Source: Owenia fusiformis (taxonomy: Eukaryota > Annelida > Polychaeta > Sabellida > Oweniidae). From it: a DNA stretch of 64,000 nucleotides. Positions within the stretch are counted from its first letter, which is position 1. The number at the start of each line of letters is the position of its first letter. The stretch is taken from NCBI GenBank assembly GCA_903813345.2, contig CAIIXF020000002.1:4938001-5002000 (forward strand). The letters are read 5' to 3'. The notes below the pieces were generated by a model. That model was not told where the DNA came from, did not search any database, and saw only the letters and a list, made by a program, of their open reading frames with translations. Shown here piece by piece: positions 1 to 64,000 of this stretch. Both the position numbers and the translations under genes were made by a program.

Positions 1-820
1 GTTTCTTTAAGGGTGGCAAAATGTTTCTAATTTCCCGGTGAAAGTCGAGTCTCGCATCATACGAATGTAGTTTTAGGCGATCTGTCTGCATGGGGTGGTA
101 TCATTAGCTAGTGCTATGAATATGAGGAGTGTTGTCAAATTAGAAACAGCATGCAAAAATATCCAATATCAACGGAGTCTGAAAGAAGAAATTTTTCCAA
201 TCAAAAATGCTTTTGTGTGTTTCTCCCAATGATATCGTTTCCCATGACATACTTATGCCGTCCTTTAATGCATGTTGGATGTAGTCTATTTACAGTGACA
301 TGACTCCAACTCACCCTTAATTCCTTTACGATTCTGGGATTCATCTTCCACTCCATCCTTTCACCTTGTCGAAACAATTTTTAATAGTAGCCGTATCGCT
401 TTCACTGAAAGACATCGTTAACGTTAATCCTTCCAAACTAAAACTTTGGACAGAACGGAATTTGGATACAGTTAACAATGAAACAAATCAATATACCTGA
501 CCCAGAGACAACCTTTTTTGAGACGAAAACTGATGCCAGTGTCAGGATGCCATCCCGGGATGCCATCACTTGATAGCTGGCACAAACGCTATGAAGGTAC
601 CGGTCTCATTGCGCAGCTCTGATATTGGATTTTTGACACGCATTTTGAACTTGTCAAATTACTCACATAATATGTAACCAATCTCGTCCATATTTGTACC
701 ACTAAATAAGGATATTATTTGGGCTACTGGAGAGAAACTCATGAATTCGAGTAATCTTATTGCGGAGGAAATATTTGTCAAAATACCATTGATACCATTT
801 GTCAAATTACCAATGAGTTC
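1..820. other. No gene seen
   Basis: I see no supported coding exon, tandem array or inverted repeat here. It is AT-rich single-copy-looking DNA upstream of a retrotransposon tail. Confidence 0.4.
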
Positions 821-826
821 ATAATC

Positions 827-1195
827 GTGCATTACCTATTGCATTGCCAAAATACCAGAATTATCTGTGAGAGAGACGAACTTTTTAATTTACTAGTCTC
901 AATTTTAGACATAGATACTGGTGTCAAGCTGTTTTCTGCTGACACACATGTTTTTATTGATGCCATACTAGGAAGTCAGGCAGATATTCTCCAACAATTA
1001 GATGATGACACATTTTGTAATTTTTTACTAACTGTTGCAAATAAGCTGCAATTTGTGCAGCACTATTTCATGTAAATATTATTCTTACATTTCATGATTA
1101 TTCTCTATTGTATAAAGTAACTGTATAATTGTAATTATTATGTTTGTTGCTCCGATTAATTTTCGGGAATAAAAGAAACAATAAACAATAAACAA
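827..1195 (+). mobile_element. 3' end of a non-LTR retrotransposon (5'-truncated)
   Basis: An 82-codon open frame (827-1075) starts with HYLLHC, resembling the Cys/His tail that follows the reverse transcriptase in many LINE-type elements, and ends in a Leu/Phe-rich helix-like stretch as those proteins often do. About 100 bp after the stop come AATAAAAG and then tandem AAACAAT units (about 1171-1195), the kind of short-repeat tail seen at LINE 3' ends. No reverse transcriptase or endonuclease motif is present, so this would be a dead 5'-truncated copy. The family is not recognised. The assignment rests on weak protein resemblance plus the tail, so a chance frame next to a microsatellite remains possible. 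Confidence 0.4.
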
Positions 1196-1272
1196 TACAT
1201 GTGGGTTTAATGAATATGTCAAGGTCTTTTTTGCCATTTAATTCCAGAAACTTAACGATAATTGCATTGCCA

Positions 1273-2724
1273 ACAGGATCTTAAGAGGTTCTGGACAAAT
1301 CATTTGATTCTGGACTTGACATATTTTTTTTCCAACGAAATCACATCCAAGGGTTGAATTTTTATTGGATATTTAGAGAGCGAGTCCTGTATTGATTTCA
1401 ATAAAAAGGTTAAAATAGAACGCTATTTGAGAGTTAATCTTATACTTTCATTACATTGATAAATTAAGGCAAATTCTGAAAACTTTTAAAGTGCATTTTT
1501 TATGAAATATTATCCAAGTATTTAGATGAAACGGTCTTATTTAAATACAAATCATAACATGATGATATTTTTTCATAAAATATTTCTTCAAGAAATTCAA
1601 TTGAAGGCTCAAGATAAAACGAGCTAATTTAGGTGAAAACCCTTACATGATGATGTGTTTTCATGACTTCTTTCATAAAATTCCATCAAGGGGTGAAAAT
1701 AAAATGATCGAATTTAAGTGATTTAAGGATCACGAGGATAGGTTTTCTTGGATATTTTCTATGAAATCCCATCCAGTGGTCAAGGTAAAATTTTTATTTG
1801 GTATATTTGGTCACGTGTTCGAACCCATAGAACCATATAGGAACGTCATTTTGAATGTTACGTGATAAATCCATATAAGGCTTTTAGAACAATGTGGGGA
1901 AAGATGAGGGGAAACCCCTGACACCTGTTCACGATTTTATCCGAACGTTCATCGGATCATTTCGGTTTTTATGCACTTCATTATTTTACCGAAGTTTGCC
2001 GATTCGATTCGTCGTATTTCGGAATATTGGGGACAATTTTATACTCCATTGGGAGTATTTTTAATCTACTTCTTATTACGAAGATTCCCGAACCTTGTTC
2101 GGATTAATCCGGATTTTCTGACCTACTTCATCTACCGAGATTTAACGAGTTTACATTCGGCTCATTTCGGAATCCTGGTGACAATTTTATACTCCATTGG
2201 AGTATTTTTGATCTACTTCTCTGGATTTTTGATCTACTTCTTATGACGAAGATTCCCGAATCAGTTCGGATTAATCCGGATTTTCTGACCTACTTTATCT
2301 ACCGAGATTTAACGAGTTAACATTCGTCTCATTTCGGAATCCTGGTGACAATTTTATACTCCATTGGAGTATTTTTGATCTACTTTTTCTGGATTTTGCC
2401 CTACTTATTATAAGTTGACAGCAAGCAAATCAAAAAGTTCGCCATGAACGGGTTTCGATCGACTAACCTAGAGAGTGGAAGCTAAACACGCTAGCCATGA
2501 GGCTAACGTTCACCTGTGTGAGATGATAAAAGTATCATATATTTATACCGAGCGTCAATTTAGAATGATCTTCGCTTTTGACTCCACTTAGATACAACTC
2601 GTCAGTTGTATCCAGAATAGGTGAACGCCTATGGTGTTAGTGAATAACCAAATCCCAGGCGAGTGGTTCGTATCCCACCGTGATATGTTATTTTTGCTTT
2701 ATTAATACGACAGAAAGGAGCAAG
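1273..2724 (+). mobile_element. 1.45-kb repeat element, copy A (direct orientation)
   Basis: This segment recurs, near-identical over long stretches, in inverted orientation at 22938-24373. Identity begins at AACAGGATCTTAAGAGG and stops after CAGAAAGGAGCAAGGT, and the flanks differ, so both copies have the same ends, as expected of an inserted element. No terminal inverted repeat, long protein or clear target-site duplication is visible. Inside are about 2.5 tandem units of roughly 150 bp (2040-2400) containing the palindrome CGGATTAATCCG, then two tRNA-like pieces: one at 2444-2513 on the minus strand, and one near 2613-2690 on the plus strand with the box-B-like GGTTCGTATCC. The 91-codon frame at 1971-2246 is a by-product of the internal repeats and is not believed to be a gene. 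The family is unknown; a composite SINE-like element is one possibility. Confidence 0.75.
2444..2513 (-). other. tRNA-like module inside element copy A
   Basis: Read on the minus strand, the 70-nt segment opens with GTGAACG and closes with CGTTCAT, which can pair as a 7-bp acceptor-like stem. AGCC-TCAT-GGCT forms a 4-bp D-arm at the right place, and GATCGAAACC fits the pol III box B pattern GWTCRANNCC. The T-arm pairing is poor and the anticodon arm unclear, so I do not call it a functional tRNA. The matching region of copy B (about 23155-23224) keeps the same layout with one acceptor mismatch. It may be a relic of a tRNA-derived SINE promoter. Confidence 0.35.
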
Positions 2725-4690
2725 GTGTAGGTTTGAAAACAAGACGTACGTTTATTTCAATACAGTTTTAGAAACATTAACCTCTGATAATTGAAGGATT
2801 TCCACTTCTGAAGCGCGACTAGATCTAAGAAGTTCATTAATCAAGACAGTGTAAACCTTTTAGATATATGCTAGACAATGTACACGCCCCGTGTGGAATC
2901 AACTAAATGTTACATTTTGGATTTCATTGAGATCCTGTCATAGTCCTAAAATTTATTTTTCTGGAACATCATTTTTTCAACACTGATACAAATTTCCCTG
3001 ACATTTCCATGACATGTCTACAGTTTCAAAATTCCCGGACTCTTTGGCCCTTTTTGACCTTATTTTAAAATTCTCTGACATTTCAGGCACTTGGAAAATT
3101 AAATCAAAACCCTGACATTTCCAGGTGTGTACGAACGCTGGAATTATTCTTAAAATATCCTTCAAACAAAAGGGGAAAATGCTATGCACAAATACTCTAA
3201 TTTAGTTTGTATTGTAATGCGTTGTATTACATTGCATTGCATTGTATTGTGTATTTATTTGAGTGTCCGTTGACGGTAAAGAAGGCATTTAAAAGTTATT
3301 TGTGAAACTTAATAAACTTAATAAACAATACTTTAACAGTATTCTGTTATGGCAAAGTATATTTCATTTTTTCTCTTGTTCTCTACAATCTGCGTTGAGG
3401 ACACTGAAGCATATGTCTGTATTTTGTTGGTGGGGAACAGCGTATCCTATCGTTCACGGAGCAAATTCAACTCTCGTTCACGAGTACCTTGTTTTTGGGC
3501 TCTTTTCCCAAAGATAACGATTGTATAAGGTTGCATAATCAGGATTATGAGCTTTCATGTTCTCATAGTTACATCTGTTGTAAAACGAATCTTGTCGCAA
3601 CCTCTGCGAATCACGACAGCATAACATTTGAATCACGTTGACATCATTGCAAAATTAGGCTAAATATGCTAAGTCAAGACGTTAATTAGCCCACGAAAGT
3701 TCATGGGTAACTTGAGAACTACAAAATACAACCAAATACTTTTCGAACGTACAATAGCAATATTTCTCACCTAACGTCTTCATAGTTTTAGGAACGTATT
3801 TTAAACGCATGATAGCCAAATATATCAAGATACTATATCTGCCTAAATGAAGTTATCTAGTGTTTACAAAGTTTTGAAATATATTATATCCAGATCCATC
3901 AGAAATTAACTTATCCATTTACATTACTTTACTAGTTCTAGTATCTTGCATGACTCGTTCATAAGAATTCTTTAATTCTACCTCGTTCCCAATACGTCCT
4001 CAGACAGACAAGAAATTGAAGTCACACCCGTTTGTTTGCGTGGCATATTTATACGTATACGCACTTTCTCTGATTATTGTCAAACAAATACATTTCAGGA
4101 GAAGAACATAAAAAACAAATGCCTGAAACGAATGCCGAAACATAAATCCCAAGTGATTAAGTATAGAATGTTTTATTCTTTTACGATTTGATAAGAGACC
4201 GAGACTAAGAAATTAAATGCGACGAAATATTTTGACAACGTAATTTGTATACTGTTTTATTCTTAAAGTTCTATGCGATAAATTATTTTATCTGTTTCAA
4301 AATGTTTCATTTTATTTTGCCTATATAAAAGAGATTGAAGAAGATAAGATAAACTGTTCCGTAATATATATTGTGTTTTAATAACCTTTTTTTAGAATCA
4401 CAATGTAAAATAAATCTCCCGTTCCTGCCATTCTGGTAACGCCATGCAATGGATGCAATTCAAAGTGAGAGAGAGATCTATGAATAACAGAATGCGTCCA
4501 TGCCATTTATTTGGCCAAATACATGGCATGAAACTGACGTAAGTTTAAGTAAGCTACGCCCCCCGCTTTCTCTGGTAAATTATGACTTTATTTTTCGGAG
4601 TAATGGGTTTCGGACAACTGGGTTTCGGAGAACTGGGGTGTACCCGATTACGCTTTGCACGCCGCTTTAAAATCCCGATGTCTCCAGAGG
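2725..4690. other. No gene; low-complexity patches
   Basis: No exon could be supported. About 3206-3260 is a run of ATTGT/ATTGC-type short repeats. About 2975-3130 repeats a CCTGACATTTCCA-like phrase. At 4604-4637 a GGGTTTCGGANAACT phrase occurs twice in tandem. Short open frames in this interval lack protein-like composition or splice context. Confidence 0.4.
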
Positions 4691-4691
4691 T

Positions 4692-5112
4692 AGTTTAATC
4701 CGGTAGCCGACAGGCGTTTCTTGCATTATTGAATACAAGCTAACCTTATATTCGCGAATGCAACTAACGCCTTCCGGCTACCTGATTAACCCAGTATAAT
4801 ATGACCAAGTCATTTAAATATGAATGGAATAGTGGCAGGTACTATTCGTATTGACATGAGTTTCCAGTAAAATAATAGGTTAATCCGGTAGCCGACAGGC
4901 GTTAGTTGCATTTGCGAATACAAGCTAAGACTATGATTTGGGAATGGAAGATTTCAGCTTCCGGATTAACCTACCATTCTATGGGCGACTCATTTAAATA
5001 TGAAAAGAACCTGACAATATTCCATTGGTATTTTAATGAATTGCCCATAAAATAGTAAAGTAGGTTTATCCGGTAGCCGACAGGCGTTAGCGGCATTCGC
5101 GAATACAAGCTC
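4692..5112. repeat. Roughly 185-bp repeat, 2.5 copies, with a conserved 20-bp core
   Basis: The phrase CCGGTAGCCGACAGGCG followed by GAATACAAGCT recurs near 4699, 4885 and 5070, spaced about 185 bp apart. The intervening DNA is also related (CATTTAAATATGAA occurs before two of the copies). The first copy is followed by a partly inverted version (4750-4796, GCAACTAACGCC ... GGCTACCTGATTAA), so the first unit can fold back on itself. Confidence 0.7.
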
Positions 5113-5942
5113 CTTTATTTCATAATTTGGGAAATATATATTTTCACAATATTGAAATAGATGGTGGTTCAAAGTGGAATACATATCATACAAGTGTCAC
5201 AGATATTTTTAGTGCATATATGGTCTGTCTTTGCATGACTTTGTAGAACATATCAAAACCCTGGGATCCACAGGGTAACAGTAAGTACATTTCGTTAGAT
5301 CTTCCGAAGTTCATGCTTCAAAGTTGTCAAAGTTGTAAAAGGGTAATCCTTTTTTGAGTACGAAAGCGTACTTTTTGTTCAATAGCCTTTCCCAGCTGCT
5401 AATCTTTTGAGTGCATCGTGCATTCAACGTATTGTATTCACTTATTAACCAATCAGTGCCAGGAACAAAATGCACGCTTACTTTTTGGGCTAAGTTTAGT
5501 GTTTTATGAAGCATGCTACATACAAATGTTACGCTTTTGCTCATTTACTTTGAGAACTATCTATAGGTACACATTACCAATTGACTCCTAGATTTGAGTG
5601 AACAAGTACCTCGTATTTTTCATTTTTCGATATTTTGAGATTTGTTGGCTGATGAGTAACTTGATATTTTATGTCTAAATATATTAAAGTGGTTAATAGT
5701 AATAGTTTTATTGTACACCATAAACTGTTAACGTTTTAGAATTGGGACACAATATATGATTTGATAATAGAACAATACATGTATATGTCTTACTCTAAAC
5801 TCGGTGGTTTGTTTGTTAGTATGTTTTCTTAACAGCTCAATAACTGTTGTATTAATAAGGCGTTATACTATGAAAAAAAGATTGAACGATGTAGGCATAG
5901 GCAGAGGGAGTATCACACTACCCTACCACGTGAACACATTTA

Positions 5943-6138
5943 AAAAGAATACAGGGTACAGTTAAGTTGCAAATAGAGCGGGTATTCTTTGTCCTTTTCC
6001 ATAGGACTTTTCTGGTGATAGTGCGTTGCAAACTGCTCGATGAATCTATACAATGTAAAATCTAGTATTCATCCAGAACTATGGAAATAAACAAAGGTCC
6101 TCCATTTGCAACTTCACTGTAGCCTGTATTCCTTTTAA
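5943..6138. mobile_element. MITE-like inverted repeat, about 200 bp
   Basis: The left end AAAGAATACAGGGTACAGTT and the segment that follows (AAGTTGCAAAT ... GTCCTTTTCCAT) reappear as reverse complement at the right end (ATGGAAATAAACAAAGGTCC ... TTTGCAACTTCACTGTAGCC). The arms are imperfect. A third related end (AAATACGGGCTACAGTAT) follows at about 6140-6160, as if a second copy inserted next to or in the first. No protein is encoded. No target-site duplication could be defined. Confidence 0.55.
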
Positions 6139-6520
6139 AGAAATACGGGCTACAGTATTGGGGTATAGTAGTTTGATTTTTCAATATATCACTAATCTAG
6201 CTTCTTTCCTTGAAAAAACATGAGTTTTGATGTACGTATATCAAACATGGGCCACTGCACTATATTGAACCAGGGTGCCGGTGTTACATAATGTGATTCT
6301 ATGGGCCATCATACAACCACCTCTTGCCCACTTTATTCATGTTTTGGATTACAGTTTATACACAATGCATAAACAGCATGAAACAATCATTTCTACTTGT
6401 GGATTAGATTTGTATACATCTCTTTGTGAACTGAGTGTTATGTTCAATATGTGAAAATATCATGGACTTAAATTGTACTTATATTTATAACCTGACCACA
6501 TTTGCATATGTTCAACAACT

Positions 6521-7081
6521 GACTGAGTTTATCCCGTTCCCGGACTATAGTCCTGCACTGAGCGCATTCATTTGCCTGTACGATTACAACTTGGGAGAAT
6601 TATCTACGCCCCTTACACTTAAGATACCTACCTCAATGCATTATAGAACTCAAGATGTAACTTCTAATATATTGGAACCGCCGATTGTCTGGGTATATCG
6701 GCAGAACGGGAACATTTCTCTTTTTCATCGAGAGAGATTCCATCACTTTTCAAAATGGCGGTTGGATTTAAAAGGGGAATCCCCACTTTGGCTGTCCCGG
6801 ATGTAGCCCGGAAGTACCAATATGGAGGAATTTGACGGTTGAAATAAGTTAAATGTTACACGCAAATATTGCGATCAAAAACGAAAATGTCTTCGTTCTG
6901 CCGATAAACCCAGACAATTGTGGATTCAACTACACGAAAAGAATGCTAAATTACCAAGGAATCTATTGAAGTAGGTATCTGAAGTGTAAGATCAGTAAAA
7001 AATTCTCCCATGTTGTAATCGCACAGGCAAAAGATTGAGATGTTCACAGGACCATAGTCCGGGAACGGGATAAGACTGAGT
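6521..7081. mobile_element. Foldback element, imperfect arms of about 190 bp
   Basis: The left arm (about 6521-6720) and right arm (about 6883-7081) are reverse complements: GTTTATCCCGTTCCCGGACT on the left answers AGTCCGGGAACGGGATAAG on the right, and TCTGGGTATATCGGCAGAAC answers GTTCTGCCGATAAACCCAGA. The arms differ by scattered substitutions and small indels. The 123-codon frame at 6435-6806 crosses the left arm and is treated as a by-product. The element ends only about 70 bp before a second, better preserved foldback at 7150. Confidence 0.7.
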
Positions 7082-7149
7082 GATCGAGTTCATCAAACAA
7101 TGTTCGTAATAGAGGTCATGAACTTTGCTTTATTCATAATCCTATTTCT

Positions 7150-7998
7150 CACCCTATGCAGACAGAGCCTGTGGGAAATATTGGGTGCGGCGCAAATGAG
7201 CAGAGGGTGCGGAGCTAACGGTCATTTTTGAATTTAAAATTGGGATATTTCTGAAACTAAGCCGTTTTGGGACTTCAAATATACCAAGATATGTGTATTT
7301 GACACCAAATATCAATAAAATTGTGAAAATAGTAGTGCAATTCATTTTATAGCAACGCAGTATGCCTTAAACATTTCCCAGACCTATATATTTTGAGACT
7401 ATCCTTTTAATACTGCGTCCCCAGCATTCATAAAAAATGGTGTTCAAGATACACTACCCATGCAAATTATTTTTGCATCTTGGAAGCCAGGCAGTATCTG
7501 TGTGATTTTATAAAAATTCGGAAATGTTCTTCAGATATGAGCCCCTCTAAATATTGGGTGCGGAGCTACGTTTATGGAGCTGCTCCGCACCCAATATTTA
7601 GAGGGGGCTCATATCTGAAAAAATTTCCGAATTTTTATAAAATCACACAGATACTGCCTGGCTTCCAAGATGCAAAAATAATTTGTATAGATAGTGCACC
7701 TTGAACACCATTTTTTATGAATGCTGGGGACTCAGTATTAAAAGGATAATTTCAAAATATATAGGTCTGGGAAATGTTTAAGGCACACTGCGTCGCTATA
7801 GAATGAATTGCGCTACTATTTTCACAATTGTATTGATATTTGGTGTCAAATACACATATCTTGGTATATTTGAAGTCCCAAAACGGCTTAGTTTCAGAAA
7901 TATCCCAAATTTAAATTCAAAAATAACCGTTAGCTCCGCACCCTCCGCTCATTTGCTCCGCACCCAATATTTCCCACAGGCTCTGTCTGCATAGGGTG
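7150..7998. mobile_element. Palindromic foldback element with 417-bp arms and 5-bp target-site duplication
   Basis: The arms 7150-7566 and 7582-7998 are each 417 bp and near-perfect reverse complements, separated by only 15 bp. The outer ends are CACCCTATGCAGACAGAGCC and its complement. The sequence TTTCT lies immediately outside on both sides (7145-7149 and 7999-8003), a direct target-site duplication. The same 63-codon frame appears on opposite strands in the two arms simply because they are inverted copies; it has no recognisable domain. A transcript across this element could form a hairpin of about 400 bp. The arms keep small differences, so the palindrome is unlikely to be a pure assembly fold. 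Confidence 0.9.
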
Positions 7999-8003
7999 TT
8001 TCT

Positions 8004-9540
8004 GCAACTGACTCATATTATGCATCTTATTATATAATATTATATGATTTATTTTGATTAGCAGTGTCTCATTAGCCATTGGTGGCTCGAGGCTTTTTGG
8101 ATGATTGTACAGATGTATATGTATGAAATTAAGCATGCGACACTTAAATAAAAAACAATACAATATTAAGCTTATAAACTTGCTGATCATATGATTTTAA
8201 TATTTTAATACTACATGATACTCATATCAAAATACCAATGTATTTGTGAACAACTCTTACGTTTGATATTGTACGAATTTTCTGATTTGCTGTAGTAGTC
8301 GTAAATGCAACATATAACAATGTTATGTTACTTTGTGTCATATGAAAAATAAATTCGTACAAAGATGAGTTTTATTTCGTTTGTTATTCAATGTAGAATA
8401 CACGTTGTACATTATTTCATGTATAGGATATTGACAATAATCAGACTATCGTATTACAATACAGAAGAATAAAAGAGATAATGATATATGCATTCTAATT
8501 TGAGATTGACATGCGTAAAGGTATCAATATTTTATCTAGTATTTCATTTTATCCCTCCCATCCCATCCCACCCGCTCATCAGCAATCCCCAGAAAATTCG
8601 TTCGGTGCTTTTAAATGTTAATAGTTCGGTTGAGTTTCAAAAATAAATCTTAAGCACTTTAAAATCTAGATAAAATATTCATGATTTGATTGTGATTATC
8701 ATTTCTAATTATTACATGACGGTTCCATTACATTCAATGCGTATCTAATCCTCATAGTTTATACTCGATTTTCGACAGGTAAAGGTAATATATCAACCCT
8801 CGGTCCCTACTATTTCTCGTGTAGATATATTGCATAACTTTCTCAGATATATCCTGTATATTAAATACATTAAATAACATTATATATGTTAGTCTCAGCC
8901 TAGACAGTATATATATCAATTTTATTGGATAATGCCATGGGCTTTCCCACGATAATGCGTAAATTCGAATGAACTTGAAATAAAATTCAACATCCAAAAT
9001 GTGTTAATTTGATCATCCACCGTGTAACTAAAAGCATATTCATGGCCTATTTGCCTTAAAATACGATTGTGATTATGATTTCGAATTCTGTTCTCCATAT
9101 GTAAAATCTAGAAACATAACAGAGTTAAGTTACACGAAATTCAGCCAACTTGAACATGAAGTCTTGTCAATTTACTTAATCGTTGATTGATTTCTAGGTT
9201 TATTAGAATTAAAAGAACGAACGTTTCATCAAACGAGTCCTATATTCAATATCTATTCGTTGGGCCCATTCTTTAAATGTAACTATATTCTTTTAACTTT
9301 AAAAGTATCTGTTTAGTGCTACTTTAACATATATTCATTATTTTTATCCGCACAACAGTATCAAACGTTAATGCACAACTAGCCATGCCAAGACATGGCC
9401 ACTACCCTCGTCCAAAGTAAAATACAAGGTCCTCATTCTTTAATGATTATGTTTCAATTGATTTAGTTTAGTGATTTAAATGTAGGAAAATGAGTCGCTG
9501 TGATGTCATATCTGGCGCAGCAATTTCCAGAAGCACTCCA
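8004..9540. other. No gene seen
   Basis: AT-rich DNA without supported exons. There is a short TATAATATTATA palindromic patch near 8033-8047 and a pyrimidine-rich CCCATCCCATCCCACCC stretch near 8556-8574. Confidence 0.4.
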
Positions 9541-9570
9541 TGCCGAAAACACATTGCACCCGTGCCATAC

Positions 9571-9836
9571 GTGCTAAGATGTGTAGCACGTGCTAAGATG
9601 TGTAGCACGTGTTTGAATTTCTATTGAACCCGGGTTTGAGGTTCGAAATCCAAACAATAGACGCTCCTAACCCGTGCTGTAAATCCAACCAATCAGAGCG
9701 CTCCTAGCACGTGCTATTTTTGGGAGCAATTATTATGGCATACTGACTGGCCGAAATTCAATATTGTTGTACCCTCACGTGGTAAACTCAGTGGAGGTTT
9801 TGTACTCAGTTTGTAGTCAAGATAGCAGATTTGAAG
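9571..9836 (+). promoter_or_regulatory. Candidate promoter and first noncoding exon: four CACGTG boxes, CCAAT box, splice donor
   Basis: Four perfect palindromic E-boxes CACGTG occur at 9587-9592, 9606-9611, 9708-9713 and 9776-9781, with a CCAATCAG box at 9689. The region is richer in G+C than its surroundings. At 9836/9837 the sequence TTGAAG|GTAAGA is a strong 5' splice site, so a short untranslated first exon could end there. The CACGTG core is the known target of bHLH-zipper factors such as USF, MITF/TFEB and Myc-Max families. The next exons on this strand that I can support start at 13633 (spectrin-repeat pseudogene). The first two E-boxes lie in a 19-bp tandem duplication (GTGCTAAGATGTGTAGCAC), so part of the cluster is repeat-derived. 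A related GCACGTG phrase occurs near 21804. Confidence 0.4.
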
Positions 9837-10135
9837 GTAAGAATACTCAAAGTAAACTAGACTAAACGAGGATCAAACATGATAATGTTTTTGACAGATA
9901 AATTCCACATAAACTCGTGAATTTCCCGTAATAGTGAGCAGATCTCTCTATTATCGCCCATTTCAGTGTTTTATTGCGTAAAATCAAAAGATCATTTTGC
10001 AATAATAATTGAAAAATATATTCCTATTGTACATAAATGACATTTGTTTAACCTGCAAAAAGATAACACCGCTTACAAATTCTTAAATTAAAAGAGGACA
10101 CAGGCTTACTGCACAAAAAACTAAGAAGACTAGAG

Positions 10136-10520
10136 TCCATTTCAGCTTCATTTCGTCAGTAGAACGGCAAAAATAAGAAATTGAGAGACCATTGTGCAAT
10201 AATATATGGAAAAGTATATTCATAATGTACATGAATGACATTTGTATATCTTGGATTGCTTCTAGTTTGGCTTATAAAGTGTGTGGCCTCTTATATTGGG
10301 ATGCTTCTCTGCCATGTTATTTTCAATAAGATTAACATGGCTGAAATTCTTCATATTACAAGACGGCACAGGCTTATTGCACATAAAACTAAAAAATCTG
10401 AAATATACAAATGTCATTCATGTACATTATGAATATACTTTTCCATATATTATTGCACAATGGTCTCCCAATTTCTTATTTTTGCCATTCTACTGACGCA
10501 ATGAAACAGTGAAATGGACT
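10136..10520. repeat. Inverted repeat with about 115-bp arms
   Basis: The left arm 10136-10249 (CATTGTGCAATAATATATGG ... ATGACATTTGTATAT) is the reverse complement of the right arm about 10405-10520. The loop contains TTCTCTGCCATGTTATTTTC. The same loop plus right arm is found again at 10850-11082, and a diverged left-arm-like piece at about 10003-10060. The short frames at 10235-10496 lie inside this repeat. Confidence 0.7.
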
Positions 10521-10639
10521 CTAAATGAATCTAAAAGTTCACGTTTCAATGTACGTGAGTACCATGTTCATGTATAGAAGTCTAGATTCACATATTTAAG
10601 GTAGTTAATCATTCTATGAAATTTACAATGCTTCTAAAT

Positions 10640-11222
10640 GCTATTTAATATAACCATTGTCACAGTCATATCGTGCTTTAACATTACCACGGTCGTGACA
10701 AGCCTTGCAATATAGTATAGCATTGTCACGATTATACCAGGCTTTCGCGATAACACTACCACGGCCATGGCAAGATCCTTGCGAAACTTAAAAACACTTA
10801 ATAACCTGGTGACGGTTGTGCCAGGCATAAGTCTTGCAATAGATAGCATGTATGCTTCTCTGCCATAGTATTTTCAAAAAGATACTTTGTAACATGGCTG
10901 AAATTCATTATAAGAGGGCACAGGCTTATTGCACAAAACAGAACTAAATAATCTGAAATATACAAATGTCATTCATGTACAATATGAATATACTTTTCCA
11001 AATATTATTGCACAATGGTCTCCTGATTTCATATTTTTGGGGTTCTACTGACGAAATAAAACTGAAATGGGCTGTAGTTAACTTACATCTTAACTTATGT
11101 TTAAGCTTATCTCCAAAATGTGGAGTTGATCAGCCAGCCACTCAGCAAGCCCGCCATCCAGCCACCCAGCAAGCCAGCCAGCAAGCCCGCCATCCAGCCA
11201 CCCAGCAAGCCACTTACTCAGT
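10640..11222. repeat. Degenerate tandem repeats and a third copy of the neighbouring repeat
   Basis: At 10655-10850 a phrase of the type TACCACGGTCGTGACAAGCC recurs in degenerate form. From 10850 to 11082 a further copy of the loop and right arm of the 10136-10520 repeat follows. At 11131-11222 units built on CCAGCCACCCAGCAAGC are repeated, giving an apparent Gln/Pro/Ser-rich reading frame that I regard as non-coding simple repeat. Confidence 0.55.
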
Positions 11223-11229
11223 CACTTAG

Positions 11230-12306
11230 TAAGTCACTCACTTCCTTAAAGTCATTCTCTCACTCTCATTCAGAAGTTCACTTACTCATTCACTCTCTCA
11301 ATCAGTCTCTCTATGTGAGGGTTCATATGTTTGAATATTGACTAAAATAATCTTATTTCATTTGGAATTATTCACAATTGCTGTTTTCTACTTTTGAGTT
11401 TAAAAAGGGAATGTAGTATATATCATTTAGTGTTTTAGAGATCTCTTAATTTCAACAAATGAATTTATTAATAGAGAAACATGTGAATCCATTGAGGATT
11501 GCATCAAAATACCAAACATACATACTCAAAAATAGCAAGAGTTGCTCAAATGTTTTAGATCTAAATCATGAACCCCATTTTGTACTTTCAGAAGATGAAT
11601 TTATGTCTGAGATAAGAAGTTAAAGAAGAGGAAATGTACTATTATGTGAGTATTAAAAATATATCCATTCTGAATTTTCCTACATTTCCAAGAGTTTTCA
11701 TAAGCAATGATTCTTATTAATCACAACCTTAATTCTATTGATTTAATGTACTCTTTGGGTGTGCCTTAGTCCTTAATGCGTCTCCCTATCTTTTGAATGT
11801 ATTGTTAGAAAGATATTCTGTGTGCAATGATGATGTGGAAATGATGACTGCATAAGGTTGCATAGATTCTTGGGAAGATGTTCTCAGCCTGGCAACCTAA
11901 CACTATTCAGTACATCTTTTGAAACTAAAAAAATTGAGGAAGCTGTAAATGTGATGTTGATTTTTTTTTATTAATCAGATGGTTTCCATAAAGTCATGTT
12001 TTTTTAAGTCATGTTTTTAATTGATCTGCATTTGTAACCATTAATTAAAGACCAACAGTTTCTTCTTTTTAATGGCATATTTGAATTCTATATGTTGTTT
12101 TCTATCAATAGAGCTAGCTTCATTTACTTTTACTCAAATTCTAAAGATTTTTAAGTCTTCTGAAAAAGCTCAAGCTAAATCCCCATTTACACAATGTTGA
12201 AAAACCTTTAAAGATTAAAAATTCATTTACTCTTATAAGTGTCACAATTTTAATAATAAATTACAATCCATATGTCAATAGGTTCATATGATTAGATTCA
12301 ACTGGC
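11230..12306. other. No gene seen
   Basis: AT-rich DNA. A TTTTGTACTTTCAG acceptor-like site occurs near 11590, but no convincing exon follows. This interval would be intron if the promoter at 9.6-9.8 kb drives the exons from 13633. Confidence 0.35.
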
Positions 12307-12504
12307 AGTGATCTCCCCAGCATAAAGCAAGATGGGCGCAGCAACCACCTGAGATTTTGAAAATATGCTTGCACCCACCTGAAAATCAGTCTGCACCCAC
12401 CTAAAAATGAAAAAAATCATTGGCATATTTCCACAAATTTTTGTCTAATTTGTAAAAATGAGAGTTTTTGCACCCACCTGAGAAAAAATGCTGAGGAGAT
12501 CACT
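12307..12504. mobile_element. 198-bp MITE with 16-bp terminal inverted repeats
   Basis: The left end AGTGATCTCCCCAGCA is matched at the right end by TGCTGAGGAGATCACT, 15 of 16 bases. The interior carries several GCACCCACCTGA phrases. A diverged relative lies at about 14935-15130 (CAGCACCCACCTGAG ... TTTTGCACCAACTTGA), and a lone left end occurs at 12762-12777. No target-site duplication is obvious. Non-autonomous, no protein. Confidence 0.7.
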
Positions 12505-13632
12505 TAATGGTGTTTTAAGTTGATCCAAATGGAAATCAAGAAATTAAGTGACTCTTGTAATACATTTACATGTATTCTGGACCTACCAACACCCATGCTG
12601 CCATCTATATTTCAATTTATATTGAAAACACAGCTACAAGCCCTTATGAGCCCCTCCCCCTACTCCACATACATACCTCCCCACAATGTTTTGTTAAAGC
12701 ACAGGGTACTTTTTACTGAGATTAATTATTCATTGGAGATGCAAATATACTCTAAGGCATTCAGTGATCTCCCCAGCATTATTTTTCAAGCGGGGGGGGA
12801 GGGTTATCAAGTGTTACTGAGTTTATTTATCAACTCACAAATTTGTGTAAAGGATGAGTCTAGATATATGCCCTTTTGGTCCCTCAGTTAAATGTATGTG
12901 ATAGGTATATTTACTATTTCATGAGTATTAATGCAAAATAAACCCCCTGCTGAGAGTCAAAATAAGTAACAGAAAACAATCAATAATTATCATAGAAAAA
13001 ACACCAATGGCAACCTGTATGGCATATAAAATAGAAATAACTTAAAGACCATGAAGAATTAAAAAGAAAATCTTTTTGTTTTAGATATATGTAAGGATTT
13101 AATTCTTTTTCAAATTTTTTGAATTTTCCGCCATTTTAATTTGAAGGGGGAAAAACAAGATAGCTGCCATTTGATGTAAGAAATATCAGAACAAAAGCAG
13201 CTTCACTTTCACAATGAGCAATGGCATTTTCACAATGAGCACAGTTTTCTGGTTTAGGTTTATGTTTAGACATATAACTCCCCTATCCATTCAATCCTCC
13301 TCTGTTCAATTTTGATTGTATTTTATATGAGTTTTACTTTAATAAACCAGCAATGACATTATTTTTGTGAGAATATAAGTTTTGTCAAAATAATCCCAAA
13401 ATTGAGCTTTGTACAATTTAGAAGCATCAATAATGCCAACAAGTAATTTGAACATTCATGTCATTAAATTCTGTTCAATTTCCCTCTGATTTGTTGCCAT
13501 GATGACATGTTATGACATCATCCTGAAACACTTAACCAGTCTTTACCAAAGCTTTTAAACACTCGTTGTTCAATCAGGATCAATTATTTTTCATTAGAGG
13601 TCCAAACAAGATGTATAATGTTTTATTTCCAG
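12505..13632. other. No supported gene
   Basis: It contains a solitary MITE left end near 12762 and a G run at 12792-12799, otherwise AT-rich. The 123-codon frame at 12520-12891 spans the MITE end and lacks protein-like features. Confidence 0.35.
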
Positions 13633-13776
13633 ACTGCATCAAGAGAGATGATAGTGTATGGATCAGAGCTTGACTCTATAAGTGAGAATGGGTAGAGCTA
13701 CTATCAGCAAGCACATCTAACACCAGAGGAGCCAACCTTGCCTCAAAGATAATTGCCAGGTATTTTACAAAGATCT

Positions 13777-14253
13777 GTTATCACTGGTGATCCACTCGGA
13801 ACGTCAAAGGTACAATTTTTCTTTTTTCCTTATTTCTATATTGTAGGCAGAATTCCCACAACATTTTATCACAATGTATATCACAATCATATGTTTAAGA
13901 AAGAAGACAACAGAATCGGCGATTTAATTCCTCACTTAAATTACAGAAACAATATTTCAAAAAACAGTTAAGATCTGCACTTTTAACCCATATCATTTCT
14001 GTAACTTAAGTGAGGAATTAAATCGACGATTCTATTGTCTTCTGATCTATTTTTTCGCAAACATGTACATGTACCTTTTATAAAACATATGATACTGATA
14101 CACGTTTGTGTGAAAAAATGTCGTGGTGATTCTGCCTACAAGGTGTGAAATAAGGAAAAAAGAAAAATCATACCTTCGACGTTCCAACATTTTGTTACCC
14201 AAATGAACTGTTTCTGTAACCAGCGTAATCGAGCGGATCACCCGTGTGTTATG
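13777..14253. mobile_element. Foldback element inside an intron of the spectrin-like pseudogene
   Basis: Left (GTTATCACTGGTGATCCACT, then GAACGTC, then AGGCAGAATTCCCAC, then GAGGAATTAAATCG on the complement) and right (GAGGAATTAAATCGACGATT, then GATTCTGCCTAC, then GACGTTCC, then CGAGCGGATCACCCGTGTG) halves are imperfect reverse complements of about 200 bp joined near 13985. It begins only 17 bp after a splice donor. The short frames on both strands here come from the two arms. Confidence 0.65.
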
Positions 14254-14929
14254 CATATGACAAAAAAAGTGAATTAGTAATATTTTGGATATAAAGAGTG
14301 TAAAATTGCAATAGTGTACAGGTGGGCAGGCCCAACATTATTATTATTGTTTTATTTTCTCACTTTTTTGATGAATATGGAGTGCATTTAAAGACAACTA
14401 GCATCAAACCTTCACAAAACTACATGCAACTGGGTCTTAGTCATCATAAAAACATGTCATTCCTCAAACACAATGAGTAACACTTAATTGTTCCATCTGT
14501 AGGTACCATTCACTACCAGTTAGTAGCTGTAAGAAACAGTGTAGGAAACAGGAAAAGGCTGTGAGTGAACATGAGGGCTATGGAAGACTAAACAAGGCTT
14601 TGCAACAGAGCCTAGATGACCTAGAGGCCAAACTTAATAGCAATACATTCACACAGGGGGACTGATCAGCTGTGCATGCTAAATTACAGAATGTCCAGGT
14701 ATGTCCAATGAAAGTCTGAATCTTTATCTCAATGAATGATTTTAATATTTAATTTCCAAACATTTTGTTATGTATTCATTTCAGAACTTACTGTCCTACA
14801 ACGAAGAAGAAAATCATAAGCTTAGAGCTAAATCACCCAAAGTGACATTAAATCACAAAGTCTCATATTTTATACACATCTCACTGACATTATCCACAAA
14901 TTTGTTCAAGTCACTGCCATATGCAATGC

Positions 14930-15140
14930 ATACAGTTATCTGCTCAGCATTAAAGCAAGAAGGCACAGCACCCACCTGAGAATTGTAAAACCGGCTTAAA
15001 TTTCATCTTCCTAAAAATTCATTTGCATCCACTTAAAAATGAGAAAAATAATGAAAAATGGGCATAGTTTTACCAGTTTTGGTCTGAATTGTGAAAATGA
15101 GAATTTTGCACCAACTTGATAAAAATGCCTTATCTGGTGC
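14930..15140. repeat. Diverged relative of the 12307-12504 MITE
   Basis: It shares CTCAGCATTAAAGCAAGA, GCACCCACCTGAGA, ACCACTTAAAAATGA-like and GAATTTTGCACC blocks in the same order as the 12.3-kb element. The ends are worn and no terminal repeats can be read. Confidence 0.5.
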
Positions 15141-15330
15141 CTGATAATTGAAATCCTGAAAATACGGCAAATTGCCATGTTTCTAGTTTTATAGTCACTT
15201 CAATTGATTCAATGTAGCAATTTGTGACATTGATTTATAGGAATCAGATATATGATAATTATGTAAGTTTGGTCGATCTTTCCATTGATATATCAAACTT
15301 GATTCCATCTATTTTGATTTTGGCTGTAGA

Positions 15331-15348
15331 GGGGGGGGGGGGGGGGGG
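15331..15348 (+). repeat. 18-base G run
   Basis: An uninterrupted homopolymer of 18 G. Other long G runs occur at about 21490-21503, 28785, 29003-29014 and 37808-37819. Lengths in assembled sequence are unreliable. Confidence 0.9.
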
Positions 15349-17781
15349 CAGGGCTTATTTGATAGTTAAGAATAGCATTTTAGAGTCATATTACCATTTG
15401 AATTATGGAAGCTACTTTAGCTTTATCAATATGCAAATCTAAAATTTTATGAATCATGTTTTCACAGAACACAAGTAATTTTTTGAATGGAACCCCTGAA
15501 GGACTTACAATTTCGCATATATCTTTAGACTTTGAAGCTGACACTAATGAGTGAGAAAAGTTTGGTAGACAGAAGGAGGGAGACATTCTCAGAGTTGCAG
15601 ACACAGAGTGGTGACCCTCATTTTACCTTAGAGAAGAATCTTGTTGTTGAGAGATACCACATGCTTCTCGACAAAGTGGAGGTATGATCTAGAGATACTT
15701 TATATGATGCACTGTTACATTGGGTAATTTTAATACTACTGGTACAAAAATAAACTTCCAACATTGAGGATGAGTTGGCTATAGGATCAATTACTCAGAT
15801 GTGAGTAGGTAGTTACCAGTTTCGCCACCAGGCGGCTGAGTCGGGGGAAATAACATGGCAGGGTATTACAAATTTCCCTTAAACTTGAATATTCATCAGT
15901 TTTAGTGGTTCACTTTTCATATTACCCTTATGTATCTGATAGTTATTCAAATTAAAATATGTCCAGTAAAGGAAAATGTTATCTGCCCAACACAAGAAAA
16001 GATATTTCACTTTTTGTGATTTTACAACATGGGGTCTATGGGGAATCTCCCCGATCTAGAAGTCACATTTTCAAAGAAAATTAAATTTTCAAAGTTGATA
16101 AACTCTTATCAAAGCCACATTTCTAGATGTAATTTTACATGTAGATTCGAAATATGACATCAGTTTGACTGAAGTTTGAATTTTTAATGACGTAAATCAA
16201 GATTATTTCTACTCGCACCTAGTCTATTGTCTTATGGATGAGTTGTCTTGGGGATCAATTGACTTTGGGATGAGTTGGTTCTTAGCAACCAGTTGTCTTG
16301 GAAATCAGTTGTCATGGGGACTAATTGACCCTGCAATCTACATGTATCGTGTACAAAAGTATATGTAAATCAGGGTGTTTGTTCTTGCAAATGGATATCC
16401 ATTTGATCTCATTTCTTTGATCTGATCTCTCTTTTAGGATTTATTAAGGGAATGTGACAATGTATTGTCAAACCACATATACCAGGAGGCACTGGAAAAA
16501 TGCAACAGAATGAATAGATGGAGAAACCATTGAATAACCTGGAGGGGGATAGGCACACCACACAAGCTCAATTACTCAAGGTAAATTTTGGGATATTTTA
16601 CAGAATGAAGCCGAAATTATACACAGGGTGTTCCATCAAAATTGTATTCCCACATACTTGAACCCTCAACCCTTATAAACAGATGTCTCAAAAGAAATTG
16701 TAGAGATTATCCAAAGTTACATTTCTCTCTCATTTGTATGGATACTTCAAGAGATGAAAGCACAATGCAAACTCAACTAGCACGAGTGAAGGTCTTCTTA
16801 TTTACTATTAAAAACCCTCTCGTAGTAATACAGTGCAAATGTATTTCTCTAACATATTTTACATTCAAAATATTACAAGTTACGGAGAATGAAAAATGCA
16901 ACTCATCTAAAATTATCAGGCGTAATTGCTCAGATTATTAAAGCTAAAAGCATTACTTCAAGCAAACAAAGTGACTGTATGTAAATGAAAGTATAATTTC
17001 TCCAAAAAGGATATTCCTGTACAAATAGAGGATGGCCAGAGCCTGCTTCATCCCATGCAGACACGGGAGAGAAAACTCTGACAAATTTCTTGGTATTGGG
17101 TCCAGACACCATCCGGCAAAACCTTCACTACAATTATGAAACTTTGACAAAACGACTCGCAGATACCAAGGGCACATTAGAGAGCTGTCTCCTGGAGTTG
17201 TCACAGTATGGTAACCGCACAGATCAGGTGAGAATGAGTATCTTTATTCCAAAAAGTTGGGAAATGATGCTTATTAAGTGAGCATTTGAACACTGATTTT
17301 GAGGAAAAACAATTAAACACTGAAGATATGTCTCAGAGTCCAACAATTTATGCAATTTTTAAACTAACTCTTTATATGACTTGAAATAAGAAACAATTGA
17401 GGCACAGGGTGAGCCAAAAATGTTAATCGAAACAAATGTTAAAAACTAAGTCATTCAGCATTGTTTAAGATCATATTTATCACCATTAAACCTTTTCAAT
17501 TTTCTTCATCTTAGAAGTATGGCTATATTATACTAAAGCTGAAGGCATTTTAGAGTAGATCACAATTATGGCATTGTTTTTCTGATTCTTGCCTCAGAAA
17601 ATTAAAAATGGCTGGAATAGGCCATAACTTAGAGATATGATACTACAATGATCTATTTATTGAAGGGAAGAGTGCGATGGTAAATATTACATTGTGACTG
17701 TACAGTTCATGATTTATATATGTTCGTTGGGATTCCCTACGCCTTGGAGTTGCCAATTTCTAGTTGTAAATTGTGAATTGT

Positions 17782-19228
17782 AGGTTCTACAACATGAGTC
17801 AGAACATCCCCAGGTTCTACAACATGAGTCAGAACATCCCCAGGTTCTACAACAACATGATTCAGAACATCCCGAGGTGCTACAACATGAGTCAGAACAT
17901 CATCAGGTTCTACAACAACATGAGTCAGAACATCCCCAGGTTCTACAACAACCTGATTCAGAACATCCATCACCAGGTTCTACAACAACATGAGTCAGAA
18001 CATCCCAAGGTTCTACAACAACATGAGTAAAAACATCATCAGGTTCTACAACAACATGCGTCAGGACATCATCAGGTTCTACAACAACAGGAGTCAAAAC
18101 ATCATCAGGTTCTACAACAACAGGAGTCAAAACATCATCAGGTTCTACAACAACATGAGTCAGAACATCATCAGTGTCTACAACAACAGGAGTCAGAACA
18201 TCATCAGGGTCTACAACAACAGGAGTCGGAACATCATCAGTGTCTACAACAACAGGAGTCAAAACATCATCAGGTTCTACAACAACATGAGTCAGAACAT
18301 CATCAGGTTCTACAACAACATGAGTCAGAACATCATCAGGTTTTACAACAACATGAGTCAGAACATCATCAGGTTTTACAACAACATGAGTCAGAACATC
18401 ATCAGTGTCTACAACAACAGGAGTCAAAACATCATCAGGTTCTACAACAACATGAGTCAGAATATCATCAGGTTCTACAACAACATGAGTCAGAATATCC
18501 ATCACCAGGTTCTACAACAACATGAGTCAGAACATCCCCAGGTTACAACATGAGTCAGAACATCCCCAGGTTCTACAACATGAGTCAGAGCAATGCATCC
18601 CCAGGTTCTACAACAACATGCGTCAGAACATCATCAGGTTCTACAACAACCTGAGTCAGAACATCATCAGGTTCTACAACATGAGTCAGAGCAATGCATC
18701 CCCAGGTTCTACAACAACATGCGTCAGAATATTCCCAGATTCTACAACAACAGGAGTCAGAACACCATCAGGTTCTACAACAACATGAGTCAGAACATCA
18801 TCAGGTTCTACAACAACATGAGTCAGAACATCATCAGGTTTTACAACAACATGAGTCAGAACATCATCAGTGTCTACAACAACAGGAGTCAAAACATCAT
18901 CAGGTTCTACAACAACATGAGTCAGAACATCATCAGGTTCTACAACAACATGAGTCAGAACATCCCCAGGTTACAACATGAGTCAGAACATCCCCAGGTT
19001 CTACAACATGAGTCAGAGCAATGCATCCCCAGGTTCTACAACAACATGCGTCAGAACATCATCAGGTTCTACAACAACCTGAGTCAGAACATCATCAGGT
19101 TCTACAACATGAGTCAGAGCAATGCATCCCCAGGTTCTACAACAACATGCGTCAGAATATTCCCAGATTCTACAACAACAGGAGTCAGAACACCATCAGG
19201 TTCTACAACAACATGAGTCAGAACATCA
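17782..19228. repeat. 33-bp minisatellite of about 44 units with higher-order duplication
   Basis: Units of the type AGGTTCTACAACAACATGAG followed by TCAGAACATCATC are repeated for 1.45 kb; some units are 30 bp, lacking one AAC, or carry an extra GCAATG. A block of about 260 bp starting at 18541 is repeated nearly exactly at 18969, a shift of 428 bp. The unit has no stop in most frames on either strand, so many overlapping open frames appear: VLQQHESEHHQ or NNMSQNIIRFY forward, VVVEPDDVLTH reverse. That is expected of any 33-bp unit without stops. One forward frame (19122-19502) runs out of the array into unique sequence for about 90 codons, so use as an exon cannot be fully excluded. Confidence 0.9.
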
Positions 19229-20500
19229 GCAAGAGGCTCTCGGGGGTTGTCAGTTCATGATAACAGAAGAACTATCGCTTGATGTTGGAGGTATAATAAC
19301 AAAACTGTATGACAGGGATGATTTTGAAGCTTTGTGTTTACAGATGAAGAAGCTCTCTACATGTTTGTTATGTGTTACAAAAAGTACACCTTTTCAAAAC
19401 CATCTTAATGTTCATTGGGACAATGGCCTGGTAGTAGACAGGAAAATACTTTTGTCTTGCTGCTTTGGTTGTGCGCAAGCTATCGAAATATTGATGAAAT
19501 AGTGGTTAGTAGAATTTATTAAGTAAATTGATCAGAAGTATTTGAATTTATAGTACTTACGAAAACATATATTTGGTGAAAAATATCACTCTTGATAGCT
19601 AATACATTTTTATAGTCTCTGTCAGAGTGTTATTTAGATGGAAATCGGTGTTTGTTACAAGGTTACACTGAATGTGTGCAAACAATCTTTTGTAGAAATG
19701 CCTTGTTAACTTCATGTAAAGATATTCATTTGCAATAACTTTGTAAAGTACATATAGTCATTTAATAAGGGAAATCTTAAATGGATGAATTTTGGTGCCC
19801 CAATAAAAATGGTGGAGAGAATAAGATTTCTACTTGGCGAATAAATATGAATACTGTTATTTCAATACAGGATTTATCATACATAAAAATTGGAGATTGG
19901 TTAGCTCATTACATTTGGAAGATCTTTAAGATATTCAATTAATGGTTCTTGCACAGTGAGCCTCTGAGAATAACAAGGCGTCTGTTGTTGGTAAACATTG
20001 GATTTCTTCTAAAAATTCAAAAATTGAAGAAGCATTAAGCGGTTCTGGTGTTTTGTATTTTTTAGTTTTTGAGGGCTTTCATTGACATTTAATCATGGGG
20101 TTGTGGAAATTGTTTTTTCTTGTCAAATTTAACCAGTAATTGCAGTATTCATTATGTAGGCATTTTAGTTTATGTGGACATACCTGAATCGGTGCATTTT
20201 CTGTGGTGTTATTGCCAACTCAAGGGTATGATATTGAGAAAAATATCGACGATGATGCTTTTAGCTGTGATCACTTAGGTTTTCATACTCTACAGCTACT
20301 ATTTTTATCTGCATTAAACATGTTGAAAATCATCACTCACTATAATATATCAATCAGTTCTGTTAATCAAAATCAATGTGTTAATATTGAGACAAAATTC
20401 AATAAGAAAGTCACATTTGCACTCATTGGAATTGTGCGCTCATTAGATATAATATGATTTACAGGTATATGTATTACATTTTTTATTATATCTCATATAC
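19229..20500. other. No supported gene
   Basis: Just after the minisatellite, GTTGGAG|GTATAA at 19290 resembles a splice donor, but no matching acceptor and protein family were recognised. The rest is AT-rich. Confidence 0.35.
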
Positions 20501-20643
20501 TACAGTAAAACCTGTTTTAGTGCACACCACTTTAGATAGATTTCACATCGACTCCTGTATATAATCCCCTCTAGTTAGAAAATACCTATCGTGAACACTT
20601 TTTGTGGCTCAATAGGTGTTCACTATTTACAGGTTTTACAGTA
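20501..20643. mobile_element. 143-bp Tc1/mariner-type MITE
   Basis: The left end TACAGTAAAACCTGT and the right end ACAGGTTTTACAGTA are inverted repeats with TA at the borders, typical of small non-autonomous Tc1/mariner derivatives that duplicate TA. The inner sequence GTGCACACC/GGTGTTCAC extends the pairing imperfectly. Confidence 0.7.
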
Positions 20644-20649
20644 TTTGAA

Positions 20650-22937
20650 TTTATTGGAATATATGTAAATGTGTCTTTATTTGTGATCGATGTACAATGT
20701 ACTTGATGTTTCAATACTGAATGCATACATTTTTGGCTTTTGCAAAATATATATTGTCACTAGTCCACAGTAGGGACAATAGGAATTAGCCACATCCAGA
20801 AATGGAGATAAAATTTGTTAATGTTCAGGATTGAAGTGAGTCAACAGGTATATGCATAATTATAAAACTTTATAAATCGCTTGATAAAATGAATAGTCAC
20901 ATGGGTTGACCTTGAAATAGCATGTGTAAATAGTTATTTGCAATAGAAATAAATAAATCAGTACATCAAACTTTCTTTATTAGTTTATTTGATCCAGACT
21001 TGAATACAGCATCAACTCCAAATACTTCAATGAAGTTCAAGGCCAGCTATTATCAGAAATTATAACATTAATTAAAACCTCATCTACATCTGTAATCCCA
21101 AATACCTTTGAAAACGTAAACTTGAACACATAAGGACTCCAACTCCTAATTGCAATAGCCAATTCATCTTTGAATTTCGAGAACAAATTTTATTCTATTT
21201 TGAGAGCCTTTATCGGCATGAATTCAAATTGACAGAAAGGTAAAAGGTCGGGCAATTAATCCAATTCATGAATACCAAAGGATGCTACATCCCGGGTTTA
21301 GAGTGTTTTGCATTTCGTTCAGTTTATGGCGCCTCTACCGGCAAAAGTTAAAATAGCACTGGTTTCGAGACTATTTAAGTACGGGTCAAGGGATGCAGGA
21401 GAAATGAGTCGGAGGATGATATATCCCCTGGGTTTTATACAGCATTTTATTGTTTTAAGTTTGGATCTGGGATGTAGCCGGTATTTGACGGGGGGGGGGG
21501 GGGGTCGATTTAAAAAAAATCCAAGGGATTCACTTTTGAAATGGCCCAAAAATGACCAAAACCATTTGAAAAAGTGCTCAGAATGATGAAAACTGCATGG
21601 TTTTGAAAGCATTTTTGGCAATGGTAGAGGGTCCTGGCTACGGGCCTGTTACATAAGTTTGTTAATGATAGATTCAAACTGATAGCATGGTCATACGGGG
21701 GTCCTATCCATAAATACTCTGATAGGACGCTGTCCCGGGGTTTTCGTGTCGTTTCGTTCAGTAAATAGCACTGGTTGCGAGACTATTTTAGTACGTGTTT
21801 CTAGCACGTGTTATAGAAACCCGGGTCCTGTCAGTGTTTGCCATCGACCCTTTCTCGCAATTTCAGAGTCACTGCAAAAAATTGAAACATCAGTCGGATC
21901 ATAAGACTAAATAAAAAAGCTATTTAGGGATGAATAACATTCGGTGAAATCCGTGATATCGTTATATCATTCGTTAATTGTCAAAGCTGCGCCCATTTCT
22001 CGGTGCAGGCAGATAGCTGGGCATACACAAAATGTATTGTATGTGCTCCTTAGGTTGCACTCGGGTGCTATCAACATCGAACACACACACGTTTAAGATA
22101 CACAGAGATAATTAAGGGATGAGTGACAAAGGGATGTTAAAAACAGGTGGCTATTGCAATTGATATTTTAATGTAACTTTAGTATGTAAGAATCTTTTCA
22201 TCAATAAAAATAACATCTTAGATATTACAGCTACATGTACAATGTGAGTGTATTTAAAAATGTAGTACATTATTAGCTAGTTCCATCTATAAAGATGTCT
22301 GATGACAAAAAGCTCAATTTTCCTTGATGTCGTGGTCAATGGGACTTTAACACGTGAACTAATGTTTTTTATTTTTTTGTTTTAAAGTCACTTATAGCAA
22401 ACCTAATCTAACAATTATCTCACTATATGCTTATGACATATTCATGTATACGTTGTTTGTCTTTTTTTCAAATCAACCCACGGAAATATGCAATACACCA
22501 AGTTAAAAAAGTGGTACGAATCATAAAAGCGACGTTGGGTGTTTCACTAGTAATTTTTATATGAAAAATCTAGAAATATTACCCAAATTAAACTATGACT
22601 ATTCAAAAGAAGACATTCAAATCTATATTATGTAAAAAAATCAAATTTGTCCGAAGCAGGGATAACGCTCAATTAGAGTGACGAACTTTGTTCTCCAAAC
22701 CGAGAATGGTCTTTTATGAAAAAAGTTATGAAAACACATCACCAGATCATGTAAAGCTGTTTTACCTAAAAGATCGTTTTATCTTCACCCTTCGATTGGA
22801 TTTCATGAAAAAATATTTTTATGAAAAAATAGGATTTGTAGGATATCGACGCTCTAACATGTAGTTTTAATCACACGCAGGTATCTGGTTTTATTGCGTG
22901 TAGAATGTATCGATATCAGGACCGCTACATGCCAGTG
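20650..22937. other. No gene; scattered repeats
   Basis: At 21300-21385 and 21738-21800 a phrase (TCGTTCAGT ... AATAGCACTGGTT ... CGAGACTATTT ... AGTACG) occurs twice in direct orientation. A G run lies at 21490. About 22700-22850 is a diverged fragment of the interior of the 1.45-kb element (ATGAAAACACATCACCAGAT ... TTTTATCTTCACCCTTCGA), just outside intact copy B. Confidence 0.45.
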
Positions 22938-24373
22938 ACCTTGCTCCTTTCTGTCGTATTAAAAAAGCAAAAATAACATATCACGGTGGGGTGCGAACCA
23001 CTCGCCTGGGACTTGGTTATTCACTAGTACCATAGGCGTTCATCTATTCTGGATACAACTGACGAGTTGTATTTACGTGCAGTCAAAAGTGAAGATCATT
23101 TTGAATTGACGCTCGGTATAAATATATAATACTTTTATCCTTTCGTATCGGTTGCACGTTAGCCTCATGGCTAACGTGCCTAGCTCCCATGCTCTAGGTT
23201 AGTCGATCGAGACCCGTTCATGGCGAATTTTTTGATTTGCTTGTTGTAAAGATATAATAAGTAGGGCAAAATCCAGAAAAAGTAGATCAAAAATACTCCA
23301 ATGGAGTATAAAATTGTCACCAGGATTCCGAAATGAGACGAATGTAAACTCGTTAAATCTCGGTAGATGAAGTAGGTCAGAAAATCCGGATTAATCCGAA
23401 CAAGGTTCGGAAATCTTCGTCATAAGAAGTAGATCAAAAATACTCCAATGGAGTATAAAATTGTCACCAGGATTCCGAAATGAGCCGAATGTAAACTCGT
23501 TAAATCTCGGTAGATGAAGTAGGTCAGAAAATCCGGATTAATCCGAACAAGGTTCGGGAATCTTCGTAATAAGAAGTAGATTAAAAATACTCCCAATGGA
23601 GTATAAAATTGTCCCCAATATTCCGAAATACGACGAATCGAATCGGCAAACTTCGGTAAAATAATGAAGTGCATAAAAACCGAAATGATCCGATGAACGT
23701 TCGGATAAAATCGTGAACAGGTGTCAGGGGTTTCCCCTCATCTTTCCCCACATTGTTCTAAAAGCCTTATATGGATTTATCACGTAACATTCAAAATGAC
23801 GTTCCTATATGGTTCTATGGGTTCGAACACGTGACCAAATATACCAAATAAAAATTTTACCTTGACCACTGGATGGGATTTCATAGAAAATATCCAAGAA
23901 AACCTATCCTCGTGATCCTTAAATCACTTAAATTCGATCATTTTATTTTCACCCCTTGATGGAATTTTATGAAAGAAGTCATGAAAACACATCATCATGT
24001 AAGGGTTTTCACCTAAATTAGCTCGTTTTATCTTGAGCCTTCAATTGAATTTCTTGAAGAAATATTTTATGAAAAAATATCATCATGTTATGATTTGTAT
24101 TTAAATAAGACCGTTTCATCTAAATACTTGGATAATATTTCATAAAAAATGCACTTTAAAATTTTTCAGAATTTGCCTTAATTTATCAATGTAATGAAAG
24201 TATAAGATTAACTCTCAAATAGCGTTCTATTTTAACCTTTTTATTGAAATCAATACAGGACTCGCTCTCTAAATATCCAATAAAAATTCAACCCTTGGAT
24301 GTGATTTCGTTGGAAAAAAAATATGTCAAGTCCAGAATCAAATGATTTGTCCAGAACCTCTTAAGATCCTGTT
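22938..24373 (-). mobile_element. 1.45-kb repeat element, copy B (inverted)
   Basis: This is the reverse complement of 1273-2724 with the same two ends and different flanks. It keeps the internal ~150-bp tandem units (the 84-codon minus-strand frame at 23420-23674 matches that of copy A), the tRNA-like piece (about 23155-23224) and the box-B-like piece near 22990 (GGTTCGCACCCC on the minus strand). Together with copy A it brackets 20 kb as a long inverted repeat, a substrate for inversion by recombination. Confidence 0.75.
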
Positions 24374-24949
24374 TGCCATAGTTCAATATTCCTTTAAAAC
24401 GATTTTGGCAAAAAAACATGTGAGGATGAATACTAAGTATTGGTATGAATTATCGCTTATTAAAAGATACGTGTGACCTCTCAAAGTTAGTCTTAAATAA
24501 ATTCACTATTCTTGAACAAAAAGTCCTTCAAAAACCACTTTTTGAATTAAAAAAAACGTTTCACACTTTGATAACATTGGGTAAGATGTAAGCCAAAGTG
24601 GTTAGACTTTATATGGGGCTTTTAAGTTGATTTTGTTCATTCAGAATTAGTTAAGTTAATTTGGTTCATAATTATTTCTTAGTCATAGAATTCCTGGTGT
24701 ATGATGATCATGGAACTGTACCAAAGCTGTCTTCCTTCTTGCGTTATTTGATGTAAAAATTATTAATGTTGACCATTTACTAAGACGGGCCCTCGGGGAC
24801 GGGCCTATGATCCCGGGCCTGTGATTTCATTTTTAAACAAATCAATAACTTTCAATAAATACAACACTACAGGACTAGAACACCATATTATACAACTAAA
24901 ATTTTAAATAAGAATGTCACGTGACGTTCGCATCACTTATCGTGGAACT

Positions 24950-25110
24950 TGTCGTGAGTTGCGAATTTGTACGACAGACTTACGATTTTTATGGAAACGG
25001 ATCTGTCGTAAGTCTACGACAGTCGTAAGTTTGTCGTAACTTTCCCCATTCCTACGACTGTCGTGGAGTTACGATATCGTAAGTCAACGACATTTTTGGA
25101 AACGACCCCC
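24950..25110. repeat. Cluster of inverted TCGTAAG/CTTACGA motifs
   Basis: CTTACGA, TCGTAAGTCTACGACAGTCG, TCGTAACTTTCC and ACGATATCGTAAGTC follow one another, so the segment can fold into several stems. It looks like part of a MITE whose outer ends I cannot define. Confidence 0.5.
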
Positions 25111-26329
25111 TGGATTGATTGAGTAAGTTTATTGCACGAGATTGGTGACTGATACTTCTGCTAAGTTAATATATTCTAAGTTAATATATTTGATACACAG
25201 TGCTGTTGATTCAGTAATCATTATAATAATTTATAATGTTTAACTTGTTCGTTCAATTGACAATTGCGTACTTCCATATCACATTCTCATTGGTTAGTGT
25301 GTATGCCATATACCGCAGGTGAATCTGTCATACACCGCAAGTGAATATGGCATATTCATCGCGGAATATGACATATTTTGTATCGTGATTACCGCGTAAC
25401 AGTAAGTTCCAGTTTTTGTTCCCTGCTAACTGTTATAGTACGTAATAAGCTACTGACTGATAAATCTTGGGATCAACCAATCCATACTCAGTTATTAAGC
25501 ATTACTTACGTTTTGTCACTCCCATTGACTTTTGGAATCTGTTTTTCCAAGACCATATGTTATCATGGAAACCCCTTCATAATAAACCTATTCACCAGTT
25601 AAAGACATTCAATCCAAGGCCAAGTGACCATGGAATGGCTCAACCCCGAGGATCCTATGGATTCTGTAGTAACATGTGGTCATGAATTGAATGCAGGAGA
25701 AAAAGTTTATTTGAAGATATTATGAATGGCACTAGCCCGCTCAGTTCGTGTAAAACTAAAATATCCGTACCAGACAAGTGAAATCGGTCCAAATGATCAC
25801 GCTCTTACAAAGTTTTGACAACTTTTCCTTTTTAACGATTTGATGAATGTAAACAAAGGAAGTTACTTTGCTAAAGCCTAACATATACCAATACGGCACG
25901 GTGGGACCTCCATTGATTTTGACATTGGGTGGGATCTCATGGAAATCCGTTGAACTTCATTGAGCTAACTTGGGATCAAAATGACCTTGACAAAACCTTC
26001 TAAACAAAATTACATCATTTCCGTGGGACTCAATGGGATATGGAGGGACTCAATGAGATTTTTATAATGGGGCAAAGTTAACAAGGTCTCTTGGGACATT
26101 GTGGGACTCGATATGGCATGGTAGGACTTGATGGGTCGAGTGGGATTCTGCGCCATTGGAATATGTTGGCCTTAGGACCAAACTCGCGTAATGTAACATA
26201 TCATATAAGTAATGTAGACAAACCCAATGCCACGGAATTGAACACTGTCTTTGAGAGAATGTAAAGCACTATTATTTCCTTTGGCTTCAGGCTTCTACAA
26301 CTAAACAATTTATGACACATATAATACTA
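25111..26329. other. No supported gene
   Basis: Contains a short duplicated phrase (TACACCGCAAGTGAATATGGCAT-like, 25310-25370) and degenerate GTGGGACTCAATGGGAT-type repeats (about 25905-26155). No exons recognised. Confidence 0.4.
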
Positions 26330-26533
26330 TACACCCCCTCCATAAGGTTGGCAACTGCAAGTTTTCATATGATTACATATTAAGGTCTGTCAATGTTTGA
26401 ACCTTGATTTTGTTCCTTATTGCTTTATTCCAAAAGCTTGATGTCTTGTTTAAAATTGCCAAACAGCATGAAAAACTTTAATAAGTGATATAAAGGGGGA
26501 CTTCCAGTTACAAAACTTATGATGGGGAGTGTA
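26330..26533. mobile_element. 204-bp MITE related to the foldback at 44490
   Basis: The left end TACACCCCCTCCATAAGGTT and the right end AACTTATGATGGGGAGTGTA are inverted repeats. The same terminal sequence bounds the larger element at 44490-45301, so both belong to one family. No coding capacity. Confidence 0.65.
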
Positions 26534-27705
26534 ATATAACATATTATCATCATAATTCATTCTTAACATACCATAACTACATGAACAACATAAGAATAGA
26601 ATGGCATCTGAAATACAATTTTGAAAAATGTTAATGTGAAAAGTACACATACATGTATTTCCTATTGCTGACTACACATACCCTAAACGGTTTTATGGGG
26701 TATGGCAATGATAAGCTGTAAAAAATATAAAATGGTAGATAATGAATATGTTTAGCATATCATGATGTCACAAATAGTGTTAAGATTTATTTAGAATAAC
26801 ACTTTTTGCTATAAGGATACACATTTTCTATTTGACCCTAGCAAAAAGTTCAACAACTGAAGTGTTATGTGCCACGCCCCCTTTCTTGAATTTTTAGGGG
26901 AAGGTAACGAGAAAAATCAGAAAAAATAGATACTTGTACTTTTTGTTGAAACTTATTCAAGAAATATTTTCTAACATCATCAGTGAAGTTTTAAATCAGG
27001 TTTTATTCACCATAGGCCCTTACTGTTTTTTAAACGACTGATTAACTATCGATTGATTAAGAAATTTTGAAGAGAAATTATGTACTTTTAGGGACAAATT
27101 ATCCCATATCTCGACAAAATTTTGTTGGTTAAGACCCAAACTTTCAGGAATTCTTTATACATGCCTTATTGATATATTGACAATGTTTCATTATAATTGC
27201 AACATCCTCAAATGAGATATTAAATAGTTTCAAGCATATGGTCAAACTCCAACTCGAAAATAATAAAATTTGCTAACTCAGCACTTTTGAGCCTGCTTTG
27301 CAAGGGTTCACAAACTTTTTTTTACATGCCTTGGGGTCCCCTACAAGAATCTTAAGTCAAATTGAATCTAGGTGTTTTGGACACAAATCGCCTTGGCCGT
27401 AGCACTATTTGGTCGTTCAAGGTACAGAACACGTAATTTGTGCCTAGCCCTGCGGGGTGTATTCGACGATATTACCCCTGCTCTTCAGTCTATATTTCTT
27501 AAATCAAAACATCATTTATGGTTTCTTAAAGAGAGCTAAACATAAGTTCTTGGTATGTTGTATCGTATCGTTCTAAAAGTTGTTTAAATTAAACAGCAGC
27601 GCCCCACGTGCTAGAGAATTGCTCTAATGCGGGTTTTCATGAGTCAGAACCTTCACAGTATGACTATGAGAAACTTCTCATTATATGTTCTACTTTTGAT
27701 TTACA
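26534..27705. other. No gene seen
   Basis: AT-rich. A CCCCACGTGCTAG phrase like those near 9.7 and 21.8 kb occurs at 27602. Confidence 0.35.
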
Positions 27706-30700
27706 TAGTGTGTGCCAAATTGCTTTCTAAGTGGCTTAGTTAGGCTAAACCTATGTTGTGGTAGCTTACTATGAATTGACCCATAGTCATATTAGATTGA
27801 TCTATTATCTATTAATTTTTACTTGTCTGCAGTCAAAATAGTGACACGAAAGGGCTAGACGGCTTGCACCAAGGTGCGACCGTCAAAAAGATGAGTTTGA
27901 AAAATATACATTTTTTGAAATAATACTTGTAAGTTTACAAAATAAGATGCAAATTTGATATTGATGTGTAATGATAGTCCATTCGGGTGTGGTAATTTTA
28001 TGAAAAACAATTATGGTAAAAAATTGGATATTTATGACCTTAAAATGCGTTTTCAATTAAAAAGTTACTGTTGTCAAGGATATTATTCCTATTTTATATA
28101 GTCAATGTTTTTTAAATATACCAATAACCATTTCATTAGTTTTTGACAAAGTAAATAATTATAGGGCTCACACAAGGATCAATTTTGTTCACAGCATTTT
28201 CATATTAAGTGATGTTTTGAAAAAATACGAAGGTAAACTCAATTTTATCTTTTATTTGTTGAAGAAAAAATAATTATATGTTTGTTTTCTTGTTTCGACT
28301 GAAAAATCTCAATTCATCGCCCTTGCTTTGCAAGCAGGAGAGTCTACACCAGTACAAAAAAGTCTTCAAAAAGTTGATCCTTGTGTGAACCCTACAATTA
28401 TTTACTTTGCCAAAAACTTATATAATGGTTATTCGGATATATAAAAATCATTTAATAGGTAAAATAGGAATAGTATCATTGACTTTTGATTTTGAATAAA
28501 AAAGTATTATGAGCATATAGTGCATCACTTCCAGGACAATAATTAACCCTCTATATTTATAGTGATGCAGCAGATAGTGAAGTTGATTCTTTTTAGTTTA
28601 TAGCTTGCAGCTTAATATCTAAGAGACATTATCTTGTAGTAGTGGGTGTGACAGTGATGAGACGGGAATTGATTTTATTAATGCAAGTTTTGACAATCCT
28701 AGTATTGATGGTTTATCTTACGGACGTCATATTAAAGAGACCAATTTGCATTACATCACAGGGGCGGATCTGGGAACAAACAAGGGGGGGGGGAAATTTC
28801 AGGTCAGAGAAAAAAACGTCAGCGGAAATTTTTTTGGGCCCCTAAAACCGAAGAGTGGGCCCAAATTTTGAGGCCCGTTTTCTTCAAAATTTGACCTGAA
28901 ATTAGAAAATAAGGCCTTAAAAGGCCCAGTAATGACCAAAAAGGCCCACTTTTTGGGGCCTAAATGCCTTTTTTGGCCCAATTTTATTTGGGCCCACTCA
29001 AGGGGGGGGGGGCAATTTGGAGTTTAAAGGCAATTGAGAACAATTGTGACCTTTGGCGACCAATGATTAGGTGACCTGGTGTCAAGGTCATTTTAAGGTC
29101 AAAGTCAATATCTTGGTAGTTGGCAACTGTGGGGCTACAGTCCTATTAAATGACCAATGATAAAGTGACCAGAGATCCATATGTCAGTGTCTATTGATCA
29201 AGATCATTTCAAGGTCATAGCTCAATATCTAATTAGTATTTGGCATTTTGGGGCTGAACGTGTTTTTGTGAAAACAATATGATTTTTCTTATGTAAAGTC
29301 CCTATGATAAAAATGATATCATCCAACTACTTCACGTGAAAAGAAAAAACATCATAAATCCCCCTCAACCTTTATTTTTCAACTTAGTTTTTATGATTTC
29401 ATTCTGGTTTGATTCCTTGACAACTTAGTGATACACTACATGATTTTACTACTATACGTACGGGTATAAGCATCACCTGTAGTGCCACCTGTTATTAATA
29501 ATATTCGTAAACATAATGCTTGAATGTATGAATAAATTGAAATTAAAAATATAAATACATGAAAATATATCTGAAATATTATTGATAAAATCTCCACCTT
29601 GTCACTTTTTGAAAAATATTAGGCTTATTTTCTAAAGTATTTTTTCTGAATTTGAATATATCAAAAGTTCTTCTACGCTAATGAATTAACAAGTTCTGAA
29701 AAGGGGACGGGTATTGAAATGCGATAAAGTTAAAAACCACAAATTCCATGTTATTTTCCATTGGAAAAAGTCAAACTATCCATTGTTTTCAGCATAATTT
29801 TGGTCATTGAAAATTGAAATCTCCAAAACTAGACTTTCATTACAATTCTTCTAATGAAAAAGTTTTAGACCACTTGTTGAATAATATTTTCATGCAATTC
29901 AAATAAAAAAGAAGAACCTCTGTTGAGTAAATAATTTCAAAAAATGTTGAGATGGGTTCCCCATTCATAGTTTTGTAGATTGTTCGAATGATATTTTTAT
30001 AATCATTGAGAATTGAATTTTCTTGAAAGATAACATATTGTGTTTTTGAGAAATGTCATATTTATATTGAGAAAGTAGTCATGGTAAAATATATGACCGT
30101 CAGATATCATTTGCCATACTATATCTGGTCCTTTGCCAATTTGAAGTGAATTGTAAAATCATATCAGAAGAGAGGTTATCCAAATATGAGGTCATTAGTT
30201 TAATCACTAGTGCAATCAGTAATCAACAGTCACGTTGACCAAGTTTTTCACGAGAGTTACTTTCTCCAGTAGTTCTGAATTGGATCAGTAAGCGGATGTG
30301 TTTCACAAAATCTAAATTTAAAGCAAATTTAAAGTTTAATGGCCAAAGCAGGTTCAACATATTATGTTTAGCTAAATCAAACAACAAATAATATGACCAT
30401 TTAACTCACACTAGTTTCTTCATATGCCTGGACTAAAAAATCCCGAATCTGTTTGGGTGAAATAACCAAATGTGACCAATAATATGAGTATATTTGAGCA
30501 TTGTCTCTTCACTTTCCAGTCAAAAATGTAAGATTTAAAAATATTTTTACAAATGATTGCAGTAAAACATGCAAAATATTATACACATTGGTTATTGAAA
30601 TGTAAAGATAGTCCATTAGTGTATGGTTATATTATTAAAAACAATTATGGTAAAAAATTGGGTATTTCTAACCATATAATGCTTTTTATTCCAAGTTCAA

Positions 30701-31475
30701 TGACATTCTTCCTAGTTTACCTTTGAAATGATTTTCATACTGACGAATAACTATTATATCAGTTTCTGGCAAAGTAAATAAGTGAAGGGCTTACACAAGG
30801 ATCAAAGTTTTTTAAGACTGTTTACGTACTTGTATATCCCTTGCCGTTCTAAGACGAAGAGCAATGAATTGCGATTTTTCAGTTGAAACAATGAAATAAA
30901 CACACTACAGTATGTTTATTTTGTTAAACATTTAACAAATAAAATTGTGTTTAACCTTATATTTTTTCAAAACATCACTAAATATGAAAATATTGCAAAT
31001 AAAGTTGATCCCTGTGTGAGCCCTATATTTATTTACTTGGCCAAAAATGAATATAATGGTAATTAAAATATTTTGAAAACATTGAATAGGTGAAATAGGA
31101 ATATTATCATTAACAACCATGACTTTTGAATTAAGATAGTATTTTCAGGTAGGAAATATATAATTCTTCACAATTATTGTTTTTTATAAAAATGGCCACA
31201 CGCAAATGGACTATTATACTTATCAATATCAAATTTACCTCCTATATTGTATACCCATTGCTATTATTTGAAAAAAAATAATTTTTTATCAAACTCATCT
31301 TTTTGATGGTTGCACCTTGTGGCAAGCCGTTTAGCCCATTCGTGTCACCTTTTTGAGTGCAGACAAGTAAAAATGAATAGTTGATGGACCAATCTATAAT
31401 GAGAATGGGTCACTTCATAGTAAGCTACCACAACATAGGTTTTTGTGATTTTCTGGGGTTTTGGCACACACTAAT
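27706..31475. mobile_element. 3.8-kb inverted-repeat element with nested hairpins
   Basis: The outer arms match: TAGTGTGTGCCAAA ... GTGGTAGCTTACTATGAA ... GACACGAAAGGGCTAGACGG ... AAAAAGATGAGTTTGA on the left returns as reverse complement at about 31280-31475. Inside each half is a second palindrome built on GGGCTCACACAAGGATCAA and TTGATCCTTGTGTGAACCC (28165/28375 and 30790/31005). The middle, about 28520-30590, is not shared, suggesting two joined or interrupted copies of one foldback element, or a later insertion. No transposase recognised. Confidence 0.7.
28758..29014. repeat. GGGGCGGAT-type repeat with GGGCCC/GGCC-rich interior
   Basis: It begins CAGGGGCGGATCTGGGAAC and continues with many GGGCCC, AAGGCC and TTGGGGCC blocks up to a G run. 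The start and the composition match the small element at 32477-32591, so this is a longer or partly lost member of the same family. Confidence 0.55.
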
Positions 31476-32383
31476 ACATTACCGATATCTCAACCAAACA
31501 GATTCCAATATTTGCGTTTCTTGTTGTTATACTTTGGACTTCCTAATACACAATTAAAAATGATTGATCGTTTTTATTACTATTCAATACATTTTTTCAG
31601 TTAAATGTCATGAAGCCATAATTCGAAAAATATATCAAACTTAATGTGAATTCTAAAGACGGCTCTTTCAAATTTAATTTGATTTTAATTCCAAATCTTA
31701 ATACTTTTGGAATCTCTAGAAAGTGAACAATCTTCTTCTTGAAAAAGTTTATTCATTTTCACTTGATAATTCAAGAGAATTAGCCATCGTGTTTGAATTT
31801 ATTTGATGAATGTTGATGAATATTTATTAAAACAAAATTGAAAATTTCAACCAATCAAATTAAGATCACAGATCAAGAGAGTCAATGCGCAATTAGCACA
31901 AATTGGCTTACCAAACGTCGCCTTTGTGTCCAGAAACTACAAAAAGTATCTTTAAAATTAACACCCCAAACATTCCATCTGTCAACCTCATTTTCACTAT
32001 CTAATTGACCAAAACATATAAGTGTCCAGAAATTGACAAAAAGCTTATTGGAATGATTACTGTTTTTGGAGGGGGAGACTGCACTCCTGACGACCCTGAG
32101 ACGGCCAATACATACTCTTGTTTGATTGCACAATCATCTAAATACCATTTAAAGTGGTAAAGTGGACGCACCCTTTGGTTCTCCATTTATCTTTTTTTGA
32201 TTTGCCAAATCTATAAAATATTCTTTAATGGTAAACTTTTCTAGGGGAAAGGGATGGAATCCCAACACTCTGGCAAACACTGCTAACGAAAATATTCTTT
32301 ATATTTTATTGACTTAAACAAATCAATTAAGTGTTTCAGAATATACTAAAACTGCCAGGGAGTATGGACTTTTTGTATTTCAG
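31476..32383. other. Upstream region of the lectin-receptor gene; start exon not found
   Basis: The first recognisable exon of the downstream gene starts at 32384 without an in-frame ATG, so a leader exon should lie upstream. I could not identify it. Confidence 0.3.
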
Positions 32384-35300
32384 ATAGCTATCGCACTTCT
32401 GATATCTTGGTGTCTAGTTGTAAACGCAGATAAGACAGGTAAATATACTGTTTACTATTTGAATTGACACGGGTAGCAGGGGCGGATCCCCCCCCCCTTA
32501 AGGCCTTTTTTGGCCTAAAATTTTTTTTGGGCCCAATTTTTTTTCTGGGCCCACCCAAGGGGCCCAGGCCCCGCCCCCCTAATCCGCCAGTGGGTAGGAA
32601 CGAGGAGTTCAACTCTAGACTTGCAAGTCGCTAGTAGACACGATAGTGAAAATAAAATGTCTTTCGATGTCTTTATTTCTTAAAAATGAATTATAAATTG
32701 CACGAAGTTACCTCCAAAACACCTGTAATGTAAGGGTGGTCTGCCTTCTCGAAAAACAAAAAAAGATATAAGATTATGTTATCACAGTGCTACATATGGC
32801 GGTCAAAGGAAGGAAAATTGCACTTCTCAAAACTTTTTTTTCTTTTTTTCAATTTTATAGAAAAAATTCAAAATTTTAATTTTTAATCAAACTTCAACCA
32901 TGAATAAGAACATTGTAAAATGTGAAATATATGATCCAAAACTACTTAGTCAAAAATAAACCTGTCCATACTTTTTTTGCCATACCATATCTGATCCTTT
33001 CGATTTTTTATTTTAGAATGCCAACGGTCAAACTGCGAAGGGGACATGACATCAACTATTACGTGTCAAGAATATTACTGGATTCGTATAACAAGAGTGA
33101 AAAATATTGCTGAACGAACGTGCAATGGCTTTAAGATATGTGAAAGCCAAATCCAACATCCAAATAACACAAAAAGCAAATGCAATGGTTACACCAAATG
33201 TACATTCCAAAATATGATTGCTGAAGATGGCCAAGGTGAACAGTGCAAGACATATGACGAAGATGGGAATGTAATATTGCATAAAACGACATCTCAAGAA
33301 ATCTGCTTCGAATGTTATCCAGTACCCACGACTATACATAGTAAGTGTGGTGCAATGTACAGGCAAGGGTGTTTCATAATGACCTCATCTCTCCCAATTT
33401 GACTGACAATCACATGGCTCAATATATCAGAAGAGGGGGACAAACCCCAGGGTTCAAAGATGACATACGCTAAATCTGTATAGCGCAGTCAGATGTCCCT
33501 TTGGTAGTTCGACTTTTTCAGGAAAGCAACAAACTTGGCACAGTTGTAGAAACATATGATCTGAATGAAAAATGATTTCGGGGCAAGTGATTCGGGGTGG
33601 TCTTCATGGATTGTAAGCCTCTGACCCCCACCCCTATCATAAATAAAAATAGTTGTAAAGTATATTTCTTTAAATGACTTCATTTGGTGATTGCTTTGAG
33701 CCTTGAAATTGAGAAAAACCTATTTTAGAAGTGGTGTTAAGGAAGAAAAATACATTTTAACCCAATTATCTAGCGTGAATTCATCTTTCAAAGGGTCAAA
33801 TATGGGACATCAAGTACTTTTTTTCAAGAATGTGATGTCTGATCATCCTGAAAAAATTCATACTAATAGAGATATAGGTGTTAATCACTCATATGATATA
33901 TGGCTTGTGTAGCTCATGTAATTTTTGAGAAATAAATTATCGAAATATGGATATTTAAGCCCTTGCAGCCTAGGGGTGACCTTATTTTACCTTAATAATT
34001 TTTAAGATACGCAATGTTTGGGCCTCATATGAATTCTAAATGTTGCATTAAGTATTGTTTTGTCATATTATTCCTAATAAAATGTAAAAAAAATTATTGG
34101 AAATTAACAAAAAATCAAATTTTCATTTTCGGTTCTAAAGGGCCAGGGGTAACCATATTTTATGCATTATGCATCTCAAATTAGCTCAAGATGTTGCATA
34201 TAGTTCTGTTTTATCATACTTCTTCCAATAAGATGTAGAAAATGATCGGATATATCTAAAAAATCAAAAATTTCACTTAAGCTCTTGATGGCCCTTGGGT
34301 AACCTTATTTTACCTAAATAATTTTCTAAATATGAGACATAGTCACCTCAAATGAGCTTTAGATGGTATATTTAGTCCTGTTTTATCATATCATTCCCAA
34401 GGAGTGAAAAAATGATTGGAAATTATAAGAAAATGACATTTTCATATTACACCCCCAATCCGCAACATCTTCTTGACATACCTATTTTCTTAAAATGTAT
34501 GGATAAACTATCAATTTCAGCATTAAGAAGTGTAAATTCAGTTCAATGCTTCTATAAAGGGAGTCCCACTTATAGGTTTTTAAGATCCAAAACATTTCAA
34601 GAGGAATCAGCTGAAATAATGTTCATCCAGGGGGTTTCTTTGGAAAAAAATAAACATATATGTTAGTCTTGATGAAATATCAAAACTTGAATATATTTTG
34701 ACACTGGTCCATGATCGTTGAATGGCCCCTTTGCACTAATTGTTGCACCTTTAAAACAGCACTAGAGAGACTTGTGGAACTGGAACAAGGATAGTCTAAG
34801 GAGGAAACTGAAACTCTTGAAATGGATGGAAAGAAGATAGTGACAACATAAATTCAAGGATATTTCTCAATATTTTCAGTTAGACTGCTTCAATCATGGC
34901 CTTCAAGAGAAAGAATAATACTCCTTACATTTAATTCTGATGTGGTTATCCTGGCATATATGTGATGTTAAAAACTGAAAAAGTCAATTCGGATAGCATG
35001 TGGTAAGGGAGAAAACATATCAATATCTACCTGCCCATGACCAAAGTTTAATCCTCCCCATTTCTCATACAATCATTGGATGTGATGTTACATCTGTATT
35101 CTACTGCTATGGAAAAATGGAATAAATTGATTGAGATTTAAATGTGTCACTGAATTTTCTAATTGTTGTTAATCATTATCTCAGTAGGAATAAAGTGAAA
35201 AACAGACTATTTTCCCATTTTGAGATCATTTTATCTTGAAAATTATTGTGATAACATTTGGCATTCTTGTGCCCAATCATTGACTGTCATTATTCACTGA

Positions 35301-38300
35301 CAGAATCCTTGACAGAAGCAGCTCACCTTAACCCCCCCCCATCAGGCTAAGGTGACTGGACTTACTACCCTTTGCATTCATTCGACTTTCCTTCTCAAAA
35401 GAGAGCTTCACTCTATCAGTTTTCAATGAATCTCTGAACTCACTGCGCTAATCAGAGTTTGTTGTCGAAATAAGGACGGCTTTCTATATGGTCATTTTCT
35501 CTGACGAAATCGCATCATTAATGTGCACGCATTTACCACTTGTTCCTTCAAGCTCGCTGATTGGTTGAGAATAGGTCAGCATGGTTTATTGCAGCTTGGG
35601 TCATAAATGCTTTAAGACCCAAGCTGCCAATGGCATCGGTCATGGGGACGGGGCTGCTAAACTCACTCCATCATTTGCTTCTATATTATGGTAATATATG
35701 ATAAAATCACCCCTGACCTGTCAAAAGCTAAAAATGTCATTTTTCAAATTTCCATTATTTTTTACATCTCCTAAGGAATAATATGACAAAACAAGAGTAT
35801 ATGACACAATTCTAAGCTCATTTGAGATGCATACGTCGCATAATTAAGAAAAGTTCAATGTTAAATAAGCCCCCTCCCAGGCCATCATAAGCTAAAATGA
35901 AAATTTCAAATTTTAAGAAATGTCCAATCATTTTCTACATCTTATTGGAGGTATAATGATTAAACAGAACTATATGCACCATCTTGAGCTAATTTGGGAT
36001 ACATATATTACAAACCTTGAAAGTTATTAAGGTAAAATATGGTTACCCCTGGCCCTTCAGAAGCGATAATGAAATTTTTTTTTGAAAAGTTCCAATCATT
36101 TTTCAATCCAATTAGGAATAATATGACAAAACAAGACTCAATGCACCATTTTGAGCTCATATGAGACCCATACATTGCATATCTTAAAAATTATTAAGGT
36201 AGAATAAGGTTACCCCTAGGCCGCAAGGGCTTAAAAATTCAAATTTCGATAATTTTTATCTCAAAAAATGCATGAGCTACCCAAGCCATATTCTATATTT
36301 GTGATGAACACTTATACCCCTATGAGTATGAATTTTTCCAAGATGATCAGACATCACATTCTTGAAATACAGTACTTGATGTCCCATATTTGACCCTTTA
36401 AAAGATGAATTCACGCTAGATAATTGGGTCAAAATGCATTTTCCACACTAAACACCACATCTACAATCGGTTTGTCTCAATTTCAAGGCTCAGAGCAATC
36501 ACCAAATGAAGTCATTTAAAAAAATATACTTAACAACCATTTTTATTTATTTTTTATAATGTACCCCCTCCCCGCCTGATAGGGGTTGGGGTCAGAGACT
36601 AAAAAATCCATGAAGACCACTCCGGATCACTTGCCCCGAAATCATTTTTCACTCAGATCAAGTGTTTCTACAATTGTGCCAAGTTTGTTGCTTTCCTGAA
36701 AAAGTCGAACTATAAAGGGCTCATTTCTGGACATCTGACTGCGCTAGTATTGAGATGACATCGTCGCCGATTGGTTTAGCGAGTCAATCGTTGATTGGTT
36801 TAAAAGTAGGTCAATTTGAAAACTTTGAAAACCAAGATGGAGATCAATTGCCATGGGGTTTTCCCTCCTCATATATATCAGTATACATTTATATTTATCA
36901 CCATCTTGAATATTGAATTATGGACTTCATTATTGGCCAAAAATTAGCTAATCGCTTGATCATGGGGGACATTATTTGTGAACTTATGTTTGGTAGTCAC
37001 CATTTCTTATCTTAATTTGCTAGATTGATTGCCGCCATCATGATTTCATTATATTACATACATCACAAGTCAGACATATTGTCATAGTCTTCAATTTTTG
37101 TTGACGGCGGTTGGTGTTCGACGCCTATAACATGGCGTCTGTAAGGTGGTAACATTTTGCATGTTAATGCCTTGTTTTGATATATCAGTAGTATCCCCCA
37201 CTGATAATTGGTACTGTACATTTCTTTAGATAGACGTTTTACTTTTTGCCTACACAGCTAATCTTTTAGATGTGGCTGTTTGATTGTACGTCATCGATCA
37301 AATGGGCAACTTTTGTAGTGATATTTAGTAAGTATAAGCAGCAAGGAGGATTGGCTCCCAGAGTGCAACATCGATATTCTGTCCCATATATGGGCATGTC
37401 GTGCTACAAAATTTGAATTCCAACAGCCGCCATTTTGTTCACTTCAACATTTGAATCGTAAATTTTGGTCTTATTTCCTAACGAAAAATTCCAAAACTCA
37501 CAGGAAATGATTGAGATATTGGTTCGAATCTTTTGAACTGTTTATTTGGAATTTATAATCGGTTATAATTTCAGAAAATAACGACATCTCGGCGTTTTCA
37601 TTGTTGGAAAATATCGACTTCGATTCTGGGAGCCAATCCTCCTTGTATAAGCAGTATGCTGCTGAGATTAATCAGAATTGTTTCAATAAGTAACAAGCTT
37701 TCATATGATATTTAACACATTGAGGTTCCATTATAGGATTGGTAATTAGCGGAAACGGCCATTGTAAGGCACATTGTACATACCATTTTAAGGGTCCTTA
37801 TAATCAAAAGGGGGGGGGGTGTATAGAGGGTCTTGGAAATGCATATACAATATTTTTCAGCTCTCTTATACCATATACAATATTTTTTCACCCCTTTTAT
37901 ACCATATACAATATTTTTCACAGCTCTTATACCATATACGATATTTTAGGTGAAATACAATATACGATAATTTTGAAACTGCTTTTGATTAAAGTTTGGA
38001 TATTTATAAGGAAATAATATTATATTAGGAGAGAATCCATGTACTAAAGTAAATGTATTATTATAAGGCAACTAGACTCCACATAAATACCACAATGATT
38101 TCATTTATTACATAATGAATAAGACACCATTCGGGTACATCCGCATCAGACAAGCTTTGACCACATTTTATTTTCAGGTAAACAAGTTTATTTAAAACAC
38201 ATTCATGATATAAGATTCATGACTTCTCTTTAGTGATTTAACAACCTACTTTGACCAAAAAACTAGCTTTGACATTGCTGCAATTTGCTAAAGCCATTAG

Positions 38301-41300
38301 CCCATTACCTGTAAAAGTACCATAAAGATATTCAAAATTAGCACAAAACCTGCATCATGGGTGGAACTCAGTGTTCCCCTTTCTTATGACCTACTTTCCC
38401 ATGACTTATTTTAATGTCAATGGAATCCTTCATAGTGAGCCAGGGAAAACAATTCTTGAAACATAATTGATGCAAAATTGAGAATAAGGAATAAAAGATT
38501 CATCGTGTGTTCTATGAAAATAAAGTTTGCTGAGGAAAATATGTATCAGATAGATAATGAAGATTCACAATGCACAATAATTTTGTAAAGCAGTTACCTG
38601 GAAAATATTAAGTATTGAAACAGTTTCAGAAATAAAGGACTTCACAAACTTCCATGTGGATAATTCATTTTTGATTGGACTCGAGTCTGGAAACTAGAGA
38701 TTGAAATAAAGGCAAGATGAGACTTGATTGTTTAAACATTTGAAACATTTGAGACACTTTGGGTTTCAGATAAGGCAGCCTCAAAGACAGTATTAGTTAA
38801 ACAAAGGTGTTTCAAAATTAAGCAAATTTCCATGAAGGTCAAACCACATGTTTCATGAATGATTTCAAGGCAAAGATTTATTGATGAGAATGAAAATTAT
38901 TCTATGTAACTTGAAATAACTTTCTTTTAAAGGACCACGGACGGTATCGCATCAGATTTCAGTCATATATTGGATTTTGGCTATTTTCTGAGGATTTGAA
39001 CAGGTGCATATGTTAGCCCAATGCATTAACTCCAGGACAAGCAGTCATAGAGATTATAAAATAATTTGGACTTTAAGACAGGGAAGGTGCAAACACCCCA
39101 TCAACATGTTTTTTTCTGTAATGTTGTCCTGATTTCCAGTCCTTTCCACACCTGTTTTTCAATGTTTGTTGCATCGATCACTCTGTTGCATTTTGAGACA
39201 TGGTTAAATGAAAATATGATTCATGCAGGGGTTTTAAAGATATCAAATGTGGATGACCAAAATAAGGCTGAAAACAATGAATCACATGAGTTTTCCCTAT
39301 GGGAAAATAACATGGGAAATACATGTACTGTTTTCCACTTTATCCCAAATAAATCATATTTTAGAGGTTAACTGTGTCTCAAAGTGCAACATATTGGTGA
39401 ACATTGAAAAAACATATGTGGAAAGGGCTGAAAATAAGGACAACATTTTAGAAAAACCTTCCCTGTCTCAAAATCCAAACCAGAACAACGGCAACGCCAA
39501 AGCGTAGCGAATCCCATCGAACAGCCATGGATGGCATTTTTACAAACAAAGGATATAGCAAAAATGGCAGCCATTTTTCAAAATGGCCGCCTTCTATCAA
39601 AAGTGTCATTAGACCATGTGCCATGCTTATAGTATTCACATACCAAATATGAACAAAATCGCTCCACTACTTTTCAAGTTATAGAAAAATACGTTAAAAT
39701 GGCAGCCATTTTTCAAAATGGCCACCTTCTAGTTCTACCAATTAGACAGTGTGCCGTGCTTATAGTATTCACATACCAAATATAAACAAAATCGCTCCAC
39801 TACTTTTCGAGTTATAGTAAAATACGTTAAAATGGCGGCCATTTTGAAAAATGACCGCCTTCTACCAAAAGTGTCATTAGACAGTGTGCCATGCTTACAG
39901 TATTCACATACCAAATATGAAAAAATCGCATCACTACTTTTCGAGTTATAGTAAAATATGTTAAAATGTCGGCCACAAAATGGCGGCCATTTTTCAAAAT
40001 GGTCGCCTTCTACTAAAAGTGTCTTTAGACAGTGTGCAATGTTTATAGTATTCACATACCAAATATGAACAAAATCGCTCCACTACTTTTCGAGTTACAG
40101 CAAAAATCGTAAAATAACGAGTAAAGACCGCCATTTTTCAAGATGGCTGCCATGTGCTTCTTTAATATCTACATTTCTAGTTTTATCAATGTCCTATATA
40201 ATTTTTTTACATCTTAAACATATTGCTATTACAGTTTTACATATTGCACCTAAATTACTGTAAATTCGGCACTAAAATGGCCGCCATTTTGAAATGAGCG
40301 GCCATTTTGAAAATCGGCTTTCGAGCAGAACTTCTACTCCCATAGGGTATATGTGTACAAAATATGAACAAAATCGGACCAACGGTATTTGAGTTATTGC
40401 CCGGACGGACGGACGGACGGACGGACGTACGTACGGACGGACGGACGGACGGAGGCGTTCCCTATATCCCTCCGAACTTCGTTCGATGGGATAATTATTT
40501 TATTACCTCTGTGAGTGCTTGATCTGGAGTTAATGCATTGGCCTAACATATGCACCTGTTCAAGTCAAATCCCCAATAAATAGCCGAAATCCAACATATG
40601 ACAGTTTGAAGACCAAATAAACACCTTTTGCTATATTATGCTGTATAAGCATTATGATGCTTGTATTAAAAATGCGCTGTATGAACACTTTATACTCAAA
40701 TATCTTAATGATTTATCCCACATACTCCGAAACGCGAGTAGCCATAGTGACCATTTTTTCATCAAAGTTAAGATGAGTCAATGATATTTGGCAGTCTCAC
40801 GCCCGGTGATCTGATGAAATGAACGGAGGGGGAGTAGCTGATTTTCGGTAAATTCAACAAATATTTATTAAAAAAGGCGCAGCGTCGCCAACGTGCAAAT
40901 GCCAATGTTTTTGCTATAAATCAAGCAGCAATGGTCTGCATGACATGTAATAAATATATAAGCGACATTTTGATCACAAAATTCATTGCCGGCTTTTTAA
41001 AATAATTTTCCAAATGATAGATAAAAAATAATCGAAAATAATTAAAATTGAACGGAGGGGGGAGTGAACAGAGGTGGGAGTAATATGTCCTTAAGGTGGA
41101 AGAAATTTCCACAAATTCGTGTACTTGAAAATTGAACTCACTTACTCAGTAACTTGATGTTACAACTCTGAAAAGTGAAAAATGGGGACATATGGAGTTA
41201 TTGAAGTTTTCATATGTCTTATAGACACATTACCCCCCCCCCCTCCATCTGTTCAATTTCAATAATTTTCGATTACTTTTTATATAACGTATGGTAACAT

Positions 41301-43800
41301 GTTTTACAAAACCAATGATGACAATAGTTTTGTGATAATTACTTCACTTACAAGTATTTATTACAGGTCGTGTAGACCCCTGTTGGTTGATTTATAGCAA
41401 AAACATTGGGATTTGCACGTTGGCGACGCTGCACTTTTTTAATAGATCTTTTAATTTAGAACTCCACAGTTAGAAACAAAAAATCCAAGAAGACCTAACA
41501 TATTCCCCCGTCCACTGCATCTATTCATTAGCCATTCAATTGTTAACTCTCTCTTGAAAAAATAAATCTTCAAGATTTGTTGAATTGTTTTCAACCGAAA
41601 ATCAGCTAGATCTACTCCCCCCTCCGTTCATTTCTTCTGATCACCGGGCGTGATTCTTATTTGAGACTATATTTAACGAAAAGGGCACAAAACTCTTAGT
41701 TTGAGAGGGATTTTCTCTAAACTTACAGTATTGATTGACCTGGAATGTGGAACCAATTATAGAGACTACTTTTCCATGTTTTTCCAACACGGTTACAGTA
41801 ATAGAGTTCGCACAATGGGGGAACTTTAGGGTACAATATAGTAGCCCGGACAGAATTGTTCAATGGTCACTTTTTCTTGAATAATTTTTTTAATTTTCAG
41901 TATTATCAAAATCTGATTACATATTTGAGAACTAGAGTATAATTCTGACATACAAAAAAAATATTTAAGGAATGTCTCTTAATTTATTGATATTATAGAC
42001 CTTCATAGTATAAGTGACGCAAATACATAATTCACCATTTTGTCTCATATTTTGTTCAAAAATGGCGGAATGTTTTGTGGTTTAAATGTTCAGTTGAAAG
42101 TTAATATTTAAGAAATGTCATAGGCCTATGAAATAATGTGGACTGCTACTTTGGTATGAGGTAATGACTGCATTTATAAAATTTTGTTATAAATTGACTT
42201 GTATGTATACCAGTACTTAAAAAGGTTTGTACATTGTATGTACAGTATATTGGTAACGTCACAGGACACGTTTTTTGGCCATTCCATTGTTACTCGAAGT
42301 GGATTAGCAACCCTAGTTCGTTTAACCTGTGCAACTATAGGGTCATATTGCCATAGTTTGTAGTGTATTTCCCAGTCACAAGCCTCTTAACCCATCCTTG
42401 GCATTCATGTTAATTGTTCTTCAGCTTTTCAATGGCCTCTGAGATGGCTGTTTGGAGCTCTTGAAAAGATTGGGGACCTTAACTCTCATCACACCCCGCA
42501 CATTGGGGCGCCACCTTTTCACATCCTCTTGAACACAACCCAGATCATTTCAACAGATTTGACTTCATATACCCTTGGAGGGAGTTGACCTCTTGTATTT
42601 GATGATTAGTCAGTTGGTGCATTATATCAGGATTGTAAAGGTGGCAGCATGACCCTATAGGCCTATGACAATCATTAAATATTTACTCTCAACCTAACAT
42701 TCAAATTCACGAAATATGCTGCCATTTTGAACAAATATGAGGCAAAATGATGAATTATGTATTTGCGTCAGTCATACTATGAATGCCTATAATATCAATA
42801 AATTAAGAGATATTCCTTAAATATTTTTGTTGTATGTCAGAATTTTACTCTAGTTTTCAAATATGTGATCAGACTTTGATAATACTGAAAATTAAAAAAG
42901 TTATTAAAGAAAAAGTGACCATTGAACGATTCTGTCCGGGCTACTAGGTTTAGGGTTCATAATTATTCTTCTTTAAATCTAGATACCATATACCATATAT
43001 TTTCTATTATACCATATACCATATTTTTTACACCTCTTATACCATATACGATAAATTTTGCCCCCTCTTATACAATATACAATAAATTTTCAGCCTCTTA
43101 TACGATATACAATATCTCTATACACCCCCCCCTCAAAATAATTTTCAAATCCTAATAGCGACCATCTTTTTATTTCTTTTTCAATGTTCAACGTCGTGTA
43201 ACAATAATATTGTTTTAGTTTAGGTGAATAGTACCCAGCCCATGTAAAATAATTATACATGTATCCAATTAAATATAATACATGATTTTATTTTCAGTGG
43301 AAAAAACTGCTTATACAGCCCAAACAACAAACAGTGCAGCGCGCACGATTACTGTGCATGATAACTCAAAAAATGAAATCATTGCACTTATTTTCTTATG
43401 CATTGTAATTATCATAACTATTTTTGTCTTGAACTTTGTGATCATTAAACGTGTTAATGAAATTAATAACAAGATGCAAAATGAATTGATCAAGGTGCAA
43501 ACAGAACCCCTCATAGAAGGTACCATGCAAACAATACCCCTCATAGAAGGTACCATGCAAACAGAACCCCTCATAGAAGGTACCATGCAAACAGAACCCC
43601 TCATAGAAGGTACCATGCAAACAGAACCCCTCATAGAAGGTACCGTGCAAACAGAACCCCTCATAGAAGGTACCATGCAAACAGAACCCCTCATAGAAGG
43701 TACCATGCAAACAGAACCCCTCATAGAAGGTACCGTGCAAAAAGAACCCCTCATAGAAGGTACCGTGCAAACACTGTCACAATGTCAGCTTGGTGTGTAG
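32384..43800 (+). CDS. SUEL-type lectin domain, single-pass membrane protein with tandem-repeat tail (3 exons, 5' end missing)
   Basis: Exons 32384-32438, 33017-33340 and 43298-43800 join in phase (all borders phase 1, GT-AG) into 293 codons plus TAG. Exon 1 encodes a hydrophobic signal-peptide core (IAIALLISWCLVVNA) but no ATG, so a start exon is missing. Exon 2 is a Cys-rich domain of about 105 residues; the spacing TITC-14 residues-...-TCNGF-...-KCNGYTKCTF-...-CKTY resembles SUEL/L-rhamnose-binding lectins, which bind galactose or rhamnose on cell surfaces. Exon 3 has a Thr/Ser stalk, a transmembrane helix (IIALIFLCIVIIITIFVLNF), a basic IIKR stop-transfer, and nine 10-residue TEPLIEGTMQ repeats before SQCQLGV. 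Expected topology: lectin outside, repeats in the cytoplasm. Intron 2 (10 kb) is full of foldback elements. Extra phase-1 exons inside it cannot be excluded. Exon 3 belonging to another gene is the main alternative. Confidence 0.6.
32477..32591. mobile_element. 115-bp MITE with GGGTAG flanking duplication
   Basis: The ends CAGGGGCGGATCC and TAATCCGCCAGT are inverted repeats of hAT-like type (CAG...). GGGTAG occurs directly before (32471-32476) and after (32592-32597). The interior is GGCC/GGGCCC-rich. It sits in intron 1 of the lectin-receptor gene, 38 bp after its donor. Related ends occur at 28758 and 44103. Confidence 0.75.
33481..36746. mobile_element. 3.3-kb foldback element in lectin-gene intron 2
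   Basis: The termini TAGCGCAGTCAGATGTCC and GGACATCTGACTGCGCTA are perfect inverted repeats. The arms run inward for about 0.9 kb with many small differences: CTTTTTCAGGAAAGCAACAA, TCGGGGCAAGTGAT, CAAATATGGGACATCAAGTA all return inverted at 35760-36720. The unpaired centre (about 34400-35690) includes a dispersed repeat shared with 48.9 kb and a C run. No transposase is recognisable. Possible 3-bp GTA duplication at the flanks, too short to trust. Confidence 0.8.
34440..34757 (+). repeat. Dispersed repeat, first copy
   Basis: ACATACCTATTTTCTTAAAA through AATTGTTGCACCTTTAA is shared in the same orientation with 48905-49445. The 84-codon frame at 34412-34666 falls in this repeat and is not conserved in the second copy, which has stops, so it is not a gene. 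Confidence 0.7.
36747..37332. other. Intron sequence without further features
   Basis: Within intron 2 of the lectin-receptor gene. I see no exon-like block or repeat here. Confidence 0.4.
37342..37645. mobile_element. 304-bp Mutator-like MITE with 9-bp target-site duplication
   Basis: The left terminus CAAGGAGGATTGGCTCCCAG and the right terminus CTGGGAGCCAATCCTCCTTG are perfect inverted repeats. TATAAGCAG is present directly outside both ends (37333-37341 and 37646-37654). A 9-bp duplication is the hallmark of Mutator/MULE-type transposition. No coding capacity. A diverged single end (CAAGGAAGATTGGATTCCAG) occurs at about 44012. Confidence 0.9.
37806..37960. repeat. Short tandem repeat, CTTATACCATATACAATATT type
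   Basis: About three to four units of roughly 30 bp follow a G run and GTGTATAGAG. A related array lies at 42975-43130, where it ends in CTCTATAC and a C run, so the G/C-run border is inverted between the two places. Confidence 0.7.
38960..40604. mobile_element. Composite inverted-repeat element with internal GCC-rich tandem array and (GGAC)n
   Basis: The outer arms of about 100 bp are reverse complements (AACAGGTGCATATGTTAG, CCAATGCATTAACTCCAG on the left; their complements at 40520-40604). Inside, 39075-39190 is inverted against 39365-39475. From about 39560 to 40135 come four to five units of about 135 bp built on AAAATGGCGGCCATTTTT and CAAAATCGCTCCACTACTTT. At 40402-40453 there is a GGAC/GTAC simple repeat. 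The several short frames (39066-40055) result from these repeats. Confidence 0.75.
40797..41653. mobile_element. 857-bp foldback element
   Basis: The termini TCACGCCCGGTGATCTGA and TCTGATCACCGGGCGTGA, with GAAATGAACGGAGGGGG next to them, are near-perfect inverted repeats. The arms continue through GGCGCAGCGTCGCCAACGTG and AAACATTGG to about 40920 and back from 41390. In intron 2 of the lectin-receptor gene. Confidence 0.85.
41840..42945. mobile_element. 1.1-kb foldback element
   Basis: The termini AGTAGCCCGGACAGAATTGT and CGATTCTGTCCGGGCTACT are inverted; the arms run about 300 bp inward (for example AGAACTAGAGTATAATTCTG, AAATACATAATTCACCATTT) and end at CATAGGCCTATG near 42120 and CTATAGGCCTATG near 42655. 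The loop, read on the minus strand near 42400-42560, contains a short helix-like frame (FQELQTAISEAIEKLKNN) that could be a transposase C-terminal relic, which I cannot confirm. Confidence 0.8.
42975..43130. repeat. Tandem ACCATATAC / CTTATACRATATAC repeat
   Basis: About five units of roughly 30 bp ending in a C run; related to 37806-37960. It lies about 170 bp upstream of the transmembrane exon. Confidence 0.65.
43501..43770 (+). repeat. Coding 30-bp tandem repeat, nine units
   Basis: Nine head-to-tail copies of ACAGAACCCCTCATAGAAGG plus TACCATGCAA inside the last exon of the lectin-receptor gene. Only a few single-base differences exist between units (ATG/GTG, GAA/ATA, ACA/AAA), so the expansion is recent or kept uniform. 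The 30-bp length keeps the frame, giving TEPLIEGTMQ repeats. Minus-strand frames across the same interval are by-products. Confidence 0.95.
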
Positions 43801-43917
43801 CGGGAGAAAGGCGGATGGTATATATTGAGTCAGTATAGATCTGAAACGGATTTGAGAACTCCTGGAAAAGTGGAATCACAACACCAGTGAATTAGAAAGC
43901 TAAGTAGAGTATTCCGA

Positions 43918-43923
43918 AATAAA
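43918..43923 (+). promoter_or_regulatory. Candidate polyadenylation signal
   Basis: AATAAA 118 bp after the stop codon of the lectin-receptor gene; the first canonical hexamer downstream. Confidence 0.5.
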
Positions 43924-44102
43924 TTTTATAAATAATTTTACAAACAATCGAAGTGCAGAAGAGACATAGAAAAAGTAATTTGCCACTGTGTTCATGTAAC
44001 GTAAACGTCAAGGAAGATTGGATTCCAGAATGCAATCTCACGCGAGCCACGACATGGGTGTAGATTTTGTCAAAAAGAGATAATACTAATGCCTGGCTAT
44101 TT

Positions 44103-44154
44103 CAGAGGCGGATCCGGGGGGGGGGCATGGGGTCCGCCCCCGATCCGCCACCGA
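44103..44154. mobile_element. Tiny CAGAGGCGGATC...GATCCGCCACCG element
   Basis: Two inverted ends of the GGCGGATC family with only a G run and a C run between, about 52 bp. ATTTC lies on both sides. Probably an internally collapsed member of the family at 28758 and 32477. Confidence 0.5.
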
Positions 44155-44489
44155 TTTCTATCTTGAAATGTTCAAAACGATTGTTCTGATGGAATATGTT
44201 TTTGTAGTGATAGCTTGTTTTATAAAAAATACTACAATCGGTTATTTATGTTGTAGATTTGGCAGGTGTACCTATCATGAAGTCATCTGGTTCACCAAGT
44301 ATGGTTCAAGCCAAGTCATCATGGTTCAACGATGAGGTAGTTCAATGTCCTAAACAGACAACATGGTCATGGAGCTCAGTTTTCTAGTCTTAAGGTATTC
44401 TTGATCTGAACGTTAAACCTTCGACAGCGGATACGATAGGGTGTCAGAATTTCCCGGAATGTATTTGATAAAACCTTTGACTAGGTACT

Positions 44490-45301
44490 TACACTCCCCT
44501 CCATAAGTTTGGCAACCTTAGGTCCCCCATTGAACTACGTGTTAAAGCCTCTTTACGTTTGAATTTTTATTTACTAACCTGCGACGAAATTACTTATAAT
44601 ATTGATGGAAACGTAACTTGACTTTATTTCCAATACCTCCAAATTTTCTCAATTTTTTTCCTCAGTTACAATAGGTCGAAAATCGATGATAAATTCGATG
44701 AATTTTTGAAAATCGTCATTCCCATGTAATCCGATGGGAAAGGAGGGTTCGGGGCAAATCAGAAATCAGGATATCTTTTCAGTAAAAGATTCAGCAAAAA
44801 TATTTTTAGATAGAAAATTGAATTGTGTTTCTTTTTTTGTACACTAAGTGTTTAGTTTATTTGATGAATACTAAAGTTACAGCGCCTCAAAGTCATTTTT
44901 GAAAATAATTTTTAGCCTCCTGTGTTGTTTCAATGGGAGAGGTTTGTTGAAAAACAATTTTGACTTTAAAGCCCTATTACTTTGTTGAACCTGAAGAAAC
45001 ATATCAATTTTTTGTTAAATAAGTTAGCAAATTCAAATGCCTACCTTACTCGTATTTTTTGCAAGGACTCGGATGGATGGATATTCTGTAATATGACTTG
45101 CGACAAACCTACCATTTACCATTGGTTAAGATGGGAATGACGATTTTCAAAAATTTATTTATTGGAAATAAAGTCACATTACGTTTCCATAGTATAAGTA
45201 TTTTCATCGCAGGTTAAGAAAATAAAAATTCAAAGGTAGAGAGGCTTTAACACGTAGTTCAATGGGGAGCTAAGGTTGCCAAACTTATGAAGGAGAGTGT
45301 A
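44490..45301. mobile_element. 812-bp foldback element related to the 26330 MITE
   Basis: Termini TACACTCCCCTCCATAAGTT and AACTTATGAAGGAGAGTGTA are inverted; arms of about 270 bp contain AACACGTAGTTCAATGGGG, GCGACGAAATT/CGCAGGTTAAG, and GAATGACGATTTTCAAAAA. The interior of about 270 bp is unpaired. Shares its terminal sequence with 26330-26533. Confidence 0.8.
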
Positions 45302-46903
45302 TGGCAGTTCAATACTGGGGCATGTTTAAATTTTTGACGTTTTGACTGGGAACTGCATCATGAAATGTTCAAATTAAGGAGCGATTTGATAAAATAATTT
45401 TTTTCGATGGGATCTGCTACACCATGGAGTATCTGTTTTTCTAGTTGTTTTATCTTATTTCAATATTTGTGCTTCGGAAAATCCAAAACGGTTACCTCAT
45501 ACAAGACATCTCAATAATTAGGAGATCTCTTATGGCTATGATATACATATTATACTAAAATATTATATTGTGACATATTTCAGATTCATGAATGATCTGT
45601 TCTTTGGGATTTGCCGATATAAGTTCGAAATAAAGACTCTTTTGAAGAATATGGCTCAATCTGATATGCTGATATTTCAATCAAGAAATGTCTAAATGGT
45701 GAGACAGTGTCAAAAGTAGTTCAACAGGGAATAACCGTTTCAATAGGAACCTTGCCAGCTTCAATCAGTCAAAAAGGTCGGGGATTAGATCACGAACTGG
45801 TGTCAATTGTTGATGATTAAAGAGCACGTCCATCCTCCTTATAAGATTTCAAGGATAAACACAGGACCCTATCCAATATGTTTACACGCTAAAGAGGAGC
45901 CTATATTTCCGGCACTACTGCAAGGTGAAATAAAAGGAGTGACGTTTTGAACCCACGGTAACCCGGGCTCGATGTTATCTCACACGTGTCATAAGTAGCT
46001 CGGATATCATGATCATGGTAGGACATCCGTCAACTGATTAACAATGAGCATCTTGGAAAGTCGATAATTGTTCTGGTCCCGGCTACGGTCACTTCACGTT
46101 CATCAACTCGTATTGCATGTATATGTACATGACTAGTGTACATGTGATCGTTCTCAGGTTCTGCAGCGGGCATTTTATAAGGCGGGCTCGTATATTGATG
46201 CATAACGTCCAGTCCAATGGAATTATACGTTTTCGAATGGCTAACACGTTGACAGCGTTCTTATCAATGAACAGCCTAGATCTGTGCCACATTAACTTGA
46301 TACGTATAGTATCCTCACAATACCCTAAGCAACTGAACTATCATTAAAATCCCCACACTGCTCCTCTTCATGGGCTTACTCAGCGCACGGTGGGGTCTGA
46401 GTCTGACCTCCCTATTTTCTGTAATAGTATCTCGTGTATTACAGTTTTACCAAAGGGTTGGGTCACCGGATTAGGAGCAATTGTTTAGGCAATATTTTCG
46501 GTCTACCTCAGTTTCGTATGGTTTGGAAAGCATTTGAGAGTGTAAAAGAGAAGTACATAGTACTATGTAGTCCTATCTAGAAAAATGCAATCTAGGTTTG
46601 CGACAGTTTTGTGAAATGTATCATTTGGCTGAAATTGCCGTTATGTATAACGGACGTGACATTATGACGAGTTTTCCAAAATATAAATAGAATATCACAA
46701 ACGTTTAGAGAATCTCTTTATGTCGGTTTTTTCCGGAATCTCTGAAAATTTCGCCATTATTTTTGTAATAAACACTGAAAAGTACGCCTATTGTCACTTA
46801 GTGTCATTATTTTTTATACTTTTTTTTATCTGTATACAGGTTCAACGTAATGTCTTTTTATTTGTATTTGTATATTAACTTAATAATTTATCATGTATAT
46901 ATG
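45302..46903. other. No gene seen
   Basis: No supported exons or repeats. The open frames near 46089-46347 on both strands overlap each other and show no domain. Confidence 0.4.
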
Positions 46904-47084
46904 GGTTATGTCATGCTTGATTTTCAATATGAATTTTATTCCAGGGTAATATGATATTGACCGAGGGAAATATCATATTGACCGAACGAGCGTAGCGAGT
47001 GAGTGTCAATATAATATTTACTGAGGTTAATGTCATATTTCCCGTGGAATAAAATTCATATTGAAAATCAAGCATGAAATAACC
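46904..47084. mobile_element. 181-bp inverted repeat (MITE-like)
   Basis: GGTTATGTCATGCTTGATTT at the left and AAATCAAGCATGAAATAACC at the right head arms of about 50 bp (TTTTCAATATGAATTTTATT shared). The centre holds GAACGAGCGTAGCGAGTGAG. Confidence 0.75.
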
Positions 47085-47329
47085 TTTTTATTCCATAATT
47101 TAATTTTTGAGAATTCAAAGAAAAAGAAATATTTAAAAAATTGAAAATTTTGGTAAAAAATTAAAATTCTTGAAAAAATGATTCAAAATTGCAAATCTTT
47201 TAAATAAATGAAAATCTTTGAAAAATTGCAATTTTTTGGAAAAATCAAATTTCTGAAATTCTTTTTTTTCGAAAATTTGAAAAATCAATTTTTTTTGAAA
47301 AAATGATTTTTTTGATAAACATTTTTTTG

Positions 47330-47475
47330 AAAAAGGGACAATATGATTTTTCGAGTATATATGATTTTTTTTCCAGGGACAATATGATCTTTCGAGTATA
47401 TATGATTTTTTTTACAGGGACAATATGATTTTTCGAGTATATATGATTTCAAGATGGATAATATGATTTTATTTC
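47330..47475. repeat. Tandem repeat of about 43 bp, three to four units
   Basis: GGGACAATATGATTTTTCGA followed by GTATATATGATTTTTTT recurs. The preceding 200 bp is made of AAATTTTTGAAAAAT-like low-complexity sequence. Confidence 0.75.
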
Positions 47476-47786
47476 CCAGGGAAAACAGAAGTATTATGGA
47501 ATAATTAATCCTACAGAACTTAATGGAAATATTAGTTGTTATGATGGTCTGGGAGTTTATAGTACTTATTATAACACCCTAGACAGACCGAGTGCGCTTA
47601 AATTTGAATTCGTGATATTGCTTCATTGATAACTTAGCCGCTTTTGGACCTACGTCCTACATTTATTTTCAAGTACGCGTAACTGACATTTGATATTAAA
47701 GAAATTGTAGAGATGTAAAAAAGTAGCTTAATTAAATTCTATATTGACTCAGTATATATCAAACCTCTCCCAAATGTACACATTTT

Positions 47787-48350
47787 TCACAGGCTGGTAT
47801 CGAAAGATTTGTCCGCTGTACGGAGCGTGTTATTTTTCATAAAAACACTAAGAAAACCACACAATTTATTTTGAACTCATATGTATGTTTCATTATACCA
47901 AAGAAAATTATTTACTCCATGCAATAGATATATCATTTGCGGGTAAGTTTCACTTCTGTTTAAAGTCCCATAACGCTATGAGGAAAAGTTATTGAAAATG
48001 GCGCCGGATTATCTTACTTCAAAATGTACCATTTCTTTTTTAACTTTAAAATGTCACGATATATTGACATAATAATGTTTACATACATGTTTTCACCATA
48101 ACTTGATATTGATGCCTTGGGTCTTTTTCATTTTTTTATAAAAAAAATAATGTTTGCAGTTGCAAATGTGAAACTGCTCCATCACAACGGACTAAAATGT
48201 AAACATTAATTTTATAAAAAAATTAAAAAGACCCAATACAATATGTATCATGAATACATTCAGAGTTATTATGAAAACATATGTAAATACGAAATATGAA
48301 AAATAGCATGCTCCGTCACAGCGGACAAATTTTTCGATACCAGCCCGTGA
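47787..48350. mobile_element. 564-bp foldback element
   Basis: Termini TCACAGGCTGGTATCGAAAG and ATCGAAAAATTTGTCCGCTG (on the complement TTTTTCGATACCAGCCCGTGA at the right) are inverted; the arms include GACAAAT/ATTTGTC and GAGCGTG/CATGCTC. A weaker inner pairing occurs around ATGTTTACAT (48077 and 48198). Confidence 0.75.
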
Positions 48351-48904
48351 TTTTGAAATTATCGTCTTTATACATCGTTTTCAGCCTCCACTCAGCATTG
48401 ATCATTTGGTGAACAAAATATTTATATATCTTGAAAGTCATTATATTTTACATGTGATTTATAAAAATTGAGAAAAGCTAAAACACGCTGTAAATAAGGC
48501 TGCGTTTTTGAACGTTTTTGAATGTTAAATTCTCATTCATTAAAATGTATTTATAATTACTAGCACCTTTGTGTAAATATTTTTTGGTGTTATATATTGT
48601 TGATGCTTATTTCAGTTATCAGGAATTTGTGTCCATAACTGTTGTCTATTTGATTGATTTAAGTGATTGTTCCATTGTGTTAGCACAACCAATAATTGTT
48701 GTCAATAGGTGTCACTAGTATCAGCCTCGTTTTGAAATATAGATTGAATACAGAATATGAAAGTTGTGTTCATTTATTACTTTGGGATATTAAAAGACAT
48801 TTGTATCTATAATTGACATATCTTATAAGTTTGAAGTAGTTAAAGGGGCGACAAAGACTGTAGAGAGAAAATTCGAAATTTTTTATTTTTTCTGAGCTAT
48901 CGGG
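48351..48904. other. No gene seen
   Basis: AT-rich unique-looking sequence. Confidence 0.4.
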
Positions 48905-49445
48905 TCAATATTTGGCTTAACATCTTCTTTGACATACCTATTTTCTTAAAATGTATGGATAAACTATAAATTTCAGCATTAAGAAGTGTAAATTCAGTTC
49001 AAAAGCTTCTATAAAGGGAGTCCCACTTATAGATTTTTAACATCTTGAATCCCAGTCTCTAAAATCGGTTGAAACCAGAGAATTTTTCATTTTTGCCATC
49101 TTTTGACATTCATATACAACTTTAGATGCTCAACTTAATAAAATCAGAATGCAGAGATGATTTCAACAAATTCTAAAACAAGTTTATTGGATGAAAATTG
49201 TTCAAATAAGAGCAATTTTAGTCTCGTCACCCTGGGTTTCAAGGTCATTTCTGAGGTGACGAGATATCTCGTCACTCCAGGTAGTCAAGAGGTTAAGATT
49301 CACCACATTTCAAGAGGAATATCAGCTGAAATAAGAGAATAAAAAAATATATGTTAGTCTTGATGAAATATCCAAACTTAAATATATTTTGACACTGGTC
49401 AATGATCGTTGAATCGCCCTCCTGTACTAAATTGTTGCACCTTTA
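48905..49445 (+). repeat. Dispersed repeat, second copy with an insertion
   Basis: Matches 34440-34757 at both ends (48924-49040 and about 49305-49440), interrupted by about 260 bp that the first copy lacks. The short frame at 49157-49342 lies in the inserted part. Confidence 0.7.
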
Positions 49446-49642
49446 AGTTTCTTCGCTAGATTTTCGTAAAAAAGCATGTATTTCCTTCTAATTATGTCAA
49501 TTAAGGTAACGGTTGTAGTTTTGATTTGAAGGGTATGCTTGAAATCCCACATGACTCAATGGCTTATTATCATAGTATCATGGGATTATACTATAATTAA
49601 TCATCTATTTACATATTTAGGTATTTGTGCGCAAATAAAGCA

Positions 49643-49648
49643 TTTATT
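49643..49648 (-). promoter_or_regulatory. Candidate polyadenylation signal for DYNC2H1
   Basis: TTTATT on the plus strand reads AATAAA on the minus strand, about 620 bp after the dynein stop codon and just past the 99-bp repeat array. If used, the whole array lies in the 3' UTR. Confidence 0.4.
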
Positions 49649-49751
49649 AGGACGGAAAAGTAGAAATATACATTAAATCGTGCATTAAAATGAATAGTAG
49701 AAGATTACATTCTACTTGACATCCTCCTTAACTGTTAACTCTTTATGCAAT

Positions 49752-50345
49752 TTGAATTTGAAAGTCAACAATTAAGTCTATTGGGGAACATCGCTGCACC
49801 ACACTGCAGCCATTGGTCAATGTTACCTCCACATTGTACATTGATACTAGGATTTGAAAGTCAACAAGTCTATTGAGGTTTAAGGAACATTGCTGCACCA
49901 CACTGCAACCATTGGTCAATGTTGCCACCACATGGTACATTGATACTAAGATTTGAAAGTCAACAAGTCTATTGAGGTTTAAGGAACATTGCTGCACCAC
50001 ACTGCAGCCTTTGGTCAATGTTGCCTCCGCATGGTACATTGATACTAAGATTTGAAAGTCAACAAGTCTATTGAGGTTTAAGCAACATGGCTGCACCACA
50101 CTGCAGCCATTGGTCAATGTTGCCTCCGCATGGTACATTGATACTAAGATTTGAAAGTCAACAAGTCTATTGAGGTTTAAGGAACATTGCTGCACCACAC
50201 TACAGCCATTGGTCAATGTTGCCTCCACATGGTACATTAATACTAAGATTTGAAAGTCAATAAGTCTATTGAGGTTTAAGGAACATTGCTGCTCCACACT
50301 GCAGCCATTGGTCAATGTTGCCACCACATGGTACATTGATACGTG
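49752..50345 (-). repeat. 99-bp tandem array: the DYNC2H1 C-terminal coding end in six copies
   Basis: The anchor GGAACATTGCTGCACCACAC (plus strand) recurs at 49785, 49884, 49983, 50082, 50181 and 50280, exactly 99 bp apart. The last copy is the real end of the dynein gene (its stop codon is at 50266-50268); the other five lie downstream. Each spells NVPCGGNIDQWLQCGAAMFL or a slight variant, followed by the stop. Because 99 is divisible by three, a stop-poor frame runs through the array. Among differences, several are silent (GGT/GGA, TGT/TGC, GGA/GGT); others change residues (W to R, F to L) or add a stop (CAG to TAG in the copy at 50181). Confidence 0.95.
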
Positions 50346-53300
50346 CCACAATTCTGTCTCGCTCAGTACTGTAGTAGATAGGCAGGGATATCACATCATT
50401 CATGTCATAAGGATCAGGGACGTCCTACAATAGAGAAAATATATGAGATTATTGAACTAGGATTCAGTACTTACAATTTTATGACTGGTTTGTCAAATAA
50501 CCAATTCCATGAGTAAACTTTTGAGTGGACAAATATATTTCTATACAAGTTAGACATCTATGGGATGCTGACTGGTCTGAAATTAACTTTGACCTTTTGA
50601 CCCACATCTAATTTAATGTTGTTTTTTGTTATTTGAAAAAGATGTTTTAATGACAAACCTTTGGTATCCATGCTACTACACAATCAGGCACAGCAGACAC
50701 ACTTGGAGAGTCTCTCTGATTCTCAGACAGTCTTGTTCCATCAAATGTGCATCCTTCAAGTTGGAGACCCCCTAGTTTAACCATGATCTTGGCATTAGAA
50801 ATGCTTCCCTTCCAAGATACAGTGAACTTTAGACTATCCATGGAAACCTGCATCTCCCTGAATTAAACAAGGGTAAATAATAATTTATTATTAGTATATA
50901 CTGCTCTACCTTAGTGACTAATATGTCATGATATGACATCTAAAGAGTCAATAAAAGATATAATATCTAAATACAAAAACAGAAAAATGCAAGAAATGGG
51001 TAAGGAATTCAATGATATTCTAATCTCCGGATTCTAATATTAACTTGGTATAATGGATATCTTCCAAACAAATGCCAATGGGAAATCCATAACCTTTCAC
51101 GATTTTACATGTCATTTTTTTAAAATCCTAAAGTGTATTTCAGCACAAGCCAAACTGGGTCGTATTTGCTAGGAAATCATTCACCATCAATAAACTCGTT
51201 GAGTTGGAATCTCAGTTTCATATAGTTCAATTTAGTGATTGAACATACATGTATTTTGTACAATATTACATATCAGTACAAACAAATACCTGGCAGTCTG
51301 CTGTCTCAGTGCATTCAGGAATGTATCAGGTTTGAAAAGTTCAGATAAATCAAGTGTATCCTTCAATAAAGACCCCCTCTCAGCTTTCCCAACCCAGCTC
51401 TGTATAGCGTTGGCCCTGGTAACAAGACCCCTTAGATACTGCATAGGATCTTCTGGTCCATCACATTTACTCAACCAGCTCATTGGAGTCTGAAATTGGA
51501 AAGTGCAATAAGTATTGCAAACTCAAATTTTGTTCATATCAATTTCATGCATTTTCAAGATAACTGACAGGTAATTAATTGGAAGCATGTGCTATTCTCC
51601 GAGACATTTTAAACTTCATTTTATCAGTTATTCCCAATAAGTCAAAATACATTTTATCTCAAAATCAAAGAGTTCTTGTGACACAAGTCAGAATTGTAAA
51701 ATAAAATGATAGGAGAAAAAGATTGTGACAAATTTTTTGAAACTAACTCTTAGATCCTGAAGAACATACCTCTTGATTAAGCAAAGCAGCCGCCAGATTC
51801 TGAACCTCATTAGAGAGCAGCTGAGTGCCTCTAATCACTTTACTAAGTGATGCAAGTGACGCATGCACGCTCTGTACCAGTTTGATAGCGTTAAATTGTT
51901 CTAGCAAGATGAATGAGGTTGTAGGGGGTGTGTTGCCAGTCTTGTCACTTGGTGCTGCAATCTTCATTTGAATCAGTTGTGATCCCTGAAATATAGAAAA
52001 AATATTGGTTGTTATTTTTAAGCTATTTTCAACATTGCATTCTTTTATGATACACACACACAACCCTGAATACATGTATGTCAGAATTACCTGTGAGATT
52101 CTTTTCAATTCAGCCTATAATTTCAAATCTCAAATCATATTATGACTAATTCAGAGTCCTATCCTTGTCAGGACTAGATATTACTGAGCGGAATTTATCG
52201 AAAACTGGCAGAGAATAGATTTATTTCAGATGCTTCTATGTCATTTTGTTCAAAATCAGTAGACACTTTGAGTATGGACCTACATGTGTTCAAACAAAGC
52301 ATAAACATATAAAATGGAAAAAATGTAGAACAACACAGGAGCAGACCTGAAAGTGATTTTAGAAGGGAGAACCTGCACCAATGTACCAACAAACTGTTCA
52401 AATATGCAAAAGAAAACAGTATTCACACATGTACAAGTATATCGATTTTCCAAGAGAACACATTTGAATTCTCTCATTTAGAAGAGGTGTGAATTATCAA
52501 TTCAGAATGTTATTTCATGAACAATACAATTCATCAATAATTTATATAATGATACATACGTTTATTTATTTACTTTATTGATGCCTTTATTTATATAATT
52601 GATAATTAAGTGGATATCCTAATCAAAGTTATGATATGGTACATGTAATTGATGACCCTTGAATTCAATAATTGGACAAATGTCAACATCAAGGTTGATC
52701 AAGATGCCCTATTCAAAACTCTAAGTGCATCAGTGAAAGACTTTTGGGACTGTATAAATACATGATCTCTGTCTGGTGTCAAGAAATGTTAGGTTGGATA
52801 AAGTGATATTGAATCAATACTTTGAACTAACATTTGCTCTGAATAACATGATATCTGTCTATTCCTTTAAGACTCATGCTTGTCATATGAGATACAAATA
52901 AAAGTTAATATTTTTGCTTGTCAGAGTGAAGAACATCATTTAACTGCGTTTGAAGGATTTGCAAAGATGTACTTCAGAATTCTCATCTTCTCTCTTTTCA
53001 ATTCTGCGTTATCAACACACCTCAGTGTTCCTTTAGCAAGACAAGAAAACTTCCTGATTACGCGAGGGGAAAAATTCAACACAACAGATTTAGTTGCAAC
53101 TTTGAATGTATCACTTGAACTTGAATGCATCTCAGAATGTTTGAAAGTCATAACATGCGCAGGAGTGAACTTCAATGGAAATGATTCCAAATGTGAGCTC
53201 ATAAAATACAAAGGAATTATATCGAATAAAACACTTGATGCTGATTGGATGTCTGCCCATATTGGCGATTATTTGGAAAATGGCTGCAAAGCTCTAAAGG

Positions 53301-56300
53301 ACCGTAGAGGGGATATGGAGATTGATTACTACCCTATTCTCCTAGATGGATCTAGTGAGCCAATTTTAGTCCTGTGTTATGATGGATGGACAATCCTCCA
53401 ACATCGTCAAGATGGCACGCTTGATTTCAATCAAACTTTAGATGCTTACATAAATGGATTCGACAACGGGGAATCAGAGAACTGGTTGGGGCTCCACAGA
53501 ATACATCAGATAACAACATCAGCTCAATATGTAGCTAGGCTGTCAGTTATAGACAGGAATGGAGCCTCACATTTTGCTGACTATCAAACAATACATGTAT
53601 CAGATGAAACTCGGAACTATGAATGCACACTGACAGATTTTATCATGGGTTCAGTTAACGATGGATACAGTATTTTGGGAAAGATATTCAGGACTTTTGA
53701 TTTCGATAATGACATGTCATGCGGGGCACAAGATGGTGGCGGATGGTGGTTTGACGATGATTGCTCTGATGATGTTATGTTCAATGGTGTGTACCAGACT
53801 AATGGGTCACAAACTACAGGAAGAGGAATACACTGGGGCTTCACCAATAACAATGGCAGTGAATCATTTCTTGAAAGTACAATTATGGTTATAAGGAAGA
53901 CGGACTATGAAGAGCTGTTTAATTTAGATCTCAATTAATTCATGACCATAACCGTATATAACACGAGGGTGGTCTGACTAACGGTCAAGGCTGTATTATG
54001 GACCGGTTTGTCCGGTTGCCATTTTATATTCCTATGTGTGGAATAATAATTGGCTCATATAGAAAGTAACTTTTCCAACTTATTGACGTTATTCTTGTAG
54101 TCCTAGAGAAGGTGCTGTTTTCATTATAAAACAATGTTTGATAAATTGTAGACTAAACGTGAAAAACACAAAGGGCAGCACAGGCAAAGTTAACATACAT
54201 TTCAAACTTGTTTTCTGAATGACTTTGAAAAAACAGCCTGACAGAAAATGGCTCATTTCTACATTAAATACCTGATTCCCCAGAATGAATATATTTTTTT
54301 TGAATTTTGAAACAACTAACTACACGTATACATGGATATACATTTTGGAGTATAATTATGACATTTAATAAATGAAAATGTTGCCCATTGTTTATATAAA
54401 GAATACTTACAGAGTTGAGTTTCTTCCATAGATTCAGGATGGGTCCTAATTCATTTGCCCACAGGTCCTTGTCAAACTTGTTGGCCTTAGCATCTGCCCT
54501 CATCAAGATTCTCAATTGAGAAATAACCTTAAAAGATGAAAAATAAATAAATCAAGTATAACAACATAAAACAAGGCATTAACATGACAAAATGTCACCA
54601 CCTAAACAATTTGGTCAATTTAAAGCAAGTTGAAAAAATACCTCTTTGACTTTTTTTGACATTGAGAAGGTCATTGAAGGTCAAATATCAAATGTAGAGT
54701 CAGATTTGAACTTCTGAGAACATGTAGATGATTTTGAAAAAAAAATTAAGTAAATTTGAAGCAAGTTGAAAAAAGACCTTTTTGACCTTGAAAAGGTCAT
54801 TGAAGGTCAAAGGTCAAATCTAAAGTCAGATTTGAACTTCTGAGAACTTGTAAAGTCAAATTTGAACTTCTGAAAAGATGTAGATGATTTTGAAAAAAAA
54901 ATTGGGTCAATTTGAAGCAAGTTGATTACAGACCTTTTTGACCTTTTTTGACCTTGAGAAGGTCATTAAAGGTCAAATGTCAAATCTAAAGTCAGATTTG
55001 AATTTCTGAGAACATGTAGATGATTTTGAAAAAAAAATTAGTCAATTTGAAGCAAGTTGAAAAAAGACCTTTTTGACCTTTTTTGACCTTGAGAAGGTCA
55101 TTGAAGGTCAAATGTCAAATCTAAAGTCAAACCTAAAGTCATATTTGAATTTCTGAGAACATGTAGATGATTTTGAAAAAAGAATTTAGTCAATTTGAAG
55201 CAAGATGAAAAAATACCTTTTTGACCTTTTTTGACATTGAGAAGGTCATTGAAGGTCAAATGTCAAATCTAAAGTCAGATTTGAATATCTGAGAACATGT
55301 AGATGATTTTGAAAAAAAATTTAGTCAATTTGAAGCAAGTTGAAAAAAGACCTTTTTGACCTTTTTTGACTTTGAGATGGTCATTGAAGGTCAAATGTCA
55401 AATCTTAAGTCAAATCTAAAGTCAGATTTGAATTTCTGAGAACACGTAGATGATTTTGAAAAATTTTTTTAGTCAATTTGAAGCAAGTTGAAAACAGACC
55501 TTTTTGACCTTTTTTGACCTTGAGAAGGTCATTGAAGGTCAAATGTCAAATCTTAAGTCAAATCTTAGGTCAGATTTGAATTTCTGAGAACACGTAGATG
55601 ATTTTGAAAAAAAAAATTAGTCAATTTGAAGCAAGTTGAAAACAGACCTTTTTTGACCTTGAGAAGGTCATTGAAGGTCAAATGTCAAATCTAAAGTCCG
55701 ATTTGGAGGTCAACTGTCAAATCTAAAGTCAAATCTAAAGTCAGATTTGAGTTTCTGAGAACATGTAGATGATTTTGAAAAAAAATTTAGTCAATGTGAA
55801 GCAAGTTGAAAAAAGACCTTTTTGACCTTGAGAAGGTCATTGAAGGTCAAATGTCAAATCTAAAGTCAGATTTGAACTTCTGAGAACATGTAGATGATTT
55901 AGAAAAAATTGAAGTCAATCTAAACAGTATTTGTTAAGTTATAGGAAGTTGTAAGAAATTGTTACAGACGCCGGACGCCAACCTCCAACCACCAACCGCC
56001 GTCGCAAAAAAACGGAGACTATAACAATATGTCACCAATTTTGGTGGTGACATAAAAAAACGGAGTCTATAACAATATGTCACCACTTTTGGTGGTGACA
56101 CATAATATCAAACTATTACTCATTAAACAACCTTTTAGGGTTTAGGGGTGAAGTGTTGGCTGAGTGGCCTATCTAGGAACCTGGGGTTTCAGAAAAGGGG
56201 AATTCATGGTAGTCAAAATGTCATGAGATTGAGCAGCATGAGCACTCTGACTTTACTCATTTAATGAGTTGGTCAAAAAACAATTTTAAAAATTATGATC

Positions 56301-59300
56301 ACTAATCATAACTAATCATTAAAATATTCTCAAAAAGGTTGCAGTACAATGTCACCAACAAGAAAATCGACCACATCTTTAAGAGAATAAGCACTGAGTT
56401 AAAGTACATGCATCACTTTAATTCTGGGGAATATTTACCTGTGAGCTAGTAATCCTCTGCGCTGATCTCTCTATGTTCTCAGGAAGGCCAAAGTGAGAAG
56501 GTTTATCAGAGTCAGGTAGTGCCTCCACTGTGTCCATGTAATCCTGAAACATGAAAGTCTCATAGCTGAAACTGCATATTAACATGGCAACATGTCACAA
56601 CCTAATTTATAATTTATTGCAATACACAAGGCATTAACATGGAAAATATCACCACCTGCCATTTTTACAGACACTGACTGCCAAATGACAAATACCATCC
56701 ACAAAAAAGTTTAAGACTATAACAATATGTCACCACTTGTGGACTCAGCGACATAGAAAGTAAAACAGTTATTATGGAATGCCACAAAAATCTAGTGGCT
56801 ATAACAATGGTTGTGACACACTTAGTGTTAAACCAAATAGAGTAAAATTGGCTTCCATGACTTGATAAGTTTTTTTACATGTACACATGGCAAACGATTT
56901 TGCAAAATTAACATTACATGTATGCTAAAGATGAGGGCGTTTCCTCTTTCCTATATTGCACAGGAAACTGACAATATTAAATGTTACATGAAAAACGTTC
57001 ATAGCTTTGCATCAAGTCTGGTTCCACAATACCCCATCCCTATGTGAACTTTAGGATATGAAAGGGGAGTACACGATACCAACTAACTTTTAATACACAA
57101 GTACTTACATTATATTGTGTGGAGTTGGGTATCTTGATAGGCCCAAGTCTTTTGGAGCCACGTGATTGGCTGCTTAACATTTGGGGATCAAAAAACTGTT
57201 TGAGATATGATTCCATGACGCGTACATCAAATGTATTGTCCACTCTACCACCATATATGGCAAACTTTAACAGTCCATGCACGAAGTTCCATTTTACTTC
57301 TCCTTTTACTAGAAAAAAAATACACAACTCAAGATACATGTATGTACAGGTTGATTGATTCAAAGAAATATTCTGAAAATTAAATCGTAAAACAAAGGTA
57401 TAAAGAGTCATGTTTGGGATATTATAATCAGGATGATACTGAACAAATAGGAGAATTCTACCATTTAAATTATTCAGAAAAAAAAATCAATGTTCATTTG
57501 GATCAATACAAACAAACAACAAACACTTGGGAGGTTTGGTGTACTTTAACTATTTATTGACATGTTTATTCAAAGATTATATTTATTTCCAAGTTTAATC
57601 AATATCAATAGTACAAGTACATGTAGTCTCAATATTAAAATTATTATTACCCCCTGGTGTTATGTTGAATTTCTTTCCCATGCTTGGTCTGGTGAAATTA
57701 TCAGTTTCATTCATATTATTAATATTAAAGTCATACTTAGTTTGAATATTTTACATCATTTGTTCTGGTGATATAAGAACTGATGGGACACACCCAAGTT
57801 TGGATCTGTTATAAAGATGGCAGTGGTGTAGTTCATACAGTATATTTTAATTCTGTATGAGAAAATATAGAAGCTAATTAGGTTGACTGCTCATTCTGCA
57901 CTACCATCTTTTACCCTGAGCCTATGAACATACCTGAACAAATACGGTCCACTATTTCAGTAGCAGCACGAAGATCTGACAGAGAGAACTCATAGAATTT
58001 TGTCCATCCCTGAAATATAAATACAGATACAGTATTTTAATCTGTGGATACAAACGAATATAAAAAAAAATTAGAACAAGTTAAGTACACAATATAATCA
58101 AGGTTTAAATCAAAATCTGAGCTAGGATCAAATAAAATCAAATGGTGAGTGCCTTCATAAAAAATGGGCAAAGGGAAACTTCCTTAAACTTAATGTAAGT
58201 AGGTTTACCTGTGGTATGTAGTTTCTCCTCTCCTGGCATATAGCATGGAACCATGCAAGTGCCAGTAGGGCCTGACTTCTGACAACACTACCCCCCTTTG
58301 ACACAAAGTCTGGGGCCCACGTGTCATATGTACGCAGCAGGTTCTTCTTAATACCTGGAGGAGCCTGAAAACAAATATTTCTTGTGTTCTTGAAAATGTA
58401 CATAAAGATTACTTGTAATACATATTTAACAAATCAGGACTAGCTGACTTTTTTATCAGCATGACATTGTAGGCTTCCATGTCTTACATATCCAATATAC
58501 TACAGGCAGGAAAATTTTGGCTGAAAAAGATCAATAGTAAATTGGAACGCCAGTGTAGCAAATCTCATTGAATATTTCATCATGCTGCAAACTAGTAAAA
58601 TGCAGCTACATCATAAATGGGTGTGACATCATTTCTTTTTAATTTACATGTCATTTTCATGAAAACTGCCAATGTCTTTTAACAAAAAATGTACTGTAAG
58701 AGTTCAGTTTTTTCAAGGTGCCCTAATTTCCACTAAGTTTGCATCCAGTTTTTAACACAAATTCAGCGGCACCTGAATTTAAGGGTACATGGATTCAGGG
58801 GTACGTGGATTCGTCGAAGTTCTAAAAATTCGACCATGCATAAAATTGGCAGTTACATTCCAAAATGGCTGCCATGGCATATCACTAACCTCATAGGTGA
58901 TTTTCAAACTTGACTGCAGGAGAATAGTGGGGAATTTAGGATGAACCTCTGCTGTAAGCCACAATCTGAAAGTCTCTTTAGGCTGGAGTGAGTTCAGTTC
59001 CTGAAATAAAGAACATGTACAACTTAAAATTGAACTGTTGGAGAATAGTGGGGAATTTAGGATGAACCTCTGCTGTAAGCCACAACCTGAATGTCTCTTT
59101 AGGCTGGAGGGAGTTCAGTTCCTGAAATAAAGAACATGTACAACTTATAATTGAACTGAAGGAGAATAGTGGGGAATTTAGGATGAACCTCTGCTGTAAG
59201 CCACAATCTGAAAGTCTCTTTTGGCTGGAGGGAGTTCAGTTCCTGGAATAAAGAACATGTACAACTTATAATTGAACTGTAGGAGAATAGTAGGGAATTT

Positions 59301-62300
59301 AGGATGAACCTCTGCTGTAAGCCACAACCTGAATGTCTCTTTAGGCTGGAGTGAGTTCAGCTCCTGGAATAAAGAACATGTACAACTTATAATTGAACTG
59401 TAGGAGAATAGTGGGGAATTTAGGATGAACCTCTGCTGTAAGCCACAATCTGAATGTCTCTTTAGGCTGGAGGGAGTTCAGTTCCTGGAATAAAGAACAT
59501 GTACAACTTATAATTGAACTGTAGGAGAATAGTAGGGAATTTAGGATGAACCTCTGCTGTAAGCAACAACCTGAATGTCTCTTTAGGCTGGAGGGAGTTC
59601 AGTTCCTGAAATAAAGAACATGTACAACTTATGATTGAACTGTAAGAGAATAGTGGGGAATTTGGGATGAACCTCTGCTGTAAGCCACAACCTGAATGTC
59701 TCTTTAGGCTGGAGGGAGTTCAGTTCCTGAAATAAAGAACATGTACAACTTAAAATTGAACTGTAGGAGAATAGTGGGGAATTTAGGATGAACGTCTGCT
59801 GTAAGCCACAACCTGAATGTCTCTTTAGGCTGAAGGGAGTTCAGTTCCTGGAATAAAGAACATGTACACCTTAAAATTGAACTGTAGGAGAATAGTGGGG
59901 AATTTAGGATGAACCTCTGCTGTAAGCCACAACCTGAATGTCTCTTTAGGCTGAAGGGAGTTCAGTTCCTGAAATAAAGAACATGTACAACTTATAATTG
60001 AACTGTAGGAGAATAGTAGGGAATTTAGGATGAACGTCTGCTGTAAGCCACAACCTGAATGTCTCTTTAGGCTGAAGGGAGTTCAGTTCCTGAAATAAAG
60101 AACATGTACAACTTAAAATTGAACTGTAGGAGAATAGTGGGGAATTTAGGATGAACCTCTGCTGTAAGCCACAACCTGAATGTCTCTTTAGGCTGAAGGG
60201 AGTTCAGTTCCTGAAATATAGAACATGTACAACTTATAATTGAACTGAGGGAGAATAGTGGGGAATTTAGGATGAACCTCTGCTGTAAGCCACAACCTGA
60301 ATGTCTCTTTAGGCTGGAGGGAGTTCAGTTCCTGTAATAAAGAACATGTACAACTTATAATTGAACTGAAGGAGAATAGTGGGGAATTTAGGATGAACCT
60401 CTGCTGTAAGCCACAACCTGAATGTCTCTTTAGGTTGAAGGGAGTTCAGTTCCTGTAATAAAGAACATGTACAACTTAAAATTGAACTGTAGGAGAATAG
60501 TGGGGAATTTAGGATGAACCTCTGCTGTAAGCCACAACCTGAATGTCTCTTTAGGCTGAAGGGAGTTCAGTTCCTGAAATATAGAACATGTACAACTTAT
60601 AATTGAACTGAGGGAGAATAGTGGGGAATTTAGGATGAACCTCTGCTGTAAGCCACAACCTGAATGTCTCTTTAGGTTGAAGGGAGTTCAGTTCCTGAAA
60701 TAAAGAACATGTAAAACTTATAATTGAACTGAAGGAGAATAGTGGGAAATTTAGGATGAACCTCTGCTGTAAGCCACAACCTGAATGTCTCTTTAGGTTG
60801 AAAGGAGTTCAGTTCCTGGAATAAAGAACATGTACAACTTATAATTGAACTGCAGGAGAATAGTGGGGAATTTAGGATGAACTTCTGCTGTAAGTCACAA
60901 CCTGAATGTCTCTTTAGGCTGGAGGGAGTTCAGTTCCTGGAATAAAGAACATGTACAACTTATAATTGAACTGTTGGAGAATAGTGGGGAATTTAGGATG
61001 AACCTCTGCTGTAAGTCACAACCTGAATGTCTCTTTAGGCTGGAGGGAGTTCAGTTCCTGGAATAAAGAACATGTACAACTTATAATTGAACTGTTGGAG
61101 AATAGTGGAGAATTTAGGATGAACCTCTGCTGTAAGCCACAACCTGAATGTCTCTTTAGGTTGGAGGGAGTTCAGCTCCTGGAATAATAAACATATATAC
61201 AACTGTCTTATTGTACTTCAGGGTTGAGACCTCTGTATGGCATTGTCCTTTGGACAATAAGGTATGAGCTTTAAGGTGGATTTCTCTTTGTGATGTTTTT
61301 GAGTTGTTATATGCTATTTCTCAAAATTTAGATTTATAATATTTTTAGACATGTATATGTAGATCAAAGTCAAGGTTTCAAAATTGTGGTTGCCTACAGT
61401 ATGATTTCAGGGTAGATTATTATCATTTCTTTTTATACCTTCTCCAGAACAGGTAGCCATGCAGTGACCAAGTGGAGATTCTTCAGACACAGCCAATCTC
61501 CATTCTCTGCACTCTCCTTGAGCAGCTTCATAGCCAACTCTGCCTGGCCTTGACCCATTGCAACCTGTAACAGAATAAGCCAAGTCTTGAACATGCATAT
61601 AAAGTGCACTGTAAAAGTTGAATAGTTTAGCTTTTAAAACAAATCTCATTTGTCATGCTATGTTCATACATGTATTTGGTCTGATTTTCAGTACCAGTGC
61701 CCAGCCGATGAGTATTTTGTTCAGAATTGAATTCGGATTTGAATTCAGCCAGGCGAAGGTGTTTAGGATCAGAGCAAATGTGACCACCGCATTGCATAGC
61801 AATATGACTTTAAACAACAGGTAATTGTTTTATATTTGTACATGCCTTTAAACAAAAAAAGCACATTCAACGTAAAGAAGTCTCTTTAAACATATGCATG
61901 AATGGCATCTTTATATATGACATACCTGGTGGTAGCGTTCTGCACCGATCATCTCATTGGCCAACTCCTGTAGCTCCTGGGAAGGATCTGCTCCAGGGGA
62001 GATAACAATCAATACAGGCTCAGCTGGTATGGTTTCATTTTGGTAGAGTCTCTTTAGGTTGACAGTAGGGGGAGATACCTCTTTCATATCTAGTTAGAAA
62101 GAATAAAAAGCAGTATGTTTCATAACTATTGTGAACAGAATTATGTACAATATAGATTTCCCTATAGCCATTAGTGGATATAAATAACAAGTCTGTTACA
62201 TCAAGTCAACCATCTCAAATCTGTTTTGGCATTAGGCTTTCATATTGCAATATATGAAATAGATATAACTGTGTAATTCTTTGTGACAACAACCTACCTA

Positions 62301-63954
62301 GGGCTTTACATACAAAGCTAGTCATGGCACTCTGAAGGCGATCGGGGCGAGTTGCCTGTATGACTAGTACTTCCTCAAAGGGAGTGATACGTCGTGAGAT
62401 TGCTGATGGGAATTCCACTTCACACTGACTACTTCTGGAAAACTGCGACCATGTACCAGAATCTGAGAACTGAAGCTCATTGTACAACTGGGGCAGGATG
62501 GACTGCAATGAATACAAGGCATATGTTAGCAACTACATGTATAATGAAAGTGGAAGAGAACTACAATTCCATTTCATCTTGGCTACTCCTGGAAAACTGC
62601 GACCATGTACCAGAATCTGAGAATTGTAGCTCATTGTACAACTGGGGCAGGATGGACTGCAATATATGAGATAAGATTATAAAATTCAATGATCTTGTTT
62701 ATAAAATGCAAAATAGAAAAGAATTGAATCGCTTTTTAATTACCAAGTAATAAAGGAAACAGGTATGTATTTTAAGCTCTCATTATTTTTTTCAGACAAG
62801 GCATTAACATGCAATGTCACCACCTGCCATTTGTTACAGACGCTGAATGTTGAACACCAACTGCCAAACACCATCCACAGAAAAGTTGGAGTATATAAAA
62901 ATCAGATACTGTATAAGTGGTATTTAATCCGAGTGGTTAATTTTCCGAATGGTCAAATTTCATCATTTTCCTAATTTTAATTTTCCTAATGATAAGAAAC
63001 CTCCCATTGGATAACATTATAAAGACATTATTTCCGACATTTAATTTTCCGAACCTGGCAAAAGTTAGGAAATAGGCAAATTAAATGATTAGGCAAAATT
63101 ACCACTTATACAGTACTTCATTTAACTTTTAGTGAAAGACATGAATTACCTTTAAAGCTGCAACAGCTTGGATTCTTTCATCATCCACCCAATTCGGCTT
63201 GTCTCTTCCAACATCCTTTACATCAGCTACCATTAGCCCAACAAACATCTCCCATTCCTACAATATTCATGAATTTGTCAATATTATTTGCATCATTTTT
63301 TTTTATTGTTATTGTGTTTTATTTCAGTTTATAATAAAATCATATACATCAAATAAGATGGAAGACCCCCTAATGGGAGTATTATCCATATTACAACGTA
63401 AAATAATGAAAAAAAATTACAAAATGTCTACACACCACTGAACCCCATCTCCACCTCAGTCCCCCCCCACAACCACATGTACGATGCCTTTAGAAAAAGA
63501 ACAGTTGATCGAGTGCCAGAAATTTACATGATTTTACAGCTCATTTACAGCTCAAATGACTCCTTGGATCAAATGATCACTTTGATTCCAAATCTAGTCA
63601 GTGATCTGGAGATTCATTGAAAAATATCAATTTTTTTAAATGAATTTCTCAAAACACCTTTGACTATCAATGAACTGACTTTCTCACTTTTTTTGTCAAA
63701 AACATCAATTTGGTTCATTCTAAGAACACTTACAACATTAAAAAAGAAAAGGTCCAAAATTGACAATATTTTGACAAATTTTGACAAATCTTACTTACGT
63801 TTTCTTTGAATGACTCTGGATGCATGCCATGCACCATATGCATGGCAAACATCATTCTATCAGCCTTGAAGAGAGACCTACAGATGTACTCATATACCAA
63901 GTACTGTAGGTTTGAGATTAGAGTCTTGATCCTCATCTCAGTGCTGGATCCCTC
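50266..63954 (-). CDS. DYNC2H1: Cytoplasmic dynein-2 heavy chain, C-terminal 765 residues (15 exons; 5' part outside window)
   Basis: Exons, in transcript order: 63799-63954, 63150-63257, 62298-62502, 61926-62089, 61439-61564, 58890-59000, 58209-58364, 57934-58009, 57109-57308, 56439-56543, 54411-54527, 51770-51985, 51290-51489, 50659-50857, 50266-50424. All have GT-AG borders and matching phases; they sum to 2298 nt without a stop until TAG. The protein covers the AAA5/AAA6 part of the motor ring and the C-terminal domain: VLVIQATRPDRLQSAM, VLIVISPGADPSQELQELA, MGQGQAELA, NGDWLCLKNLHLVTAWLP, FRLWLTAEVHPKFP, RRNYIPQGWTKFYEFSLSDL, IYGGRVDN, and the dynein-2-specific ending (LEGCTFDG, SENQ.DSPSVS, NVPCGGN.DQW.QCGAAMFLK). 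DYNC2H1 is the retrograde intraflagellar-transport motor of cilia. No lesions are seen. Three exon edges are duplicated nearby, and one intron holds a fibrinogen-related gene. Confidence 0.97.
52753..52760 (+). promoter_or_regulatory. TATA box of the nested fibrinogen-related gene
   Basis: TATAAATA lies about 215 bp upstream of the favoured start codon of the intronless gene on the same strand. No other core element was identified. Confidence 0.4.
52967..53938 (+). CDS. Secreted fibrinogen-related protein with N-terminal PAN/apple-like domain, nested in a DYNC2H1 intron
   Basis: One uninterrupted exon, 323 codons from the favoured ATG (52967); an upstream in-frame ATG at 52880 would add 29 residues, but starting at MYFRILIFSLFNSALS gives a clean signal peptide. 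Then comes a PAN/apple-like segment (ECISECLKVITC ... NDSKCEL), then a fibrinogen C-terminal domain of about 205 residues: GCKALKDRRG, DGWTILQHRQDGTLDFNQT, YINGFDNGESENWLGLHRIH, the calcium-site DFDND, the Cys pair with GGGWWFDDDCSDDVMFNGVY, and GIHWGF. Such FReD proteins bind acetylated or other surface sugars in innate recognition in invertebrates; the ligand here is unknown. The early part of the domain is degenerate (DYYPI for the usual GVYTI). It lies antisense to, and wholly inside, the intron 51986-54410. The lack of introns suggests origin by retrocopy or loss of introns. A possible AATAAA occurs at 54367. Confidence 0.85.
   Translation: MYFRILIFSLFNSALSTHLSVPLARQENFLITRGEKFNTTDLVATLNVSLELECISECLKVITCAGVNFNGNDSKCELIKYKGIISNKTLDADWMSAHIGDYLENGCKALKDRRGDMEIDYYPILLDGSSEPILVLCYDGWTILQHRQDGTLDFNQTLDAYINGFDNGESENWLGLHRIHQITTSAQYVARLSVIDRNGASHFADYQTIHVSDETRNYECTLTDFIMGSVNDGYSILGKIFRTFDFDNDMSCGAQDGGGWWFDDDCSDDVMFNGVYQTNGSQTTGRGIHWGFTNNNGSESFLESTIMVIRKTDYEELFNLDLN
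54589..56051. repeat. Intronic ~150-bp tandem array rich in AGGTCA half-sites, inside a GTCACCACC-bounded repeat
   Basis: From about 54620 to 55920, eight to nine units built on GACCTTTTTTGACCTTGAGA, AGGTCATTGAAGGTCAAATG, AAATCTAAAGTCAGATTTGA, and ACATGTAGATGATTTTGAAA are repeated. The array is framed by ATGTCACCACCT (54589) and GGTGGTGACAT (56042), an inverted pair that also borders shorter relatives at 56625-56818 and 62797-62910 (both with GGCATTAACATG and TACAGACnCTGA). So the array seems to sit inside a dispersed element. It lies in the dynein intron between exons at 54527 and 56439. Confidence 0.8.
56625..56818 (+). repeat. Dispersed GGCATTAACATG...GTCACCAC repeat
   Basis: Shares GCATTAACATG, CACCACCTGCCATTT, TACAGAC, ACCATCCACA and TATAACAATATGTCACCA with the copies at 54573-56051 and 62797-62910. 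Intronic, non-coding. Confidence 0.65.
58919..61190 (-). repeat. 121-bp tandem array: dynein exon 5' half plus its 3' splice site, 19 copies
   Basis: The anchor GAGAATAGTGGGGAATTT (plus strand) recurs at 58920, 59041, 59162 and onward to 61098, always 121 bp apart: 19 copies. The first (58920-59000) is the 5' two-thirds of the functional exon 58890-59000. Each further unit has about 81 nt of that exon (LNSLQPKETFRLWLTAEVHP...) and about 40 nt of upstream intron including TTCTTTATTTCAG, so each keeps a usable-looking acceptor but none has the exon's donor. Most differences between units are third-position changes (CTC/CTT, CAG/CAA, ACA/ACT); a few are not (TGG to TGA near 60895 and 61015, TGG to TTG near 59566, GAG to GAC near 59792). 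The array fills the 2.4-kb intron between exons 61439-61564 and 58890-59000. Confidence 0.97.
62561..62656 (-). pseudogene. Partial duplicate of a DYNC2H1 exon with intact acceptor and early stop
   Basis: Lies 154 bp upstream (in transcript sense) of exon 62298-62502 and repeats its first 31 codons after an acceptor-like ATATATTGCAG. The first 26 codons differ from the parent at five places, all silent (CTT/CTA, CAG/CAA, AGA/AGG, AGT/AGC, CAG/CAA). Then residues diverge and a TAG follows at 62561-62563. The intron sequence around it is not alike, so the copy is not simply recent. If spliced in after exon 63150-63257, which ends in phase 0, it would end translation after 31 codons, as a poison exon would. 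Confidence 0.8.
62797..62910 (+). repeat. Dispersed GGCATTAACATG...GTCACCAC repeat, third copy
   Basis: AAGGCATTAACATGCAATGT, CACCACCTGCCATTT, TACAGACGCTGA and ACACCATCCACA match the other two intronic copies. After it (62915-63120) comes GTGGTA/TACCAC-bounded AT-rich sequence that folds weakly (ATACTGTATAAGTGGTA and TACCACTTATACAGTA). Confidence 0.65.
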
Positions 63955-64000
63955 CTGGAATATTCAGTAAAATCATTTAATTACAAAAGTATATATGTTT

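Follow-up and report, generated by a model that had tools for sequence, protein, structure and literature searches.

In a gene for the cytoplasmic dynein 2 heavy chain of Owenia fusiformis, a single upstream donor faces 19 tandem acceptors. How is the right acceptor picked, and why do the units that seem to be silent carry the marks of coding sequence? We have addressed these questions in a stretch of 64,000 nt (the window) and in the assembly around it.

The host gene and its repeated exon edges

The last 15 exons of the gene (a-o) encode 765 residues. Positions 3-765 align with the heavy chain 1 of cytoplasmic dynein 2 (4rh7, E=0, 1099 bits), and the match in 6rla reaches the last residue of the chain, 4513. 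Among the solved structures that were compared, dynein-2 is preferred over other dyneins across the whole stretch, the next match being axonemal dynein heavy chain 12 with 277 bits. This confirms DYNC2H1 as the host, as proposed in the preliminary description. The coordinates of the features are collected in the table.

Table. Features of DYNC2H1 and its duplicated exon edges (positions in the window)
Feature	Position	Strand	Basis
DYNC2H1, last 15 exons (a-o), ORF to stop codon	50266-63954	-	
Exon c 5' part, single extra copy 154 nt upstream with acceptor 62656	62411-62663	-	
Exon e, donor facing the array	61439-61564	-	
121-bp array, 19 units	58913-61194	-	TRF and exon-start anchoring
18 non-terminal units, each running into an in-array stop	59001-61178	-	
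Non-terminal acceptors 1-9	61178, 61057, 60936, 60815, 60694, 60573, 60452, 60331, 60210	-	
Non-terminal acceptors 10-18	60089, 59968, 59847, 59726, 59605, 59484, 59363, 59242, 59121	-	
Functional copy 19, complete 111-nt exon f, then donor GAG/gttagtga	58890-59000	-	
Last-exon coding end with stop codon and 24 nt, period 99, 5.6 copies	49785-50342	-	

TRF gave a period of 121, 18.9 copies, a 95% match and 0% indels for the exon f array. Anchoring on the exon start located 19 acceptors between 61178 (first) and 59000 (last), spaced by exactly 121 in 18/18 gaps, so the fixed period claimed earlier is confirmed. Each unit consists of 34 nt of intron end and 87 nt of the 111-nt exon (78%), not the about 40 nt and two-thirds first described. 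Every unit thus spans the end of the intron and the start of the exon, as in a duplication across the intron-exon border, and the head-to-tail order of the 19 units with their mosaic of shared variants is that of a minisatellite. When 601 bases of the array were searched against the 498-Mb assembly, skipping very common words, 6 places were found, all within the array. It is extremely unlikely that the copy number is an artefact of assembly: only copies 6 and 9 are identical among the 19, and the 2.3-kb array, lying in a contig of 35.8 Mb, was probably spanned by reads. Pieces of two small contigs (C60 and C150) considered as alternative haplotypes, which would indicate heterozygosity, were repeat matches and gave no clear second haplotype. 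No Rfam family matched the window at the gathering threshold. A Pfam search with PF03028, which is too insensitive to detect such arrays, listed the functional exon and not the dead units.

Arrays with a period of at least 60 and at least 3 copies numbered 5 in a genome sample of 80 kb (8 places on 8 large contigs), and 5 in 124 kb around the gene, the exon f array included. Since the genome is rich in minisatellites, we read the array as one of them, started by a tandem duplication that crossed the boundary between exon f and the intron before it. This event would have given the gene an extra acceptor ahead of the genuine one, and the usual turnover of minisatellites would then have raised the number to the 19 copies observed.

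Two other exon edges of the gene are repeated. The 5' edge of the functional exon c (62502-62298) is present in 2 copies, and use of the upstream acceptor gives a stop. The coding end of the last exon is present in 5.6 copies that extend into the 3' UTR (the 3'-UTR array); copy 1 (from 50340) is functional, and copies 2-6 come after the stop codon. A 202-aa ORF crosses this array in another frame; its codon positions did not agree with the third-position bias in a hand count, and we regard it as incidental to a 99-nt unit that has no stops in this frame. Apart from the exon c repeat, the search for further exon-edge duplications listed 29 near-repeat pairs that fall outside the three large arrays at 49.7-61.3 kb. 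Fourteen stretches holding part of these pairs were translated, and by eye none of them showed a dynein-like frame. Among the other stretches are 92157-92616, 103855-104581, 114287-114493 and 121982-122097; further exon-edge duplications may be present upstream.

Choice among the 19 acceptors

Acceptors were scored by log-odds built from the gene's other 14 acceptors, with the 15 real acceptors scored leave-one-out. The array acceptors score 9.9-12.3 throughout, compared with a median of 7.6 for the real ones and 1.5 for the next best AG in the array region, although the matrix is small and 90 of the 200 AGs in the region score no lower than the weakest real acceptor. The near-equality of the 19 sites is therefore supported. 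An exonic CAG at +87, tried as a second class of acceptor, was ruled out by scores of -12.6 to -2.0.

The exon f donor occurs in 1 of the 19 units. Because the remainder of the exon and the donor are kept in the 3'-most unit alone, a normal exon is possible only from there, and the full-length frame is obtained with acceptor 19 only. From each of the 18 upstream acceptors, the reading frame ends at a stop after 39-183 nt of array sequence. In the preliminary description the last acceptor alone led directly to a donor, which these data support, and most other choices broke the frame, which is true and yet understated: six upstream choices (copies 1, 4, 7, 10, 13 and 16) give exon lengths that are multiples of three and are stopped all the same.

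We expect the spliceosome to find exon f mainly by pairing its donor, which scores 8.4 (leave-one-out), with the nearest acceptor over 111 nt, since units 18, 17 ... 1 would yield exons of 232, 353 ... 2289 nt. The other 13 introns of the gene in the window have a median length of 525 nt, with 3 of the 13 below 250, which fits exon definition under the roughly 250-nt rule that separates it from intron definition (PMC9225289). In the same study upstream 3' sites were preferred overall, and long flanking introns significantly reduced this preference but were not said to abolish it. How the cell picks the right acceptor was a fair question, and exon definition from the donor of a 111-nt exon answers it in part (PMC9225289). 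From the sequence, the last acceptor is predicted to be the one used. Leaked use of the others runs into an early stop and would probably end in decay. On the other hand, the donor of exon e is 260 nt from the first acceptor and 2438 nt from the last, and a distance of 260 nt is close to the limit below which intron definition would favour the first.

This distance, together with the overall preference for upstream 3' sites (PMC9225289), would also suit a splicing rheostat, in which frequent use of upstream acceptors leads to transcript decay and copy number sets the amount of productive DYNC2H1 mRNA. All 18 upstream acceptors have scores comparable to that of the last and reach a stop, and the duplicated acceptor before exon c likewise gives a stop. 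Such regulation nevertheless appears unlikely to us. We saw no indication that the array has been selected as a regulator, arrays of this kind are frequent in the sampled genome, the third array of the gene sits after the stop codon where no splice choice is seen, and most added units would presumably make exons long for exon definition. We infer that the array is mostly a tolerated passenger. Our overall reading, which we regard as probably correct, is of an exon-edge minisatellite that is for the most part tolerated, with exon definition favouring the nearest acceptor and with exchange among units between haplotypes.

Synonymous variants and probable exchange among units

The exon-part variants carried by the dead units of the array are synonymous in 14 of 21 cases (0.67). 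Among the dead units of both the exon f array and the 3'-UTR array, pN/pS is about 0.14; synonymous changes make up 10 of the 17 variants of exon f dead units that are absent from copy 19 (P=0.005) and 6 of the 10 absent from the functional copy of the 3'-UTR array (P=0.014). Variation affects 8/58 sites in the non-coding parts of the units and 8/108 at codon positions 1 and 2, which is no clear excess for the former (P=0.27). Translation of the units was rejected as the general cause of the synonymous excess, as the same ratio is found in units after a stop codon.

Translation would be expected if the units were spliced as in-frame 54-nt exons, from the acceptor to GAG/GTTCAT, to give variable 18-residue repeats. 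An open 54-nt frame followed by GT is present in 16 of the 18 upstream units, and the potato RdRp intron arose similarly (PMC4974935). The candidate in-unit donors score mostly low (median 3.2 at +54 and 1.4 at +35), but the +54 median and the best score, 6.6 at +35 in one unit, are within the range of 1.5-12.9 of the 14 real donors (leave-one-out). At positions 0-53, 8 of 12 variants are synonymous; however, positions 54-86, which would be intronic, show the same signature (6/9), as do the 3'-UTR units after the stop codon. What is more, copies 2 and 3 have a stop in the 54-nt frame, and the repeats would interrupt a segment well conserved with the dynein-2 of solved structures. We consider such a chain of mini-exons very unlikely, and find it highly improbable that some of the upstream units are spliced in this way, giving a length-variable 18-residue motor repeat that partly explains the coding signature.

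Several features point to exchange among the copies. The functional copy shows no amino-acid change relative to the consensus, and its exon variants (4/4) are all synonymous and recur in another copy, three of them in copies 15-17. These shared variants and the identity of copies 6 and 9 support the homogenisation proposed earlier. Dead copies nearer the functional end carry fewer amino-acid changes (Spearman -0.51, P=0.031, 18 copies). The recent expansion that was also proposed is supported in part. The inner units differ by about 5-6 of 121, but the intron part of the first copy departs from the consensus at 16 of its 34 sites in an ungapped comparison, so that the first duplication looks older than the units now present. 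In the exchange that we favour, units would have traded sequence among themselves as well as with the functional copy. Such exchange probably took place between haplotypes and close to the functional end, and it would leave many dead units with synonymous variants that originated in functional exons.

In simulations of a single lineage with exchange and selection on the functional copy, the synonymous share was 0.29-0.36 in 50/50 settings and 0.24-0.29 for dead-only variants. The former is too low compared with the observed 0.67, and exchange within a single lineage was rejected as the cause. This shortfall, and the pN/pS of the dead units in both arrays, would be consistent with purifying selection on the dead units themselves, for example a conversion load, in which dead units often replace the functional exon and defective ones reduce the number of offspring. 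As an amino-acid change or stop is already present in 10 of the 18 dead units, and as a rough estimate of turnover rate suggests that selection would be too weak unless the effective population size were near ten million, we regard this explanation as improbable.

In a pilot population simulation (60 haplotypes, 2.6-47.6 variants per array), the two highest exchange rates came close to or exceeded one event per haplotype per generation. The synonymous share was 0.23-0.38 when exchange ran between haplotypes and 0.19-0.31 when it stayed within them. A simulation of 250 haplotypes then took its place, with the mutation setting raised along with the exchange rate. Here the share rose only when haplotypes exchanged sequence with one another at the functional end, reaching 0.42, 0.54 and 0.50 at scaled rates of 60, 120 and 200, whereas the same events within a haplotype gave 0.24-0.30. 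Single simulated arrays reached at least 0.6 in 35% of cases at rates 120 and 200, compared with 11-13% under self-exchange. These results suggest that the units exchanged sequence with functional alleles on other haplotypes, but the averages stay below the observed value: no setting averaged 0.67, the best being 0.54. Three observations fit this model less well. One is the lack of a clear excess of variation in the non-coding parts noted above. A pS of 0.14 among dead units would, if due to allelic diversity, need a very diverse species, and the functional copy is farther from the dead copies (4.9 synonymous differences) than these are from each other (2.8), which exchange does not predict.

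Known systems and significance

The minisatellite of an interferon-induced transcript, which we take to be that of gene 6-16/IFI6, likewise supplies splice sites to its host transcript. Its repeated sites are donors, while the strong repeated sites of the DYNC2H1 array are acceptors; in DYNC2H1, moreover, each unit contains most of a conserved coding exon, and a stop follows every choice but one. Closer in origin is the potato RdRp intron, where the duplicated stretch also crosses the border and copies the acceptor, its tract and the 5' part of the exon (PMC4974935). That case has two copies rather than 19, recruited a cryptic donor GTAAG from the upstream exon copy, whereas the candidate donors here are mostly weak, and its new intron is supported by RNA-Seq reads. 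Mutually exclusive exons (PMC6071210, PMC9013439) also offer tandem exon copies of which one is to be chosen, but the units here, except the last, lack the exon 3' end and the donor. Human minisatellites show tandem units with mixed variants from which interallelic exchange is inferred (PMC2599865); in DYNC2H1, by contrast, one unit is a coding exon, so that selection tags the variants that pass through it. Among the titles and abstracts displayed in our literature search, none dealt with an array of tandem 3' splice sites.

With 19 near-equal acceptors, one donor and 18 stopped choices, the locus offers a naturally occurring set of minigenes for comparing exon with intron definition. Alleles differing in copy number, if they exist, would be ready-made dose experiments in a ciliary gene. 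The array may, in addition, preserve a record of exchange. With one copy subject to selection on the protein, a synonymous excess in silent copies tags sequence that has passed through the working exon, and such tagging would allow gene conversion in tandem arrays to be measured.

The array and its host gene

The 15 DYNC2H1 exons in the window (63954-50266) have GT-AG borders and splice in frame to give 765 residues followed by a stop. Over residues 3-765 the product matches cytoplasmic dynein 2 heavy chain 1 (4rh7, human) with 1099 bits, the next-best family being axonemal dynein 12 with 277 bits. The exon that ends the 121-bp array encodes ELNSLQPKETFRLWLTAEVHPKFPTILLQSSLKITYE, which aligns to dynein-2 at that place free of gaps. 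The part of DYNC2H1 in the window is intact, on condition that splicing goes to the last acceptor.

With the exon start as anchor, the array acceptors lie at 61178, 61057 ... 59121, 59000, and the spacing is exactly 121 in 18 of 18 cases, bearing out the preliminary description, which had claimed 19 acceptors at a fixed 121-bp period. The same description gave each unit two-thirds of the exon. A partial exon is indeed carried, but its share is 78%: the unit joins 34 nt of intron end to 87 nt of coding exon, and the full exon (59000-58890) measures 111 nt. When the 498-Mb assembly was searched with the array sequence, with very common words skipped, all 6 places listed fell inside the array itself. 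The 19-copy array is a real and unusual structure.

Tandem arrays and other repeats or open frames in and around DYNC2H1
Feature	Position	Strand	Details
121-bp tandem array	58913-61194	minus	19 copies, head to tail; copy 19 functional
Exon c 5' part, duplicated	62411-62663		second copy 154 nt upstream; acceptor 62656, AG intact; functional acceptor 62502
3'-UTR array (last-exon coding end including stop codon)	49785-50342		99 bp x 5.6; copy 1 functional, copies 2-6 beyond stop; 202-aa frame open across it in another frame
33-bp array	17789-19228		43.6 copies; period a multiple of three, open frames on both strands; Pfam matches of one frame look like chance on repeats
30-bp array	43496-43773		9.3 copies, lies in an open frame of 172 aa with a 10-residue repeat; at E 0.001 this frame has no Pfam match
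Open frame in DYNC2H1 intron, opposite strand	52880-53938	plus	Fibrinogen_C E=2e-32, PAN_1 E=3e-6
Two dispersed repeats in DYNC2H1 introns	62890-63523		many genome-wide copies at 95-100% identity (40 of 3217 candidates scored)

The exon c duplicate is 92% identical to its functional counterpart over 99 nt, and its upstream acceptor, if used, leads to a stop. This duplication is a two-copy stage of the same type of event as the 19-copy array. An 80-kb sample from 8 large contigs (two small-contig pieces excluded) held 5 arrays of period at least 60 and at least 3 copies, one of them overlapping a 24-bp array; 5 such arrays, the 121-bp and 3'-UTR arrays among them, were found in the 124 kb round DYNC2H1. 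Since arrays are frequent in the sampled parts of the genome, exon-edge arrays are to some degree expected by chance.

Choice among nineteen acceptors

The AG is intact in all 19 array acceptors, and in copies 2-19 variation in the last 20 intron bases is confined to positions -20, -9 and -4. Scored with a small and rough weight matrix built from the other 14 acceptors of DYNC2H1, the array acceptors (n=19) reach 9.9-12.3, compared with a median of 7.6 (range -7.1 to 17.0) for the 15 real acceptors under leave-one-out. The top score of any other AG is 1.5, although 90 of the 200 AGs in the region equal or exceed the weakest real acceptor in score, a limit of the matrix. Most candidate donors within a unit are weak: that at +54 (GAG/GTTCAT) has a median score of 3.2 and that at +35 a median of 1.4 with 6.6 in its best copy, while the exon's own donor scores 8.4 and all 14 real donors 1.5-12.9 (leave-one-out).

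Acceptor 19 keeps the frame open to the end of DYNC2H1. Each of the other 18 runs into a stop after 39-183 nt of the array, including the 6 upstream choices with an exon length divisible by three; omission of the array exon leaves the frame unbroken. From the upstream donor the distance is 260 nt to the first acceptor and 2438 nt to the last. Median length among the other 13 introns is 525 nt, and 3 fall below 250 nt. According to PMC9225289, sites with flanking introns longer than about 250 nt are recognized by exon definition, and of competing 3' sites the upstream one is preferred overall, a preference significantly lower under long introns. From these intron lengths and that rule, the last acceptor would be expected to dominate, with some leakage to the upstream acceptors.

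A minisatellite is reported to supply multiple splice donors. No tandem array of acceptors was found among the open-licence papers listed. The closest precedent is the potato RdRp gene (PMC4974935), in which duplication over an intron-exon border produced a new intron whose donor came from the upstream copy of the exon; the present array shows geometry of that kind, but in 19 copies.

Coding-type variation in the silent copies

The 19 copies hold 21 exon variants, spread over 18 sites; 14 of these variants are synonymous, where a share of 0.23-0.31 is expected with transition weights of 1-6 (P between 3e-5 and 8e-4). Codon position 3 holds 13 of the 18 variable sites (P=0.0002). Once variants found in the functional copy are set aside, synonymous ones make up 10 of 17 (P=0.005). 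Within the 18 dead copies, a pS of 0.139 and a pN of 0.019 give a ratio of 0.14 (column permutation, P=0.00025).

The 3'-UTR array, with the degenerate tail of copy 6 dropped, served as a control for translation. It shows the same pattern: 8 of its 12 variants are synonymous (P=0.002), as are 6 of 10 once those of its functional copy are removed (P=0.014); codon position 3 accounts for 7 of its 11 variable sites (P=0.027), and pN/pS in dead copies 2-5 is 0.146. Because these units lie beyond the stop codon, the signature can be explained without their being translated. A purely functional reading is countered by the 10 of 18 dead units in the 121-bp array that already contain an amino-acid change or a stop.

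With both arrays pooled (leaving out the intron part of copy 1 and copy 6 of the 3'-UTR array), 19 of 54 third positions are variable, as are 8 of 108 first and second positions and 8 of 58 non-coding sites. Third positions are more variable than positions 1 and 2 (P=2e-5) and than non-coding sites (P=0.014), while non-coding sites are not clearly more variable than positions 1 and 2 (P=0.27). The lack of a clear difference in this last comparison is not what plain neutrality of the dead units predicts.

Probable exchange between working and silent copies

All 4 exon variants of the functional copy are synonymous, and each recurs in one or more dead copies (16; 17; 15 and 17; and 3). Some sequence has therefore probably passed between the functional exon and the dead copies. 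Toward the functional end, dead copies carry fewer amino-acid changes (rho -0.51, P=0.031, in a test run after the variant table had been inspected).

Simulated exchange within a single lineage gave synonymous shares of 0.29-0.36 in 50 of 50 settings. In a population simulation of 250 haplotypes, with the mutation setting raised along with the exchange rate, inter-haplotype exchange at the functional end yielded shares of 0.37, 0.37, 0.42, 0.54 and 0.50 at scaled rates of 5, 20, 60, 120 and 200 (dead-only 0.31-0.48). When such events were confined to a single haplotype, the share was 0.24-0.30 (dead-only 0.22-0.27). A smaller, noisy pilot pointed in the same direction at 4 of 5 rates. The observed share of 0.67 (dead-only 0.59) exceeds every simulated mean, and the functional copy is farther from the dead copies than these are from one another; the source of the signature is therefore only partly explained. 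Mutation at most human minisatellites is described as driven by complex interallelic processes (PMC2599865).

The array is most likely a tolerated minisatellite. A putative function as a regulator could be addressed directly with RNA, and the unexpected coding signature adds interest beyond the number of splice sites.
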